A stretch of 64,000 nucleotides of DNA from Azospirillum formosense. Its GTDB lineage: Bacteria > Pseudomonadota > Alphaproteobacteria > Azospirillales > Azospirillaceae. A program made the position numbers and the translations under genes. The stretch is from positions 744,001 to 808,000 of the forward strand of contig NZ_CP159402.1 of the NCBI RefSeq assembly GCF_040500525.1, written 5' to 3'. The notes beneath the pieces were generated by a model that saw nothing but the letters and a program-made list of their open reading frames with translations, was not told the origin of the DNA and searched no databases. This document shows positions 1 through 64,000 of the stretch, in pieces. Numbering within the stretch: the stretch's first letter is position 1; each line of letters begins with the position of its first letter.

Positions 1-1
1 G

Positions 2-286
2 ACCGACAGCCTGCTGCCGCTGCACCCCCACAACGCCTTCCTCCAGGTCTGGCTGGAGCTTGGCGCGGTCGGCGCGGCGCTGGCCCTGGCGGCGGCCCTG
101 CTGCTCCTGTTCGGCACCGGGCGGATGGAACGGCGCCTGCAACCCTTCGCCCTGGCTTTGTTCGCCTCCGGCCTCGCCATGGCGAGCACGGCCTATGGAA
201 TCTGGCAGGCGTGGTGGATGGGCGGGATGCTGGCCGCCGGCCTGATGCTCCGGCTGGCCGCGCGCACCCCGGCGGGGGGCGAATGA
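2..286 (+). CDS. O-antigen ligase-like membrane protein, C-terminal fragment
   Basis: The open frame enters from the left edge, so only the last 94 residues are visible. It contains HPHNAFLQVWLELG followed by hydrophobic segments. An H-x-H-N-x-x-L stretch before a membrane helix is typical of the Wzy_C/O-antigen ligase family, which transfers undecaprenyl-linked glycan to lipid A core or polymerises glycan at the inner membrane. Its stop overlaps the start of the following GT9 gene (ATGA), so the two are translationally coupled in an envelope polysaccharide locus. Whether it is a ligase, a polymerase or a protein O-oligosaccharyltransferase cannot be decided from the tail. Confidence 0.7.
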   Translation, partial: TDSLLPLHPHNAFLQVWLELGAVGAALALAAALLLLFGTGRMERRLQPFALALFASGLAMASTAYGIWQAWWMGGMLAAGLMLRLAARTPAGGE

Positions 287-1227
287 CGGGGACGTTCGGC
301 AACCACCGCGGCCGCATCCTGATCATCAAGCTGGGGGCCTTCGGCGATTTCTTCCTGGCCCAGACCGCCTTCGCCGCCATCCGGCGTCATCACGCCGCCG
401 ACCATCTCTCGCTGCTGACCCTGCCGTCCCTGGCCCCGCTCGCCCGCCTCAGCGGCCTGTTCGACGAGGTTCTGGAGGACCCGCGCGGACGCTCCCTCGG
501 CGCCTATCTGCGCATCCGGCGGCTGCTGCGCGCCGGGCGTTTCGACCGGGTCTACGACCTCCAGGCGCAGCCGCGCACCGACCGCTATTTCTGGCTGCTC
601 GCCCCCGGCCCCTGGCCGGAATGGTCGGGCACGGCCTGGGGCGCCTCGCACCGCGACCAGTATCCGGGCCGCCGCAAGGTGCCGGTGATCGAGCGCTACA
701 CCCGTCAGCTCGCCCCCTTCGGCATCGCGCCGGACACGGTGCCGGATCTGTCCTGGCTGGACGCCGACACCCGCGGCTTCGGCCTTTCGGAGCCTTACGC
801 GCTGCTGATCCCCGGCTCATCGCCCGGACGGCCTGACAAGCGTTGGCCTGCCGAGCGCTACGGCGAACTGGCACGGGCGCTGGCCGCGCGCGGCGTTACC
901 CCGGTCGTGCTGGGCACCGCCATCGAGGCGGACATCGCACGGGCCATCGTCGCCTCCTGCCCGCAGGCCGTGGACCTGACCGGCCGGACCAGCGTGCCGG
1001 AGATCGCCGGCTTGGCCCGCCGGGCCTGGGTAAGCGTCGGAAACGACACCGGCCCCACTCATCTGGTCGCCGCCGTCGGGTGCCCGATCCTGGGCCTCTT
1101 TTGCGACGCTTCGGTTCCCATCCACGTCAACGGACCGCGCATGGTCGTCCACCACCGTCCCTCCTTCGTTGACATGGACGTGGCGGGCGTGCTGGCGGCC
1201 ATGGACGCTCTACCGCCGACCCGGTAG
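283..1227 (+). CDS. Glycosyltransferase family 9 (heptosyltransferase-like)
   Basis: A 314-residue protein. The N-terminus reads RGRILIIKLGAFGDFFLAQ, the GT9/ADP-heptose:LPS heptosyltransferase signature (IxxxxxGDxxxxxP-like). The C-terminal half has VGNDTGPTHLVAAVG, matching the GT9 donor-binding loop (NDTGxxHLAAAL). It probably adds a heptose or related sugar to LPS core at the cytoplasmic face of the inner membrane. I chose the ATG at 283 because it overlaps the upstream stop as ATGA and the conserved domain begins right after it; an in-frame upstream start at 211 would lie inside the previous gene. Donor and acceptor are not determinable here. Confidence 0.85.
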   Translation: MTGTFGNHRGRILIIKLGAFGDFFLAQTAFAAIRRHHAADHLSLLTLPSLAPLARLSGLFDEVLEDPRGRSLGAYLRIRRLLRAGRFDRVYDLQAQPRTDRYFWLLAPGPWPEWSGTAWGASHRDQYPGRRKVPVIERYTRQLAPFGIAPDTVPDLSWLDADTRGFGLSEPYALLIPGSSPGRPDKRWPAERYGELARALAARGVTPVVLGTAIEADIARAIVASCPQAVDLTGRTSVPEIAGLARRAWVSVGNDTGPTHLVAAVGCPILGLFCDASVPIHVNGPRMVVHHRPSFVDMDVAGVLAAMDALPPTR

Positions 1228-1263
1228 AGTGGAGCCGTTGATTTCACAGGAGTCGCGCAGGTT

Positions 1264-2259
1264 TTGACCAGCCCGGACATCAGCGCCATGCCCACCGACG
1301 CACAGACCCTTCCCGCCGGAAAGTCGGGCGGGCGGCTGATGCTGCTGGCGAAGCTGGCGGTCACGCTGGCGGTCCTCGGCGTGCTGGGATTCAAGGCGGA
1401 TTGGCCGTCGCTTCTGGCGCGCGTCGCCGACGCCGAACCGGTCTGGATGGCCGCCGGCTTCCTGGCGAAGCTGCTGGCCGTGGTCTTCGCCGGGGAACGA
1501 TGGCGCGACGCCCTGCATGCCGCGGGCGAGCGGGTGTCGCGGTGGCTGGCGATCCGGCTGATGTTCACCAGCCTGTTCTTCGGGCAAGTGTTGCCGGGGG
1601 CGCTGGGCGGCGACGTGGTGCGCGGCTGGTTGACCTACCGCGGCGGGGCCTCCTCAACCGCCGTGGTGGTGGCCCTGGTTCTGGACCGGCTGCTCGCGCT
1701 GACCGGCTGCATCCTGCTGCTGTTCCTCGGCTTGCCGCATCTGGTCGCGACGGCGCCGCCGTCGGTCGCCTGGGCCGGTCCCGCGGCGGTGTTCCTGCTC
1801 GCCCTCGGCCTCGTGGCGGGGCTTCAGGTGGACCGCATGCCGTTGCCGGACTTCCTGATGCGCCCGCCGGTGCGGGCGGCGCGGGCGCAGGTGGCCCGGC
1901 TGCGCGGCGCCCTGCTCAGCCGAATGGCGCTGGTCGGGCTCGCCCACAGCGCGGCGGTGCATCTGTGCACGATCGTCGCGGTGATCGCCTACGCCCACGC
2001 GCTGGACATCCCCATGCGGCCGCTGGACGCGCTCGCTGTGGTGCCGATGACCATCTTCGCGGCGGCGTTGCCCATCTCGCTGAACGGTTGGGGTGTGCGG
2101 GAGGGGGCTTTCGTCGCCGGCTTCGCGCTCTATGGCCTCGGCGCCACCGAAGCGCTGGCCCTGTCGTTGATGATCGGCCTGTCGGTCACCGTGTCGTCCT
2201 TGCCCGGCGGCCCGCTCTGGTTCAGTCTGAAGGGGCGGAGGGAGGTGGGGCGGCCCTGA
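1264..2259 (+). CDS. YbhN/UPF0104 flippase-like integral membrane protein
   Basis: A 331-residue polytopic protein with about eight hydrophobic segments and motifs seen in the lysylphosphatidylglycerol synthase transmembrane region family: [18 protein letters not shown] in the first third and [15 protein letters not shown] near the C-terminus. Family members are linked to lipid or glycan-lipid transport, but the substrate is unknown. The start is TTG at 1264, with AGGAG at 1248-1252 about 11 bases upstream; the next ATG (1288) is too far from that site. It follows the GT9 gene by 36 bases. Its 3' end overlaps the convergent queG by 38 bases. Confidence 0.75.
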
Positions 2260-3292
2260 GCCGCTCCAGCGCCCAGCCCGCCGCGTCGCGCACCACGTCG
2301 CTGGGGTCGTCCAGCAGGCGTTCGGCTGTTGCGGCGTGGCGGGCGTCGCCGCTGTTGCCCAGGGCCACCAGGACGTTGCGCACGAAGCGGTCGCGGCCGA
2401 TCCGCTTGATCGGCGATCCGCTGAAGACCTGCCGGAACCCTGCGTCGTCCAACTGCGCCAGATCGGCCAGCCGCGGCGCCGTCAGCTCCGCCCGCGGCAG
2501 GAAGGCCGCCTCGCGCGAGCGTTTGGCGAACTTGTTCCAGGGGCAGGCGGCCAGGCAATCGTCGCAGCCGTAGATGCGGTTGCCCATCAGCGGGCGCAGC
2601 TCTTCCGGGATCGGCCCCTTGTGCTCGATGGTCAGATAGGAGACGCAGCGCCGCGCGTCCAGCTGGTTGGGGGCGGGGAAGGCGGCGGTGGGGCAGGCGT
2701 CCAGGCAGCGGCGGCACTGGCCGCAGCGGTCCACCCCCGGCGGGTCCGGCGGCAGCTCCAGCGTCGTGTAGACCTCGCCCAGGAACAGCCAGGAGCCGTG
2801 GGAGCGCGACACGAGGTTGGTGTGCTTGCCCTGCCAGCCCAGCCCGGCCTTCTCGGCGAGCGGCTTCTCCATGACCGGGGCGGTGTCCACGAAGACCTTC
2901 AGCTCCGCCTTGTAGCGATGGGCGAGCCATTGGCCCAGCGTCTTCAGCCGGCCCTTGATGAGGTCGTGATAGTCGCGGTTCTTCGCATAGACCGATACGA
3001 CGCCCCGGTCGGGATGGGCGAGCAGGGCGCGCGGGTCCTCCGCCGGGGCGTAGCTGGTGCCGAGCGCGATGACGGTGCGCGCCTCCGCCCAGAGGGCTTG
3101 GGGATGGGCGCGCTGGTCGGCCCGGTCGGCCATCCAGCCCATGTCGCCGTGCCGGCCCTGGCGCAGGAACTCGGCCAGCCGCTCCCTGGCCTCACCACCC
3201 AGCTCCGCCCGCGCGAAGCCGACCGCGTCGAAGCCCAGCGACAGGGCGCGGTCGCGGATCGCTTCGCGGGTGGAGGTCGCTGGATCGGACAT
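2222..3292 (-). CDS. queG: Epoxyqueuosine reductase
   Basis: A 356-residue cobalamin- and Fe-S-dependent enzyme that reduces epoxyqueuosine to queuosine in tRNA, the last step of Q biosynthesis. Two ferredoxin-like 4Fe-4S motifs are visible, [12 protein letters not shown] and [10 protein letters not shown], after the QueG N-terminal domain; a HEAT-like C-terminal region ([20 protein letters not shown]) completes the usual architecture. It is the last gene of the run queA-tgt-queF-queG, 66 bases after queF, and that gap carries a GC-rich inverted repeat. The gene converges on and overlaps the YbhN-like gene by 38 bases. Confidence 0.95.
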
Positions 3293-3311
3293 GGTGGTTG
3301 TGAGCTGCTTG

Positions 3312-3334
3312 CCCCTCTCCCCGGAGGGGGAGGG
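3312..3334. repeat. Short GC-rich inverted repeat between queF and queG
   Basis: A CCCCTCTCC arm is followed by a GGGGGAGGG arm around a 4-6 base loop. It resembles the terminal arms of the larger CCCTCCCC/GGGGAGGG palindromes elsewhere in the window. It lies inside the queuosine operon and could act as a partial terminator or mRNA-stabilising stem between queF and queG. Confidence 0.5.
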
Positions 3335-3358
3335 AACGTCTGCGAGGGATGTTCCGGA

Positions 3359-3823
3359 TCAGCCGCGGCCGCGGTAGGTCTGGACGTCCTGCGACGGAAT
3401 CCACACGCCCTTCGGCGGCTCGCCGGTGGCGTAGAAGACGTCGATGGGGATGCCGCCGCGCGGGTACCAGTAGCCGCCGATGCGCAGCCACACCGGCTTC
3501 AGCTCATCCACCAGACGCTTGCCGATGCCGACGGTGCAAGCCTCGTGGAAGGCGCCGTGGTTGCGGAAGCTGGTCAGGAAGAGCTTGAGGGACTTGGATT
3601 CCACCAGCCATTCGCCCGGCACGTAGTCGATGACCAGATGGGCGAAGTCCGGCTGGCCGGTGATCGGGCAGAGCGAGGTGAATTCCGGCGCGGTGAAGCG
3701 CACGACGTAGTTTTCGCCGGGGTTCGGGTTCGGCACACGCTCCAGCACCGCCTCTTCCGGCGTCTTCGGCTGGATTGTGGCGCCGCCGAGCTGGGTCAGG
3801 CCGGCGTAGATGGTCTCAGACAT
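3359..3823 (-). CDS. queF: NADPH-dependent 7-cyano-7-deazaguanine (preQ0) reductase
   Basis: A 154-residue short-form (YkvM-type) QueF that reduces the nitrile preQ0 to preQ1 in the cytoplasm. The catalytic Cys is in [16 protein letters not shown] and the family signature [20 protein letters not shown] follows; the later Asp-containing segment IPIDVFY is also typical. The start codon lies inside the end of tgt (8-base overlap), indicating translational coupling. Together with tgt, queA and queG this gives every step from preQ0 to queuosine. Confidence 0.96.
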
Positions 3824-5018
3824 CGATCGGCTCCTTCTTCGTGGGCTTCGCCAGCTTGGCCGGCTTCGCCTTCAGGGCGGCCAGAGGGTCTTCGGTGGCC
3901 GGGATGTCGCCCTCGTTCAGGCGGGCCTCCAGCGCGCCCGCGACCTCTTCGAAGCGGCCGTCCTCGATGGCCTGCCGAAGCTCGGCCATCAGGTCCTGGT
4001 AGTAATGCAGGTTGTGCCAGGTCAGCAGCATCGGCCCCAGCATCTCGCCCGCCTTGAACAGGTGGTGCAGATAGGCGCGACTGTGGTTGCGGCACGTCGG
4101 GCAGCCGCACTCCTCGTCGAGCGGGCGCTCGTCGTGGGCGTGGCGGGCGTTGCGGATGTTGATGGTGCCGCGGCGCACGAAGGCCTGCCCGGTGCGGCCC
4201 GAGCGGGTGGGCATCACGCAGTCGAACATGTCGACGCCGCGCCGCACCGCGCCGATCAGGTCGCTGGGACGGCCGACGCCCATCAGGTAGCGCGGGCGGT
4301 CCGTGACCATGAGCGGCTCGGTGAAGTCGAGCACGGTGAACATCGTCTCCTGGCCCTCGCCCACGGCCAGCCCGCCGATGGCGTAGCCGTCGAAGCCGAT
4401 GTCGGTCAGGGCCGCCACGCTCTCCGCCCGCAGGTCGGCGTAGACGCCGCCCTGGACGATGCCGAACAGGCCGTAGCCGGGCCGCTCGACGAAGGCGTCC
4501 TTGCTGCGCCTGGCCCAGCGCATCGACAGGCGCATGGAGCTGGCCGCCTGCGCCTCCGTCGCCGGGAAGGGGGTGCACTCGTCCAGGCACATGGTGATGT
4601 TGCTGTCCAGCAGGTGCTGGATCTGGATCGAGCGTTCCGGCGTCAGGTGGTGCTTGCTGCCGTCGAGGTGGGATTTGAAGGTCACCCCCTCCTCGGTCAT
4701 GGTGCGCAGGTCCGACAGGGACATGACCTGGAAGCCGCCACTGTCCGTCAGGATCGGCTTGTCCCAGTTCATGAAGCGGTGCAGCCCGCCCAGCTGCCCG
4801 ACGCGCTCCGCCGTGGGGCGCAGCATCAGGTGGTAGGTGTTGCCCAGCAGGATTTCGGCGCCGGTGGACTTCACCGCGTCGGTGGTCATCGCCTTGACGG
4901 TGGCGGCGGTGCCCACGGGCATGAAGGCCGGGGTGTTGATGACGCCGTGCGCGGTGGACACCCGCCCGCGCCGGGCGCGCCCGTCGGTCTTCAGAAGCTC
5001 GAACCCGATCCCGGTCAT
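3816..5018 (-). CDS. tgt: tRNA-guanine transglycosylase
   Basis: A 400-residue enzyme that exchanges G34 of GUN-anticodon tRNAs (Asp, Asn, His, Tyr) for preQ1. Visible landmarks are [16 protein letters not shown] near the N-terminus, [11 protein letters not shown] (substrate binding with catalytic Asp), [17 protein letters not shown], and the C-terminal zinc site CGCPTC followed by a downstream His (WHNLHYY). The length is normal for bacterial Tgt. The start ATG overlaps the queA stop as ATGA, and the open frame running further upstream is the reading frame across queA rather than an extension of this protein. Confidence 0.97.
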
Positions 5019-6037
5019 CACACCCTCCGGAGCAGCGACGCGTCGCCGTAGCTGAAGAAACGATAATTCTGGGCGATGGCGTGCGCGTAGGCCGCCTTCA
5101 TCCGGTCCATGCCCGCGAAGGCGCAGACCAGCATGAACAGGGTGGAGCGGGGCAGGTGGAAGTTGGTCAACAGCAGGTCCACGATCTTGAAGCGGTAGCC
5201 GGGGGTGATGAAGATGTCGGTGTCGCCGCTGAAGGCCCGGATGCTGCGGTCGTCCAGCCCCGCCGTCTCCAGGACGCGCAGCGCGGTGGTGCCGACCGAC
5301 ACGATCCGTCCGCCGGCGGCGCGGGTGGCGTTGATGGCCTCGGCCGTCTCGGCGGAGATCTCGCCCCACTCGCTGTGCATGCGGTGGTCGGCGATGTCGT
5401 CCACCTTGACCGGCAGGAAGGTTCCCGCCCCGACATGAAGCGTGACCGGAACGCGGCGGATGCCGCGGGCGTCGAGCGCCGCCAGAAGCTCCGGCGTGAA
5501 GTGGAGGCCGGCGGTGGGGGCGGCCACGGCGCCCTCGCGCGCGGCGAAGACGGTCTGGTAGTCCGCCGCGTCCTGCTCGTCCGCCTCGCGCCGGATGTAG
5601 GGCGGCAGCGGCATCCGGCCGTGGCGGTGCAGCGCCTCCATCAGCTCCGGCCCGCCCTTGGAGAAGCGCAGGCGCACCTCCATCCCGTCCTTGGCGACCA
5701 CCTCCGCATTGAGGTCGTCGGCGATGGCGATCACGTCGCCGGGCTTCAGCCGCTTGCCGGGGCGGGCGAAGGTCGCCCATTCCCGTTCGCCCTCGCGCTT
5801 GTGGAGCGTGATCTCGACCCGCACCTCGCCGCGCCGGCCGTCCAGCCGGGCGGGGATGACGCGGGTGTCGTTAACGACCATCAGGTCGCCCGGCTCCAGC
5901 AGGGCGGGCAGGTCGCGCACGGTGCGGTCGTGCAGACGCTCCGCCACGTCGAGCAGACGGGCGGCGTCACGCGGCTTGGCCGGATGCTCGGCGATGCGGT
6001 CCGGCGGAAGGTCGAAGTCGAAATCGGCGGTCTTCAT
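5018..6037 (-). CDS. queA: S-adenosylmethionine:tRNA ribosyltransferase-isomerase
   Basis: A 339-residue enzyme that transfers and isomerises the ribosyl moiety of SAM onto preQ1-tRNA to form epoxyqueuosine. The N-terminus [19 protein letters not shown] and the motifs [24 protein letters not shown] and [17 protein letters not shown] are diagnostic. It is the first gene of the queuosine run, followed by tgt with an ATGA overlap, and lies 57 bases downstream of the ABC1 kinase gene on the same strand, so both may share transcription. Confidence 0.97.
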
Positions 6038-6094
6038 GGGAGCCGCTCGTATAGACCAAAGCGGTGGGACGGGGGAAGCATTACGAGTCGGGCT

Positions 6095-7441
6095 TCACTC
6101 GGGCAAAGGGAGGGCCTGGGCGGACAGGGCGGCGGTCTGGCGGGCGTGCAGGACGTCCACGTCGAAGCCCTGGATCATCTCCTGGAACAGCCGGTACCAG
6201 TTCACCTCGGCCTGGAGATGCAGGAAGACGGAGCCCAGCCCGATGGCCGCGCGGTCCATGAAGACGAACTCCCGCGGCACCTCCACCCCGCCGACGCGGC
6301 GCAGCTCGGCATGGACCTTGGCGGCGGTCTCGCGGCCGTAATGGCCGGAGTTGGTCTCCTCGATGCGGCGGGCACGGTCGTCCATGATCGGGGCGTAGAC
6401 GAAGCGCGCCCAGATGTTCAGCACGTCCACCAGCTCCTTGGACGGGTTGGCGAAGCCCCAGGTGCGGTAGGCCTCCACCGCCTTGTCCTGGTTGCCGGTC
6501 TGCAGCGCGTCGTAGAGGTCGATCACCCCCTTCACGAAGCGGGCCGGGAAGACGCGGACGCAGCCGAAATCCAGCAGGTTGATCCCGCGGTCGGGCCGCA
6601 CCGTGTAGTTCCCCAGATGCGGGTCGCCGTGGATGATGCCATAGCCATAGAAGGGCACGTACCAGGCCCGGAACATGTTCATCGCCAACGCGTCGCGGGC
6701 GTCCGGATGGTCCTTGACGAAGTCGAGGATCTTGCGCCCCTCCACCCATTCCAGCGTCAGCAGGCGGCGGGTGGACAGCTCCGGCACCACCGCCGGCACA
6801 TGCACGCCGGAGGTGTCGGCCAGCATGGCGCGGTAGAGGCGGGCGTGCTTGGCCTCGCGCTCATAATCCAGCTCCTCGCGCAGCCGGGCGCCGATCTCCG
6901 CCTGGATCTGCTTGGTGGAGATGGCGCTGTCGGTGCGCTCGAAGATGGCGAAGATCAGGCCGAGCTGGCGCAGGTCCGCCTCCACGGCGGAGGCCATGTC
7001 CGGGTACTGGAGCTTGCAAGCGAGGTTGTGCCCGTCCAGCCCGACGGCCCGGTGCACCTGCCCCAGCGAGGCGGCCGCGGCGGCGGTCTGCTCGAAGTGG
7101 CGGAAGCGCTTGTGCCAGGCGGGGCCCAGCTCGCTCGCCATGCGGCGCTTGACGAAGGGCCAGCCCATCGACGGCGCGTCGGCCTGGAGCTGCGACAGCT
7201 CCTGCACATACTCGCGGGGCAGGGCGTCGGGGATGGTGGACAGCAGTTGCGCCACCTTCATCAGCGGTCCCTTCAGCCCGCCCAGCGCGGCGCGCAGTTC
7301 GGCGGCGTGGCGATCCCGCTCCAGGGGGATGCCCAGCACCCGTTCTCCGGCGAAACGGGCCGCAAGGCCCCCCACGGCGGTTCCGACCCGCGCATACCGC
7401 GCGATCCGGCCGCCAAGCCTGTTCTCATCCGTGTTCGGCAT
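6095..7441 (-). CDS. ABC1/UbiB-family atypical kinase
   Basis: A 448-residue protein of the ABC1 (AarF/UbiB/COQ8) family, ATPases of the protein-kinase fold often tied to quinone biosynthesis or lipid homeostasis. Seen: MKVAQLLSTIPD, corresponding to the KxGQ motif but with Ala for Gly; an Ala-rich nucleotide loop AAAAASLGQVHRA; the catalytic loop HGDPHLGNY; and the metal-binding LLDFGCVR. No clear C-terminal membrane helices like those of UbiB are apparent, so a soluble UbiB-like regulator is the better label. It lies directly upstream of queA on the same strand. Substrate is unknown. Confidence 0.85.
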   Translation of the reverse strand: MPNTDENRLGGRIARYARVGTAVGGLAARFAGERVLGIPLERDRHAAELRAALGGLKGPLMKVAQLLSTIPDALPREYVQELSQLQADAPSMGWPFVKRRMASELGPAWHKRFRHFEQTAAAAASLGQVHRAVGLDGHNLACKLQYPDMASAVEADLRQLGLIFAIFERTDSAISTKQIQAEIGARLREELDYEREAKHARLYRAMLADTSGVHVPAVVPELSTRRLLTLEWVEGRKILDFVKDHPDARDALAMNMFRAWYVPFYGYGIIHGDPHLGNYTVRPDRGINLLDFGCVRVFPARFVKGVIDLYDALQTGNQDKAVEAYRTWGFANPSKELVDVLNIWARFVYAPIMDDRARRIEETNSGHYGRETAAKVHAELRRVGGVEVPREFVFMDRAAIGLGSVFLHLQAEVNWYRLFQEMIQGFDVDVLHARQTAALSAQALPLPE

Positions 7442-7513
7442 GCCGAATAGGTGGGTGCGGCGAGGCCGAAAGGCGAGTCCCAGGCTGGACGAAACCGGAA
7501 CGCACCGGCACCG

Positions 7514-8938
7514 TCACCCGCTCGGCGCGATGTTCTGGTTCACGCAGAACAGGTTGGCCGGGTCGTATGTGGCCTTCAACGCCCGCAGGCGTTCGTAGTT
7601 CGGCCCGTAGGCGGCCTGGACGCGCTGTTCGTCGTCCGTGACGAAGTTCACATAGACGCCGCCCGTTGCGTAGCGGGCGGTGCGGTCGGAAACGCCGCGC
7701 GCCCACTGGATGCAGGCGCTGTCCTCCGGCGGGGTGTTCCAGCGCGCGTGGACGTTCATGACGAACAGGGCGTCGCGGTGCGGGTAGGCGGTGGCGTCCG
7801 CCGGCACGCGGTTAGCCGCCGCGCCAAGCAGGCCGACGAAAATCTCGCACTGGTCGGAGGGAAGACGTCCGGCCTCCTCGACCAGCAGGTCGATCAGCCC
7901 GTCCTCCAGCCCGGTGAAGTTCTGCGATTTCCAGTAGTTCCGCGCGCCCGGCACCAGAAGCGGATCGAAGGCCGCCTGCCACGCCGCGTAGGGCATGAGT
8001 CCGATATGTTCGCCGACCGGCGTGCCCAGCGACAGCACCGGTTCCAGCGCCTTGCGGGCCGCCGCCTCGTCCTCTCCGGCGTAAATCACCGGCATGACCA
8101 CCACTTCCCTGCCGTGCACGTCCGGCGGCAGGAAAGGCAGGGGCGGTGCCTTGCGCAGCACCATCCAGGCGGTGGCCTCGTCCGGCAGGGCCGCCGTCGC
8201 GTCGCGGTAGCGGCGCATCAGGTCACCGGCCCCCGCGAAGGGATGGACGACCAGCCCGGCAAACACCATCGGTCCCACGGGGTGCAGGCGGAAGGTGAAG
8301 GAGGTGACGACCCCGAAATTGCCGCCGCCGCCGCGGATGGCCCAGAAGAGGTCGGCGTTCTCGTCGGCGCTGGCCCGCAGGAACTTGCCGTCGGCGGTGA
8401 CCACGTCGGCGCCCAGCAGATTGTCCACCGTCAGCCCGTATTTTCGGGTCAGCCAGCCGAATCCGCCGCCCAGCGTCAGCCCGGCGATGCCGGTGGTCGA
8501 GTTGATGCCGACCGGCACGGCCAGCCCGAAGGCCTGCGTCTCCCGGTCGAGATCGCCCAGCGTGGCGCCCGGAGCCACCCGCGCGGTCCGGCTGACCGGA
8601 TCGACATGGACGAAGCGCAAGGCGCCGAGGTCGATCAGCAGACCGCCGTCGCACAGGGAGTTGCCGGCGATGTTGTGACCGCCGCCGCGCACCGAGACCA
8701 GCAGCCCGTTCTCCCGCGCGAAGCGCACCGCCTGCATGACGTCGGCGGCACCGGCGCAGCGGGCGATCAGGCCGGGCCGGCGGTCGATCATGGCGTTCCA
8801 GATCGTCCGGGCCTCGTCATAGCCCGGCGACTGCGGGGTCAGCAGCGGGCCGCGCAGACGGGCGGCAAGATCGTTGACGGCCTCCTCGGAAAGGGTCGCG
8901 TCCCGCCGGTCGGCGGTGCGAAGCGTGAATTCGCCCAT
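7514..8938 (-). CDS. FAD-linked oxidase with berberine-bridge (BBE) C-terminus
   Basis: A 474-residue flavoprotein of the PCMH/BBE class. The FAD domain has VSVRGGGHNIAGN, whose His is the usual covalent flavin anchor, then GLTLGGGFGWLTRKYGLT where bicovalent relatives carry a Cys, so attachment is probably through His only. The BBE motif YDPANLFCVNQNI ends the protein. No signal peptide is seen, so it is likely cytoplasmic. Substrate is unknown (relatives oxidise sugars, alkaloids or alcohols). I start it at the ATG at 8938, with GGAGGT five bases upstream, rather than the adjoining TTG. Confidence 0.85.
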   Translation of the reverse strand: MGEFTLRTADRRDATLSEEAVNDLAARLRGPLLTPQSPGYDEARTIWNAMIDRRPGLIARCAGAADVMQAVRFARENGLLVSVRGGGHNIAGNSLCDGGLLIDLGALRFVHVDPVSRTARVAPGATLGDLDRETQAFGLAVPVGINSTTGIAGLTLGGGFGWLTRKYGLTVDNLLGADVVTADGKFLRASADENADLFWAIRGGGGNFGVVTSFTFRLHPVGPMVFAGLVVHPFAGAGDLMRRYRDATAALPDEATAWMVLRKAPPLPFLPPDVHGREVVVMPVIYAGEDEAAARKALEPVLSLGTPVGEHIGLMPYAAWQAAFDPLLVPGARNYWKSQNFTGLEDGLIDLLVEEAGRLPSDQCEIFVGLLGAAANRVPADATAYPHRDALFVMNVHARWNTPPEDSACIQWARGVSDRTARYATGGVYVNFVTDDEQRVQAAYGPNYERLRALKATYDPANLFCVNQNIAPSG

Positions 8939-9117
8939 CAAGCACCTCCCACGTCAAAGCAGCAATTTTCGCGAATATCCGGAGTGGATCGGCGCAACAA
9001 GGGTAAAGTTTCGCCCATGTTCAGGCCATCCGGGAAAGGACTCCCTCCGGTGTTCTTCCGGACGGAGCCACCCCTCAATTCGGTGTCTGCGCGGCTTTGA
9101 CGGTGGAGGACAGCGGC

Positions 9118-9519
9118 TCAGCCGCCCTGGCTGCGGATCCAGGCGGCGGTGGCGCTGTCCATGGTGTTCTTGTGGTTGATGAACCACTTCGGCACGACTT
9201 CGGTCAGATAGCCGCGGACCAGAGCCAGATTCCCGGCGTCCAAGCGCTTGGCGATGCCTTCCAGCTCCAGGCGGACGCGGTTGTGCTCGTGCACGTGAAT
9301 GGGAGTCGGCGGGAAGCCGTACTGGTGCATCAGCTCCTCCTCGCGGGCCAGATGGTCGCGGAGATGCTGGGCGAAGGCGGTGAAATGGGCGGGCAGGTCG
9401 GCGTCCGACGCCTTGGCGGCGTCGTTCAGCAACTCGACGGTTTCCTTGTGGTCGGCATCGATGATGGCGTTGCCGACTTCCAGGGACGGGCTCCAGGCGG
9501 GGATCGAGAGGGTGGGCAT
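9118..9519 (-). CDS. Bacteriohemerythrin
   Basis: A 133-residue single-domain hemerythrin with a non-heme diiron O2-binding site. All ligand motifs are visible in order: DADHKE, HLAREE (HxxxE), HVHEH (HxxxH) and HKNTMD (HxxxxD). Family roles include O2 storage or delivery to oxygenases, O2 or NO sensing, and protection in microaerobes, which suits a microaerophilic Azospirillum. I chose the ATG at 9519, which has CGGAGAG just upstream, over an ATG seven codons earlier. It lies downstream of pepF on the same strand, with a TTGAC-N4-GTCAA palindrome about 60 bases upstream of its start. Confidence 0.93.
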   Translation of the reverse strand: MPTLSIPAWSPSLEVGNAIIDADHKETVELLNDAAKASDADLPAHFTAFAQHLRDHLAREEELMHQYGFPPTPIHVHEHNRVRLELEGIAKRLDAGNLALVRGYLTEVVPKWFINHKNTMDSATAAWIRSQGG

Positions 9520-9576
9520 GGTGCTCTCCGAAGGGATCATTGGAGGCCACCATACCCATCCCCCGATTGGGGATTC

Positions 9577-9590
9577 TTGACGTCCGTCAA
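9577..9590. promoter_or_regulatory. FNR/CRP-type palindrome upstream of bacteriohemerythrin
   Basis: TTGACGTCCGTCAA is a perfect TTGAC-N4-GTCAA inverted repeat, close to the FNR/FixK/DNR-type consensus TTGAT-N4-ATCAA. It sits 58-71 bases upstream of the hemerythrin start and just past the pepF stop. Control by an O2- or NO-responsive Crp/Fnr protein is inference from the site and the nature of the gene. Confidence 0.5.
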
Positions 9591-9600
9591 GAAAGCCCGG

Positions 9601-11466
9601 TCAGGACTGATTTTCCAGCTCGTCAACAAAGCCGCGGATGACGTTCAGCCCCTTCTGCCAGAAGGCCGGGTCGCTGGCGTCCAGCCCGAAGGGGGCCAGA
9701 AGCTCCTGATGCCTCAGCGTGCCGCCCGCCGACAGCATCGCCAAGTACTTCTCCGCGAAGCCCTTCTCCGACTCCTGGTAGACCGCGTAGAGCGAGTTCA
9801 CCAGACAGTCCCCGAACGCGTAGGCGTAGACGTAGAAGGGCGAGTGGATGAAGTGCGGGATGTAGGACCAGTAGTTCCGGTAGTCCTCGTCGAAGCGCAA
9901 CGCCGGGCCGAGGCTTTCGGTCTGCACCGCCATCCAGATTTCGCCCAGCCGCTCGGCGGTCAGTTCGCCCTCGCGGCGCTCGGTGTGGACGCGGCGCTCG
10001 AAGTCGAAAAAGGCGATCTGGCGGACCACCGTGTTCAGCATGTCCTCGACCTTGGAGGCCAGCATGATCTTGCGGCGTTTCGGGTCGGTCTCGCGGTCGA
10101 GCAGGGCGCGGAAGGTCAGCATCTCGCCGAACACCGACGCGGTCTCCGCCAGGGTCAGCGGCGTGTCGGACAGCAGGTGCCCCTGGCCGCCGGCCAGGAT
10201 CTGGTGCACCCCGTGGCCCAGCTCATGCGCCAGCGTCATCACGTCGCGCGTCTTGCCCTGGTAGTTGACCAGGAGATAGGGGTGGACGCTGGGCACCGTG
10301 GGGTGGGCGAAGGCGCCCGGCGCCTTGCCGGGGCGCACCGGCGCGTCGATCCAGGCGTTGTCGAAGAAGCGCTTGCCGAGCGCCGCGAGATCCGGCGAGA
10401 AGCGGCCATAGGCGCCCAGAACCAGATCGCGCGCCTCGTCCCAGCGGATGCTGCGGTCGGTGTCGTCGGGAAGCGGCGCGTTGCGGTCCCAGTAATCCAG
10501 ATGGTCCTGGCCGAACCACTTGGCCTTCATCGCGTAGTAGCGGTGGGACAGGGCCGGGTAGGCGTCCTTCACCGCCGTGGCCAGCGCGTCCACCACCTCG
10601 TCCTCGACGCGGTTGGACAGGTTGCGGGCCGACGTGGGCGCCTTATAGTTGCGCCACTTGTCGTCGATCTCCTTGTCCTTGGCCAGCGTGTTGGTGACCA
10701 GGGCGAACAGGCGGATGTTGTCGCCCATCACCCGGCCGATCACCGTCCCGGCCTCCTTGCGGACCTCCGGACGGCGGTCGGACAGGCGGTTCAGCGCCTC
10801 CGCACAGGTCAGCTCCTTGCCGCCGATGGGGAAGCGCAGGCTGGCGATCGTCTCGTCGAACAGGCGGTTCCAGGCGGCGCGCCCGACCACATGCTTCTCG
10901 TGGAGCAGGCGCTCCACCTCGTCGGAGAGCTGGTGCTCGCGGAACAGCCGGACGTCGCGCAGCCAGGGGGCGTAGCGGGCGAGGTCCTTCGACGCCTTCA
11001 GCTTGGCGTCCAGAACCTTGTCCTCCAGCCGGTTGATCTCCAGCGTGAAGAAGACGAGGTGGGTGGAGATGCCGTTCACCCGCTCCTGCGCCGACTGGTA
11101 GAACTTGGCGATGGCCGGGTCGGTCATGTTGCCGTTGTAGACCAGCCCGGCATAGGACATCACCCGCGACAGCACCTCGTCGATGTGCTCGTACGCGCGG
11201 ATGGCGGCGGCGAAGGCGTCGCCGTCCAGCCCGGCCAGCTTGGTCGCGTATTTCTCATAGAAGTCCTTGGACGCGCGTTCCATCCGCTCCAGGTCGGCCT
11301 TCAGCTCCGGCGAGTCCATGCCCGGATAGAGGTCGGTCAGGTCCCAGGAGGGCAGGGTGCCGAGGTCCGGGCCGTCCCCCGTGGCGGCCAGGGCGGAGTC
11401 GGGCATCGTGGTCTGGGGAGCGCCAGGAAAATCGCCAATCGGGTGCCGGGTGGCGCTGCGGGTCAT
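9601..11466 (-). CDS. pepF: Oligoendopeptidase F-type M3 metallopeptidase
   Basis: A 621-residue zinc peptidase. The M3 motif HELGHGVHQIL (HExxH) and the downstream Glu region ETASVFGEMLTFRALL give the zinc site; the segment ending DCLVNSLYAVYQ near the C-terminus is typical of PepF/M3B proteins. It degrades short peptides in the cytoplasm. The chosen ATG at 11466 has GGAGGG upstream; a longer open frame runs back to 11781 but has no family resemblance and overlaps the neighbouring gene. It is followed by bacteriohemerythrin on the same strand, with 60 or more bases and a palindrome between. Confidence 0.93.
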   Translation of the reverse strand: MTRSATRHPIGDFPGAPQTTMPDSALAATGDGPDLGTLPSWDLTDLYPGMDSPELKADLERMERASKDFYEKYATKLAGLDGDAFAAAIRAYEHIDEVLSRVMSYAGLVYNGNMTDPAIAKFYQSAQERVNGISTHLVFFTLEINRLEDKVLDAKLKASKDLARYAPWLRDVRLFREHQLSDEVERLLHEKHVVGRAAWNRLFDETIASLRFPIGGKELTCAEALNRLSDRRPEVRKEAGTVIGRVMGDNIRLFALVTNTLAKDKEIDDKWRNYKAPTSARNLSNRVEDEVVDALATAVKDAYPALSHRYYAMKAKWFGQDHLDYWDRNAPLPDDTDRSIRWDEARDLVLGAYGRFSPDLAALGKRFFDNAWIDAPVRPGKAPGAFAHPTVPSVHPYLLVNYQGKTRDVMTLAHELGHGVHQILAGGQGHLLSDTPLTLAETASVFGEMLTFRALLDRETDPKRRKIMLASKVEDMLNTVVRQIAFFDFERRVHTERREGELTAERLGEIWMAVQTESLGPALRFDEDYRNYWSYIPHFIHSPFYVYAYAFGDCLVNSLYAVYQESEKGFAEKYLAMLSAGGTLRHQELLAPFGLDASDPAFWQKGLNVIRGFVDELENQS

Positions 11467-11576
11467 CTGTCCCTCCGTTCTGGGCTTTGGCCGTTCTGAG
11501 GATTGGCTGTTCTGAGCTTTGGAACGGGATATAAGCGCCGGGCGGGTGCGGGGGAAGGCTGCGCTGCGGCGTCCGC

Positions 11577-11945
11577 TCAGCGGGCCTGGCTTTCCTGCGC
11601 GCGGCGGATCGCCGCCTCCACGCATTGCAGGTGCAGCTTCTTGCGGGCGAGCTGGCGGGTCCGCCGCTCCTCGAGGTCGGTGGTGGGCATCGCCTCGATG
11701 GCGCAGCCGCGCCAGCCGTTGGCGTCCAGCGCGCGGGCGACCTCCGCATAGCCGAAATAGCCCTTGTCCGGCTGCTCCCAAGGCGCGCGGAAATCGGCGC
11801 GGCGCAGGACGAAGCGGTTGGACTGGCTGGACCCGCCGAGACTGGTCAGCCGTGCCACGATCAGCCGTTCGCCGTTCGGGTGGACGACGGTCAGGATCGG
11901 GCGGATGCCGAAGACGGGCGGGTCGCTGCTCATGGGACCATGCAT
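11577..11945 (-). CDS. Conserved small protein of unknown function
   Basis: A predicted soluble protein of 118-122 residues. The start is either ATG 11945 (GGAG four bases upstream) or ATG 11933. Composition is ordinary for a real gene: a beta-rich N-terminal half (PILTVVHPNGERLIVARL) and a basic helical C-terminus (RRTRQLARKKLHLQCVEAAI). I do not recognise the family. It is on the same strand as pepF and 110 bases upstream of it, so co-transcription is possible. No membrane segment or signal peptide is visible. Confidence 0.6.
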   Translation of the reverse strand: MHGPMSSDPPVFGIRPILTVVHPNGERLIVARLTSLGGSSQSNRFVLRRADFRAPWEQPDKGYFGYAEVARALDANGWRGCAIEAMPTTDLEERRTRQLARKKLHLQCVEAAIRRAQESQAR

Positions 11946-12177
11946 AGCGCTCCGGTCCGCATTAGGCCAGAGACAAGGCCGCCAGCGACGGGGAGGATGC
12001 GGGACAGCAGGTCGCGGCCTGCGAAAAATGAACGCAGCCATACGCAAGTATGTGGTTGGACAGACATCAAGAAAATTACCAGTTCACAAGTGATTGTTGC
12101 GCGTCTTCCATAGGTAAGTGTGGGATGACTTGCAGCCTTGCGAATCAAACCGCCGGATCGGGAAAGGGAGGGCGGCG

Positions 12178-13290
12178 ATGACATTGTTGGTGCGCTTACG
12201 AAAGCCGGTTTTGGCGGCGTTCTTCCTCTTGTCGTGGCTTCTTCCCGTCGCCGCGGCGCCGGTCCCGGTCGAACTGCCCGCCAGCGCCTACGACGCGCAG
12301 GGCACCGCCCTGTCGGCCCTGGTCTATGTGCCGGACAGCGCGCGGGCTCGCGGCACGGTGCCCCTGCTGGTCCTGCTGCACGGCTGCGAGCAGGACGCCC
12401 GCACCTTCTTCGAGGATTCGGGCTGGAAGGACTTGGCCGAGGCCCATGGCTTCGTCGTCCTGCTGCCGGCGCAGAAGCACAACCTGTTCTCGATGGTGGG
12501 GACGGGAGGCTTCGGGCGTTACGGCAACCCTCTCGGCTGCTTCAATTTCGCCGACCGGCTGAACAGCCCGCTGAAGGGCTTCGTGCCGCGCGAGGCGGCG
12601 GCCATCGCCTCGATGGTCGGCGCGGTCGTCTCCGGCAAGGAGCTAGGCGCCGACGGCCCGGCGGTGGACGCGGACCAGGTGTCGGTCACCGGCCTGTCGG
12701 CGGGGGCGGGCATGGCGGCAACCCTGCTGGCCGACTTCCCGCAGGTCTTCGCGGGCGGGGCGCTCTTCGCTGGCGTTCCGGCACTGTGCGCCCAGAGCAT
12801 GCAGTCGGCCGCGTCGCTCTGCGGCATCTCGGTTATGCGCGCCTGCGCCGAGGTGAAGGCGCGCTCCGGCGGCTACGACCGCGGCGACTGGACGAAGGCG
12901 GTCCAGCGCGCCCGGCACCCCGTGGGGCGTCCGCGCGTGCTGATCGTCCAGGGGACGGCGGACTGCACCGTCGACCCGCAGAACGCCCTCTACCTGACCA
13001 ACCAATGGACGGCCTTCCATGGGCTGAAGGCGGATGCCCCCGTGGTCATCGGGCAGGAGCCGTCCTGGCCGGCGCGCGCCGTGCGGCAGGGCTACGCCCC
13101 GGCGGGCGCCAACGCGCTGTGGGTGAAGACGGTTCTGCTGAAGGACGTCGGCCACGTCATGCCCATCGACACCGGCAACCCGCAGCGCCCCTGCGGGCGG
13201 GTGCGGGTGTCGGAGACGAAGACCTACATCGAGGATGTCGGCTTCTGCGGCGCGGCACTGGCCGCCGGCTTCCTGCAACTGGAACGGTAA
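12178..13290 (+). CDS. Secreted PHB depolymerase-family esterase
   Basis: A 370-residue alpha/beta-hydrolase with an N-terminal signal peptide (basic start then AAFFLLSWLLPVAAA, cleavage near residue 27). The oxyanion region LLVLLHGCEQDARTF, nucleophile elbow GLSAGAGM (G-x-S-x-G), Asp region GTADCTVDP and His region DVGHVMPID give a full catalytic triad and match the LpqC/poly(3-hydroxybutyrate) depolymerase esterases (type 1 domain). It likely hydrolyses extracellular or periplasmic polyester oligomers or feruloyl-type esters. The ATG at 12178 follows AAGGGAGGG; no substrate-binding or linker domain follows the catalytic domain. Confidence 0.85.
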   Translation: MTLLVRLRKPVLAAFFLLSWLLPVAAAPVPVELPASAYDAQGTALSALVYVPDSARARGTVPLLVLLHGCEQDARTFFEDSGWKDLAEAHGFVVLLPAQKHNLFSMVGTGGFGRYGNPLGCFNFADRLNSPLKGFVPREAAAIASMVGAVVSGKELGADGPAVDADQVSVTGLSAGAGMAATLLADFPQVFAGGALFAGVPALCAQSMQSAASLCGISVMRACAEVKARSGGYDRGDWTKAVQRARHPVGRPRVLIVQGTADCTVDPQNALYLTNQWTAFHGLKADAPVVIGQEPSWPARAVRQGYAPAGANALWVKTVLLKDVGHVMPIDTGNPQRPCGRVRVSETKTYIEDVGFCGAALAAGFLQLER

Positions 13291-13473
13291 CACCCGCCGA
13301 AAGGGCGGCGGGCGGGTCCGGCACTCACCAAAGTGGTGCGACAGCCCGCCGCACCTTCCGGAATGCCGTTTGCCAAACGATGCAGATTTGACGCAGATTG
13401 GGGCCGCTGCGTGAACGTTCATTGCGCGGCTGCGGAGAAACGCGAACCAAACAAAATATAAGGGACGCCCCCC

Positions 13474-15396
13474 ATGAGCCAAAGCTCGGCCGATCGCTAC
13501 AACCAGATCCACGCCCGTTCCCTGTCCGACCCCGACGGATTCTGGGGCGAGGCGGCGGAAGACATCACCTGGATCAAGCGCTGGGACAAGGTGCTGGACG
13601 ACAGCAACGCGCCCTTCTACCGCTGGTTCACCGGCGGCGTCCTGAACACCTGCTACAACGCCGTCGATCGTCATGTGGAGGCCGGACGCGGCGCCCAAGC
13701 GGCGATCATCTACGACAGCCCGGTCACCAAGACCGTGCAGACCATCACCTACGCCGAGCTTCAGGATCAGGTCGCCCGCTTCGCCGGCGCGCTGCGCGCC
13801 CAGGGCGTGGAGAAGGGCGACCGCGTCATCCTCTACATGCCGATGATCCCGCAGTCGCTGGTCGCGATGCTGGCCTGCGCGCGTCTCGGCGCCGTGCATT
13901 CGGTGGTGTTCGGCGGCTTCGCCCCGCACGAACTGGCGACCCGCATCAACGACTCCCGGCCGAAGGCCATCGTCTCGGCCTCCTGCGGCATCGAGCCGAA
14001 CCGCGTCGTCAAGTACAAGCCGATGCTCGACGCCGCCATCGAGCAGGCGGAGCACAAGCCGTCCAGCGTCATCGTCTTCCAGCGCCCGCAGGAGACCGCG
14101 ACCCTGGTCGAGGGCCGCGACGTGGATTGGGCGGAGGCCGTCGCCAAGGCCGAACCGGCGGACTGCGTTCCGGTGGCCGCGACCGACCCGCTCTACATCC
14201 TCTACACCTCCGGCACCACCGGCCAGCCGAAGGGCGTCGTCCGCGACAACGGCGGCCACGCCGTGGCGCTGAAATGGACGATGAAGAACATCTACAACGT
14301 CGAGCCGGGCGAGGTGTATTGGGCGGCGTCGGACGTGGGCTGGGTGGTCGGCCACTCCTACATCGTCTACGGCCCGCTGCTGCACGGCTGCACCACGGTG
14401 GTGTTCGAGGGCAAGCCGGTGGGTACGCCGGACGCCGGCACCTTCTGGCGGGTGATCGAGCAGCACAAGATCGGCACGCTGTTCACCGCCCCGACCGCCT
14501 TCCGCGCCATCAAGCGCGAAGACCCCAACGCCGAACTGCTGAAGAAGTACGACCTGTCGCACTTCCGCGCCCTGTTCCTGGCCGGCGAGCGGTCGGACCC
14601 TGACACGCTGCATTGGGCCGAGGACAATCTGAACGTTCCGGTCATCGACCACTGGTGGCAGACCGAGACCGGCTGGGCGATCTCCGGCAACCCGCTGGGC
14701 GTGCAACTCTTCCCGATCAAGTACGGCTCCGCCACCCGCCCGATGCCGGGCTGGGACGTGCAGATCCTGAACGCCGAGAACAAGCAGGTGCCGCGCGGCG
14801 ACATCGGCGCCATCTGCGTGAAGCTGCCGCTGCCTCCGGGCACGCTGCCGACGCTGTGGAACGCCGACGACCGCTACAGGAAGTCGTACCTGTCCGACTA
14901 TCCCGGCTACTACCAGACCGGTGACGCGGGATTCATCGACGACGACGGCTACGTCTACATCATGGCCCGCACCGACGACATCATCAACGTCGCCGGCCAC
15001 CGCCTGTCCACCGGCGGCATGGAAGAGGTTCTGGCCAGCCACAAGGACGTGGCGGAATGCGCGGTCATCGGCGTCGCCGACGATCTGAAGGGGCAGGTGC
15101 CGCTGGGCTTCCTCTGCCTGAAGGCCGGCGTGACCCGTCCGCACGAGGAGATCGTCAAGGAGGTGGTGCAGCTGGTGCGCGAGCAGATCGGCCCGGTCGC
15201 CGACTTCAAGCGCGCCGTGGTGGTGGAACGCCTGCCGAAGACCCGCTCCGGCAAGATCCTGCGCGGCACCATGCAGAAGATCGCCGACAACCAGGACTAC
15301 AAGACCCCGGCGACCATCGACGATCCCGGCATCCTGCCGGAGATCGCCGAGGCGCTGCAGTCGCTCGGCTACGCCAAGGCGCATCAGACCAACTGA
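13474..15396 (+). CDS. prpE: Propionyl-CoA synthetase (AMP-forming)
   Basis: A 640-residue acyl-CoA synthetase of the ANL superfamily. The P-loop motif YTSGTTGQPKGVV, the acetyl/propionyl-CoA synthetase motif DHWWQTETGW, the hinge region YQTGDAGFIDDDGYVYIMARTD (shown in parts: TGDAGF, DDDGYVYIMARTD) and the C-terminal acetylatable Lys in TRSGKILRGTM are present. The N-terminus and length fit PrpE better than Acs. It activates propionate (or acetate) to the CoA ester, feeding the methylcitrate or methylmalonyl route and, in PHA makers, polymer precursors. It stands alone and is followed by a strong terminator. Confidence 0.9.
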   Translation: MSQSSADRYNQIHARSLSDPDGFWGEAAEDITWIKRWDKVLDDSNAPFYRWFTGGVLNTCYNAVDRHVEAGRGAQAAIIYDSPVTKTVQTITYAELQDQVARFAGALRAQGVEKGDRVILYMPMIPQSLVAMLACARLGAVHSVVFGGFAPHELATRINDSRPKAIVSASCGIEPNRVVKYKPMLDAAIEQAEHKPSSVIVFQRPQETATLVEGRDVDWAEAVAKAEPADCVPVAATDPLYILYTSGTTGQPKGVVRDNGGHAVALKWTMKNIYNVEPGEVYWAASDVGWVVGHSYIVYGPLLHGCTTVVFEGKPVGTPDAGTFWRVIEQHKIGTLFTAPTAFRAIKREDPNAELLKKYDLSHFRALFLAGERSDPDTLHWAEDNLNVPVIDHWWQTETGWAISGNPLGVQLFPIKYGSATRPMPGWDVQILNAENKQVPRGDIGAICVKLPLPPGTLPTLWNADDRYRKSYLSDYPGYYQTGDAGFIDDDGYVYIMARTDDIINVAGHRLSTGGMEEVLASHKDVAECAVIGVADDLKGQVPLGFLCLKAGVTRPHEEIVKEVVQLVREQIGPVADFKRAVVVERLPKTRSGKILRGTMQKIADNQDYKTPATIDDPGILPEIAEALQSLGYAKAHQTN

Positions 15397-15426
15397 GCGC
15401 TTTCGCCGGCATCGGCGCGGCGTTCC

Positions 15427-15468
15427 AAACCCCTCTCCCGGCACCGTCCGGGGGAGGGGTTTTCCTTT
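15427..15468 (+). terminator. Rho-independent terminator after prpE
   Basis: A 15-bp stem (AAACCCCTCTCCCGG paired with CCGGGGGAGGGGTTT, one G-U) with a 6-base loop CACCGT and a T-rich tail. It lies 31 bases after the prpE stop and just before the convergent KfrA-like gene. The CCCCTCTCCC/GGGGAGGGG arms resemble the dispersed palindromes of this window. Confidence 0.85.
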
Positions 15469-15472
15469 TCGG

Positions 15473-15769
15473 CTAAGCCTTGCCCAGCGCGGCCAGGGAG
15501 TCGTCCAGCTCGTCCAGCCGGGCCTGTTCGGCCTCCAGTTCGGCCAGGGCGCGGCGGGCGTTGGCAATGTCGAGATCGAGCTGGTCGCGCCGCCGCCGGA
15601 TCAGCTCTTCCAGAGGGGTCAGCTCAGCCATGGCCAGCGCCTGGGCGATGGCCGCGTTGCTGCCGCCGCCCAGCGCCAGCCGCAGCATGCGCGTGGTCGG
15701 ACGGATGCCCTGGGCCTCCAGATGGCGGGCGGTGACCAGGATCTCGATGGTGTCGTGATGGCGTGCCAT
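15473..15769 (-). CDS. KfrA N-terminal-like DNA-binding mini-protein
   Basis: A 98-residue protein. Its first half, ending in TTRMLRLALGGGSNAAIAQAL, resembles the N-terminal helix-turn-helix domain of plasmid KfrA proteins (PTVRAVRxxLGGGS-type motif). The second half (residues about 60-96) is a charged coiled coil rich in Arg, Glu and Leu, but far shorter than the long KfrA coil. A DNA-binding or nucleoid role is inferred. It is convergent with prpE and divergent from the sigma factor gene. Start is the ATG at 15769; the frame stays open further upstream but without resemblance to the family. Confidence 0.65.
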   Translation of the reverse strand: MARHHDTIEILVTARHLEAQGIRPTTRMLRLALGGGSNAAIAQALAMAELTPLEELIRRRRDQLDLDIANARRALAELEAEQARLDELDDSLAALGKA

Positions 15770-15935
15770 GGCCCCGCCCTTATGACGCAGTGCGGCGGAT
15801 TGTGCCAAGAGGCGCGCCGGAACAGGCGGCTCATCCGCGCGCAGCGGCGATTTGCCACAAGGCGGCGCTTCAGGCTGATCGTTTTCGGTACCGCCACCTT
15901 TCCGCCGAATTTTTGCTGCACGGGCATCAAAGTCT

Positions 15936-15961
15936 GGAATAAACGATGAGCGGGGGGCGTT
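15936..15961 (+). promoter_or_regulatory. ECF-sigma-type promoter upstream of the sigma factor gene
   Basis: GGAATAAA at 15936-15943 and CGTT at 15958-15961 give GGAAT-N17-CGTT, the spacing of alphaproteobacterial ECF promoters (GGAAC-N16/17-CGTT class). It lies 80-130 bases upstream of the candidate sigma starts, so the sigma/anti-sigma operon is probably autoregulated. Position and sequence are direct; use by this particular sigma is inference. Confidence 0.6.
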
Positions 15962-16094
15962 CATCCTGGCGTACCGGGTCCTTGCGAGGGGGCTCGGCCC
16001 TGGGAGGGCGCGCCACCCGTTCCTACCTGAAGGAGTGCCATGATCCGCCACCCGGCGGTCCGTGGAGCCTTCGAGGCAACAATCGGGTGCGCGT

Positions 16095-16604
16095 TTGAGC
16101 ACGTTCGGGGTCGAGCTGGAAGTCCACATTGCGTCGCTGCGCCGCTACGCGCGCGCGTTGCTGCGCAACCGTTCGGATGCCGAGGATCTGGTGCAGGAGG
16201 CGTTGACGCGGGCGGTGGCGCGCGCCGACACCTTCAAGGCGGGGACGAACCTGCGGGCGTGGCTTTTCACCATCCTGCACAACGTCCATGTCAATCAGGT
16301 CCGCTCCAAGGCGTCGCGGCCCGACGAGGTCGATGTGGACAGCGTCGAGTCGAAGCTGGTGACCCCGGCCCGGCAGGAGGAACGTGTGGAGTTGCGCGAG
16401 ATGATGCGCGCGCTCGACGATCTGCCGGAGGAGCAGCGCAAGGTGCTGCTCCTGGTCGCGCTGGAAGGCCTGAAATACGAGGAGGTCGCCGAGACGCTCG
16501 GCGTACCGATCGGGACCGTCATGTCGCGCCTCTCGCGGGCGCGCGAGGCGGTCAGGGCGAAGCTGGCGAACGAGGGCTCCGTGGCTCTCAGGCGGGTGAA
16601 GTGA
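16095..16604 (+). CDS. ECF-type RNA polymerase sigma factor
   Basis: A sigma factor of about 169 residues with region 2 (SLRRYARALLRNRSDAEDLV, then LRAWLFTILHN) and region 4 (LPEEQRKVLLLVALEGLKYE, then VPIGTVMSRLSRAR); there is no region 3, as in ECF factors. It is followed by a membrane anti-sigma gene with a one-base TGATG overlap, so it should be held inactive until the partner is released. Start is uncertain: TTG 16095 begins exactly at the conserved STFGVELE and fits homolog N-termini, GTG 16062 is possible, and the strongest SD-ATG pair (AAGGAG, ATG 16040) is in another frame. The target regulon is unknown. Confidence 0.85.
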   Translation: MSTFGVELEVHIASLRRYARALLRNRSDAEDLVQEALTRAVARADTFKAGTNLRAWLFTILHNVHVNQVRSKASRPDEVDVDSVESKLVTPARQEERVELREMMRALDDLPEEQRKVLLLVALEGLKYEEVAETLGVPIGTVMSRLSRAREAVRAKLANEGSVALRRVK

Positions 16605-17554
16605 TGAACGCGCATTGCGTAACGGACGACGAACTGCACGCCTACGTGGATGGGCAACTGGCTCCGGAACGCCGGCTCTTCGTGGAGCGATGGCTGGCCG
16701 ACGATCCCGATGCCGCCCGCCGGGCCGAGGACTATCGCGCCCAGGCCGCGCTGCTGCACGAACTCTTCGACCCCGTGCTGCGCGAACCGGCCAGCGGCCC
16801 GGTCGAGGAGCTGACGGGCAAGCTGCGCGGGCGCATGCCGGGCAACGACAACGCCGCCCCCTGGCACGCCCGCTCGTGGGTGCGCATGGCCGCGGCGGTG
16901 ATGCTGATCGTCGGCGGGGCCGGCGGCGGCTGGCTGGGCCGCGGCGCCGTCGACCAGTCGCCGGTCGTCCAGCAGCGCCAGACGCTCCAGACCTTCGCCG
17001 AGGAGGCCACCCAGGCCCACCGCTTCTACACCTCCGACGAGCGCTTCCAGGTCGAGCTCGGCGCCGACAACCAGGACGAGCTGAACAGCTGGCTGTCCAA
17101 GCGCGTCGGGCGCGACGTCTTCGGCCCGGACCTCGGCAAGGTCGGCCTGCGGCTGATCGGCGGGCGGTCGCTGCCCACCGAGCTGGGGGCCGGCGCCCAG
17201 TACATGTACGTGAACGAGGCCAACAAGCGCGTCACCCTGTTCGTCGGCGCCCCGCGTTCCGGCAACCCGGCGAAGTTCGGCTTCTCGCAGAACGGCGACG
17301 TGGCGACCATCTACTGGGTGGAGGGCCCGCTGGCCTACGCGCTGGCCGGCCGGATGTCCAAGGAGGACCTGCTGCGCGTCGCCGAGGCCGTCTACAACGA
17401 CGTCAAGGCCGGCCCGCGCCGCCCCGAGCCGCAATCCCAGCAGAACCAGCAGCCCCAGCAGCAGCAAGAGCAGCAACCCCAGCAACAGCAGCAGGACCAG
17501 CCGCCGGCCGGGGTCCAGCCGATCAGCGACACGCACAAGCCCAAGGACAGCTGA
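16604..17554 (+). CDS. Single-pass membrane anti-sigma factor
   Basis: A 316-residue partner of the preceding sigma. The N-terminal cytoplasmic part (MNAHCVTDDELHAYVDGQL) has the usual anti-sigma helical start, a membrane segment lies at about residues 91-113 (RMAAAVMLIVGGAGGGW), and a long periplasmic domain follows. Residues about 277-299 are a Gln-rich tract (QQPQQQQEQQPQQQQQ), an unusual low-complexity periplasmic tail. Start ATG overlaps the sigma stop. The type resembles RsiW/zinc-finger-like anti-sigmas, but a full HxxxCxxC zinc site is not apparent. The signal that releases the sigma is unknown. Confidence 0.8.
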   Translation: MNAHCVTDDELHAYVDGQLAPERRLFVERWLADDPDAARRAEDYRAQAALLHELFDPVLREPASGPVEELTGKLRGRMPGNDNAAPWHARSWVRMAAAVMLIVGGAGGGWLGRGAVDQSPVVQQRQTLQTFAEEATQAHRFYTSDERFQVELGADNQDELNSWLSKRVGRDVFGPDLGKVGLRLIGGRSLPTELGAGAQYMYVNEANKRVTLFVGAPRSGNPAKFGFSQNGDVATIYWVEGPLAYALAGRMSKEDLLRVAEAVYNDVKAGPRRPEPQSQQNQQPQQQQEQQPQQQQQDQPPAGVQPISDTHKPKDS

Positions 17555-17570
17555 GCCGGGACGGGAACCG

Positions 17571-17603
17571 ATGCGCGAGGGGCGCCCGCCGCCCCTCGCG
17601 CAT
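17571..17603. terminator. Perfect 14-bp inverted repeat after the anti-sigma gene
   Basis: ATGCGCGAGGGGCG and its exact complement are separated by a 5-base loop, 16 bases past the anti-sigma stop. There is no T-run, so it may be a factor-assisted terminator or a 3'-end stabilising stem. Confidence 0.5.
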
Positions 17604-17727
17604 CCTGGCGGGATGACGGGCCCCTTGCGGGCGTCGGGTTGAGACAACGCCCCGCGCTTCGTTTCCCGGTTTACTCCGGCCCCGCCGCCGCTCCACAATG
17701 CGCCGGTGGCGGCGTGGATCGCGGGGC

Positions 17728-18393
17728 ATGCGGGACTGGTTCTTCATCGGCGACAGCCATGTGCAATCCTTCGAGATCGCCGCGACGATCCGCCTGCTCG
17801 ACCGTCCGGCGCGCTGTCTGCTGGTTCCCGGGGCGACCTCGGTCGGGCTGCGCAACCCGGAAAGCCGGACCCACGCGGTCGCTCTCTTCAAGGACGCCTT
17901 GCTGCCCGCCGATCCGAACGCCATTCCGGTGATCCAGCTCGGCGAGGTCGATTGCGGCTTCGTCATCTGGTGGCGGGCGCAGAGACACGGCGATTGCGTC
18001 GAGCGGCAGCTGGAGGAGTCGGTGTCCGCCTGCGCCGCCTTCGTGGACGAACTGCTGGAGGGCGGCTATCCCACGCTGGTGCTGACCGGGGCGGTGCTGC
18101 CGACCATCCGGGACGGCGAGACCCGGGGCAAGGTCGCGCGGGCCCGGCACGAGGTCACCGCCACGTTGCGCCAGCGCACCGAGCTGACCCATCGCTACAA
18201 CGCCCGCCTGCGGTGCGAGGCGGAGGCGCGCGGGCTGCCCTTCGTCGACATCACCCCGTGCATCACCGACCCGGACACCGGGCTGGTCGCCGAGGCGTTC
18301 CGCAGCCCGAACCCCGCCGACCACCACCTCCACCTCATCCGCGCCGCCGAGGTCTGGGCGGAGGCCCTGAACGCGCTGGACCTGCCGTCATGA
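17728..18393 (+). CDS. SGNH/GDSL-hydrolase-like protein
   Basis: A protein of about 221 residues. The N-terminus MRDWFFIGDSHVQSF carries a GDSH block-I motif and the C-terminal PADHHLHLI resembles the D-x-x-H block V of SGNH hydrolases; the middle is helical with a possible Asn/Asp oxyanion segment (QLGEVDCGF). No signal peptide is seen. A role in O-acetyl or other ester removal from a glycan is inferred only from the fold and from its two glycosyltransferase neighbours. Start is uncertain: ATG 17728 places the GDSH block at a normal distance, while ATG 17698 would add ten Arg-rich residues. Confidence 0.6.
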   Translation: MRDWFFIGDSHVQSFEIAATIRLLDRPARCLLVPGATSVGLRNPESRTHAVALFKDALLPADPNAIPVIQLGEVDCGFVIWWRAQRHGDCVERQLEESVSACAAFVDELLEGGYPTLVLTGAVLPTIRDGETRGKVARARHEVTATLRQRTELTHRYNARLRCEAEARGLPFVDITPCITDPDTGLVAEAFRSPNPADHHLHLIRAAEVWAEALNALDLPS

Positions 18394-18432
18394 TCCGCCC
18401 AACATGATCCGATTCCCATCCCAGGAGGCCGC

Positions 18433-20103
18433 GTGACCGACGCGATGGAGCTTCTCCGCGCGGGTGCCGCCGCGCTCCAGCGGGGCGACCGGGCGGGGGC
18501 GGAGCGCCGGGTCGTCCGCGCGCTGGCGCTGGTACCCGGCCACGGCGAGGGCTGGAACATCCTGGGCGTGCTGGCCGTCTCCGCGGGCGACCCCGCCGGA
18601 GGGGAGGCGCGCTTCCGCCGGGCCTCCGCCTGCGCGCCGGAGAACCCCGCCTACGCGCGCAGTCAGGCCGAATGCCTGAAGCGGCAGGGGCGGGCGGAGC
18701 GGGCGGCGTCCCTGCTGGACGGCGCCGCGCGCCGCGGCGTGCTGTCGCCCGACCTCGCCTGCGACCTCGGCGACCTGCGGCTCGGCATGCGGGACGTCGC
18801 CTCGGCGATTGCGCTCTACCGGCTGGCTCTGGCGCTGGCCCCCGGCCACGCCCGCAGCCAGAACAACATGGCGGAGGCTCTGGGCAAGGCGGAGCGGCTG
18901 GACGCGGGGGCCGACGCCTTCGCCCGGCTGGCGGTGCTGCGCGGCACGGCGGCCGCCTGGGGAGCGGCGGGGGCGGCGCTGTTGGCGGCGTGGCGGCAGG
19001 ACGAGGCGCGGGCGGCGCTGCGCCGGGCCGTCGCGCTCGACCCGTCCACGGCCGAGCACTGGGCCAACCTGGGCTTCGCCGGCTTGGGGCGGCACGCGGT
19101 CGTTCCGGCCGAGGCCGCCTTCGACCGCGCCTTGCGTCTGGCGCCGGAAATGGAGACGGCGCGGGCGGGGCGGGGGACGCTGCGGATGCTCGCCGGGCGC
19201 CTGCGCGACGGGGCGGCGGATTACGAGGCGCGGCTGAGCCTGCCCGCCTTCGCGCCGCCGCGATCCTACGGCCGGCCCCTATGGGACGGCCGGGTCCGGC
19301 CGGGCCGGACGCTGCTGATCCACGCCGACCGCGGCCATGGCGACGCCATCCAGTTCATCCGCTACGCCCCGCTGCTGCGGGCGCAGGGCATGCGGGTGGT
19401 CTTCCACGGTCCGGAAGGGCTGCTCGACCTGTTCCGCGCGTCGGAACTGTTGGACGACCTGTCCGGGCTCGACGGACCGCCGCCGGCCCACGACGTCCAC
19501 ATCCCCATCATGAGCCTGATCCATCGGATGGGCACCGATCTGGACAGCGTGCCCGCCGCCGTGCCCTATCTGCGGGCCCCCGAGGCGGCGGCGCGGCGTT
19601 GGGCGGATCGGCTGGCCGGGCTGCGCGGGGTGAGGGCGGGGATGGTCTGGCACGGCTCGGTCGCCTTTCCCTACCATCGCCAGCGCTCGCCGGGCTTTGA
19701 GGCGGTGCGGCCGCTGACCGACGTTCCCGGCGTGACGGCGGTCCTGCTCCAGGTCGGCCATGGACGCTCGGACCTGGAGCGCGTCCGCCCGCTCGGCCCG
19801 GTCCTCGACATCGGGAGGGAACTGCGCGATTTCGCGGATACCGCCGCGGCGATCCAGGCGCTGGACATCGTGATCAGCCCCTGCACCGCCGTGGCCCACC
19901 TCGCCGGAGCGCTGGGGAAGCCGGTGGCGGTGCTGCTTGACCAGGGGGCGGAGTGGCGCTGGATGTGCGGACGGACGGATTCGCCCTGGTACCCGACGGC
20001 GCGCCTCTACCGCCAATCCGTGTTCGGCGACTGGACGGAGCCGGTGGAACGGCTGCGCCGCGATCTGGCGGCGCTGAACGGACCCTTGCAGGATGAACCA
20101 TGA
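18433..20103 (+). CDS. TPR protein fused to a GT9-like glycosyltransferase domain
   Basis: A 556-residue protein. Roughly residues 5-270 are tetratricopeptide repeats (for example ALALVPGHGEGWNILGVLAV and LALAPGHARSQNNMAEALGK). The C-terminal third has features of the heptosyltransferase fold, including TLLIHADRGHGDAIQFIRYA and VISPCTAVAHLAGALGKPVA. The GTG start at 18433 has AGGAGG just upstream. It lies 39 bases after the SGNH-like gene and overlaps the next gene as ATGA, so the three form one unit. TPR-GT fusions act in protein or surface-glycan glycosylation; the acceptor here is unknown. Confidence 0.75.
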   Translation: MTDAMELLRAGAAALQRGDRAGAERRVVRALALVPGHGEGWNILGVLAVSAGDPAGGEARFRRASACAPENPAYARSQAECLKRQGRAERAASLLDGAARRGVLSPDLACDLGDLRLGMRDVASAIALYRLALALAPGHARSQNNMAEALGKAERLDAGADAFARLAVLRGTAAAWGAAGAALLAAWRQDEARAALRRAVALDPSTAEHWANLGFAGLGRHAVVPAEAAFDRALRLAPEMETARAGRGTLRMLAGRLRDGAADYEARLSLPAFAPPRSYGRPLWDGRVRPGRTLLIHADRGHGDAIQFIRYAPLLRAQGMRVVFHGPEGLLDLFRASELLDDLSGLDGPPPAHDVHIPIMSLIHRMGTDLDSVPAAVPYLRAPEAAARRWADRLAGLRGVRAGMVWHGSVAFPYHRQRSPGFEAVRPLTDVPGVTAVLLQVGHGRSDLERVRPLGPVLDIGRELRDFADTAAAIQALDIVISPCTAVAHLAGALGKPVAVLLDQGAEWRWMCGRTDSPWYPTARLYRQSVFGDWTEPVERLRRDLAALNGPLQDEP

Positions 20104-21026
20104 CGACACTGTGCGTGACCGGCGCCAACGAGCGCTACTTCATCACCACGCTGGCTTTCCTGGAGGGGCTGACGGGGCGCTTTCCGCTGGAGCAGGTGCG
20201 CGTCTGCGATTTCGGCCTGACCGATGGGCAACGCGATTACCTGCGCGCCGCCGGCCTGCTGTTGGATCGCCCGAAGATCCTGCCGGCGGACGCGCATCCC
20301 TATCTGTGCAAGGGGCATCTGTCGGAATACTGCTCGGGCGAGGCGTGGGACAGCCTGCTGTGGCTGGACGCGGACATCATGCTGGGTGCTCTCGACCTTG
20401 CCGTGGCCGAAGGGCTGGCGGAGGGTCTCCAGCGCTCCGGCAAGGCTCTTGCGCTCACCGGCACGGTGGACCGCATGACCGTGGGCGGGATGATGGAGGA
20501 ACTGCGCAGTGGCGGCAATTACGTTGCCCCGGCGGAGCGTTTGCTGCGGGAGCGCGGAGTCGAGCCGGAAATGCCTTACCTGTCGTCGGGACTGATGCTG
20601 TGGGTTTCCCGCGGGCTGCCGGCGCAATGGGCTATGACCTGCCGGAGCGTGGCTCAGCACGCGCTGTGGGAGCAGAATGTGCTGAATGCGCTGATCCTAC
20701 CCGATCCTGCCTGCGTGGAAGTGCTCGACGCGCGCGTGTGGCAGGTCTACGACGCGCCTCTGGCCGATGTGGGAATGCCGGAGCCACGGACCCGCAACGG
20801 CTTCGTGCTCGACGGGCGCCCTGTCATGACGGTTCATGCCTCATCCCGGAAAGGGCATCACCTGGACGCCGACCTCGCGCTGAACTTCGGGGAGCATGTG
20901 CTGAAGGGCTATCTGCGCACCTTCGCCAATCCGGTCCTTCAGCAGCAGCACCTGCGCCATCTGGCCGCCGCGGTCACCCGCAACCGCGCCGCCCTGGCGG
21001 AGATCGGCGTCCTGCAGCCGCGATGA
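20100..21026 (+). CDS. GT-A-like glycosyltransferase-related protein
   Basis: A 308-residue cytoplasmic protein. LLWLDADIMLGALD holds a DxD motif in the setting found in nucleotide-sugar-dependent GT-A enzymes (GT8-like), and YLSSGLMLW is a typical acceptor-side segment. Late His residues (MTVHASSRKGHH) could complete a metal site. The family is not one I can name. It is coupled to the TPR-GT gene by an ATGA overlap. A strong hairpin follows the stop. Confidence 0.6.
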   Translation: MTTLCVTGANERYFITTLAFLEGLTGRFPLEQVRVCDFGLTDGQRDYLRAAGLLLDRPKILPADAHPYLCKGHLSEYCSGEAWDSLLWLDADIMLGALDLAVAEGLAEGLQRSGKALALTGTVDRMTVGGMMEELRSGGNYVAPAERLLRERGVEPEMPYLSSGLMLWVSRGLPAQWAMTCRSVAQHALWEQNVLNALILPDPACVEVLDARVWQVYDAPLADVGMPEPRTRNGFVLDGRPVMTVHASSRKGHHLDADLALNFGEHVLKGYLRTFANPVLQQQHLRHLAAAVTRNRAALAEIGVLQPR

Positions 21027-21057
21027 GGGTGCGGGAGGCCAGCCGCCTCCCGCACCC
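21027..21057. terminator. 13-bp GC hairpin between convergent genes
   Basis: GGGTGCGGGAGGC pairs perfectly with GCCTCCCGCACCC around a 5-base loop, overlapping the end of the glycosyltransferase gene and preceding the convergent oxidoreductase stop. It has no T-tail; it may terminate or insulate in both directions. Confidence 0.55.
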
Positions 21058-21083
21058 GGTCGCTTCGGTCGCAAGCCTTGCGG

Positions 21084-24000
21084 TCACTCCGCGGCCATCG
21101 GCTGCGGCGCGGCGGGCTGGCGGAAGCCATCCAGCAGGGCGGCCTCCTTCGCCTTGGCCGCCTCGACGTTGCGGGCCTTCACCGGGCCGTAGCCGCGCAT
21201 CTCCTGCGGCAGGCGGGCGATCTCCACCGCCGTGGCGTGGTTGTCGCGGGTCAGGCCGTGCAGGATCTCGCCCATGACGGCTTCGTACTCCGCGATCAGG
21301 CGGCGCTCCATGCGACGCTCGGCCAGCCAGCCGAAGGGGTCGAGCGGGCTGCCGCGCAGGCGCTTGCCCTTGGCGAGCAGGCGCAGGGCCTTCAGCATCC
21401 ACGGGCCGAAGCGCTTCTTCTTCGGCTCGCCGCCGTCCTCGCCGGTCTCGCCCATCACCGGCGGGGCCATATGGAAGACCAGCTTGTAGTCGCCCTCGAA
21501 CATCCGCCCGACCTGCTCGATGAAGCCGGTGTCGGTGTAGAGCCGGGCGACTTCGTACTCGTCCTTGTAGGCGAGCAGCTTGAAATAGCCCTTCGCCACG
21601 GCCTCGGTCAGGGCGGTGGAGCCGGGGAGCCTCTGCCCCTCGACGCGCCGCGTCCAGTCGACCAGCGCGTGGTAGCGGCTGGCATAGGCCGCGTCCTGAT
21701 AGTCGGTCAGGAAGGCGGTGCGGCGGGCGATGGCCTCGTCCAGGCTGGTCGAGGGGCGGCGCTGGTCGAGGATGAACAGGTCGTGGCCATTGGCGTTAGC
21801 GGCGGCCTGCTCCTGCGGCGGGTTGGCGGCGGCCTCCACCGCGGCCAGATCGACGGCGGCGCGGCGGCCCCAGTTGAAGGCGTCGGTGTTCATCTTCACC
21901 GCCACGCCGTTCAGCTCGATGGCCTTCAGGATGGCTTCGGCGGTGATCGGGATCAGCCCCTTCTGCCACGCGTAGCCCATCAGGAAGGGGTTGGTGGCGA
22001 TGCTGTCGCCCATCAGCGCGGTGGCCAGCTTGGTCGCGTCGAAGGCGTTCACCGCCCCTTCGCCGCAGGCCTTGCGGATGTCGGCCACCAGATCGCGGAC
22101 CGGCACCGTGAAATCCGGCTTCTTCAGGAAGTCCACGGTGATGGTGTCGTGGGTGTTGATGACCGCGCGGGTGTGGCCGTGCGCCATCTTCGACAGGGCG
22201 TCGCCCGCCCCGGCGACGATCAGGTCGCAGCCCACCACCGCGTCGGCCCCGCCCGCCGCGATGCGGACGGAATGGATGTCCTCCGGCGTGGCGGCGATGC
22301 GGATGTGGCTGGTCACCGCGCCGCCCTTCTGGGCGAGGCCGGTCATGTCGAGCACGCCGACGCCCTTGCCCTCGATGTGGGCGGCCATGCCGAGCAGGGC
22401 GCCGATGGTCACCACGCCGGTGCCGCCGACGCCGGTGACGTAGATGCCCCAGGGCCGGTCGAGCGTGGGCAGGGTGGGCGTGCGCAGGTCGGACGGGTCG
22501 GCCCCGGCCTTGGCCGCGGCCGGCTTCGGCTTGCGGAGCTGCCCGCCCTCCACCGTCACGAAGCTGGGGCAGAAGCCCTTGGTGCAGGAATAGTCCTTGT
22601 TGCAGCTCGACTGGTCGATCTGGCGCTTGCGCCCGAACTCGGTCTCCAGCGGCACCACCGAGACGCAGGAGGACTTGGCCGAACAGTCGCCGCAACCCTC
22701 GCAGACCAGCTCGTTGATGACCACGCGCTTGGCCGGATCGACCATCCTGCCGCGCTTGCGGCGGCGGCGCTTCTCGGTGGCGCAGGTCTGGTCGTAGATC
22801 AGGACGCTGACGCCGGAAACCTCGCGCATCTCCTTCTGCACGCGCTCCAGGTCGTCGCGGTGCTCGATGGTGGTGTACTGGGGCAGGCCGTCGCCGATGC
22901 CGTACTTCTCCGGCTCGTCGGAGACGACGACGATGCGGCCCACGCCCTCGGCGCGGAGCTGGTTGGCGAGCGACTGGACGGTCAGCGTGCCGTCCACCGG
23001 CTGGCCGCCGGTCATCGCCACGGCGTCGTTGAACAGGATCTTGTAGGTGATGTTGGCCTTCGCCGCGATGGACTGGCGGATGGCCAGGATGCCGGAATGG
23101 TAGTAGGTGCCGTCGCCGAGGTTGGCGAAGATGTGCTTTTCCTCGGTGAAGGGCGCCTGGCCGACCCAGGGCACGCCCTCGCCGCCCATCTGGGTGAAGG
23201 TGTCGGTCTTGCGGTCCAGCCAGGTCGCCATGTAGTGGCAGCCGATGCCGCCCAGCGCGCGGCTGCCCTCCGGCACATGGGTGGAGGTGTTGTGCGGGCA
23301 GCCGGAGCAGAAGGTCGGCTTGCGGATGACGCGGGCCTGATGGGCCTTCTGCTTCTCCTGCGCGTCCAGGAAGGCGACGCGGCGCTTCAGGTTCTCGTTG
23401 TCGACGAAGCGCTCCAGCCGGCGCCCGATGACCACGGCGATCTGGGCCGGGGACAGTTCGCCGGCGGAGGGAAGGATCCACTCGCCGTGCTCGTCGAACT
23501 TGCCGACCACCTTCGGGCGCACGTCGGGGTGCCAGTTGTAGAGCTGCTCCTTGAGCTGGTTCTCGATGACCGCGCGCTTCTCCTCGACCACGACGATCTC
23601 GTCCAGCCCCTCGGCGAAGTGGCGCACGCCGTCGCGCTCCAGCGGCCAGGGCATGCCGACCTTGTAGACGGTCAGGCCCCAGTCGGCGGCCATCTCCTCG
23701 GTGATGCCCAGCTCGTCGAAGGCCTGCCGGACGTCCAGATAGCTCTTGCCGGTGGTGACGATGCCGAAGCGCGGGCGCGGCGAGGCCATCATCACCTTGT
23801 CCAGCCGGTTGGCACGCGCGAACGCCAGGGCGGCGTACAGCTTGTGCTTCATCAGCCGGTATTCCTGCTCCAGCGGCGGGTCTGGCCAGCGGATGTTCAG
23901 GCCGCCCGGCGGCATCGCGAAGTCGGCGGGGACGATCGGGCTGACGCGGTGCGGGTCGATGTACACCGAGGCCGAGGTGTCCACCGTCTCGGCGATCGTC

Positions 24001-24599
24001 TTCATGGCGATCCAGCAGCCGGAATACCGGCTCATCGCCCAGCCGATCAGGCCGTAATCCAGAATCTCCTGCACGCCCGACGGGTTCAGCACGGGGATCA
24101 TCGCGTGCATGAAGGCGTGTTCGGACTGGTGCGGGAAGGTGGAGGACTTGGCGTTGTGGTCATCGCCGGTCAGCACCAGCACGCCGCCGTTGCGCGAGGT
24201 GCCGGCGGCGTTGGCGTGCTTGAACACGTCACCGGAGCGGTCGACGCCCGGACCCTTGCCGTACCACATGGAATAGACGCCGTCGTACTTGGCGCCGGGG
24301 AACATGCCGACCTGCTGGCTCCCCCAGACCGCGGTGGCGCCCAGCTCCTCGTTCACGCCGGGCTGGAAGCGGATGTGGTTCTTCTCCAGGAACTTGCGCG
24401 CGTTCCACAAATTCTGGTCGAAGCCACCCAAGGGCGATCCGCGGTAACCCGAAATGAAACAGGCGGTGTTCAGCCCAGCGGCAAGGTCGCGCTGGCGCTG
24501 CATCATCGGAAGGCGCACCAGCGCCTGGGTTCCCGTCAGGTACACGCGCCCTTGTTCAAGCGCGTACTTGTCGTCCAGGGTCACGGTTGCGAGAGCCAT
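21084..24599 (-). CDS. Indolepyruvate ferredoxin oxidoreductase, fused alpha-beta type
   Basis: An 1171-residue single-chain enzyme combining the parts separate in archaeal IorA and IorB. It oxidatively decarboxylates indolepyruvate and other aryl pyruvates to acyl-CoA with ferredoxin. Seen: N-terminal TPP pyrimidine-type domain (FISGYRGSPLGGFDQN), C-x-x-C segment FCSGCPHNTSTHVPEG, TPP-binding GDGTYYHSG to FNDAVAMTGG, the Fe-S segment CEGCGDCSAKSSC, and the gamma-type domain VTGVGGTGVVTIGALLG. ATG 24599 has AAGGGGAT upstream. In an indole-acetate producer it could draw on the same indolepyruvate pool, an inference. Confidence 0.92.
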   Translation of the reverse strand: MALATVTLDDKYALEQGRVYLTGTQALVRLPMMQRQRDLAAGLNTACFISGYRGSPLGGFDQNLWNARKFLEKNHIRFQPGVNEELGATAVWGSQQVGMFPGAKYDGVYSMWYGKGPGVDRSGDVFKHANAAGTSRNGGVLVLTGDDHNAKSSTFPHQSEHAFMHAMIPVLNPSGVQEILDYGLIGWAMSRYSGCWIAMKTIAETVDTSASVYIDPHRVSPIVPADFAMPPGGLNIRWPDPPLEQEYRLMKHKLYAALAFARANRLDKVMMASPRPRFGIVTTGKSYLDVRQAFDELGITEEMAADWGLTVYKVGMPWPLERDGVRHFAEGLDEIVVVEEKRAVIENQLKEQLYNWHPDVRPKVVGKFDEHGEWILPSAGELSPAQIAVVIGRRLERFVDNENLKRRVAFLDAQEKQKAHQARVIRKPTFCSGCPHNTSTHVPEGSRALGGIGCHYMATWLDRKTDTFTQMGGEGVPWVGQAPFTEEKHIFANLGDGTYYHSGILAIRQSIAAKANITYKILFNDAVAMTGGQPVDGTLTVQSLANQLRAEGVGRIVVVSDEPEKYGIGDGLPQYTTIEHRDDLERVQKEMREVSGVSVLIYDQTCATEKRRRRKRGRMVDPAKRVVINELVCEGCGDCSAKSSCVSVVPLETEFGRKRQIDQSSCNKDYSCTKGFCPSFVTVEGGQLRKPKPAAAKAGADPSDLRTPTLPTLDRPWGIYVTGVGGTGVVTIGALLGMAAHIEGKGVGVLDMTGLAQKGGAVTSHIRIAATPEDIHSVRIAAGGADAVVGCDLIVAGAGDALSKMAHGHTRAVINTHDTITVDFLKKPDFTVPVRDLVADIRKACGEGAVNAFDATKLATALMGDSIATNPFLMGYAWQKGLIPITAEAILKAIELNGVAVKMNTDAFNWGRRAAVDLAAVEAAANPPQEQAAANANGHDLFILDQRRPSTSLDEAIARRTAFLTDYQDAAYASRYHALVDWTRRVEGQRLPGSTALTEAVAKGYFKLLAYKDEYEVARLYTDTGFIEQVGRMFEGDYKLVFHMAPPVMGETGEDGGEPKKKRFGPWMLKALRLLAKGKRLRGSPLDPFGWLAERRMERRLIAEYEAVMGEILHGLTRDNHATAVEIARLPQEMRGYGPVKARNVEAAKAKEAALLDGFRQPAAPQPMAAE

Positions 24600-24839
24600 T
24601 GTTCCATCCCCTTTATGGCGCCCTGAAAAGCGCTGTTCGGGGCGCGTTCGCCGCGCCGCTTCTTGTGTTTGTTCGACCAGCAAAAAGGTAACGAAGGCTG
24701 TCTTATTCGGCAACCGGCGCCGGGGCTGCTCCTGCAAAAAGCAAGGAACGGTCCGGCGCTCGCAGCGCTGTGAAACGGACAGGCGGGAATCGCCCTCCGG
24801 CGGGACATTCCCGCTCGCGTTCCAAAGCGTTCGACCGCT

Positions 24840-24999
24840 GCCCTCTCCCTAACCCTCTCCCGCTTCGCAGGGGAGGGGACTGCCGCCGCTTCGCAGACGG
24901 CACCCTCTCCCGCAAAGCTCTCGCGCAAACCAAAGGTTTGCGCTGACGCGGCAGGCGGACCTTTGGTCCGCCGAGAGCGGTGGAGGGCTGGGGTGGGGG
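24840..24999. repeat. Mosaic palindromic repeat with nested 62-bp module (copy A)
   Basis: Two GC-rich sub-palindromes (ACCCTCTCCCGCTTCGCAGGGGAGGGGAC type) lie in the gap between the oxidoreductase gene and the response regulator. The second sub-palindrome is interrupted at 24917-24978 by a module bounded by GCTCTCG and CGAGAGC. The module contains two perfect hairpins, GCGCAAACCAAAGGTTTGCGC and GGCGGACCTTTGGTCCGCC. The 66 bases 24915-24980 are identical, in reverse orientation, to 47709-47774. The rest of the 424-base gap 24600-25023 shows no gene. Confidence 0.85.
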
Positions 25000-25023
25000 C
25001 CACTTATCGGATATGGGACGTCT

Positions 25024-26031
25024 TCAGGCCGGCGGGAGGGGAGGATGACCGGACGAATGACCAGCGTCGCCCCCGTGGTCCGGCGCGCCGAAGGCGCCGT
25101 CCGGCCACAGGCTGGGGCCGTTGCCGTCGCGCAGGCTGAGGCTGCGCACCATCGCGCGCAGGGCGCCGATCATGACGCGCAGGGCGGCGGTCGATTCGGT
25201 CCCGCCGCCGATGCTGACGGTCCAGCGCAGGGCGTCCATATGGGCCTGCACCGCCTCCTGGAAGCTTTCCCCGTCATGGTCCACCCAGGTGACGCAGGTG
25301 GACAGCGACGCGACGATGGCGGTGGCCGCGGCGTTGCCGGCCGCGGCGAGTTGAAGGTCGGAGACCGCGTGGCGCAGCCGCGTGCCAAGCGCGTCGGGGC
25401 AGGCCACCGCCCGCTCCATCCGGTCGAGCGCCAGCACCAGACGGACCATCTGCGGATCGGTGGAACGCAGCGGACCCGTTCCGGACGGGCCGGGCGGGCG
25501 CGGCGGCGGCAGGCGCAGCGGGGCGGGCGCGGAGGCGATCGCCGGACGGGCCGGCGCCGGGTGCGCGGCGGGAGGCGTGTTGTTGTTCGTCGGCTTCGCC
25601 GTGGCCGACTCGCTCTGGGAACGGCCGCCGCGGCGCGGGTTGTTCAGCACGGTTTCGATCCGCCGGGCGATGGTTGCGGCGGAGGCCGGCTTGGCGAGGA
25701 CGGTGTCCGCCCCGGCGTCCCAGGCGGCGCGCACGGTGGCGACGTCGGCGTTGGCGGTCAGCACGATGATCGGAAGATCGGGGCTGAGGCAGCTGACCGA
25801 GCCGCGCACCCAGCGGACGAGCTGCCCGCCGCCCACCGGTTCCATCACCCAGTCGGTGACCATCAGGTCGTAGGGCTCCCGGCGCAGCAACTCCATCGCC
25901 TCCTGCCCGTTGGCGGCCGGGGCGACCTGACCCACGCCCCAATGCTCCAGCATGTCCCGCAACGCCCGCAGCAGCAGCGGGTTGTTCTCGACGACCAGGA
26001 TCTTCAGGTGGGTCGGGTAGCGGCGCGGCAT
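25024..26031 (-). CDS. Response regulator with unclassified C-terminal domain
   Basis: A 335-residue protein. Residues about 9-128 form a receiver domain: ILVVENNPLLLRAL, phospho-acceptor in LMVTDWVMEP, switch Thr in IIVLTANAD and Lys in LAKPAS. The first acidic pocket reads E-N instead of the common E-D or D-D, so Mg2+ binding may be weakened. A Pro/Ala-rich linker (about 140-195) leads to a helical C-terminus with no DNA-binding or enzymatic motif that I recognise. No histidine kinase gene is adjacent. Confidence 0.75.
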   Translation of the reverse strand: MPRRYPTHLKILVVENNPLLLRALRDMLEHWGVGQVAPAANGQEAMELLRREPYDLMVTDWVMEPVGGGQLVRWVRGSVSCLSPDLPIIVLTANADVATVRAAWDAGADTVLAKPASAATIARRIETVLNNPRRGGRSQSESATAKPTNNNTPPAAHPAPARPAIASAPAPLRLPPPRPPGPSGTGPLRSTDPQMVRLVLALDRMERAVACPDALGTRLRHAVSDLQLAAAGNAAATAIVASLSTCVTWVDHDGESFQEAVQAHMDALRWTVSIGGGTESTAALRVMIGALRAMVRSLSLRDGNGPSLWPDGAFGAPDHGGDAGHSSGHPPLPPA

Positions 26032-26212
26032 GTCGGGTCCGAAGGTTCGGGAACGAAGCGTTACCGAATATCCGAACGCCGCCCTGGGATTTCAGGACGC
26101 GGAGACGTGTTAGCGCCAATCGGCGCGCGACCGGGGGAGCCTTTTCGCCTCATGGAGTGCGCTTGGTCTTCGGCTCCCCCGTCCGGTGACTTGGTCGAGG
26201 TCCGGGGTGCCT

Positions 26213-26650
26213 CTAGCGGACCAATGCGAGATCCTTCAGGACGGCCACCTCGTGGGCCTGCTCGTCCAGGCGGGCCTTCACGGCGTCGCCGATGGAGATC
26301 ACCCCGGCGAGGTCGCCCGCCTCGTTGCACACCGGCACATGGCGGTGGCGGCGCAGCGTCATCATCTGCATCAGGTCCTTGATCGTGTCCTCCGGCCGGC
26401 AGGTCTTGACCTGGCGGGTCATCAGATCCTCCACCGGCATGTCCAGCGCGTCGGCGCCATGCATCGCCACGGCGCGGACGATGTCGCGCTCCGACAGGAT
26501 GCCGGCCAGCCGGCCCCGGCGGTCGCACACCACCAGGGCGCCGATGCGCCGGTCGGTCAGCGCGCGGGCGGCGGTCCGGATGGATTCGGACGGCAGGATC
26601 GATGCGACGGTGTGGCCTTTGCGGTTCAGAACCTCGGAAACGACGGTCAT
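26213..26650 (-). CDS. Tandem CBS-domain protein
   Basis: A 145-residue protein consisting of two CBS domains: IGALVVCDRRGRLAGILSER with DIVRAVA, then LRRHRHVPVCNEAGDLAGVI with SIGDAVKARL. Stand-alone CBS pairs bind adenine nucleotides and sense energy or redox state. Start ATG 26650 has GGAGGG upstream; the frame stays open far upstream through the divergent transporter genes but that is antisense. It is divergent from the CDF gene at 26825. Confidence 0.9.
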   Translation of the reverse strand: MTVVSEVLNRKGHTVASILPSESIRTAARALTDRRIGALVVCDRRGRLAGILSERDIVRAVAMHGADALDMPVEDLMTRQVKTCRPEDTIKDLMQMMTLRRHRHVPVCNEAGDLAGVISIGDAVKARLDEQAHEVAVLKDLALVR

Positions 26651-26824
26651 GTCCACCCTCCCTCTTTGGGATTGGCGAATCGGCGGGGTCCGATTCGGAA
26701 TGAGCGTGGAGCGGCTGGCGGTTCCGGCAAGGGCGTTACGGCCCGGATCGGAAAATCGGTTTTGCCGCCCCGCCGGGGCCGCTATGCATGAGAGCGACGT
26801 GTGGACGGGGAAGGGAGAACGCGC

Positions 26825-27763
26825 ATGACCACCGAGCAGAAGGTTCTTCGCCTGTCCATCGCCGTCACGGTGCTGCTGGCGGGTGCCGGCATCCTGTTCG
26901 GCCTGCTGTCGGGCTCCTTCGCCATCGTCTTCGACGGCATCTATTCGCTGGTGGACGCCAGCATGACGACGGTGACGCTGCTGGTGTCGAACCTGATCGC
27001 CGCCTCCACCGCCGCCTCCACTGCCGGCGGTCCGCGCCGCGGCAAGCTGGCCGAGCGTTTCACCATGGGCTTCTGGCACCTTGAGCCCATGGTCCTCGGG
27101 CTGAACGCCACGCTGCTGATGGGAGCGGCGATCTACGCGCTCATCAACGCCGTGGGCAGCCTGATGACCGGTGGCCGCGACCTCGCCTTCGACCACGCGA
27201 TCGTCTACGCGGCGGTAACCGTTCTCGTCGCGGCCGGCATGGCGGTCTTCGCGACGCGGGCGAACCGGACGGTCCGCTCCGATTTCCTGGCGCTCGACGC
27301 GAAGGCCTGGATCATGTCGGCGGCGCTCACCGCGGCGCTGCTCGTCGCCTTCGTCTTCGGGTACCTGATCCAGGGCACCCGGCTTCAGTGGCTGTCGCCC
27401 TACATCGACCCGGCGGTGCTGGCCCTGGTCTGTCTGGTGGTCATCCCGATTCCGGTCGGCACGATGCGGCAGGCGCTGGCCGACGTCCTGCTGGTCACCC
27501 CCGCCGACCTCAAGCGGCACGTCGACGCCGTCGCCTCGGACATCCTGCGGCGCCACGGCTTCTCCTCCTACCGCGCCTATGTCGCGCGGGTGGGGCGGGG
27601 GCGGCAGATCGAGCTGTTCTTCATCGCCCCGAGCGGCTGGCCGCCGCGCAGGCTGGAGGAGTGGGACAGGATCCGCGACGAGGTCGGCGCGGCCATCGGC
27701 GGCGAAGGCCCCGACCGCTGGCTCACCATCGTCTTCACCAGCGACGCGGAATGGGCGGAATGA
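26825..27763 (+). CDS. Cation diffusion facilitator family transporter
   Basis: A 312-residue membrane protein with about six helices and a cytoplasmic C-terminal domain (about 210-312). The helix-2 motif FDGIYSLVDASMTT and FTMGFWHLEPMVL, the counterpart of the FGxxxxEP motif, fit the COG3965-type CDF group. The usual Asp at the end of the helix-5 metal motif appears to be Ser in DAKAWIMSAAL, so metal transport is not certain. ATG 26825 has AAGGGAGAA five bases upstream, better than the GTG eight codons earlier. A second CDF-like gene follows by 85 bases. Confidence 0.75.
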   Translation: MTTEQKVLRLSIAVTVLLAGAGILFGLLSGSFAIVFDGIYSLVDASMTTVTLLVSNLIAASTAASTAGGPRRGKLAERFTMGFWHLEPMVLGLNATLLMGAAIYALINAVGSLMTGGRDLAFDHAIVYAAVTVLVAAGMAVFATRANRTVRSDFLALDAKAWIMSAALTAALLVAFVFGYLIQGTRLQWLSPYIDPAVLALVCLVVIPIPVGTMRQALADVLLVTPADLKRHVDAVASDILRRHGFSSYRAYVARVGRGRQIELFFIAPSGWPPRRLEEWDRIRDEVGAAIGGEGPDRWLTIVFTSDAEWAE

Positions 27764-27848
27764 CGGCCGGTCCTGTGGACGGTCCGGGATGCGCATATTA
27801 GAGTGTCCTTGACAAACGGAGCGCGTGGCGCGGGCGGAGGGTGACGGG

Positions 27849-28541
27849 ATGGCCGGCAATTGCTGTGGCGGGTCTTGCGGAGGCGGTGGCGGAAACGGAC
27901 GCCCGAACGTCGGGCGGCCCATGGGAGGGCAGCAGGCCGACTACCGCCGCACCTTGCGCATGGCGCTGCTCGTCAACGGGTTGATGGCCGCCGTCGCGCT
28001 GGCCGCGGGGCTGGAGACCCAATCCATGGCCCTGCGGGCGGGCGCGCTGGATTTCATGGCGACCGCGATGACCTACGGGGTCAGCCTGTGGATGATGGGG
28101 CGCGGGCTGGAGTCCCGTGGCTGGGCCACGCTGGCGAAAGGCTTGGCGTTGACCGTCCTGGGGCTGGGGGTGCTGGCCGCCACGGCGTGGAGCGCCTATG
28201 CCGGAACCGTTCCCGACGCGCCGGTGATGAGCCTCGTCGCGCTTCTCGGGGTGGGGGCGGCCCTGTCGGTGGCGGTCCTGCTGTTCGCCGGACGGCGCGG
28301 CGGATTGACGCTGCGCGCGGTCTGGCTGTGCGTCCGTAACGGCGTGCTGGCCAACGCCGCGGTGATGCTGGCGGCGGCGGGGGCCTGGGTGATGGGGCAA
28401 GGCTGGCCGGACCATCTGGTCGCCGCGGTCATTGCCGCCACCGTGCTGTCCGGCGCGGTGACGGCCCTGCGGCAGGCGGTGGCGGAACTCCGCGCGTGGC
28501 ACGCGCCCGCCGACCCGACCGGTTTGGGGAAGGGGGCTTGA
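27849..28541 (+). CDS. Degenerate CDF-type cation transporter-like protein
   Basis: A 230-residue membrane protein with a Cys/Gly-rich start (GNCCGGSCGGGGG, a possible metal or redox site) and about six hydrophobic helices. It aligns by eye with CDF proteins that carry ALDFLGDA in helix 2 and SRNDAIGN in helix 5. Here these read ALDFMATA and VRNGVLAN, so one Asp in each helix is gone and only one Asp and one Cys of the usual four ligands remain. The C-terminal cytoplasmic domain is also short. GGAGGGTGA precedes ATG 27849. It may be a non-transporting relative. Confidence 0.65.
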   Translation: MAGNCCGGSCGGGGGNGRPNVGRPMGGQQADYRRTLRMALLVNGLMAAVALAAGLETQSMALRAGALDFMATAMTYGVSLWMMGRGLESRGWATLAKGLALTVLGLGVLAATAWSAYAGTVPDAPVMSLVALLGVGAALSVAVLLFAGRRGGLTLRAVWLCVRNGVLANAAVMLAAAGAWVMGQGWPDHLVAAVIAATVLSGAVTALRQAVAELRAWHAPADPTGLGKGA

Positions 28542-28543
28542 CA
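28538..28543 (+). promoter_or_regulatory. Possible -35 element of the trp leader promoter
   Basis: A perfect TTGACA overlaps the stop of the CDF-like gene, 31 bases before the leader peptide ATG. No convincing -10 hexamer is visible 16-18 bases downstream, so the assignment is tentative. Confidence 0.35.
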
Positions 28544-28573
28544 GAGGCGCATCCCTGTGGCGAACTCGATGCC

Positions 28574-28624
28574 ATGATTTTCGTTGCGCCCTCCCTGTCG
28601 CGTCGTTGGTGGTGGCCCGTCTAA
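28574..28624 (+). CDS. trpL: trp operon leader peptide (three tandem Trp codons)
   Basis: A 16-codon open frame, MIFVAPSLSRRWWWPV, with TGG-TGG-TGG at 28607-28615. It precedes trpE(G), and the Trp codons sit beside the first of a set of mutually exclusive hairpins. Translation stalling at low charged tRNA-Trp would favour the antiterminator and allow transcription into trpE(G). Leader-peptide attenuation of trpE(G) is established for A. brasilense and Rhizobium relatives; this architecture is read directly here. Confidence 0.92.
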   Translation: MIFVAPSLSRRWWWPV

Positions 28625-28698
28625 CCGGGCCGGCCAGCCGACGCGCGTGAGCGCACACAGCATCGAAAGGCCGCCCGGAGCTTCCGGGCGGCCTTTTT
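28613..28698 (+). promoter_or_regulatory. trp attenuator: pause hairpin, antiterminator and terminator
   Basis: Segments: 1:2 pause hairpin GGCCCG (28614-28619) with CGGGCC (28626-28631); 2:3 antiterminator CCGGGCCGGCC (28625-28635) with GGCCGCCCGG (28669-28678), one bulge; 3:4 terminator AAAGGCCGCCCGG (28666-28678) with CCGGGCGGCCTTT (28684-28696), loop AGCTT, then T-run to 28698. Pairings are mutually exclusive as in classic attenuation. Confidence 0.9.
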
Positions 28699-28778
28699 CC
28701 TGACCAGGGAATCCAGGTGTCGAGCAAGGGAACTCCGGGTGTCCGTCCGCCAACGGATCGACCACCGGAGACCCCACC

Positions 28779-31010
28779 ATGTATCCCGCCGATCTCCTCG
28801 CTTCGCCCACCTTTCTCGAACCGCTGCGTTTCCGGACGCGCGGCGGCGTGACCGTGACGCGGCGCGCCACGGCGCTCGACCCGCGGAACGCGCTCGATCC
28901 GGTGATCGACGCGCTGGACCGCCGCCGCGGCCTGCTGCTGGCCGGTGGGGTCGAGGCGCCGGGCCGCTACCGCCGCCACGCGCTGGGCTTCACCGACCCG
29001 CCGCTGGCGCTCACCGCGCGCGGGCGGACGCTGCGCATCGATGCGCTGAACGCGCGGGGCCGCGTGCTGCTGCCGGCCGTCGCCGAGGCCCTGCGCGGCC
29101 TGGAGGCGCTGGCCGGGCTTGAGGAGGCGCCGTCGCGGGTCACCGCCCTGGTCCGCAAGCCCCGCCACCCCTTCCCGGAGGAGGAGCGGAGCCGCCAGCC
29201 GTCGGTCTTCTCGGTCCTGCGCGCGATGCTGGCCCTGTTCGCCACCGACGACGACCCGCTGCTCGGGCTCTACGGGGCCTTCGCCTACGATCTCGCCTTC
29301 CAGTTCGAGCCGATCCGCCTGCGGCTGGAGCGGCCGGACGATCAGCGCGATCTGGTGCTCTACCTGCCGGACCGGCTCGTCGCCCTGGACCCCGTGACGG
29401 GCCTCGCGCGGCTCGTCGCGTACGAGTTCGCCACGGCGGCGGGAAGCACCGAGGGGCTGGAGCGCGGCGGGCGCGATCACCCCTACCGCCCGGAGATCAA
29501 CGGCCCCGACATCGAGGCCGGGACGGGCTGCGATCACGCGCCCGGCGAGTATCAGCGCGTCGTCGAGAGCGCCAAGGCCGCCTTCCGCCGCGGCGACCTG
29601 TTCGAGGTGGTGCCCGGCCAGACCTTCGCCGAGCCCTGCGCCGACGCGCCCTCGGCGGTGTTCCGGCGGCTGCGCGCCGCCAACCCGGCGCCCTACGAGG
29701 CCTTCGTCAATCTCGGGCGGGGCGAGTTCCTCGTCGCGGCCAGCCCGGAGATGTACGTGCGGGTGTCCGGCGGGCGGGTGGAGACCTGCCCGATTTCCGG
29801 CACCGTGGCGCGCGGTGCCGACGCGCTGGGCGACTCTTCCCAGATCCTCCGCCTGCTGACCTCGGCCAAGGACGCGGCGGAGCTGACCATGTGCACCGAC
29901 GTCGACCGCAACGACAAGGCGCGGGTGTGCGAGCCGGGGTCCGTCCGGGTGATTGGGCGGCGGATGATCGAGCTGTACTCCCGCCTGATCCACACGGTGG
30001 ACCATGTGGAGGGGCGGTTGCGGCCCGGCCTCGACGCGCTGGACGCCTTCCTCACCCACACCTGGGCGGTGACGGTGACCGGGGCGCCCAAGCGCTGGGC
30101 CATGCAGTTCCTGGAGGACACGGAGCGGTCGCCGCGCCGCTGGTACGGCGGGGCCTTCGGCCGGCTGGGCTTCGACGGCGGGATGGACACCGGCCTGACC
30201 CTGCGCACCATCCGCATGGCCGAGGGCGTCGCGTATGTGCGGGCGGGGGCGACACTGCTGGCCGACAGCGATCCGGACGCGGAGGACGCCGAATGCCGCC
30301 TGAAGGCCGCCGCCTTCCGCGACGCCATCCGCGGGACGACGGCGGGTGCGGCGCCCGCTCGTCCGGCGGCTGTCAAGGGCGGGCGGGGCCGGCGGGTGCT
30401 GCTGGTGGATCACGACGACAGCTTCGTCCACACGCTGGCCGATTACCTGCGCCAGACCGGCGCGTCGGTGACGACGCTGCGTCACAGTCACGCGCGGGCG
30501 GCGCTGGCCGAACAGTCATCGTCCCAGTCGGGGCCGGATCTGGTCGTGCTGTCCCCCGGTCCGGGCCGCCCGGCGGATTTCGACGTGGCCGGCACCATCG
30601 ACGCGGCGCTGGCGCTCGGCCTGCCGGTGTTCGGGGTCTGCCTGGGCCTGCAGGGGATGGTGGAGCGGTTCGGCGGGGCGCTGGACGTGCTGCCGGAGCC
30701 GGTCCATGGCAAGGCGACGGAGGTTCGGGTGCTGGGTGGCGCGCTGTTCGCCGGCCTGCCGGAGCGGCTGACAGTCGGTCGCTACCACTCGCTGGTGGCG
30801 CGGCGCGACCGGCTGCCGGCGGATCTCAGGGTCACCGCCGAGACCGCCGACGGTCTGGTGATGGCGGTCGAGCACCGGCGGCTTCCGCTCGCCGCCGTGC
30901 AGTTCCACCCCGAGTCGATCCTGTCGCTCGACGGTGGGGCCGGTCTCGCCCTGCTGGACACTGTGATGGACCGGCTGGCCGCCGGCATCCTGGCGGACGC
31001 GGCGGCGTGA
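28779..31010 (+). CDS. trpE(G): Anthranilate synthase, fused TrpE-TrpG
   Basis: A 743-residue bifunctional enzyme converting chorismate and glutamine to anthranilate, the first committed step to Trp and, in this genus, upstream of indole acetate. The TrpE part spans about 1-520 with chorismate-enzyme motifs ETCPISGTVARGAD, ELTMCTDVDRNDKARV and THTWAVTVTGAPK. The glutamine amidotransferase part (about 535-740) has the nucleophile Cys in FGVCLGLQGM and the His-Glu in QFHPES. A single-chain TrpE(G) is typical of Azospirillum and Rhizobium. GGAGA lies upstream of ATG 28779. Expression is set by the trp leader and attenuator. Confidence 0.97.
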   Translation: MYPADLLASPTFLEPLRFRTRGGVTVTRRATALDPRNALDPVIDALDRRRGLLLAGGVEAPGRYRRHALGFTDPPLALTARGRTLRIDALNARGRVLLPAVAEALRGLEALAGLEEAPSRVTALVRKPRHPFPEEERSRQPSVFSVLRAMLALFATDDDPLLGLYGAFAYDLAFQFEPIRLRLERPDDQRDLVLYLPDRLVALDPVTGLARLVAYEFATAAGSTEGLERGGRDHPYRPEINGPDIEAGTGCDHAPGEYQRVVESAKAAFRRGDLFEVVPGQTFAEPCADAPSAVFRRLRAANPAPYEAFVNLGRGEFLVAASPEMYVRVSGGRVETCPISGTVARGADALGDSSQILRLLTSAKDAAELTMCTDVDRNDKARVCEPGSVRVIGRRMIELYSRLIHTVDHVEGRLRPGLDALDAFLTHTWAVTVTGAPKRWAMQFLEDTERSPRRWYGGAFGRLGFDGGMDTGLTLRTIRMAEGVAYVRAGATLLADSDPDAEDAECRLKAAAFRDAIRGTTAGAAPARPAAVKGGRGRRVLLVDHDDSFVHTLADYLRQTGASVTTLRHSHARAALAEQSSSQSGPDLVVLSPGPGRPADFDVAGTIDAALALGLPVFGVCLGLQGMVERFGGALDVLPEPVHGKATEVRVLGGALFAGLPERLTVGRYHSLVARRDRLPADLRVTAETADGLVMAVEHRRLPLAAVQFHPESILSLDGGAGLALLDTVMDRLAAGILADAAA

Positions 31011-31031
31011 CGGGGAAGGGGCCGGGGGTGG

Positions 31032-31280
31032 TTACTCCACCATCCCCAGCGCTTCCTTGTAGAGTTCCAGGATGGCTTCCTGCTCCTGACGGTCGGCCTT
31101 GTCCATTTTGCGCAGCCGGATGATCTGGCGGATGATCTTGGTGTCGAATCCGGTGCCCTTGGCCTCGGAGTAGACCTCCTTGATGTCCTCCTGCAGGCCG
31201 CGCTTCTCTTCTTCCAGGCGCTCGATGCGCTCCACGAAGGATTTCAGGCGATCCGCCGCAATGCCGCCGACGTCGGACAT
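31032..31280 (-). CDS. gapR: GapR-family nucleoid-associated protein (DUF2312)
   Basis: An 82-residue protein, VGGIAADRLKSFVERIERLE then a charged coiled coil and FDTKIIRQIIRLRKMDKADR. This is the DUF2312/UPF0335 family, whose Caulobacter member GapR forms a clamp on overtwisted DNA and stimulates topoisomerases. Length (82 versus about 89) and the two-helix arrangement fit. The gene converges with trpE(G), 21 bases apart. Start is ATG 31280; the frame remains open upstream without homology. Confidence 0.92.
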   Translation of the reverse strand: MSDVGGIAADRLKSFVERIERLEEEKRGLQEDIKEVYSEAKGTGFDTKIIRQIIRLRKMDKADRQEQEAILELYKEALGMVE

Positions 31281-31703
31281 GATAAGGGTAACCTCAAATT
31301 GGGTGCTTCCGGGGAATCCGGCGCGGACGATATCGGCGGGCGCCGTCGATGGCAAGCGACTCCCGGCGTCGTCGGCGCGGATGCCACAGGGCCGGCCCAT
31401 CGGCGGCACGCCATGGCCGGGTGTGCCCGGATAGTGGGATACGCCCGCGGCGGGGACCGCCGCCTCGGATGGACGCCTGATGCGAAAGACCGATGGCGGG
31501 ACCTTGCGAAAGCGGCGACCTTGCACTTTCCGTTGCACGCGGGCGTGCCAACCCTCTCCGGGCTGTTGCGCCGCACCCGTCACCGCTGGTAATACCATCG
31601 ACGCTCTAGAGCTTCACAAAGTCACATAAATCCGGCATTGATGCCGACGGTCTAGGCCGATTGCACGCAAATCGGCCACTTGCGGCAGGGGAGATAAACA
31701 ACC
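31281..31703. other. 423-base gap between gapR and pntAA, two tandem leader hairpins
   Basis: No gene is evident. Near the pntAA end are two perfect inverted repeats: CGGCAT-TG-ATGCCG at 31633-31646 and GGCCGATT-N7-AATCGGCC at 31655-31677. They lie 27-70 bases before the pntAA start and could be regulator sites or leader stems. The remainder should hold divergent promoters for gapR and pntAA, but I see no clear hexamers. Confidence 0.5.
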
Positions 31704-32861
31704 ATGAAAATCGCCATACCCAGGGAGCGGCGCGCGGGCGAGAATCGCGTCGCGGCTTCTCCGGAGACGGTCAAGAAACTCAAAGCCCTCAGCCTGGAAG
31801 TGGTCGTGGAGACCGGGGCCGGTCTGGGCTCGAACCTGCCGGACCGGGTCTATCAGGACGCCGGCGCGGAGATCGCGCCGGACGCCGCGTCGGCGTTGGC
31901 CGACGCCGACATCGTGCTGAAGGTGCAGCGCCCGCTGCTGGCCGGGGAAGGGGACCTCGACGAGCTGGCGCTGCTCAAGCGCGGCGCGCTGCTGTTCGCC
32001 ATCCTCAACCCCTACAACAGCCGCGACCATGTGGCGGCCTACGCGGCGGCCGGGGTCAACGCGTTTGCCATGGAGTTCATGCCGCGCATCACCCGCGCCC
32101 AGGTCATGGACGTGCTGTCCTCGCAGGCCAACCTCGCCGGCTACAAGGCGGTGGTGGACGCCGCCAGCGAGTACGGCCGGGCCTACCCGATGATGATGAC
32201 CGCGGCGGGCACGGTGCCGCCGGCGCGCGCCTTCATCATGGGCGTCGGCGTGGCCGGCCTGCAGGCGATCGCCACGGCCAAGCGGCTGGGCGCCATCGTC
32301 TCGGCGACCGACGTGCGTCCGGCGGTCAAGGAGCAGGTGCAGAGCCTCGGCGGCAGCTTCGTCGCGGTGGAGAACGACGAGTTCAAACAGGCCGAGACGG
32401 CGGGCGGCTACGCCAAGGAGATGTCCGACGACTACAAGCGCCAGCAGGCGGCGCTGGTGGCCGAGCACATCAAGAAGCAGGACATCGTCATCACCACGGC
32501 GCTGATCCCCGGGCGCAAGGCGCCGATCCTGGTGACGCGCGAGCATGTCGCCTCGATGAAGCCGGGCTCGGTGATCATCGATCTGGCGGTCGAGCAGGGC
32601 GGCAACGTCGAGGGCTCGGAGCTGGGCAAGGTCGTCACCACGGAGAACGGGGTGAAGATCGTCGGCCACACCAACTACCCCAGCCGCATCGCCGAGAGCG
32701 CCTCGCTACTCTACGCCAAGAACCTGCTCGCGCTGCTGCAGTCGCTGCACGACAAGGAGAAGGGCGTCACGCTCAACTGGGACGACGAGATCGTGAAGGC
32801 CATCGCGCTCACCCGCGATGGGCAGGTCGTCCATCCCGCCTTCGCCGGCCAGACGGTCTAA
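31704..32861 (+). CDS. pntAA: NAD(P) transhydrogenase subunit alpha part 1
   Basis: A 385-residue NAD(H)-binding domain I subunit of the proton-translocating transhydrogenase. Seen: the alanine dehydrogenase/PNT-like N-terminus KIAIPRERRAGENRVAASPE, the nucleotide-binding segment IMGVGVAGLQAIATAKRLGA followed by VSATDVRP, and VIIDLAVEQGGNVEG. It transfers hydride between NADH and NADP+ across the inner membrane together with PntAB and PntB. AGGGGAGATAAACAACC precedes ATG 31704. First gene of the pnt operon. Confidence 0.97.
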   Translation: MKIAIPRERRAGENRVAASPETVKKLKALSLEVVVETGAGLGSNLPDRVYQDAGAEIAPDAASALADADIVLKVQRPLLAGEGDLDELALLKRGALLFAILNPYNSRDHVAAYAAAGVNAFAMEFMPRITRAQVMDVLSSQANLAGYKAVVDAASEYGRAYPMMMTAAGTVPPARAFIMGVGVAGLQAIATAKRLGAIVSATDVRPAVKEQVQSLGGSFVAVENDEFKQAETAGGYAKEMSDDYKRQQAALVAEHIKKQDIVITTALIPGRKAPILVTREHVASMKPGSVIIDLAVEQGGNVEGSELGKVVTTENGVKIVGHTNYPSRIAESASLLYAKNLLALLQSLHDKEKGVTLNWDDEIVKAIALTRDGQVVHPAFAGQTV

Positions 32862-32890
32862 AGGCCGGACGGAATTAGGGAGAGACACTT

Positions 32891-33313
32891 ATGGATCAGA
32901 CTCAATTGTCCAGCCGCGTCGCCGAGCTGAAGGCCCAGCTCGCCGCGGCCAGCCAGCAGATCGACGCGCTCGCCGCCCAGGCCGCCGCGCTCGGCCACGC
33001 CGCCCCCGTCGCGGACGCGGCGAGCCACGGCAGCTTCTTCATCACCGGCCTGACGGTGTTCGTTCTGGCCTGCTTCGTGGGCTACTACGTGGTGTGGCGG
33101 GTGACGCCGGCGCTGCACTCGCCGCTGATGGCGGTGACCAACGCGGTGTCCTCGGTGATCATCGTCGGCGCCCTGATCGCCGCCGGCCCGGCCGGCTTCG
33201 GCTTCTCCAAGATCATGGGCTTCCTCGCCGTCATCCTGGCCAGCGTCAACATCTTCGGCGGCTTCCTGGTCACCCAGCGCATGCTGTCGATGTTCAAGAA
33301 GAAGGGCAAGTAA
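32891..33313 (+). CDS. pntAB: NAD(P) transhydrogenase subunit alpha part 2
   Basis: A 140-residue protein corresponding to the membrane part of the alpha subunit. A helical N-terminal linker (about 1-45) is followed by three to four membrane helices (for example [19 protein letters not shown] and [17 protein letters not shown]). The [11 protein letters not shown] segment is a family hallmark. The split of PntA into PntAA and PntAB is the usual alphaproteobacterial arrangement. It is 29 bases after pntAA and 2 bases before pntB. Confidence 0.95.
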
Positions 33314-33315
33314 CC

Positions 33316-34710
33316 ATGGAAAGCCTCTCCGCCCTTCTTTACCTCGTCGCCTCGGTCTGCTTCATCATGGCCCTGCGCGGCCTGTCCAGCCCGGAGACCT
33401 CCCGCCAGGGCAACCTCTTCGGCATGGCCGGCATGACCATCGCCGTGCTGACCACGCTGGCCCTGCCCATCGTCCAGTCCTACTGGATGATCGTGCTCGG
33501 CATCGCCATCGGCGGCGGCATCGGCTACGTCATCGCCAAGAAGATCGAGATGACCGCCCTGCCGCAGCTCGTCGCCGCCTTCCACTCGCTGGTCGGTCTG
33601 GCCGCGGTGTTCGTGGCGCTGTCGGCCTTCTACTCGCCCGAGGCCTACGGCATCGGCGTGCCCGGCGCCATCGCCAAGGGCTCGCTGGTCGAGATGGCGC
33701 TGGGCACCGCCATCGGCGCCATCACCTTCACCGGCTCGATCGTCGCCTTTGCCAAGCTGCAGGGCCTGGTCACCGGCAAGCCGCTGGTCTTCCCCTACCA
33801 GCACCACCTCAACGCCGGCCTCGGCGTCCTCACCGTCCTGCTCATCATCTGGCTGGTGCAGTCGAATTCCGGCGCGGCGATGTGGATCATCGTGCTGGTC
33901 GCGCTGGCGCTGGGCTTCCTGCTGATCCTGCCGATCGGCGGCGCCGACATGCCGGTGGTGATCTCGATGCTGAACAGCTATTCCGGCTGGGCGGCGGCGG
34001 GCATCGGCTTCACGCTGCAGAACAACCTGCTGATCGTCACGGGCGCGCTGGTCGGCTCGTCGGGCGCGATCCTGTCCTACATCATGTGCAAGGGCATGAA
34101 CCGCTCGATCTTCAACGTTATCCTGGGCGGCTTCGGCGGCGACAGCGGGGCGGCGTCGGCGGCGGCCGGCGGCGGCGAGCGCGGCACGGTCAAGGCCGGC
34201 TCGCCGGAGGACGCGGCCTACATCATGAAGAACGCCCAGTCGGTGATCATCGTGCCCGGTTACGGCATGGCGGTGGCCCAGGCCCAGCACGCGCTGCGCG
34301 AGATGGCCGACCTGCTGAAGAAGGAAGGCGTCGAGGTCAAGTACGCCATCCACCCGGTGGCGGGGCGCATGCCGGGGCACATGAACGTGCTGCTGGCCGA
34401 GGCCAACGTGCCCTACGACGAGGTGTTCGAGCTGGAGGACATCAACCGCGACTTCAGCACGGCGGACGTGGCCTTCGTAATCGGCGCCAACGACGTGACC
34501 AACCCGGCGGCCAAGACCGACCCGCAGTCGCCGATCTACGGCATGCCGATCCTCGACGTCGAGAAGGCCAAGACGGTGTTCTTCATCAAGCGCGGCATGG
34601 CCGCCGGCTACGCCGGCGTCGAGAACGAGCTGTTCTTCCGCCCCAACACCATGATGCTCTTCGGCGACGCCAAGAAGGTCACCGAAGAGGTCGTGAAGTC
34701 GATGGAGTGA
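33316..34710 (+). CDS. pntB: NAD(P) transhydrogenase subunit beta
   Basis: A 464-residue subunit with about nine membrane helices (to about residue 260) and the NADP(H)-binding domain III (GYGMAVAQAQHALREMADLL, IHPVAGRMPGHMNVLLAEA, IGANDVTNPAAKTDP). It completes the proton-pumping transhydrogenase that supplies NADPH. The ATG at 33316 lies two bases after the pntAB stop; the frame stays open upstream of it but that part is out of frame with pntAA/pntAB. A strong terminator follows. Confidence 0.97.
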   Translation: MESLSALLYLVASVCFIMALRGLSSPETSRQGNLFGMAGMTIAVLTTLALPIVQSYWMIVLGIAIGGGIGYVIAKKIEMTALPQLVAAFHSLVGLAAVFVALSAFYSPEAYGIGVPGAIAKGSLVEMALGTAIGAITFTGSIVAFAKLQGLVTGKPLVFPYQHHLNAGLGVLTVLLIIWLVQSNSGAAMWIIVLVALALGFLLILPIGGADMPVVISMLNSYSGWAAAGIGFTLQNNLLIVTGALVGSSGAILSYIMCKGMNRSIFNVILGGFGGDSGAASAAAGGGERGTVKAGSPEDAAYIMKNAQSVIIVPGYGMAVAQAQHALREMADLLKKEGVEVKYAIHPVAGRMPGHMNVLLAEANVPYDEVFELEDINRDFSTADVAFVIGANDVTNPAAKTDPQSPIYGMPILDVEKAKTVFFIKRGMAAGYAGVENELFFRPNTMMLFGDAKKVTEEVVKSME

Positions 34711-34740
34711 CCCGCGCCCTCATGGCTGTGGGTTAAGATG

Positions 34741-34779
34741 AACCCCCGGGGCAGGCTCGCCCCGGGGGTTTCTTTTTTT
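34741..34779 (+). terminator. Rho-independent terminator of the pnt operon
   Basis: A perfect 12-bp stem AACCCCCGGGGC / GCCCCGGGGGTT with a 6-base loop, followed by TCTTTTTTTG, 30 bases after the pntB stop. Confidence 0.93.
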
Positions 34780-34806
34780 GCCCCCAGGAAACGGAGAGAG
34801 GACGCC

Positions 34807-35094
34807 ATGCCCGCCTACATCATCGCCGACGTGAACGTGACGAATCCCGCGGCCTATGAAAATTACAAGAAGCTGACCCCGAACGCGGTCGCCAAAAACG
34901 GCGGGCGCTTCATCGCCCGCGGCGGGCAGGCGGAGGAGCTGGAGGGCGGCTGGCAGCCCGACCGCGTGGTCATCCTGGAATTCTCGGACTACGCCGCCGC
35001 GAAGGCCTTCTACGACAGCCCCGAGTACCGCGAGGCGCGCGAGGCCCGGAAGGACGCCGCCGACTTCCGCATGATCGTGGTGGACGGCGCCTGA
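34807..35094 (+). CDS. DUF1330 family protein
   Basis: A 95-residue dimeric alpha-beta barrel-type protein. MPAYIIADVNVTNPAAYENY and the C-terminal EARKDAADFRMIVVDG are typical of DUF1330. Function of the family is unknown; structures resemble ferredoxin-like dimeric barrels. ATG 34807 follows GGAGAGAGGACGCC. It stands between two terminators and so is a single-gene unit. Confidence 0.88.
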   Translation: MPAYIIADVNVTNPAAYENYKKLTPNAVAKNGGRFIARGGQAEELEGGWQPDRVVILEFSDYAAAKAFYDSPEYREAREARKDAADFRMIVVDGA

Positions 35095-35108
35095 CGCTCC
35101 CCGGAACA

Positions 35109-35147
35109 AGAAAAAAGCCGTGCGGGGCCGCACGGCTTTTTCTTCCG
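35109..35147. terminator. Bidirectional terminator between DUF1330 gene and panB
   Basis: AAAAAGCCGTGCGG pairs with CCGCACGGCTTTTT, giving an A-run on one side and a T-run on the other. It serves both convergent genes. Confidence 0.93.
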
Positions 35148-35164
35148 GAAAGGGAAGGGTGCCC

Positions 35165-35989
35165 TTACGCCTTCTTGATGCCGAAGCAATGCTCCGGACC
35201 GGGGAAGCTACGGGCCTTCACCTCGGCGGCGTAGGTCGCGGCGGCGTCGCCGATGGCGGTGCCGAGCTGGGCGTAGCGCTTGACGAACTTGGGCTGGAAC
35301 TCGCCGAACAGGCCGAACATGTCGTCGGACACCAGGACCTGCCCGTCGCAGGCGGGGGAGGCGCCGATGCCGATGGTCGGGACGGTCACATCCTCGGTGA
35401 TCTGGCGGGCCAGCGACTCCATCGTGCCCTCGATGACCAGGGAGAAGGCGCCGGCCTCGGCGATGGCGCGGGCGTCGGCGCGGATGCGCTCCGCCGCCTC
35501 CGGATCGCGGCCCACCGCCTTGTAGCCGCCGAGCGCGTTGACCGACTGCGGCAGCAGCCCGACATGGCCCATCACCGGGATGCCGCGGGTGGTCAGGTAG
35601 GCCACCGTCTCGGCCATCTCCAGCCCGCCTTCCACCTTCACCGCCTGGGCGCCGCTCTCCGCCATGACGCGGGCGGCGTTGCGGAAGGCCACCTGGGGGC
35701 TTTCCTGGTAGCTGCCGAAGGGAAGGTCGACGACCACGCAGGCGTGACGCGAGCCGCGCACCACGGCGGCGCCGTGGGCGATCATCATGTCGAGCGTGAC
35801 GGGAAGCGTGCTGTCGAAGCCGTAGACCACCATGCCCAGCGAGTCGCCGACCAGCAGCAGGTCGACATGCGGGTCGAGCAGCCGGGCGACCGGAGTCGTG
35901 TAGGCGGTCAGGCAGACGATCGGCTCCCCGCTCTTGCGCGCGCGCAGCGCCGGCACGGAGACGCGCGGAGTGTCCTTGGATGCGCTCAT
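35165..35989 (-). CDS. panB: 3-methyl-2-oxobutanoate hydroxymethyltransferase
   Basis: A 274-residue TIM-barrel enzyme making ketopantoate from alpha-ketoisovalerate and methylene-THF, the first committed step of pantothenate synthesis. Motifs [46 protein letters not shown] and the Mg2+-related Asp/Glu residues are present. GGGAGGGTCGCC precedes the ATG. No panC is adjacent. It uses the same 2-ketoisovalerate made by the IlvBHC pathway encoded 22 kb away. Confidence 0.97.
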
Positions 35990-36183
35990 TGGCGACCCTC
36001 CCTATTCTTTTCTTGGCAGATCTTCCTTTGTGCGGCGAAGCGGACCGCAGATGCACCAAAACCGCCCACGCGCAGACGCGGGGCGGCAGGTGCAAGACAC
36101 AAGAGGGGCAAGCGCGCGAACGCGCATGGATGCCCGGCGCGCCGGAGCGCGCCTGTCAATCCGGCGCGAAACGCGCCTGAGGA

Positions 36184-36387
36184 TTAATAGCCCTCGCGCT
36201 CCATGCGCTTGCGGAGCAGCTTGCGGGTGCGACGCACCGCTTCAGCCTTCTCACGCGCGCGCTTCTCCGAGGGCTTCTCGTAGTTCCGGCGCAGCTTCAT
36301 TTCCCGGAAAATGCCCTCGCGCTGCATCTTCTTCTTCAGCGCGCGGAGGGCCTGATCGACGTTGTTGTCTCGGACCAGAACTTGCAC
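36184..36387 (-). CDS. rpsU: 30S ribosomal protein S21
   Basis: A 67-residue basic protein. [20 protein letters not shown] and the Arg/Lys-rich tail ending RKRMEREGY match bS21. The start is GTG 36387 (giving MQVLVRDNN), with AAAGGTGA ten bases upstream; a GTG four codons earlier has no such site. It helps initiation on the small subunit. A divergent def gene lies 216 bases upstream; the 194 bases to panB contain no gene. Confidence 0.96.
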
Positions 36388-36486
36388 GTTAACCGTCACC
36401 TTTATCAAGTGAGCCGAGTTGCCATGAGGCAACAAACAGGCATGCGACAGGCATGCGCTTTCGGGCGCACCCCTTGTGTGGACCTT

Positions 36487-36515
36487 TATGTAGCACGGAC
36501 GGGGCCGCCTGTGAA
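36487..36515 (-). promoter_or_regulatory. Candidate promoter of rpsU
   Basis: On the minus strand TTCACA (36515-36510) and TACATA (36492-36487) are 17 bases apart, about 100 bases upstream of the rpsU start. The -35 matches five of six positions, the -10 three. Confidence 0.4.
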
Positions 36516-36603
36516 GCGGAGTCTTCCAACCCTGGGGGCCCCAAGGCGACAATGCGTGGGCAAAACGGTTGTCCGGCGCCCCGCGGCGCCCAGATAATAG
36601 GGC

Positions 36604-37146
36604 ATGGCCCTGTTGAAGATTGCCCGCATGGGGCACCCGGTGCTGCGCAAGGTCGCAGACCCCGTGCCCGACCCGACGGCCCCGGAGATCCGGCGGCTGG
36701 CGTCCGACATGATCGACACCATGCTGGACGCGCCCGGAGTCGGGCTGGCGGCCCCGCAGGTGCACGAATCGCTGCGCATGATCGTGTTCCGTGTTCCCGC
36801 CCTGCGCTCCGGCGGCGAATCGGTGGAGCCGACGGTGCTCATCAACCCGGTGATCGAGCCGCTGGACGGCGGACTGGAACACGGGATGGAGGGTTGCCTG
36901 TCGATTCCCGAGCTGCGCGGCGTCGTTCCGCGATTCGCCCGCATCCGCTACCGCGGCGTCGGGCTGGACGGCGAACCCTTTGAGCGCGAGGCGTCGGGGT
37001 TCCACGCCCGGGTCATCCAGCACGAGTGCGATCATCTGGACGGCGTGCTTTACATCGACCGGATGACCGATCTGCGCTATCTGGCCTTCACCGACGAGGC
37101 GCATCACATCACCGAGGCGCTGGAACAGCAGGAGGGGAGAGACTGA
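36604..37146 (+). CDS. def: Peptide deformylase
   Basis: A 180-residue metallohydrolase removing the N-formyl group of nascent proteins. All three PDF motifs are visible: [16 protein letters not shown] and QHECDHLDG. No fmt gene follows as it often does; instead a COQ9-family gene starts one base after the stop. Confidence 0.96.
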
Positions 37147-37147
37147 C

Positions 37148-37855
37148 ATGGACGCTGCGCTGGACATGGACGCGGTGCGGGACGACATCCTGCTCTCCAC
37201 GCTTCCCAACATCGTGTTCGACGGCTGGAGCCAGCAGGCGCTGCGCGACGGCGCGCAGATGGCCGGCTACGACACGGCGACCATGCACCGCGCCTTCCCC
37301 GGCGGCGTGCCGGAGCTGGTCGAGCATTTCGGCGCCTGGACCGACCGCCGCATGCTGGCCGAGATGGACAAGCATCCGCTCGACGAGATGAAGGTGCGCG
37401 AGAAGATCGCGCTCGCCATCCGCACCCATTTCGAGGTGCTGGAACCGCATATGGAGGCGAAGCGCCGCCTGCTCGCCTACCTCGCCATGCCGCAGAATCT
37501 CGGCATGGGGCTGACCATGCTCTACCGCACGGTGGACGCCATGTGGTTCGCGGCGGGCGACACCGCCACCGACTTCAACCATTACACCAAGCGCGCCACG
37601 CTGGCCGCGGTGCTCAGCTCCGCCACCTTCTACTGGCTGGATGACCGGTCGGAGGGCCATGCGGAGACCTGGGCCTTCGTGGACCGCCGTCTCGGCGACG
37701 TGATGAGCATGGGCAAGGCGATGTCCGCCATGGGCCGCGCCGGGCGCCTCCTCAGCCATCTGCCGAGCCCGGCGCGCTTCGCCCGTCAGGTCCGCCAGCG
37801 CGCCGGAAACGCCCCGGTGGACACCGCCTCCGCCCACATGGCGGAAAACATCTGA
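37148..37855 (+). CDS. COQ9 family protein
   Basis: A 235-residue protein of the COQ9 (TetR-like fold, lipid-binding) family. [35 protein letters not shown] and [20 protein letters not shown] are characteristic. In mitochondria COQ9 presents ubiquinone intermediates to the COQ7 hydroxylase; the bacterial role is presumed similar. GGAGGGGAGAGACTGAC leads the ATG and the gene is coupled to def. Confidence 0.92.
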
Positions 37856-37867
37856 GGGCTCAGGCCT

Positions 37868-38236
37868 TCACTTGCCCGCGGGCACTTTTCTGCGGGCGGG
37901 CTTTTTGGCGGCGGCGGTGCGGATCGCCGCCGCCAGGGCCGGGCGGGCCCAGAACAGAAGCTCGTCGGGATCGTCCAGCGCCGAGTCGGGCGGCGGGAAG
38001 TAGGGCAGCACCGTCGGCTTGTCGTCGAACGGCTTGAAGGGGCGCAGGCCCAGCGCCTCGTAGTCCGGGCGGTTGCCGTCGTCGGCCTTGAAATACAGGA
38101 TGTTGCGGGCGACCAGGGCGAACACGACGCCGTCGCAATAGACCGCGTAGCCACCGAACATGCGGCGGGCGGTGATGGCCCCCAGGGGCGTCAGCGACTC
38201 GCACAGGAAACGGACGAGTTCGCTGACCGTGGCCAT
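37868..38236 (-). CDS. TfoX N-terminal domain protein
   Basis: A 122-residue protein. TARRMFGGYAVYCDGVVFAL and YFKADDGNRPDYEALG match the TfoX_N family (competence regulator N-terminal domain, found alone in many alphaproteobacteria with unknown function). A Lys/Arg-rich tail follows. Start ATG 38236; ten bases after the sspB stop on the same strand, so these two are probably co-transcribed. Confidence 0.85.
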   Translation of the reverse strand: MATVSELVRFLCESLTPLGAITARRMFGGYAVYCDGVVFALVARNILYFKADDGNRPDYEALGLRPFKPFDDKPTVLPYFPPPDSALDDPDELLFWARPALAAAIRTAAAKKPARRKVPAGK

Positions 38237-38246
38237 GGCGGAAAAC

Positions 38247-38822
38247 TTATTTTTTGCGGAAGGCGTCGAGCGCCACGACCTCGCCGCGCTTCGGCTCCTC
38301 GCCGGAGCGGTCGGAGTCGGGCTTGCCGGCGTCGGCCCTGGCCGAATCGGGTTTGGCCGAGTCGGATTTGGCGAGCTTCGCGATGGACGGCTTCGTGCCG
38401 TCCGAAGCCTTCCGCTCGGGCGCCTCGCGTCCGGGGATGGTAGCGACGTCCGCCGATTCGGCGGGCTCCACCGGCTGGAACTGCAGGGCGAAATTCTCCG
38501 ACGGATCGGCGAAGGTGGTGATGGCGGCATAGGGAATGACCAGCCGCTCATGCACGTTGTTGAAGCTCAGCGTCACCTCGAAATGATCGTCGAGCGCCTC
38601 CAGCCCATAGAACTGGTACTGGATCACGATGGTCATTTCGTTGGGATACTGGGACGACAGATATTCTGGGATGTCGACGCCCGGGTAGCCCGTCCGGAAG
38701 GTCAGGTAGAAGTGATGATCGCCGGGGAGCCCGCGGTCCGTCACCTGGCGGAGCGCGTCACGGACGACACCGCGCAGGGCGGCCTCGACCATGCGGTCAT
38801 AACGCAACTGCTCTCTCGGCAT
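38247..38822 (-). CDS. sspB: SspB-family ClpXP adaptor
   Basis: A 191-residue alphaproteobacterial SspB. The folded substrate-binding domain (about 1-125: FYLTFRTGYPGVDIPEYLS, EMTIVIQYQFYGLEAL, HFEVTLSFNNVHERLVIPY) is followed by a long Ser/Lys/Asp-rich linker and the conserved ClpX-docking tail GEVVALDAFRKK. SspB tethers ssrA-tagged proteins to ClpXP for degradation. The gene encoding its substrate tag, ssrA, lies immediately upstream on the same strand. Confidence 0.94.
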   Translation of the reverse strand: MPREQLRYDRMVEAALRGVVRDALRQVTDRGLPGDHHFYLTFRTGYPGVDIPEYLSSQYPNEMTIVIQYQFYGLEALDDHFEVTLSFNNVHERLVIPYAAITTFADPSENFALQFQPVEPAESADVATIPGREAPERKASDGTKPSIAKLAKSDSAKPDSARADAGKPDSDRSGEEPKRGEVVALDAFRKK

Positions 38823-38854
38823 TCTTGGGCGGGTCCTTAACGCCAGACGGGTAA

Positions 38855-39192
38855 GTGTGGGCCTTCTGTTGCTAGGCGGCCCACGGCCCCACCCTCAGGT
38901 GCTACCCATCGGGGATTGATTTCGGTCAGTTACCGCTGTTAGGCGGCAACGGCGACCGGAGCAACGTTGTCGTTGGCAACTATTGCAATGGCCCGATAAC
39001 GGCGGAACCATGCCGGGCGAAGACCATGCCTTTACCACGCGTGTCGATCCTATTTCGCCCCCAACGAACCCGCTCCCCACGGCAACGCCCGGGAGACCGG
39101 TGGTTTGTTTGGTGGAGGCGCCGGGTACCGCCCCCGGGTCCACAACGCTTATTCCGCAAGGCGTTTATCGCCATAGTCGGCTGCTGCCGACG
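38855..39192 (-). ncRNA. ssrA: tmRNA, circularly permuted two-piece form
   Basis: On the minus strand an acceptor piece ends in CGCCTCCACCA (39120-39110) with an encoded CCA, a 47-base intervening segment follows (39109-39063), and the coding piece starts GGGGGCGAAATAGGATCGAC at 39062. The two ends form the acceptor stem GGGGGCG/CGCCTCC with the G3-U70 pair that alanyl-tRNA synthetase requires. The T-stem is CCGGG/CCCGG with loop GGCGGTA. The tag frame at 38977-38939 reads ANDNVAPVAVAA then TAA. The acceptor-first order is the alphaproteobacterial permuted arrangement. Outer ends are approximate; a 7-bp stem GTGGGCC/GGCCCAC closes at about 38855. Confidence 0.93.
38939..38977 (-). CDS. tmRNA proteolysis-tag reading frame
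   Basis: GCC-AAC-GAC-AAC followed by GTT GCT CCG GTC GCC GTT GCC GCC TAA encodes ANDNVAPVAVAA. With the Ala from charged tmRNA the appended peptide is AANDNVAPVAVAA. The hydrophobic VAVAA end is the ClpX signal, the AND-x part the SspB contact. Confidence 0.92.
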   Translation of the reverse strand, partial: ANDNVAPVAVAA

Positions 39193-39197
39193 GACCC

Positions 39198-39226
39198 AAT
39201 ATAGGCCCTTCGTCCGGAGATGGAAA
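39198..39226 (-). promoter_or_regulatory. Candidate promoter of ssrA
   Basis: Minus-strand TTTCCA (39226-39221), 17-base spacer, TATATT (39203-39198). This places the transcript start near 39191, just before the acceptor piece, which fits the expected gene layout. Confidence 0.6.
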
Positions 39227-39325
39227 GGGGGTGCCGCGGATTCTGACCGGAGGCCGCCGCGAAGGGGGTGACTGGCCGGGTCCGGGGACGTAGAGTGCCG
39301 CCCGAATTCAGTCCCCGGAGTACCC

Positions 39326-40264
39326 ATGCCGATCACGCCCGAGCAGCGCGCCGAGATCGACCGCCTGCGCGCCGTCACCGCCACCACCCGCCGCGCCACC
39401 GTTCCGGCCCTGGAGGAGATCCTCTACGAGCCGCTGGAGGTCCTGGACCACGGCTTCGTGCGCGTCGTCGACTACATGGGCGACGATTCGGCCGTCGTCC
39501 AGGCGGCGCGCGTGTCCTACGGCAAGGGCACCAAGAAGGTCACCGAGGACGCCGGCCTCATCAAGTATCTGATGCGCCATCGCCACTCGACCCCGTTCGA
39601 GATGTGCGAGATCAAGTTCCACGTCAAGCTGCCGATCTTCGTCGCCCGCCAGTGGATCCGTCACCGCACGGCGAACGTGAACGAATACTCCGCGCGCTAC
39701 TCCATCCTCGACCGTGAGTTCTACATCCCGACGCCCGAGAATCTGGGCGCCCAGGCCGTCGTCAACCGGCAGGGCCGCGGCGATGTCCTGCAGGGCGACG
39801 AGGCGGCGGCGGTGATGAAGCTGCTGCGCGACGATTCGGAGACGGTCTACGCCCACTACGAGGAGATGCTGAACCAGCGCGAGGACGGCACCACCATCGA
39901 GGAGGGCCGCCAGGGTCTGGCGCGTGAGCTGGCGCGCATGAACCTGACGCTGAATTACTACACCCAGTGGTACTGGAAGGTCGATCTCCACAATCTCCTG
40001 CATTTCCTCAGCCTGCGCGCCGACCCGCACGCCCAGTACGAGATCCGCGTCTACGCCGAGGCCATGCTGGACGTGGTGAAGCGCTGGGTCCCCGCCGTGT
40101 TCGACGCCTTCAGCGAGTACCGGCTGGGCGGCACCCACATGTCGAGGACCGGGCTGGAGGTCGTGAAGCGCCTGCTGTCCGGCGAGGCGGTGACCCAGGA
40201 GGCCAGCGGCCTGTCCAAGCGCGAGTGGCGGGAGCTGATGGACCAGCTCGGCCGCGCCGAGTAA
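39326..40264 (+). CDS. thyX: FAD-dependent thymidylate synthase
   Basis: A 312-residue flavoenzyme making dTMP from dUMP with methylene-THF and NADPH. The signature [15 protein letters not shown] fits RHRx7S, and [27 protein letters not shown] and [18 protein letters not shown] are family segments. CCGGAG lies a few bases before ATG 39326. It is divergent from ssrA. Confidence 0.96.
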
Positions 40265-40296
40265 CGCCCGCTTCACCTGTGTAAGGACCAGCCGCC

Positions 40297-42207
40297 ATGA
40301 CACCGCCCCCGATGACTCCGCACGAGGCCGATGGACTTCACCGCCAAGGCCTCGTCGCGGCGCAGGCCGGGCGGTTCGACGAGGCGCTGGACCGGATCGG
40401 GCGGGCCATCGCCGCCTATCCCTCGGTCCCCATCTGGTGGGCGAATTACGGGCTGGTGATGGAAAGCCTGGGCGACGTCGCCGGGGCGGCCAACGCCTAC
40501 GCCGGGGCGCTGAACCTCGACCCGTCGCTGGAGATGGCGATGGACGGGCTGCTCACCATGGCGGAGGCGGTGCGCCGGGCCGGCGATTCGGCGCGCGCGG
40601 AGGCCTTCTTCCGCCGCGCCATCGCCCTGAACCCGAAGACGCTGGCCGCCGTCGCCAATCTGGGCGTGCTGCTGCGCGCCCAGGCCCGGCGGGCGGAGGC
40701 GGTGACGCTCTACGGGCGCGCCGGACAGCTCGACCCGGCCAACTGGGCGCACCCCTACAACCTCGGCAACGCGCTGGCCGAGATGAACCGGCTGGGCGAG
40801 GCCGACGACGCCTATGGGGCGGCGCTCGCCCTCGCGCCGGGCCGGGCGGAGGTGCGGGCCAACCGCGCCACCCGCGTGCTCGCCATGCAGGGGCGGGCGG
40901 ACGAGGCCCTCGCAGAGATCGAGGCCGTGGTGGCGCAGCACGGCGGCGTCGATTCGCTGCACGCCTCGCGCCTCTATCTGATGCAGTTCGTGCCGGGGCT
41001 GACCATGCCGGCCATCGCCCAGGCCCACGCGGACTGGGGCGCCCGCTACCCCGACCGTCCGGTGCCCGCGGTGGCCGCTCCGGTGCCGAAGATGCGCATC
41101 GGCTATGTCTCGCCGGACTTCCGCGCCCATCCCGTGGGCTTTTTCCTGGAACCGGTGCTGGCGAATCACGACCGCTCGGCCTTCGAGGTCGTCTGCTACG
41201 CCAACACCGCCAACCCGGACTGGAAGACGGAGCGGCTGATGGCCCAGGCCGACCACTGGGTCTGGACCACCGGCCTGGACGACGCGGCCCTGGCCCAGCG
41301 CATCCAGGCGGACGGCATCCACATCCTGGTCGATCTGGCGGGCCACACCTTCGGCAACCGCCTGCCGGTCTTCGCGCGGCGCGCGGCGCCGGTGCAGGCG
41401 ACCTGGGCGGGCTATGTCGGCACCACCGGCCTGCCGGCCATGGATTACCTGATTTCCGATTCGCGGCAGAGCCCGCCGGGATCGGACGGCTGGTGCATCG
41501 AGGGCGTGGTGCGCATGCCCGACGCCTACGTCCCCTGGGCGCCGCCCGAGGACGCGCCGCCGGTCGGGCCGCTGCCGCTGGCGGCGCGCGGTCACGCCAC
41601 CTTCGGCTCCTTCAACGCGCTGCCCAAGCTGAACGCCGAGGTCGCGGCGCTGTGGGCGCGCGTGCTGGATGCCGTGCCCGGCTCCCGCCTGCTGCTGCGC
41701 ACGCCGGGGCTGGACGACGCCGGCACCGCCGCGCGCACGCTGGCCCTGTTCGAGCGGGCCGGGCTGGACCCGGCGCGTGTGGACCTGCGGGGCGGGGCGC
41801 CGCACCGGGAGTTCCTGGCCGGTTACGGCGAGGTCGACGTTGCGCTCGATCCCTTCCCCTATTCGGGCGGGCTGACGACGCTGGAGGCGCTGTGGATGGG
41901 CGTGCCGGTGGTGACGCTGGGCGGCGATCGCTTCTGCGCCCGCCATTCGGTAACGCACCTCGCCTCGGCGGGGTTGTCCGATCTGGTGGCCGACGGGCCG
42001 GACGGCTACGTCGCCAAGGCGGCGGCGCTGGCGGCCGACCCGGCGGGGCTGGCGGCCATGCGCGGCGGCCTGCGGGACCGGTTGGCGGCGTCCCCGGCGC
42101 TGGACGGCGTGCGCTTCACCCGCGCGCTGGAGGCCGCCTTCGGCGTGATGTGGCAGCGCTTCCAGGCCGGGCAGGGGCGGGCGAGCTTCGCCCTCAGTTT
42201 CGATTGA
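40297..42207 (+). CDS. TPR protein with SPINDLY/OGT-type (GT41) glycosyltransferase domain
   Basis: A 636-residue protein. About 1-230 are tetratricopeptide repeats (GAANAYAGALNLDPSLEMAM, AIALNPKTLAAVANLGVLLR). The rest is the GT41 catalytic region: KMRIGYVSPDFRAHPVGFFL, GIHILVDLAGHTFGNRLPVF, PVQATWAGYVGTTGLPAMDY, TFGSFNALPKLNAEVAALWA and FPYSGGLTTLEALWMGVPVV. Members modify Ser/Thr with sugars (GlcNAc, fucose) or build glycans in bacteria; flagellin or surface targets are plausible but not shown. AAGGACC precedes the ATG. Confidence 0.9.
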   Translation: MTPPPMTPHEADGLHRQGLVAAQAGRFDEALDRIGRAIAAYPSVPIWWANYGLVMESLGDVAGAANAYAGALNLDPSLEMAMDGLLTMAEAVRRAGDSARAEAFFRRAIALNPKTLAAVANLGVLLRAQARRAEAVTLYGRAGQLDPANWAHPYNLGNALAEMNRLGEADDAYGAALALAPGRAEVRANRATRVLAMQGRADEALAEIEAVVAQHGGVDSLHASRLYLMQFVPGLTMPAIAQAHADWGARYPDRPVPAVAAPVPKMRIGYVSPDFRAHPVGFFLEPVLANHDRSAFEVVCYANTANPDWKTERLMAQADHWVWTTGLDDAALAQRIQADGIHILVDLAGHTFGNRLPVFARRAAPVQATWAGYVGTTGLPAMDYLISDSRQSPPGSDGWCIEGVVRMPDAYVPWAPPEDAPPVGPLPLAARGHATFGSFNALPKLNAEVAALWARVLDAVPGSRLLLRTPGLDDAGTAARTLALFERAGLDPARVDLRGGAPHREFLAGYGEVDVALDPFPYSGGLTTLEALWMGVPVVTLGGDRFCARHSVTHLASAGLSDLVADGPDGYVAKAAALAADPAGLAAMRGGLRDRLAASPALDGVRFTRALEAAFGVMWQRFQAGQGRASFALSFD

Positions 42208-42225
42208 GCCAGTTTCGATTGAGGC

Positions 42226-42627
42226 TCAGGCGCGCTCCGACCCCGGCGCGCCGGTGCTCCACAGCAGCCCCAGCACCACGCCCTTGCAGCGCGGCAGCAG
42301 CAGGCCGGTCAGCAACAGGGTCAGCAGCGGCCAGATGGTGAGATGCACCCAGGTCGCCGGCTCGTAGCTCTGCTCGACCGACAGGACCGCCGGGATGATG
42401 ATGTGGCCGACGATCAGGATGGTCATCCAGGGCGGAGCATCGTCGGCGCGCAGATGGCCGAACGCCTCGCCGCAATGGGAGCAGTGGTCCACCGGCTTCA
42501 GGTAGTTCCGCAGCAGGCGCCCGCGTCCGCAGGCCGGGCATTGCCCCATCAGCCCGCGCAGCGCCGCCGTCGTCTTCGACCGCGTCCCGTCTTCCGCTCC
42601 GACCGCCGCCCTGTCTTCCGCCGTCAT
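42226..42627 (-). CDS. DUF983 family membrane protein
   Basis: A 133-residue protein. A zinc-ribbon-like pair of CxxC motifs (CPACGRGRLLRNYL and CSHCGEAFGHLR) is followed by two membrane helices (TILIVGHIIIPAVLSV and WPLLTLLLTGLLLPRCKG). This is the DUF983 pattern, of unknown function and often found near heme-copper oxidase genes, though none is nearby. Convergent with the GT41 gene. Confidence 0.9.
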   Translation of the reverse strand: MTAEDRAAVGAEDGTRSKTTAALRGLMGQCPACGRGRLLRNYLKPVDHCSHCGEAFGHLRADDAPPWMTILIVGHIIIPAVLSVEQSYEPATWVHLTIWPLLTLLLTGLLLPRCKGVVLGLLWSTGAPGSERA

Positions 42628-42687
42628 GACCGTACCCCTGCGTTCCGCTCCCCGAAGGGCCTCATATGGGGAGGGAGCGACCGATCG

Positions 42688-42891
42688 TCACGCCGTTCCG
42701 TCGCCCGCACCCCGGGGTTGCGCCGCGCGCAGGGCCTCCACGCGGCGGGCGATGTTCTCCAGCCGCATCTGAAGCTCATGGGCGCACAGGGCGTGGGCGG
42801 CGGCGCGGGCCTCCGCCTCGATGTCGGCGATGGCGGATTCCAGGGCGTGGAGTCGGGCATTGAGTCGGGCGTCGCGCGGGTCTTCGCTCAT
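42688..42891 (-). CDS. Small helical (SlyX-like) protein of unknown function
   Basis: A protein of about 67 residues predicted to be one amphipathic coiled coil (LNARLHALESAIADIEAEAR, MRLENIARRVEALRAAQ). It is reminiscent of SlyX-type mini-coils but I cannot confirm the family. GGAG lies about ten bases before ATG 42891 (MSEDPRD), which I prefer over ATG 42900. It lies upstream of the DUF983 gene on the same strand. Confidence 0.5.
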   Translation of the reverse strand: MSEDPRDARLNARLHALESAIADIEAEARAAAHALCAHELQMRLENIARRVEALRAAQPRGAGDGTA

Positions 42892-42971
42892 CGGATTCAT
42901 TCTCCGGCAGTTGACGGACCGGCCCCTGGGCGTCTACGGGATGCACAAACCCCCTCCGGGAGCCTGGAGCC

Positions 42972-43940
42972 ATGATGATCACCCGCCTGTTCCTCGCCGC
43001 AGCCACGGCCGCCGTCGCGCTGTCCGGTCCGGCCGCGTTCGCGCAGACCAAGACCGTCGCCATCACCGCCATCGTCGAGCATCCGGCGCTGGACGCCACG
43101 CGCGACGGCGTGGTCGAGGCGTTGAAGGCCGCGGGCTACACGCCGGGTGACACCCTGAAGGTCGAGTATCAGAGCGCCCAGGGCAACCCCGCCACCGCCG
43201 CTCAGATCGCGCGCCAGTTCGCCGGCGCCCGTCCGGACGTGATCGTTCCGATCTCCACCCCCTCCGCCCAGGCCGTCGTCGCCTCGACCCGCGACATCCC
43301 GGTGGTCTTCACCGCCGTGACCGACCCGGTCGGCGCGCAGCTCGTCCGCAGCCTGGACAAGCCGGGCGCCAACGTCACCGGCGTGTCGGATATGGCCCCG
43401 GTGGCCGAGCATGTCGCGCTGATCCGCGAGATCGTGCCGTCGGTCAAGCGTCTGGGCGTCCTCTACAACGCCGGCGAGCCGAACTCCGTCTCGCTGGTCA
43501 AGGCGCTGAAGGACGAGGCGCAGAAGGCCGGGCTGACCGTGGTCGAGGCGACCGCCACCAAGTCCGCCGACGCCCAGCCCGCCGCCCGCAGCCTCGTCGG
43601 CAAGGTCGACGCGCTCTACGTGCCGCTGGACAACACGGTCGTCTCGGCGCTGGAGAGCGTCGTGGCGGTGGGCCAGCAGGCCAAGCTGCCGGTCTTCTCC
43701 GCCGACACCGACAGCGTGGCGCGCGGCACGGTGGCCTCCATCGGCTTCGATTACCGGCAGGTCGGCCGCCAGACCGGCGAGGCGGTCGTGCGCATCCTCA
43801 AGGGCGAGAAGCCGGGCGACGTTCCGGTGACCTTCGCCAAGGGCACCGACCTGTTCGTGAATCCGAAATCCGCGGCGGCGATGGGCGTGACCATTCCCGA
43901 GGCGGTGACCAAGCGCGCGACCAAGGTGGTCGGGCAGTAA
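42972..43940 (+). CDS. ABC transporter substrate-binding protein (TrpX-type, PF04392)
   Basis: A 322-residue periplasmic protein with a signal peptide (about 1-24, ending AAFAQ). TAIVEHPALDATRDGVVEAL and VVFTAVTDPVGAQLV, VTGVSDMAPV and ASIGFDYRQVGRQTG are typical of the ABC_sub_bind family, whose studied members bind aromatic amino acids. Permease and ATPase follow with a 141-base gap containing a palindromic repeat. Ligand is inferred from family only. Confidence 0.9.
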   Translation: MMITRLFLAAATAAVALSGPAAFAQTKTVAITAIVEHPALDATRDGVVEALKAAGYTPGDTLKVEYQSAQGNPATAAQIARQFAGARPDVIVPISTPSAQAVVASTRDIPVVFTAVTDPVGAQLVRSLDKPGANVTGVSDMAPVAEHVALIREIVPSVKRLGVLYNAGEPNSVSLVKALKDEAQKAGLTVVEATATKSADAQPAARSLVGKVDALYVPLDNTVVSALESVVAVGQQAKLPVFSADTDSVARGTVASIGFDYRQVGRQTGEAVVRILKGEKPGDVPVTFAKGTDLFVNPKSAAAMGVTIPEAVTKRATKVVGQ

Positions 43941-43970
43941 GTTGTTTTGTTGAGGGGGAGTGGTTGCGGA

Positions 43971-44055
43971 GGGCCCCCTCCCGACCTCCCCCCGCTTCTC
44001 AGGGGGAGGAGAAAGCCCTCCCCTGCGGAGCGGGGGAGGGTTTGGGAGGGGGCCC
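43971..44055. repeat. GC-rich mosaic palindrome (85 bp) in the ABC operon
   Basis: Outer arms GGGCCCCCTCCC (43971-43982) and GGGAGGGGGCCC (44044-44055) are exact complements. Inner arms are CTCCCCCCGC and GCGGGGGAGGG, with a further CTTCTCAGGGGGAGGAGA region between. It matches the unit at 61292-61377 in size and arms and separates the substrate-binding gene from the permease gene. Confidence 0.8.
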
Positions 44056-44081
44056 GCCTCGACACGCCCCAAGGACCGATC

Positions 44082-44981
44082 ATGAGTGAAATCGCCTTCT
44101 TCGGGGCCGTCGAGATCGGGCTGGTGTACGCGCTGGTCGCCCTCGGCGTGTACCTGTCCTTCCGCGTGCTCGATTTTCCGGACCTGACGGTGGACGGCAG
44201 CTTCCCGTTGGGGGCGGCGGTCTGCGCCACGCTGCTGGTCGCCGGGGTCAATCCGTGGATCGCCAGCCTCGTCGCGGCGCTGGCCGGGTCGATGGCCGGG
44301 CTGGTCACGGCGACGCTGAACGTCCGCTTCAAGATCCTGCACCTGCTGGCCAGCATCCTGACCATGATCGCGCTGTTCTCGATCAATCTGCGCGTGATGG
44401 GCCGCCCCAACGTGGCGCTGCTGATGCAGGACACGGTGCTGACGCCCTTCTACGGGTTGGGGCTGCCCGACCATGTGGTGCGGCCGCTGGTCGTGCTGGT
44501 CGTGGTGGCCGCGGTCGTCCTGCTGCTGGCCCGCTTCCTGAACAGCGAGTTCGGCCTCGCCATGCGGGCGACCGGCGTCAACGCCCGGATGGCCCGCGCT
44601 CAGGGCGTGCAGACGGACTTCCACATCTACGCCGGCATGGCGCTGTCGAACGGACTGTGCGCCCTGGCCGGCGCGCTGTTCGCCCAGACCAACGGCTTCG
44701 CCGACGTGACCACCGGCATCGGCACCATCGTGGTCGGGCTGGCCGCGGTGATCGTCGGCGAGACGGTGCTGCCCGCCCGCGCGATGCTGTGGGCGTTGGT
44801 CGGCTGCGTCGTCGGCTCCATCCTCTATCGTCTGGCGGTCCAGCTGGCCCTGTCGGCGGACGCCATCGGGCTCCAGGCCTCCGACCTCAACCTCGTCACC
44901 GCCGTCCTGGTCGCGGTGGCGCTGATCCTGCCGCGAATGCGGCTGAAAGCCGCGTCGAAGAAGAGGGAGGCCGCCCGATGA
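44082..44981 (+). CDS. ABC transporter permease (TrpY-type)
   Basis: A 299-residue inner membrane protein with about eight hydrophobic helices, of the branched-chain-type permease fold. FRVLDFPDLTVDGSFPLGAA and GLAAVIVGETVLPARAMLWA are typical of the permeases paired with PF04392 binding proteins. ATG 44082 has AAGGACC just upstream. Its stop overlaps the ATPase start as ATGA. Confidence 0.9.
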   Translation: MSEIAFFGAVEIGLVYALVALGVYLSFRVLDFPDLTVDGSFPLGAAVCATLLVAGVNPWIASLVAALAGSMAGLVTATLNVRFKILHLLASILTMIALFSINLRVMGRPNVALLMQDTVLTPFYGLGLPDHVVRPLVVLVVVAAVVLLLARFLNSEFGLAMRATGVNARMARAQGVQTDFHIYAGMALSNGLCALAGALFAQTNGFADVTTGIGTIVVGLAAVIVGETVLPARAMLWALVGCVVGSILYRLAVQLALSADAIGLQASDLNLVTAVLVAVALILPRMRLKAASKKREAAR

Positions 44982-45775
44982 TCACGGTCAACGGCATCCA
45001 CGTCACCTTCGGGCGCGGCACCCCGCTGGAGAAGCACGCCCTGCGCGGCGTCGACCTGACGATCCCGGAAGGGCAGTTCGTCACCGTCATCGGCTCCAAC
45101 GGCGCCGGCAAGTCCACCTTCCTGGGCGCGCTGGCCGGCGACGTCATCGCCGAGGAGGGCAGCATCGCCATCGACGGGGTGGACGTCACCCGCTGGGCGA
45201 CGCCGAAGCGCGCCGCGCTGGTCGCCCGCGTCTTCCAGGACCCGATGGTCGGCAGCTGCACCGCGCTGACCATCGAGGAGAACATGGCGCTGGCCGCCGC
45301 CCGCGGGCGCCGCCGCGGCCTGGGCTTGGCCCTGCGCGGCGACCGCCGCCGGCATTTCCGCGAACGCATCGCGGAGCTGGGGCTGGGGCTGGAGAACCGG
45401 CTGCACGACCGCATGGGCCTGCTGTCCGGCGGGCAGCGGCAGGCGGTCAGCCTGCTGATGGCGACGCTCGCCGGGTCGAAGATCCTGTTGCTCGACGAGC
45501 ACACGGCGGCGCTCGACCCGGGAACGGCGGAGTTCGTGCTCGGCCTGACCCGCCGCATCGTCGAGGAGAACCGGCTGACCACGCTGATGGTCACCCACTC
45601 CATGCGGCAGGCGCTGGATTACGGCGACCGCACGGTGATGCTGCACGAGGGCCGGATCGTGCTCGACGTGTCGGGCGAGCAGCGCGCCGGGCTGGACGTG
45701 CCGCATCTGCTGGCGCTGTTCGCCAAGCAGCGCGGCGGCGAGGACATCACCGACGACAGCCTGCTGATCGGGTGA
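44978..45775 (+). CDS. ABC transporter ATPase (TrpZ-type)
   Basis: A 265-residue ATPase with Walker A GSNGAGKSTF, Q-loop VFQDP, signature LLSGGQRQAVSL, Walker B ILLLDEHTAALDP and H-loop VTHSM. It energises the importer encoded with it. It is coupled to the permease by an ATGA overlap and ends 31 bases before the convergent antiporter gene. Confidence 0.93.
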   Translation: MITVNGIHVTFGRGTPLEKHALRGVDLTIPEGQFVTVIGSNGAGKSTFLGALAGDVIAEEGSIAIDGVDVTRWATPKRAALVARVFQDPMVGSCTALTIEENMALAAARGRRRGLGLALRGDRRRHFRERIAELGLGLENRLHDRMGLLSGGQRQAVSLLMATLAGSKILLLDEHTAALDPGTAEFVLGLTRRIVEENRLTTLMVTHSMRQALDYGDRTVMLHEGRIVLDVSGEQRAGLDVPHLLALFAKQRGGEDITDDSLLIG

Positions 45776-45806
45776 GGTCTGATCGGCTGAGGCGGGGGAA
45801 GGAGCG

Positions 45807-47615
45807 TCAGACGGTCTTGCGGTCGCGCTCCTTCTCCGGGTCCTCGCGGTCGGCCTCGAAGAGTGCCTGAAGCTCGGCGGCGGCCTGCCGGGAGGTCTGG
45901 ATCAGGCGGTTCTCGTCGTGGTGCACGGCGTGCTGGCGGATCAGCGTGCGCTCGTCATGCTCGCGGAAGGTCTCCAGCGTGCGGCGGGTCTCCTCGGGCG
46001 GCAGGCCCAGCGACTCCAGCACGCCGCCGGTCAGCCGCAGGCTCGAATCGTAGGTCTCGCGCACGAAATGCGTGACCCCGCGGTCCATCAGGAAATGGGC
46101 GTGGCGGCGGTTGCGGGCGCGGGCGTGGATGACGAGGTGGGGAAAGTGGCGCGTCGCCATCTCCACCACGCGCAGCGACTGTTCCATGTCCTCCAGCGCC
46201 ACCACCAGCACCTTGGCCTTGTCGGCCCCGGCGGCGCGCAGCAGGTCGAGCCGCGACGGGTCGCCGTAATAGACCTTGTTGCCGAACCGGCGCACGACGT
46301 CGACCTGCTCGGCGCTCTGCTCCAGCGCGGTGAAGGGGATGCCGCGCAGCCGCAGCACGCGGCCGACGATCTGCCCGACCCGGCCGAAGCCGCAGATCAG
46401 CACCGGAGGCTCTCCGTCCGGCGCGATGGTGTCGTAGGGGCGGAGCGGCTTCACGATCAGCCGCGGCGCCAGCCAGCGCTCCTCCGCCGCGAAGACGAAG
46501 GGGGTGGCGATCATCGACAGCGTGACCACCAGCATGGCCGTCGCCGCCTGCCCCCCGGTCATCGCCCCGACGCCGACGGCCAGCCCGAACAGCACGAAGC
46601 CGAACTCGCCGCCCTGGCTCAGGACGGTGGACAGCCGCGTCGAACCGCCGGGGCGCAGCCCGGACAGGCGGGCCAGCCCGAACAGCGCCGCCGCCTTCAG
46701 CGCCATCAGCCCGAGCGCCAGCGAGAGGTAGCGCACCGGCTCGGCCATCAGCGCCGCCACGTCGGCGCCCATGCCCACCGACACGAAGAACAGGCCGAGC
46801 AGCAATCCCTCGAACGGCGCGATGTCGGCCTGCACCTCGTGCCGGTACTCCGAATCGGACAGCAGCACCCCGGCCATGAAGGCGCCGAGCGACATGGACA
46901 GGCCGGCCCAGGCGGCGAACAGGGCGCTGCCCAGAACGATCAGCAGGGCGGTGGCGGTGAAGATCTCCGGCGTCCGGGCGCCGTCCACGATGCGCAGCAC
47001 CGGGCGCAGCAGGTAGCGCCCGCCGGCCAGGATCACCGCGATCGCTCCGCCGGCCTTCAGCACGGCCAGCCACGCCGTTCCGGCGTCCGGCACCTCCCCG
47101 GCGCCATGGCCGAGCAGGGGCAGCAGCGCCACCGCCGGGATGATGGCGAGGTCCTGGAAGAGCAGGATCGAGAAGGCGCTGCGCCCGGCGTTGGTGGTCA
47201 GCAACTCCCGCTCCGCCAGCATCGGCAGCACCATGGCGGTGGAGGACAGCGACAGGCCGAATCCGGTCACCGCGGCGGCGGCGGGGGTGAAGCCCAGCAG
47301 GAGGATGGTGGCGGCGGCGATCAGGACGGCGGTCACCGCGACCTGGGCGCCGCCGAGCCCTAGGACCGATCGCCGCATCACCCAGAGGCGGGCGGGGCGC
47401 AGCTCCAGCCCGATCAGGAACAGCAGCATGATGACGCCGAGTTCCGAGACGTGCCGGATCGCCTCGACGTCCGTCACCAGCCCGAGCCCGCCCGGCCCGA
47501 TGGCCAGCCCCGCGGCGAGGTAGCCGAGCGGCCCGCCGAAGCCGATCCGCTTGGCCACCGGAACCGCCAGGACCACGGCGGCCAGCAGCACCACCAACGT
47601 CACGAAATCCGGCAT
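45807..47615 (-). CDS. CPA2 monovalent cation:proton antiporter (KefB/KefC-like)
   Basis: A 602-residue protein with about twelve membrane helices (to about 390; RIGFGGPLGYLAAGLAIGPG, VIMLLFLIGLELRPARLWV, LLFQDLAIIPAVALL) followed by a TrkA-N/RCK domain (VLICGFGRVGQIVGRVLRLR, VYYGDPSRLDLLRAAGADKA). This is the glutathione-gated K+ efflux/CPA2 layout. It likely acts in K+ efflux and pH or electrophile protection. No KefF/KefG partner is adjacent. ATG 47615 begins the first helix; the frame open further upstream runs into a repeat. Confidence 0.92.
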   Translation of the reverse strand: MPDFVTLVVLLAAVVLAVPVAKRIGFGGPLGYLAAGLAIGPGGLGLVTDVEAIRHVSELGVIMLLFLIGLELRPARLWVMRRSVLGLGGAQVAVTAVLIAAATILLLGFTPAAAAVTGFGLSLSSTAMVLPMLAERELLTTNAGRSAFSILLFQDLAIIPAVALLPLLGHGAGEVPDAGTAWLAVLKAGGAIAVILAGGRYLLRPVLRIVDGARTPEIFTATALLIVLGSALFAAWAGLSMSLGAFMAGVLLSDSEYRHEVQADIAPFEGLLLGLFFVSVGMGADVAALMAEPVRYLSLALGLMALKAAALFGLARLSGLRPGGSTRLSTVLSQGGEFGFVLFGLAVGVGAMTGGQAATAMLVVTLSMIATPFVFAAEERWLAPRLIVKPLRPYDTIAPDGEPPVLICGFGRVGQIVGRVLRLRGIPFTALEQSAEQVDVVRRFGNKVYYGDPSRLDLLRAAGADKAKVLVVALEDMEQSLRVVEMATRHFPHLVIHARARNRRHAHFLMDRGVTHFVRETYDSSLRLTGGVLESLGLPPEETRRTLETFREHDERTLIRQHAVHHDENRLIQTSRQAAAELQALFEADREDPEKERDRKTV

Positions 47616-47689
47616 CGGGCCCGTCCGCGCTGTGTCGAGGGACGGAATATGGGGGGCGTGGGGCGGGGTGCCTATGTGGCAGCCGTTGC

Positions 47690-47827
47690 CCCCCTCCCTG
47701 ACCCTCCCCCGCTCTCGGCGGACCAAAGGTCCGCCTGCCGCGTCAGCGCAAACCTTTGGTTTGCGCGAGAGCTTCGCAGGGGAGGGGACAAAACTCCCTC
47801 TTCTGCGTCAGCGGGGGAGGGAAGGGG
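47690..47827. repeat. Mosaic palindromic repeat with nested 62-bp module (copy B)
   Basis: A GC-rich palindrome unit (CCCCCTCCCTGACCCTCCCC to GGGGAGGGGAC and GCGGGGGAGGGAAGGGG) is interrupted at 47711-47772 by the GCTCTCG-bounded module also present in copy A. The 66 bases 47709-47774 are the exact reverse complement of 24915-24980. Flanking GC is duplicated, as if the module inserted into CCGC-TTCGC. It fills the gap between the antiporter and mrp genes. Confidence 0.85.
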
Positions 47828-47871
47828 CCCGCGGCGCAAGCCGTGGGAAGGGTGGGGCAAGCAAGCCCTCC

Positions 47872-49032
47872 TTACGACACCACGATCCGCGGCGCCGCCC
47901 GCGCCGGGCCCTGCTCGCCGGCAATCTTCTCCCACAGGCGCTTGGCGATTCCGCGGTAGACCTTCGCGTGTTCCGACTCGGGCTGGGACACCACGATGGG
48001 CTGGCCCTGGTCGGAGGTCTCGCGGATGTCGAGGTGCAGCGGGACCTCGCCCAGGAACTCCATGCCCAGGTCGGAGGCCTCCTTGCGGGCGCCGCCGTGG
48101 CTGAAGATGTCCGTGCGGTGGCCGCAGTTCGGGCAGCAGAAGTAGCTCATGTTCTCGATGATGCCGAGGACGGGCACGTCCACGCGGCGGAACATGTTCA
48201 ACCCCTTGCGGGCGTCCAGCAGGGCGATGTCCTGCGGGGTCGAGACGATGACCGCCCCGGCCAGCGGCACCTGCTGCGCCATGGTGAGCTGGGCGTCGCC
48301 GGTGCCCGGCGGCATGTCCACCACCAGAACGTCGAGGGTGCCCCAGTTCACGTCGCGCAGCATCTGCTGCAGGGCGCTCATCACCATCGGGCCGCGCCAG
48401 ATCATCGGCGTGTCCTCGGCGACGAGGAAGCCCATCGACATCACCTTGATGCCGTAGTTCTCCATCGGCTCCAGGATGCGGCCGTCGCGGCTAGTCGGAC
48501 GGCCGGAGATGCCCAGCATGCGCGGCATGGACGGGCCGTAGATGTCGGCGTCCAGCAGCCCGACCTTCAACCCGTTCGCCGCCATGGCGAGGGCGAGGTT
48601 GCTGGCCGTGGTGGACTTGCCGACGCCGCCCTTGCCCGACGCAACGGCGACGATGGCCTTCACGCCCGGCACCAGCGGCTTCTGCTCCGACGGCTGCCCA
48701 TGGGAGTGGCCGCCATGGGAATGGCCCTGGCCGCCGTGGGAATGCCCGTGGCCCTGCTGAGGGGCGGCGCCCTGGCCGGCCGGGCGGTGAGCCGTCAGCA
48801 CCGCGGTGACCGACAGGACGCCCGGCAGGGCCTCCACCGCCTTCTCGGCGGCGTGGCGCACCGGCTCGGCTTGGGCGCCGCGCTTGGGGTCCACTTCGAT
48901 GGAAAAGGCGACGTGCCCGTCACGCACGACAAGGCCGGAAAGCATGCCGAGGCTGACGACGTCCTTGCCCCGTTCCGGATCGACAACCGTCCTCAGAGCT
49001 TCAAGGACTTGAGCTTCGCTGACCTGCGCCAT
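47872..49032 (-). CDS. mrp: Mrp/ApbC-type Fe-S cluster carrier ATPase
   Basis: A 386-residue P-loop protein. An N-terminal MIP18-like domain ([20 protein letters not shown]) is joined by a His/Gly-rich linker ([19 protein letters not shown], about 107-125) to the Mrp domain: deviant Walker [41 protein letters not shown] and the CxxC cluster site [10 protein letters not shown]. It assembles and transfers 4Fe-4S clusters. The His-rich linker is unusual. GGAG precedes ATG 49032. Divergent from hflK. Confidence 0.95.
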
Positions 49033-49216
49033 GGTTGAAAACTCCGCTTCCTTCCCGATATTGGCGGATATCCGTCGGTGAAATCCTTCCCCGAATGGGA
49101 TGGGCACTATAGGGCCGGCGGACAATAATGGTAAAGGGATCGGACGGTCCGGAAACGATTTGTTTTCCGGAATTTCCGTCCCAAGAATTGAGAGAGCGCG
49201 AAGGGGAACGAACGGA

Positions 49217-50407
49217 ATGCCGTGGAGCAATCAGGGAGGGGGCGGCGGTGGCGGCCCCTGGGGTCCTCCGCCGGGTGGCGGCGGTCAGAATCCGTGGGGC
49301 CGTCCGCCGGGTGGCGGTGGCGGCGGTGGTGGCGGCGGCGGAGGGCCGCAGCCGCCGGACCTGGAGGATCTGCTGCGCCGCGGCCAGGACCGCCTGAAGC
49401 GGGTGATGCCGGGCGGCGTCGGCAGCGGCCGGGGCATCGCGCTCGTCGTCGGCCTGCTGGCCGTGGTCTGGCTGGCCAGCGGCATCTACCGCGTCGAGGC
49501 GGACGAGCAGGGCGTCGTGCTGCGCTTCGGCCAGTGGGTGCGCACCGAACAGCCCGGCCTGCGCTACCACCTGCCGTCGCCCATCGAAACGGTGCTGATG
49601 CCCAAGGTGACGCGCGTCAACCGGATCGAGGTCGGCTACCGCTCGGCCGGCGACGGCCGCCGCGGCGACCGCGATGTTCCCGACGAGTCGCTGATGCTGA
49701 CCGGCGACGAGAACATCATCGACATCGACTTCACCGTCTTCTGGGTCATCAAGGACGCGGGCGAGTATCTGTTCAAGATCCGCGACCCCGAGGCCACCGT
49801 GAAGAAGGCGGCCGAAAGCGCGATGCGCGAGGTCATCGGCCGCACCGACCTGCAGCCGGCCCTGACCGAGGCCCGCCAGCAGATCGAAACCTCCACCCGC
49901 CAGCTCCTCCAGGCCATGCTGGACGACTATGAGGCGGGCATCGAGGTGACGCAGGTGCAGCTGCAGAAGGCCGACCCGCCGGCTCCCGTCATCGACGCCT
50001 TCAACGACGTGCAGCGCGCCCGCGCCGACCGCGAACGCGCCCGCAACGAGGCCGAGGCCTACCGGAACGACGTGATCCCGCGCGCCCGAGGCGATGCGGA
50101 ACGGCTGATCCAGGAAGCCTCCGCCTACCGCGAGCAGGTCGTGAACCTGGCCCAGGGTGACGCCGACCGCTTCCGCAAGGTCTTCGACGCCTACTCGACC
50201 GCCAAGGACGTGACCGCCAAGCGCATGTATCTGGAGACCATGGAAGAGATCCTGCGCGGCGCGAACAAGGTCATCATCGACGGCAACGCGCAGGGCGCGC
50301 AGGGCGTGGTTCCCTATCTGCCGCTCAACCAGCTTCAGCCGGCCCCGGCTGGCGCGCAGTCGCCGAACGGCGCGGCGCGGCCCGCCGGCCAGCCGCCGGC
50401 CCGTTGA
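49217..50407 (+). CDS. hflK: HflK, membrane protease modulator
   Basis: A 396-residue SPFH/prohibitin-family protein. A Gly-rich, Pro-rich cytoplasmic tail (about 1-42) precedes one membrane helix ([19 protein letters not shown]), then the SPFH domain ([20 protein letters not shown]). It forms the HflKC cage around FtsH at the inner membrane. AAGGGG lies nine bases before ATG 49217. It is followed by hflC 11 bases later. Confidence 0.95.
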
Positions 50408-50418
50408 GGAGGGATGCC

Positions 50419-51366
50419 ATGAACCGCACTTTGTTGGTCGCCGGCATCGGCATCCTCGCCGCGGGCGTGCTCGCCTCGGCCTCGCTGTTCACGGTGAACG
50501 AGGCGCAGCAGGCGCTCGTCCTCCAGTTCGGCGAGCCGATGCGCGTCATCCGCGAACCCGGCCTGAAGGCCAAGGTCCCCTTCATCCAGGAAGTCCGCAT
50601 CCTCGACCGCCGCGTGCTCGACCTCGATCCGCCGGTGGAGCAGGTCATCCTGGCCGACCAGAAGCGCCTGGACGTGGACGCCTTCGCGCGCTACCGCATC
50701 CTGGACCCGCTGCGCTTCTACCAGACCGCCGGCAACGAGGCGGTGGCCGAGACGCGGATGAACGCCATCGTGAACTCGGCGCTTCGCCGCGTTCTCGGCA
50801 GCGTGACGCTGCTCGCCATCCTGTCGGACGAGCGTCCGCGCGTGATGAACGACATCCGCGGGCAGGTGAACGACGAGGCCAAGCGATTCGGCATCGAGAT
50901 CGTCGACGTCCGCATCCGCCGCGCCGACCTGCCGGAGGAGACCAGCCAGTCGATCTTCGCCCGCATGCGGTCGGAGCGTGAGCGCGAAGCCGCCGAGGCC
51001 CGCGCCCAGGGTCAGGAGCAGTCGCAGCAGATCCGCTCCCGCGCGGACCGCGAGCGCACCGTCATCCTGGCCGAAGCGCAGCGCGATTCGCAGATCCTGC
51101 GCGGTGAAGGCGACAACCAGGCGCTCAAGCTGATCGCCGAGGCGACGTCGCAGGACCCGCAGTTCTACAGCTTCTACCGGACGCTCGAAGCCTACCGGAA
51201 GTCGCTGAACAAGGACGACACCACCATGGTGCTGTCCCCGACCGGCGAGTTCTTCCGCTACTTCGGCGACATCACCGGCGGCGGCAACGGCCAGCCGGCT
51301 CCGGCCTCGGGCAGCGCCCCGGCGCCGCAGCGGGCTCCGGCCCCGGCGACCGCCCAGCAGCAGTAA
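50419..51366 (+). CDS. hflC: HflC, membrane protease modulator
   Basis: A 315-residue partner of HflK. N-terminal helix (LLVAGIGILAAGVLASASLF), SPFH domain with VNEAQQALVLQFGEPMRVI and the family segment VDVRIRRADLPEETSQSIF and FARMRSEREREAAEARAQG. The C-terminal tail is Pro/Ala-rich. GAGGAGGGATGCC precedes the ATG. It acts with HflK to control FtsH. Confidence 0.95.
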   Translation: MNRTLLVAGIGILAAGVLASASLFTVNEAQQALVLQFGEPMRVIREPGLKAKVPFIQEVRILDRRVLDLDPPVEQVILADQKRLDVDAFARYRILDPLRFYQTAGNEAVAETRMNAIVNSALRRVLGSVTLLAILSDERPRVMNDIRGQVNDEAKRFGIEIVDVRIRRADLPEETSQSIFARMRSEREREAAEARAQGQEQSQQIRSRADRERTVILAEAQRDSQILRGEGDNQALKLIAEATSQDPQFYSFYRTLEAYRKSLNKDDTTMVLSPTGEFFRYFGDITGGGNGQPAPASGSAPAPQRAPAPATAQQQ

Positions 51367-51383
51367 GATCGTCGCGCTCGACG

Positions 51384-51421
51384 CCCCTTCCCCGGATGCC
51401 GGGGAGGGGGTGGGGTGGGGG
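51384..51421. repeat. GC-rich inverted repeat after hflC
   Basis: CCCCTTCCCCGG and CCGGGGAGGGGG, then TGGGGTGGGGGC, a short relative of the dispersed palindromes. It could terminate or attenuate between hflC and the DUF2065 gene. Confidence 0.5.
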
Positions 51422-51493
51422 CTCCCGTTCTCCCACCCCGATTTTGTTCTCCCGCCCCCCTTTCGTCTCCAAGCCGGAAGCGCCGCCCGACCG

Positions 51494-51682
51494 ATGACGG
51501 ATTTCTTCACCGCGCTGGCCCTGGTCCTGGTGATCGAGGGCGTGCTCTACGCGCTGTTCCCGTCCGCGATGCGGCGTCTGATCGTCGAGGCGCTGACGAT
51601 GCCGGAAAACCGGCTGCGCACCGTCGGGCTGGTGACGGCGATGGCCGGCGTCGGATTCGTCTGGCTTCTGCGGGGCGCCTGA
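51494..51682 (+). CDS. DUF2065 (YjeT-like) small membrane protein
   Basis: A 62-residue protein with two hydrophobic helices (FFTALALVLVIEGVLYALF and VGLVTAMAGVGFVWLL). DUF2065 genes recur directly after hflC, and the order hflK-hflC-DUF2065-degP seen here is a known conserved neighbourhood. Function is unknown. ATG 51494 is preferred by that context. Confidence 0.85.
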   Translation: MTDFFTALALVLVIEGVLYALFPSAMRRLIVEALTMPENRLRTVGLVTAMAGVGFVWLLRGA

Positions 51683-51936
51683 CACCCTTTTGCCGCGCGC
51701 GTCGCTGGACCGCGCCGCCATTTTCCGGCCATACTCCGACTTCTATACTCGCGCGTCCTCCGTGGCGGATGGGACCCGTGCGCCTTTGCTTGAAGCGGTG
51801 ACGCGCGGGGATTACATCCGGCACACGGATCGGTGAAGCGCCCCCTCGGACCGCGACACGCAAAAGCCGCGGGCCGATTGGTACAGATGGCCGATTGGAA
51901 CAAGAAGGTGCCGGACGTCCGGCAGGGAGAGCTGAG

Positions 51937-53466
51937 TTGAACCCGAACCACCCCATCCACCGCGCCGAATCCGGCCGCCGGCTGCGCGTCGTGCCGCTGA
52001 TCGCCGCTCTCCTGTTGGGGCTGTCCGCCGCCGTCGGCACCCCCGCCATGGCCCAGTCGCGCCCGGCGCCGACCAGCTTCGCCGACCTGTCGGAAAAGCT
52101 GCTGCCCGCCGTGGTCAACATCTCGACCAGCCAGGCGGTGCCGCAGCGCCAGCAGGGCGCGCGTCCCGAGATGCCGCAGTTCCCGCCGGGCTCCCCGTTC
52201 GAGGAGTTCTTCCGCGACTTCTTCGACCGCCAGCAGCAGGACCAGCCGCAGCAGCCGCGCAAGTCGACCTCGCTCGGTTCCGGCTTCATCATCGACGCCA
52301 AGAACGGCTACGTGGTCACCAACAACCACGTCATCCAGGACGCCGACGAGATCACCGTCATCCTGCAGGACGACACCAACATCAAGGCGGAGCTGATCGG
52401 CAAGGACCCGAAGACCGACGTCGCCCTGCTGAAGATCACCACCAACCACCCGTTGGTCGCCGTTCCCTTCGGCGATTCGGACGCGATGCGCGTGGGCGAC
52501 TGGGTGCTGGCCATCGGCAACCCCTTCGGCCTGGGCGGCTCGGTCACCGCCGGCATCATCTCGGCCCGCCAGCGCGACATCAACGCCGGCCCCTACGACG
52601 ACTTCCTGCAGACCGACGCCTCGATCAACCGCGGCAACTCCGGCGGCCCGATGTTCAATCTGAACGGCGAGGTCATCGGCATCAACACGGCGATCTTCTC
52701 GCCGTCGGGCGGTTCGGTCGGCATCGGCTTCGCCATCCCGTCCAACCTCGCCAAGCAGGTGGTCGCCCAGCTCCGTGAGTATGGCAAGACCCGCCGCGGC
52801 TGGCTGGGCGTGCGCATCCAGGGCGTGACCCCGGAGATCGCCGAGAGCCTGGGCCTGCAGGGCCACAAGGGCGCGCTGGTCGCCTCCGTCACGCCGAACG
52901 GCCCGGCGGCCAAGGCCGGCATCCAGGCGGGTGACGTGGTCACCAAGTTCGACGGCAAGGAAATCAACGAGATGCGGCGCCTGCCGCGCGTCGTCGCCGA
53001 GACGCCGATCGACAAGGCCGTCCCGGTCGAGGTGTGGCGCAAGGGCAAGTCGCAGCAGCTCCAGGTGAAGGTGGGCGAGCTTGAGGCCGCCGAGGAATCG
53101 GGCCTTCTCGCCGCCAATCCGGACGAGCAGCGCCGCCAGCCGCAGCAGGCCCCGGCCCAGAAGCCGACCGAGACGCTGGGTCTGAAGCTGACCAACATCA
53201 CGCCGGAGCTGCGCCAGCAGTTCGAGATCAAGCCCGAGCTGAAGGGCGTCGTGGTGACCGAGGTGGCCGGCAACTCCACCGCGTCGGAGAAGGGCATCCG
53301 CGCCGGCGACGTCATCATCGAGGTCGGCCAGGAAGAGGTCCGCAAGCCGGAGGATGTGACGTCCAAGATCCAGAAGGCCAAGGAGCAGGGCAAGAAGTCC
53401 ATCCTGCTTCTGGTGGACCGTCACGGCGACCTGCGCTTCGTCGCCATCCCGCTCAGCCAGGGCTGA
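51937..53466 (+). CDS. degP: DegP/HtrA-type periplasmic serine endoprotease
   Basis: A 509-residue Do-family protease. Signal peptide with Arg-rich n-region (GRRLRVVPLIAALLLGLSA, cleavage near AMAQ), trypsin-like triad His in VVTNNHVIQD, Asp in KTDVALLKI, Ser in RGNSGGPMFN, then two PDZ domains (about 300-395 and 420-505). It clears misfolded envelope proteins. Start is TTG 51937 with CAGGGAGAG eight bases before; the TTG at 51895 lacks such a site. The 254 bases before it show no other gene. Confidence 0.94.
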   Translation: MNPNHPIHRAESGRRLRVVPLIAALLLGLSAAVGTPAMAQSRPAPTSFADLSEKLLPAVVNISTSQAVPQRQQGARPEMPQFPPGSPFEEFFRDFFDRQQQDQPQQPRKSTSLGSGFIIDAKNGYVVTNNHVIQDADEITVILQDDTNIKAELIGKDPKTDVALLKITTNHPLVAVPFGDSDAMRVGDWVLAIGNPFGLGGSVTAGIISARQRDINAGPYDDFLQTDASINRGNSGGPMFNLNGEVIGINTAIFSPSGGSVGIGFAIPSNLAKQVVAQLREYGKTRRGWLGVRIQGVTPEIAESLGLQGHKGALVASVTPNGPAAKAGIQAGDVVTKFDGKEINEMRRLPRVVAETPIDKAVPVEVWRKGKSQQLQVKVGELEAAEESGLLAANPDEQRRQPQQAPAQKPTETLGLKLTNITPELRQQFEIKPELKGVVVTEVAGNSTASEKGIRAGDVIIEVGQEEVRKPEDVTSKIQKAKEQGKKSILLLVDRHGDLRFVAIPLSQG

Positions 53467-53490
53467 TCCGAGGGCTATCCCGAAAAGAAA

Positions 53491-53528
53491 AGGGCACCGG
53501 CGGGAGACCGCCGGTGCCCTTTCGCTTT
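53491..53528 (+). terminator. Rho-independent terminator after degP
   Basis: A 13-bp stem AGGGCACCGGCGG / CCGCCGGTGCCCT, 4-base loop, tail TTCGCTTT. Confidence 0.88.
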
Positions 53529-53549
53529 GTAAAATGCGCCGGTTGGCGG

Positions 53550-54446
53550 TCAGCCCTCCACGAACTCCCCGATCCGGTAGCCCTGGGCGAACAGCAGGGC
53601 GGTGAGGTCGCCGTGGTCCACGCGGGCGCGGGCCTGGGCGGCCACCGTCGGCTTGGCGTGGAAGGCGACGCCCAGACCGGCGGCCAGCAGCATCGGCAGG
53701 TCGTTGGCGCCGTCGCCGACGGCCATCGTCTCGACGGTCGGGACGTGGCGCTCGCCGGCGTAGGCGAGCAGGGCCTCCAGCTTGCTGTCCTTGTCGAGGA
53801 TCGGCTCGACCACCGCGCCGGTCATGACGCCGTCCACCACCTCAAGCACGTTGCCGCGGTCGTCGTCGAAGCCGACCCACTGGCGCACCCGCTCCGTGAA
53901 GCAGCGGAAGCCGCCGGAGACCAGCACGCAGGTCGCCCCGTTGGCGCGCATGGTGGAGACCAGCGTCCTGGCGCCCGGCATCAGTGTGGCGCGCTGCCAC
54001 ACCTCGTCGACGACGCTCTCGTTCAGGCCCTTCAGCAGGGCCACCCGCTCGCGCACCGCGCCCTTGAAGTCGATCTCGCCGTTCATGGCGCGGGCGGTGA
54101 TCGCGGCGATGTGGTCCTTCAGCCCGACGTAATCGCCCAGCTCGTCCAGCATCTCCTGCTCGATGATCGTCGATTCCATGTCGGCGACCAGCAAACGCTT
54201 CCTCCGGTTGCCCGGCTTCTGGGCGATCACGTCGATGGCAAGGCCGTCCAGAGCGCGGCGGACGGCGGCTTCGGCCTGTTCGGGCACCAGCCCATCTTCA
54301 GCGATGTCGCAGGCGCGGTCGGGCGCCAGCCAGTCCGGCTTGGCGGTGTCGGCTCCCAGCGCGGTCAGGGACGCGCGGGCGGCCTGCACGGCCTGCTCGT
54401 CGAGAACGGCGGAGGCGGCGGCGATCAGCGTAACGACAGCGCTCAT
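53550..54446 (-). CDS. serB: Phosphoserine phosphatase
   Basis: A 298-residue HAD phosphatase finishing serine synthesis. The HAD motifs are LLVADMESTIIEQEMLDEL (nucleophile Asp), LVSGGFRCFTERV, and VGDGANDLPML. The second catalytic acid of motif I is Glu (DMEST) where most SerB have Asp (DMDST). An ACT-like N-terminal region precedes the HAD part. ATG 54446 begins the protein. Convergent with degP. Confidence 0.93.
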   Translation of the reverse strand: MSAVVTLIAAASAVLDEQAVQAARASLTALGADTAKPDWLAPDRACDIAEDGLVPEQAEAAVRRALDGLAIDVIAQKPGNRRKRLLVADMESTIIEQEMLDELGDYVGLKDHIAAITARAMNGEIDFKGAVRERVALLKGLNESVVDEVWQRATLMPGARTLVSTMRANGATCVLVSGGFRCFTERVRQWVGFDDDRGNVLEVVDGVMTGAVVEPILDKDSKLEALLAYAGERHVPTVETMAVGDGANDLPMLLAAGLGVAFHAKPTVAAQARARVDHGDLTALLFAQGYRIGEFVEG

Positions 54447-54606
54447 GGCGGGGCGATCCTGGAAGAGCCGTGGGGAAGGGCGCGCGCGCTCCCTAGCACA
54501 GCCGGGACCCTCCGCCAACCCACTCCGCCAAGCGTCGTAGACATTCCGCGCCGGGAACCCGGGCGCTTCCCGCCGCGTTTCCGCTCAAATCGCCGGAGGT
54601 CCGTCC

Positions 54607-55095
54607 ATGATCCAGCGGCCTGCCACCCTTCTTCCCCCATCCATTCTCGCTTTCACCCTGATCCTGGCCGGATGCGGCACCGGGACCGATCTGGCGCAGC
54701 GACCGCCCCCCGGCTATGTCGGCGACGTGGCGGCCCGCGTCTCGGCGGTGGACTGGGCGCAGGCCCGTCCGGTGACTGTGCAGTTGGACGAGTTCCGGTT
54801 CCAGCCCGACCGTCTGGCCTTCGACCGGGGGACGCCCTACCGCCTGACGCTGGAGAACCGCGGGAACGTCGCGCACACCTTCACCTCCGAAGGTTTCTTC
54901 AAGGCCATCGCGGTGCGGCGGGTCACCACCGCGCAGGGCGCCGTCGAGACGCCGGCCCTGGTGAATCTGGAGATCCCCGCCGGCCAGACCGACGTGGTGG
55001 ACTTCATCCCGATCGAGGCCGGAACCTACGACCTGGCCTGCCACGAACCGCTGCACAGCAGCTTCGGCATGACCGGGACGATCACGGTTCGCTGA
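54607..55095 (+). CDS. Cupredoxin-like lipoprotein
   Basis: A 162-residue secreted lipoprotein (lipobox LILAGC near residue 23). The beta-sandwich shows type-1 copper ligands: His in NVAHTFTS, and C-x-x-x-x-H-x-x-x-x-M in ACHEPLHSSFGMTG. It likely binds one copper and acts in electron transfer or copper handling at the membrane. It stands between serB and miaA; both neighbours are unrelated. Confidence 0.82.
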   Translation: MIQRPATLLPPSILAFTLILAGCGTGTDLAQRPPPGYVGDVAARVSAVDWAQARPVTVQLDEFRFQPDRLAFDRGTPYRLTLENRGNVAHTFTSEGFFKAIAVRRVTTAQGAVETPALVNLEIPAGQTDVVDFIPIEAGTYDLACHEPLHSSFGMTGTITVR

Positions 55096-55174
55096 GGCGC
55101 CATCCGGTCGGCCTTGCCAAGCCGTGTCCTCCCCTGCCATACGCTGTAGCCGGAGGAACGTCAGGCAAGGCGAC

Positions 55175-56167
55175 ATGGTTCAGGACAGCCCGCGGAACCG
55201 GGATGTGCGGCACCGGCATGTGGTGGTGATCGGCGGCCCGACGGCGTCGGGCAAGTCGGGCATGGCGCTCGATATCGCGCTGGCGCGCAACGGCACGGTC
55301 ATCAACGCCGACAGCATGCAGCTCTACGCCGAGCTGGACGTGCTGACCGCCCGCCCGGGAGCGGAGGATCTGGCGCTGGCGCCGCACCGGCTCTACGGCG
55401 TGCTGCCGGCGGCGGAGCGCGGGTCGGCCGCGCGCTGGCGCGACATGGCGCTGGCCGAGATCGCCGAAGCGCACGCCGCCGGGCGCCTGCCCATCGTCGT
55501 CGGGGGCACCGGCCTCTATCTGCGCACGCTGATGGAGGGGTTAAGCGCCGTCCCCGCCGTCCCGGACGAGGTCCGCAAGGCCGCCCACGCCCGACTGCGG
55601 GAGCTGGGCGGCGAGGCCTTCCGCGCGGAGCTGGTGCGCCGCGATCCCGCCTCGGCCAAGCTGAGTCCCGGCGACACCACCCGCCTGACCCGCGCCTGGG
55701 AGGTGCTGGAGGCCACCGGCCACCCGCTGTCCCACTGGCAGACCCAGCGGGCCGAGGGCGCGCCGGAGGGGCTGGCCTTCGCCGTGCTGGTGATCGACCC
55801 GCCGCGCGACGCGCTCTACGCCAACTGCGACCGCCGCTTCCGCGTGATGATGGGGCAGGGGGCGCTGGAGGAGGTGCGGCGTCTGGACGCGCTCGGCCTC
55901 GATCCCGACCTGCCGGCGATGAAGGCGCTGGGCGTGCCGGAGCTGCGCGACCATCTGCGCGGCGCGCTGACTCTCGACGAAGCCATTGCGCTGGCTCAGC
56001 AATCGACGCGCCGCTACGCGAAGCGGCAGGTCACATGGTTCCGCCACCAGCTCGCGGCCCGGCCGCCGGCCTCCGCGCTGCATGGCTGCCATACGATCAA
56101 TTCGCTCTACACAAGACCACTTAGTGAAGCAATACTGACCTATCTTGAAACGACGTTGCGTCGTTGA
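55175..56167 (+). CDS. miaA: tRNA dimethylallyltransferase
   Basis: A 330-residue enzyme adding isopentenyl to A37 of UNN-reading tRNAs. P-loop VVIGGPTASGKSGMALDI, NADSMQLYAELDVLTARP, GGTGLYLRTLMEGL and RYAKRQVTWFRHQL are diagnostic. ATG 55175 has CAAGG five bases before; a GTG at 55124 would add 17 non-conserved residues. It is followed after 18 bases by an aminotransferase. Confidence 0.95.
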   Translation: MVQDSPRNRDVRHRHVVVIGGPTASGKSGMALDIALARNGTVINADSMQLYAELDVLTARPGAEDLALAPHRLYGVLPAAERGSAARWRDMALAEIAEAHAAGRLPIVVGGTGLYLRTLMEGLSAVPAVPDEVRKAAHARLRELGGEAFRAELVRRDPASAKLSPGDTTRLTRAWEVLEATGHPLSHWQTQRAEGAPEGLAFAVLVIDPPRDALYANCDRRFRVMMGQGALEEVRRLDALGLDPDLPAMKALGVPELRDHLRGALTLDEAIALAQQSTRRYAKRQVTWFRHQLAARPPASALHGCHTINSLYTRPLSEAILTYLETTLRR

Positions 56168-56185
56168 CCCTCAGGAGGATTGAAA

Positions 56186-57400
56186 GTGACGGTCGATTGG
56201 GGAAACGTGTTTGCCGGTCGCGTCGCCGGCATGGGGGCTTCGGAAATCCGGGAGCTGCTGAAGCTGCTCGAGCGGCCGGAAATCATCTCCTTCGCCGGGG
56301 GCATCCCGGACCCCGATTTCTTCCCGACCGCGGCCATCGCCCGCGCCTATGAGAAGATCTTCCAGTCCAACGGCGGGGCCGGCGGCGCGCTTCAATACAC
56401 CATCAGCGAAGGCTACACGCCGCTGCGCGAGTGGATCTGCGCCTATCTGGGCCGCCGCGGCATCCAGGCCGGGCTGGACGGGGTGTTGGTGACCAACGGC
56501 TCGCAGCAGGCGCTGGAGTTCGTCGGCAAGCTGCTGATCGGGCCGGGCGAGAAGATCCTGGTGACGCGCCCGACCTATCTCGGCGCGCTCCAGGCTTTTT
56601 CGCCCTACGAGCCGCAGTACCTCTCCGTTCCCGGAGACGCCGAGGGGCCGGACCTCGCCGCGGTGGAAGCGGCGCTGGAGCAGAAGCCGAAGTTCTTCTA
56701 CCTCGTCCCCGACTTCCAGAACCCCAACGGCACGACGATCTCGCTGGCCCGCCGCGAGGCGCTGCTGGACCTCTGCGCCAGGCACGGCGTGCCGATCGTG
56801 GAGGACGCCGCCTACACCGAGCTGCGCTACGAGGGTGAGCCGATCCCGTCGATGGTCGCGCTGGACGCCGCCCGCAACGGGGGCAAGATCACCAACGTGC
56901 TCTTCTGCGGCTCCTTCTCCAAGACGATGGTGCCGGCGCTGCGCGTGGGCTGGATCAACGGCCCGGCCGAGGTGATCAACCGTCTGGTTCTGATGAAGCA
57001 GGCCGGCGACCTGCACACCAGCACCATCAACCAGATCGTGCTGCACGACGTGGTGTCGGAGAACTTCGACAGCCACATCCGCCGCCTGCGCGCCAGCTAC
57101 AAGGAGCGCCGTGACGCCATGCTGACCGCGCTGGCCGAGTTCGCCCCGGCTGGGGTGGCCTGGACCAGGCCGGAAGGCGGCATGTTCGTCTGGATCGAGC
57201 TGCCGGAGGGCACCGACGGGGTGGACCTGCTGGCCCGTGCGATCAGGGACGCCAACGTCGCCTTCGTCCCCGGCTCGGCCTTCCACGCCGACCGCTCGGG
57301 GAAGAACACGCTGCGCCTCAGCTTCTCCAACAACAACCCGGAGCGCATCCGCGAAGGCATCCGCCGCCTCTGCGGCCTGCTCCAGACCGTCGCCGCGTAA
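56186..57400 (+). CDS. PLP-dependent class I aminotransferase (MocR/LysN-like)
   Basis: A 404-residue aminotransferase of the 2-aminoadipate (LysN/KAT-II) type. FAGGIPDPDFFPTAAIARAY, the SerLys segment GSFSKTMVPALRVGW (PLP Lys), FQNPNGTT and EGGMFVWIELP are typical. The exact amino donor is unknown; branched-chain or aromatic substrates are possible. GTG 56186 has AGGAGG eight bases before, better than TTG 56180. Confidence 0.87.
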   Translation: MTVDWGNVFAGRVAGMGASEIRELLKLLERPEIISFAGGIPDPDFFPTAAIARAYEKIFQSNGGAGGALQYTISEGYTPLREWICAYLGRRGIQAGLDGVLVTNGSQQALEFVGKLLIGPGEKILVTRPTYLGALQAFSPYEPQYLSVPGDAEGPDLAAVEAALEQKPKFFYLVPDFQNPNGTTISLARREALLDLCARHGVPIVEDAAYTELRYEGEPIPSMVALDAARNGGKITNVLFCGSFSKTMVPALRVGWINGPAEVINRLVLMKQAGDLHTSTINQIVLHDVVSENFDSHIRRLRASYKERRDAMLTALAEFAPAGVAWTRPEGGMFVWIELPEGTDGVDLLARAIRDANVAFVPGSAFHADRSGKNTLRLSFSNNNPERIREGIRRLCGLLQTVAA

Positions 57401-57706
57401 GCGCCGCCGGTCCCCCGCGCAACGGCCTGCCTCCGCACCCGCGGGGCAGGCCGTTCGCGTTTCCGGGCGGCTTTGCGGGGAGGGCGGTCTTTCCAGCTTG
57501 CGAAATATTTGGAAAAACTGCGGCAAAAAATCTTTTCGATCATTCGCAAAATGGGTTGACCAAAGACGGACGGATTGTCTAGTTTGCCGGTCCCGGCCTT
57601 CGCCTTTGGGGATAACCCCTTGTTTTCCCAGCAGGCCATCGCCGGGGTTTGAGAAGGAACAGGGCCGCCCGTGAAAAGAGGGGCCCCCATTGGAAGGTCG
57701 TGAGCT
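57401..57706. other. 306-base gap before ilvB with hairpin and promoter
   Basis: It holds an 11-bp GC stem AACGGCCTGCC/GGCAGGCCGTT at 57421-57455 (terminator-like for the aminotransferase), an AT-rich stretch, the ilvB promoter, and no leader peptide rich in Leu, Ile or Val codons, so no attenuator is evident. Confidence 0.55.
57556..57583 (+). promoter_or_regulatory. Candidate sigma-70 promoter of ilvB
   Basis: TTGACC (57556-57561) and TCTAGT (57578-57583) with a 16-base spacer, in an AT-rich stretch about 120 bases before ilvB. Confidence 0.5.
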
Positions 57707-59470
<1,764 letters not shown>

Positions 59471-59520
59471 TCGCGGCGACCAAGACGAACGGTTGAAGGC
59501 CCTCTGGCGGAGTACGGATC

Positions 59521-60027
59521 GTGGAAGAGAAGATCGAGAAGCACACCATCGCCGTGCTGGTGGACAACGAGCCGGGCGTGCTGGCCCGCGTCATCGGCCT
59601 GTTCTCGGGCCGCGGCTACAACATCGAAAGCCTGACGGTGGCGGAGGTGAACAACGCTGACCACCTGTCGCGCATCACCCTGGTCACCTCCGGCACCCGC
59701 ATGGTGGTGGAGCAGATCAAGGCCCAGCTCGACCGGCTCGTGCCGGTGCACAAGGTGCACGACCTGACGGACGAGGGGCCGTCGGTGGAGCGCGAGCTGG
59801 CGCTGGTCAAGGTCGCCGGCACCGGCGAGCGCCGCATCGAGGCGCTGCGCCTGGCCGACATCTTCAAGGCCAAGGTGGTGGACGCCACCCTGACCTCCTT
59901 CGTGTTCGAACTGACGGGCACGACGGCGGAGGTCGACGACTTCGTCGGGCTGATGGCCCAGCTCGGCCTCGTCGAGGCCAGCCGGACCGGCGTCGTCGCC
60001 ATGTCCAAGGGGCCCACCGGGTTCTGA
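59521..60027 (+). CDS. ilvH: Acetolactate synthase small subunit
   Basis: A 168-residue regulatory subunit. HTIAVLVDNEPGVLARVIGL and SGRGYNIESLTVAEV form the N-terminal ACT domain that senses valine, and a C-terminal regulatory domain follows. It starts at GTG 59521, 50 bases after ilvB. Confidence 0.96.
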   Translation: MEEKIEKHTIAVLVDNEPGVLARVIGLFSGRGYNIESLTVAEVNNADHLSRITLVTSGTRMVVEQIKAQLDRLVPVHKVHDLTDEGPSVERELALVKVAGTGERRIEALRLADIFKAKVVDATLTSFVFELTGTTAEVDDFVGLMAQLGLVEASRTGVVAMSKGPTGF

Positions 60028-60052
60028 TCCCGGCCTCATGACGGCCAGGAAT

Positions 60053-60084
60053 GACGGTGGGACAACCCAGCCCGCCGTCCTTTA
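60053..60084 (+). terminator. Terminator-like hairpin between ilvH and ilvC
   Basis: GACGGTGGG pairs with CCCGCCGTC (one G-U) and CTTTA follows. Incomplete T-run suggests partial termination, with ilvC also served by its own start region (TTGACG at 60109). Confidence 0.5.
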
Positions 60085-60112
60085 TCAGCCCATCGAACAG
60101 TGTTCTGCTTGA

Positions 60113-61210
<1,098 letters not shown>

Positions 61211-61234
61211 TCGGTTCCTGGATCGAGAAACGGG

Positions 61235-61266
61235 AAAGCGCGCCGCGAGGCGCGCTTTTTTGTTTT
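61235..61266 (+). terminator. Rho-independent terminator after ilvC
   Basis: AAAGCGCGCC / GGCGCGCTTT stem, loop GCGA, then TTTTGTTTTT. Confidence 0.93.
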
Positions 61267-61291
61267 TGGGGTGCAGGAATGGGAAACTTTG

Positions 61292-61377
61292 GCCCCCTCC
61301 CTAACCCTCCCCCGCTGCGCGAGGGAGGGGACATACCTCCCTCCACCGCAAAGCGGGGGAGGGTCGGGGAGGGGGCA
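61292..61377. repeat. GC-rich mosaic palindrome (86 bp) between ilvC and phoU
   Basis: Outer arms GCCCCCTCCC and GGGAGGGGGC, inner arms ACCCTCCCCCGC and GCGGGGGAGGGT, with a GAGGGAGGGG/CCTCCCTCC pair between. It is the simple unit without the nested module and matches 43971-44055 closely. Confidence 0.85.
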
Positions 61378-61392
61378 AGCGCTCGCTTTCCC

Positions 61393-62097
61393 TCACACAT
61401 CCCCCCGCGACCGGTCCGCCTTCGGCCGCTCGTCGAGCAGCGGCCGGCCGGTGTGCACGAAATGCACCACCTCGGCGATGTTGGTCGCGTGGTCGCCGAT
61501 GCGCTCCAGGCTCTTGGCGATGAACAGCAGGTGCATGTGGGCGGTGAACATCTCCGGCAGGCGGGCGGCCGACTGGTTGATGCTCTCGCACAGGCTGGTG
61601 TAGAGCGCGTCGACCTCGTCGTCGGTGCGCCAGACGCGCAGCGCCAGCTCGACGTCGCCGTCCACATAGGCGTCCACCGCGGTGGTCAGGCGCTGGCGCA
61701 CCAGCCGGCCCAGGTTGGGCAGGGTGCTCATCGCCGGGGATTCGGGGAATTCGGCCACGGCGACGGCGCGGCGGGCGGTGTTGGCGGCGTGGTCGCCGAC
61801 GCGCTCCAGGTTGCCGGCGATCTTCAGCGCGGCGATCACCTCGCGCAGGTCGTCGGCCACCGGCTGGCGCAGCACCAGCATGCGCATGCAGTTGGCCTCG
61901 ATCTCATGCTCGTAGCTGTCGAGCCGCGCGTCGGACTCGACGATGGCGCGGGCCTGCTCCGGGTTGCGCTGGGTCAGGCAGGTCAGCGCGCCGTCCAGCT
62001 GGGTTTCCGCGGCGCCCGCCATCTGCACGATGCTGGCCTTCAGCCGCTTCATGGCGTCTTCGAACGCGGTGACGATGTGCGGGGCGGGGTGCTTCAT
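61393..62097 (-). CDS. phoU: Phosphate signalling regulator PhoU
   Basis: A 234-residue protein with two PhoU repeats of three-helix bundles; the metal motifs EIEANCMRMLVLRQPVADDL, KIAGNLERVGDHAANTARR and AKSLERIGDHATNIAEVV are present. It normally couples the Pst transporter to PhoR. No pst or phoR genes are beside it in this window. Start ATG 62097. Confidence 0.96.
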   Translation of the reverse strand: MKHPAPHIVTAFEDAMKRLKASIVQMAGAAETQLDGALTCLTQRNPEQARAIVESDARLDSYEHEIEANCMRMLVLRQPVADDLREVIAALKIAGNLERVGDHAANTARRAVAVAEFPESPAMSTLPNLGRLVRQRLTTAVDAYVDGDVELALRVWRTDDEVDALYTSLCESINQSAARLPEMFTAHMHLLFIAKSLERIGDHATNIAEVVHFVHTGRPLLDERPKADRSRGDV

Positions 62098-62280
62098 GGG
62101 GCTGGCCTTATCGGTGCGGCGGACGGCCGGGAACGTTACCGTTTCGCAGCCTCGCAGGCCAGTGCTCTTGCCACGGGGCGACACGGCGGGGGCGGCATGG
62201 GAAAGGTTGATTTCGCATGTGCGAAATGGCAAGAGTCCGGCCTTCCTACCCCTTATGACCAAGCGCGGACGCCGACCGTC

Positions 62281-62823
62281 ATGATCGAACGCCGTTTCGA
62301 ACAGATCATCTTTGCCAGCCGCTGGCTGCTCGCCCCCTTCTATCTGGGGCTCGTCGTGTCGCTGGTGCTCCTGCTGGCGAAGTTCACCCAGGAGATCTTC
62401 CACATCGTCCCGCACGTGCTGGAGATGCAGGAAAAGGATGTGCTGCTGGCCGTGCTCACGCTGATCGACCTGTCGCTGGCCGGCAACCTTCTGCTGATGG
62501 TGATCTTTTCGGGATACGAGAACTTCGTGTCCAAGATCGACGTGGCCGACCACAAGGACCGTCCGGACTGGATGGGCAAGGTCGACTTCGGCGGGCTGAA
62601 GCTGAAACTCATCGCCTCCATCGTGGCGATCTCGGGCATCCACCTGCTGAAAAGCTTCATGAGCATCGACACCACCAGCAAGGAGAACCTGATGTGGATG
62701 GTCATCGTCCACATGACCTTCGTGGTGTCGGGCGTGCTGCTGGCCCTGATGGACCGCCTGGAAGGGAGCCATCACGGAGCGCACGGAAAGGCTGCGGCCG
62801 CGACGACATCCGGCCATCCTTGA
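62281..62823 (+). CDS. YqhA/UPF0114-family membrane protein
   Basis: A 180-residue protein with three to four hydrophobic helices (WLLAPFYLGLVVSLVLLLAK, AVLTLIDLSLAGNLLLMVIF, VHMTFVVSGVLLALMDRL). FSGYENFVSKID and LKLIASIVAISGIHLLKSF are typical of the TIGR00645 (UPF0114) group, which is uncharacterised. A His-rich end (GSHHGAHG) is seen. Divergent from phoU with 183 bases between. Confidence 0.85.
   Translation: MIERRFEQIIFASRWLLAPFYLGLVVSLVLLLAKFTQEIFHIVPHVLEMQEKDVLLAVLTLIDLSLAGNLLLMVIFSGYENFVSKIDVADHKDRPDWMGKVDFGGLKLKLIASIVAISGIHLLKSFMSIDTTSKENLMWMVIVHMTFVVSGVLLALMDRLEGSHHGAHGKAAAATTSGHP

Positions 62824-64000
<1,177 letters not shown>

Follow-up and report, generated by a model that had tools for sequence, protein, structure and literature searches.

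The 64,000-nt stretch of Azospirillum formosense DNA analysed here (the window) contains on its minus strand a tmRNA gene (ssrA), followed by the gene of the ClpXP adaptor SspB. The covariance model RF01849 matches over its full length (model positions 1-355) at 39230-38854 with 272.1 bits (E 4e-78; gathering score 50), and the permuted tmRNA model RF04321 matches on the same strand at 39172-38939 with 159.1 bits. ARAGORN independently reports a permuted tmRNA with the tag ANDNVAPVAVAA. Within the 6.1 Mb genome, the window's own RF01849 match is the only one at E 0.001 or better, and a chance match is not an issue at this locus. A split, permuted ssrA on the minus strand, carrying this very tag, had been read from the letters in the original prediction, which proposed a covariance model as a check; the full-length RF01849 match, ARAGORN and the sequence itself agree on it. 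The genome also encodes SmpB (PF01668, 191 bits; C1:1285798-1286226), about 0.5 Mb from ssrA.

The acceptor piece (39110-39191, minus strand) is delimited by the RF01849 alignment and the sequence; its 5' end at 39191 is the unmapped value of the original prediction, on which the length of around 82 nt depends. The piece closes with the acceptor strand CGCCTCC (39120-39114), an A (39113) and an encoded CCA (39112-39110), and is separated from the coding piece by a spacer of exactly 47 nt (39063-39109, minus strand; sequence and RF01849), which is expected to be removed from the precursor. The coding piece is around 209 nt long (38854-39062, minus strand; RF01849 ends at 38854, ARAGORN at 38848). 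Its 5' end GGGGGCG (39062-39056) pairs with CGCCTCC to form an acceptor stem of 7 bp, which is also present in the model alignment and in which G3-U70 is made up of G39060 opposite the U at 39116. The acceptor piece lies upstream of the coding piece, i.e., in the permuted order. The encoded CCA, the 47-nt spacer and G3-U70 had all been named beforehand and can be read directly from the sequence.

The tag reading frame (38939-38977, minus strand; GCC AAC GAC AAC GTT GCT CCG GTC GCC GTT GCC GCC TAA), found in the sequence and by ARAGORN, occupies 38977-38942 and is followed by a TAA stop at 38941-38939, where the RF04321 match also ends; the encoded tag ends in the ClpX-type AA. The coding piece is concluded by a terminal hairpin GTGGGCC...GGCCCAC (38857-38884, minus strand), read from the sequence, which we take to be the pseudoknot 2 region; neither of its arms varies across an alignment of 17 Azospirillum-group loci. 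In the window, only TTACCC follows this hairpin, and a T tract is absent. Since the hairpin extends from 38884 to 38857 and RF01849 ends at 38854, the 3' end near 38890 that had been suggested for the coding piece is too early, whereas the suggested boundaries at 39110 and 39062 agree with the sequence. An outer helix of 8 bp (38910-38903 with 38853-38846), closing the RNA end over the gap, can be made out in the sequence and also appears when this sequence is folded alone (z -1.00), but was rejected because it is absent from the closely related loci L202 and L203.

The sspB gene (38247-38822, minus strand; 191 aa; PF04386, 145.9 bits, E 1.3e-42, cut-off 27) begins with an ATG 31 nt past the end of the RF01849 match, immediately downstream of ssrA and on the same strand, as originally described. 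The sequence AAGGA (38834-38838, minus strand), 11 nt before the ATG, is likely its ribosome-binding site; most Azospirillum-group loci in the alignment preserve this initiation region, the exceptions being L205 and L217. Residues 1-120 of the protein are 100% identical to records of Azospirillum brasilense and of other Azospirillum, which places the window in this group. Its solved relatives are 2nys, 2qas and 2qaz, presumably SspB of Agrobacterium (2nys) and of Caulobacter (2qas and 2qaz). The window protein is matched to 2nys over residues 2-128 and has in common with it the C-terminus VV.LDAFRKK, whereas the distance from the domain to this C-terminal match is around 40 residues in the window protein and around 14 in 2nys. 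The C-terminal tail of SspB is the part that binds ClpX; the putative tail of the window protein reads VVALDAFRKK, and 9 of the 13 SspB sequences listed terminate in a similar way.

Ten nt past the sspB stop, a gene for a protein with a TfoX N-terminal domain begins (37868-38236, minus strand; PF04993, 101.2 bits), which is possibly a third cistron. On the other side, ssrA is preceded by a putative promoter-like site (TTTCCA, 17 nt, TATATT; 39198-39226, minus strand) with 9 of 12 matches and a shuffle mean of 0.1. The next gene, thyX (39326-40264, plus strand; PF02511), is divergent from ssrA, with its ATG around 100 nt from the promoter-like site. A thymidylate synthase gene is also found in Sinorhizobium meliloti, around 2.2 kb upstream of ssrA on the opposite strand.

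Concerning the gene order, 192 alphaproteobacterial genomes were surveyed, with RF01849 found in 184 (182 above the cut-off) and PF04386 in 177; for five genomes with two RF01849 matches, the best listed place alone was used. Both genes are present in 174 of the 192 genomes, and in 129 of these 174 sspB is situated on the same strand at most 700 nt downstream of ssrA; the median distance between the RNA end and the start of the SspB domain is 109 nt. Among the 45 genomes in which the two genes are not within 700 nt, sspB still follows ssrA on the same strand within 8 kb in 17, and in the remaining 28 the genes are found on different contigs (20) or apart on one contig (8). Taking one genome per family (118 families), the genes are adjacent in 79 of the 108 genomes that have both, and 10 of the 118 are without one or both. 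One genome (G068, locus L192) possesses a one-piece tmRNA according to ARAGORN, with the tag ADDNFEYAMAA, a sub-threshold RF01849 score of 25.4 bits and no PF04386 match.

A further set of named loci, fetched by SspB similarity, comprises the best 80 of 549 relatives listed and therefore leans to the window's own lineage. In this set ARAGORN finds a same-strand tmRNA within 700 nt in 45 of the 80 loci, or in 49 if four overlaps (L219, L250, L265 and L269) are counted, in which the ARAGORN boundary runs 7 to 14 nt into sspB; five more have a tmRNA 1.0-2.1 kb upstream of sspB. In the 26 loci without an ARAGORN match, Rfam found a tmRNA at the edge of the retrieved DNA in six (L237, L252, L258, L259, L263 and L272) and no tmRNA in 19. 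In Telmatospirillum siberiense (L274:2253-2459), RF01849 scores 26.2 bits (cut-off 50) directly before sspB; the end motif GGCAACAGAA is present there and ARAGORN reports no match, and this tmRNA is apparently divergent or incomplete. The 23 closest Azospirillum-type loci (among the best 80 of 549 relatives) all exhibit the adjacency of ssrA and sspB.

As an outgroup, 39 genomes with a strong SspB match were used out of 109 genomes of other classes of the phylum, with 68 genomes with weak SspB matches and two without a match left out. All 39 score above the cut-off for the one-piece tmRNA model, and none does so for the beta two-piece model. In these 39 genomes ssrA and sspB were never found within 10 kb on one contig: In 14 genomes they share a contig, at a distance of 59 kb or more, and in 25 they are on separate contigs. 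The neighbourhood of ssrA and sspB is thus a widespread arrangement of the Alphaproteobacteria and not a novelty of this genome, and it is probably ancestral in the class. The comparison of gene order that had been recommended, run class-wide, does not bear out the tandem placement as a point of interest; because the pairing is common across the class, the locus constitutes a clear but fairly ordinary example of it.

Concerning transcription, the region 38150-39350 contains no promoter-like site besides the one before ssrA, and a scan of the same region detected no terminator-like site. With a shuffle mean of only 1.0, this empty terminator scan is weak evidence, and the scan is blind to the terminal hairpin, whose loop is too long for it. 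The single promoter-like site ahead of ssrA, the lack of a terminator-like site and the gap of 31 nt favour shared transcription, and read-through from ssrA into sspB would be the likeliest arrangement as judged from the sequence. Of the 129 adjacent loci, 43 have promoter-like sites ahead of ssrA (7.4 in shuffles) and 7 have terminator-like sites around the gap (5.2 in shuffles); the controls of these site counts are plain single-base shuffles, and the counts are independent of the chosen sspB start. In 108 of the 129 adjacent loci the gap is scorable by a conserved tyrosine motif that sets the start (the other 21, with motif or start missing, were dropped), and in 34 of these 108 it is at most 40 nt, so that a separate promoter could scarcely fit between the two genes. 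We consider it quite probable that the locus consists of a standard permuted alphaproteobacterial ssrA and then its standard partner sspB, read through from the ssrA promoter.

This read-through might be restricted by the terminal hairpin, if the latter acted as a leaky terminator and thereby kept tmRNA well in excess of sspB mRNA. A TTTT run occurs within 18 nt of the RNA end in 36 of the 129 adjacent loci (8.8 expected). Five of the 23 closest named loci (among the best 80 of 549 relatives) have it too, namely L202, L203, L204, L209 and L217. The class-wide enrichment suggests partial termination after the tmRNA in many species, so that transcription in many relatives may for the most part stop short of sspB. 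In the window, however, no TTTT run follows the 3' end of the tmRNA, TTACCC alone stands after the hairpin, and the terminator scan of 38150-39350 found nothing. Furthermore, T runs are also enriched where sspB is not adjacent (19 of 47 loci as compared to 6.6 expected), and the T run is therefore not tuned to sspB. A leaky terminator at the terminal hairpin is unlikely on this evidence.

Quite unlikely, in our judgement, is a promoter of sspB's own inside the ssrA coding piece or the gap, in which case the gene order would be inherited and the control not shared. The last 60 nt of the RNA together with the gap contain promoter-like sites in 15 of the 129 adjacent loci, as compared to 7.9 in shuffles, such that some species may have an extra promoter, and the 45 of 174 genomes in which the genes are not within 700 nt indicate that the linkage is dispensable. 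At the locus studied, by contrast, the only promoter-like site precedes ssrA and the gap measures just 31 nt; among the Azospirillum-group loci, moreover, this gap varies in length and in sequence, whereas the preceding hairpin is fixed.

Concerning the tag, 171 of the 184 ssrA-matched genomes were counted (13 unread or doubtful ones were left out), and 147 of these 171 tags start with ANDN. Position 5 is occupied by 14 different residues among the 147 ANDN tags, with V in 17. Because this position varies class-wide, V5 was not accepted as a special departure from F or Y, and the tag, too, loses the interest that had been attached to it. Among the 23 closest named loci (within the best 80 of 549 relatives), ANDNVAPVAVAA is found in 11, ANDNVAQARLAA in 11 and ANDNFAEARLAA in one. 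The idea that this lineage alone has such a close tandem and such a tag, and that special regulation lies behind them, was an impression of the original prediction, to which the occurrence of the exact ANDNVAPVAVAA in one of 150 sampled loci (the window's own) might lend some colour, but with the same tag in those 11 close relatives, related tags elsewhere and an adjacency in 129 of 174 genomes that refutes it, this is extremely improbable.

An ANDN start is found in 145 of the 163 genomes with SspB as compared to 2 of the 8 without, the latter belonging to few lineages, with two pairs sharing genus or family. Because of this kinship, and because one of the eight (G170) is a 92% complete draft from which the gene may simply be missing, the independent losses are fewer than eight. 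Fourteen of the tags stem from a pattern search able to keep ANDN starts only; if these are left out, an ANDN start is found in 132 of 150 genomes with SspB and in 1 of 7 lacking it. In five genomes without SspB (G039, G145, G083, G175 and G115), tags like AKSDYAEYALAA or ANESYALAA are found instead of ANDN starts. It is the first part of the tag that SspB holds. The co-occurrence of ANDN and SspB is in line with what is known of SspB, namely that it holds the tag (PMC3985003).

Two tandem NDN motifs within one tmRNA tag, e.g., ANDNNQFVAANDNSFVGEAIAA, were read in 13 of 14 loci examined, namely in the named records L228:2244, L230:1217, L238:1297, L242:968, L248:1991, L255:2185, L262:282, L270:857, L237:137, L252:141 and L259:121 and in L175 and L176. 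Four of the 11 named records are labelled Micavibrio, and the rest are unclassified Alphaproteobacteria. Such a tag looks as if it contained two SspB-binding motifs; among the literature matches listed for tmRNA tag peptides and Micavibrio, there was no report of tandem-NDN tags.

According to the read-through arrangement favoured here, RNA polymerase would start just upstream of the acceptor piece and read through both tmRNA pieces into sspB. As known for the family, RNases would then cut out the 47-nt spacer, so that an acceptor RNA and a coding RNA remain, held together by base pairing, and the alanine-charged RNA pair would tag stalled nascent chains with an alanine followed by ANDNVAPVAVAA. 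SspB, translated from the distal part of the same transcript, would bind the ANDN end of the tag and pass the tagged protein to ClpXP, as it does in relatives. If there is indeed one transcript, the cell would couple the amount of tagging to its capacity for delivery to ClpXP, which would be a simple design. A more general proposal is that throughout the class tmRNA and the reader of its tag are transcribed as one unit, where the final tmRNA hairpin, whether or not a T run accompanies it, sets the ratio of stable tmRNA to sspB mRNA, such that the capacities for tagging and for tag reading co-vary and loss of SspB is followed by decay of ANDN; this is conceivable, although we regard it as doubtful.

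Two-piece tmRNA was already described as known in the Alphaproteobacteria when the locus was first noted, and it is treated as established in PMC3985003 and PMC9004378. A conservation of both tmRNA-flanking genes in alphaproteobacteria was printed in 2007, according to PMC2245857, in which a functional link of small RNAs to their neighbours is called uncertain; the term sspB is absent from the main text of that paper. Lessner et al. 2007 are credited in PMC3985003 with the suggestion that SspB of Alphaproteobacteria may act on proteins tagged by tmRNA. An operon of ssrA and sspB is the subject of none of the literature matches listed, and the gene order may already be stated by Lessner et al. 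2007, Keiler et al. 2000 or Sharkady and Williams 2004. A useful by-product of the present analysis is the count itself, with same-strand neighbours in 129 of 174 alphaproteobacterial genomes that have both genes and in 0 of 39 of other classes.

The organization of the locus is that of S. meliloti, in which an annotated SspB-family gene follows, in the same order and on the same strand, DNA similar to the window's tmRNA, whereas the flanking genes differ: thyX, TfoX and COQ9 in the window, and DUF2853, DUF4169 and a ribbon-helix-helix gene in S. meliloti. The tmRNA pieces of S. meliloti measured 82 and 204 nt by Northern blot, as reported in PMC2245857, and are thus close in size to the pieces of around 82 and 209 nt predicted for the window. 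Equally to the Rfam RF01849 type (Caulobacter, Sinorhizobium), the tmRNA of the window is permuted, CCA-encoded and in two pieces, with a tag of the form ANDN...AA. There is no difference of substance to this type, the spacer length and the middle of the tag being species-specific, and the locus itself is one more well-formed example of a known arrangement.
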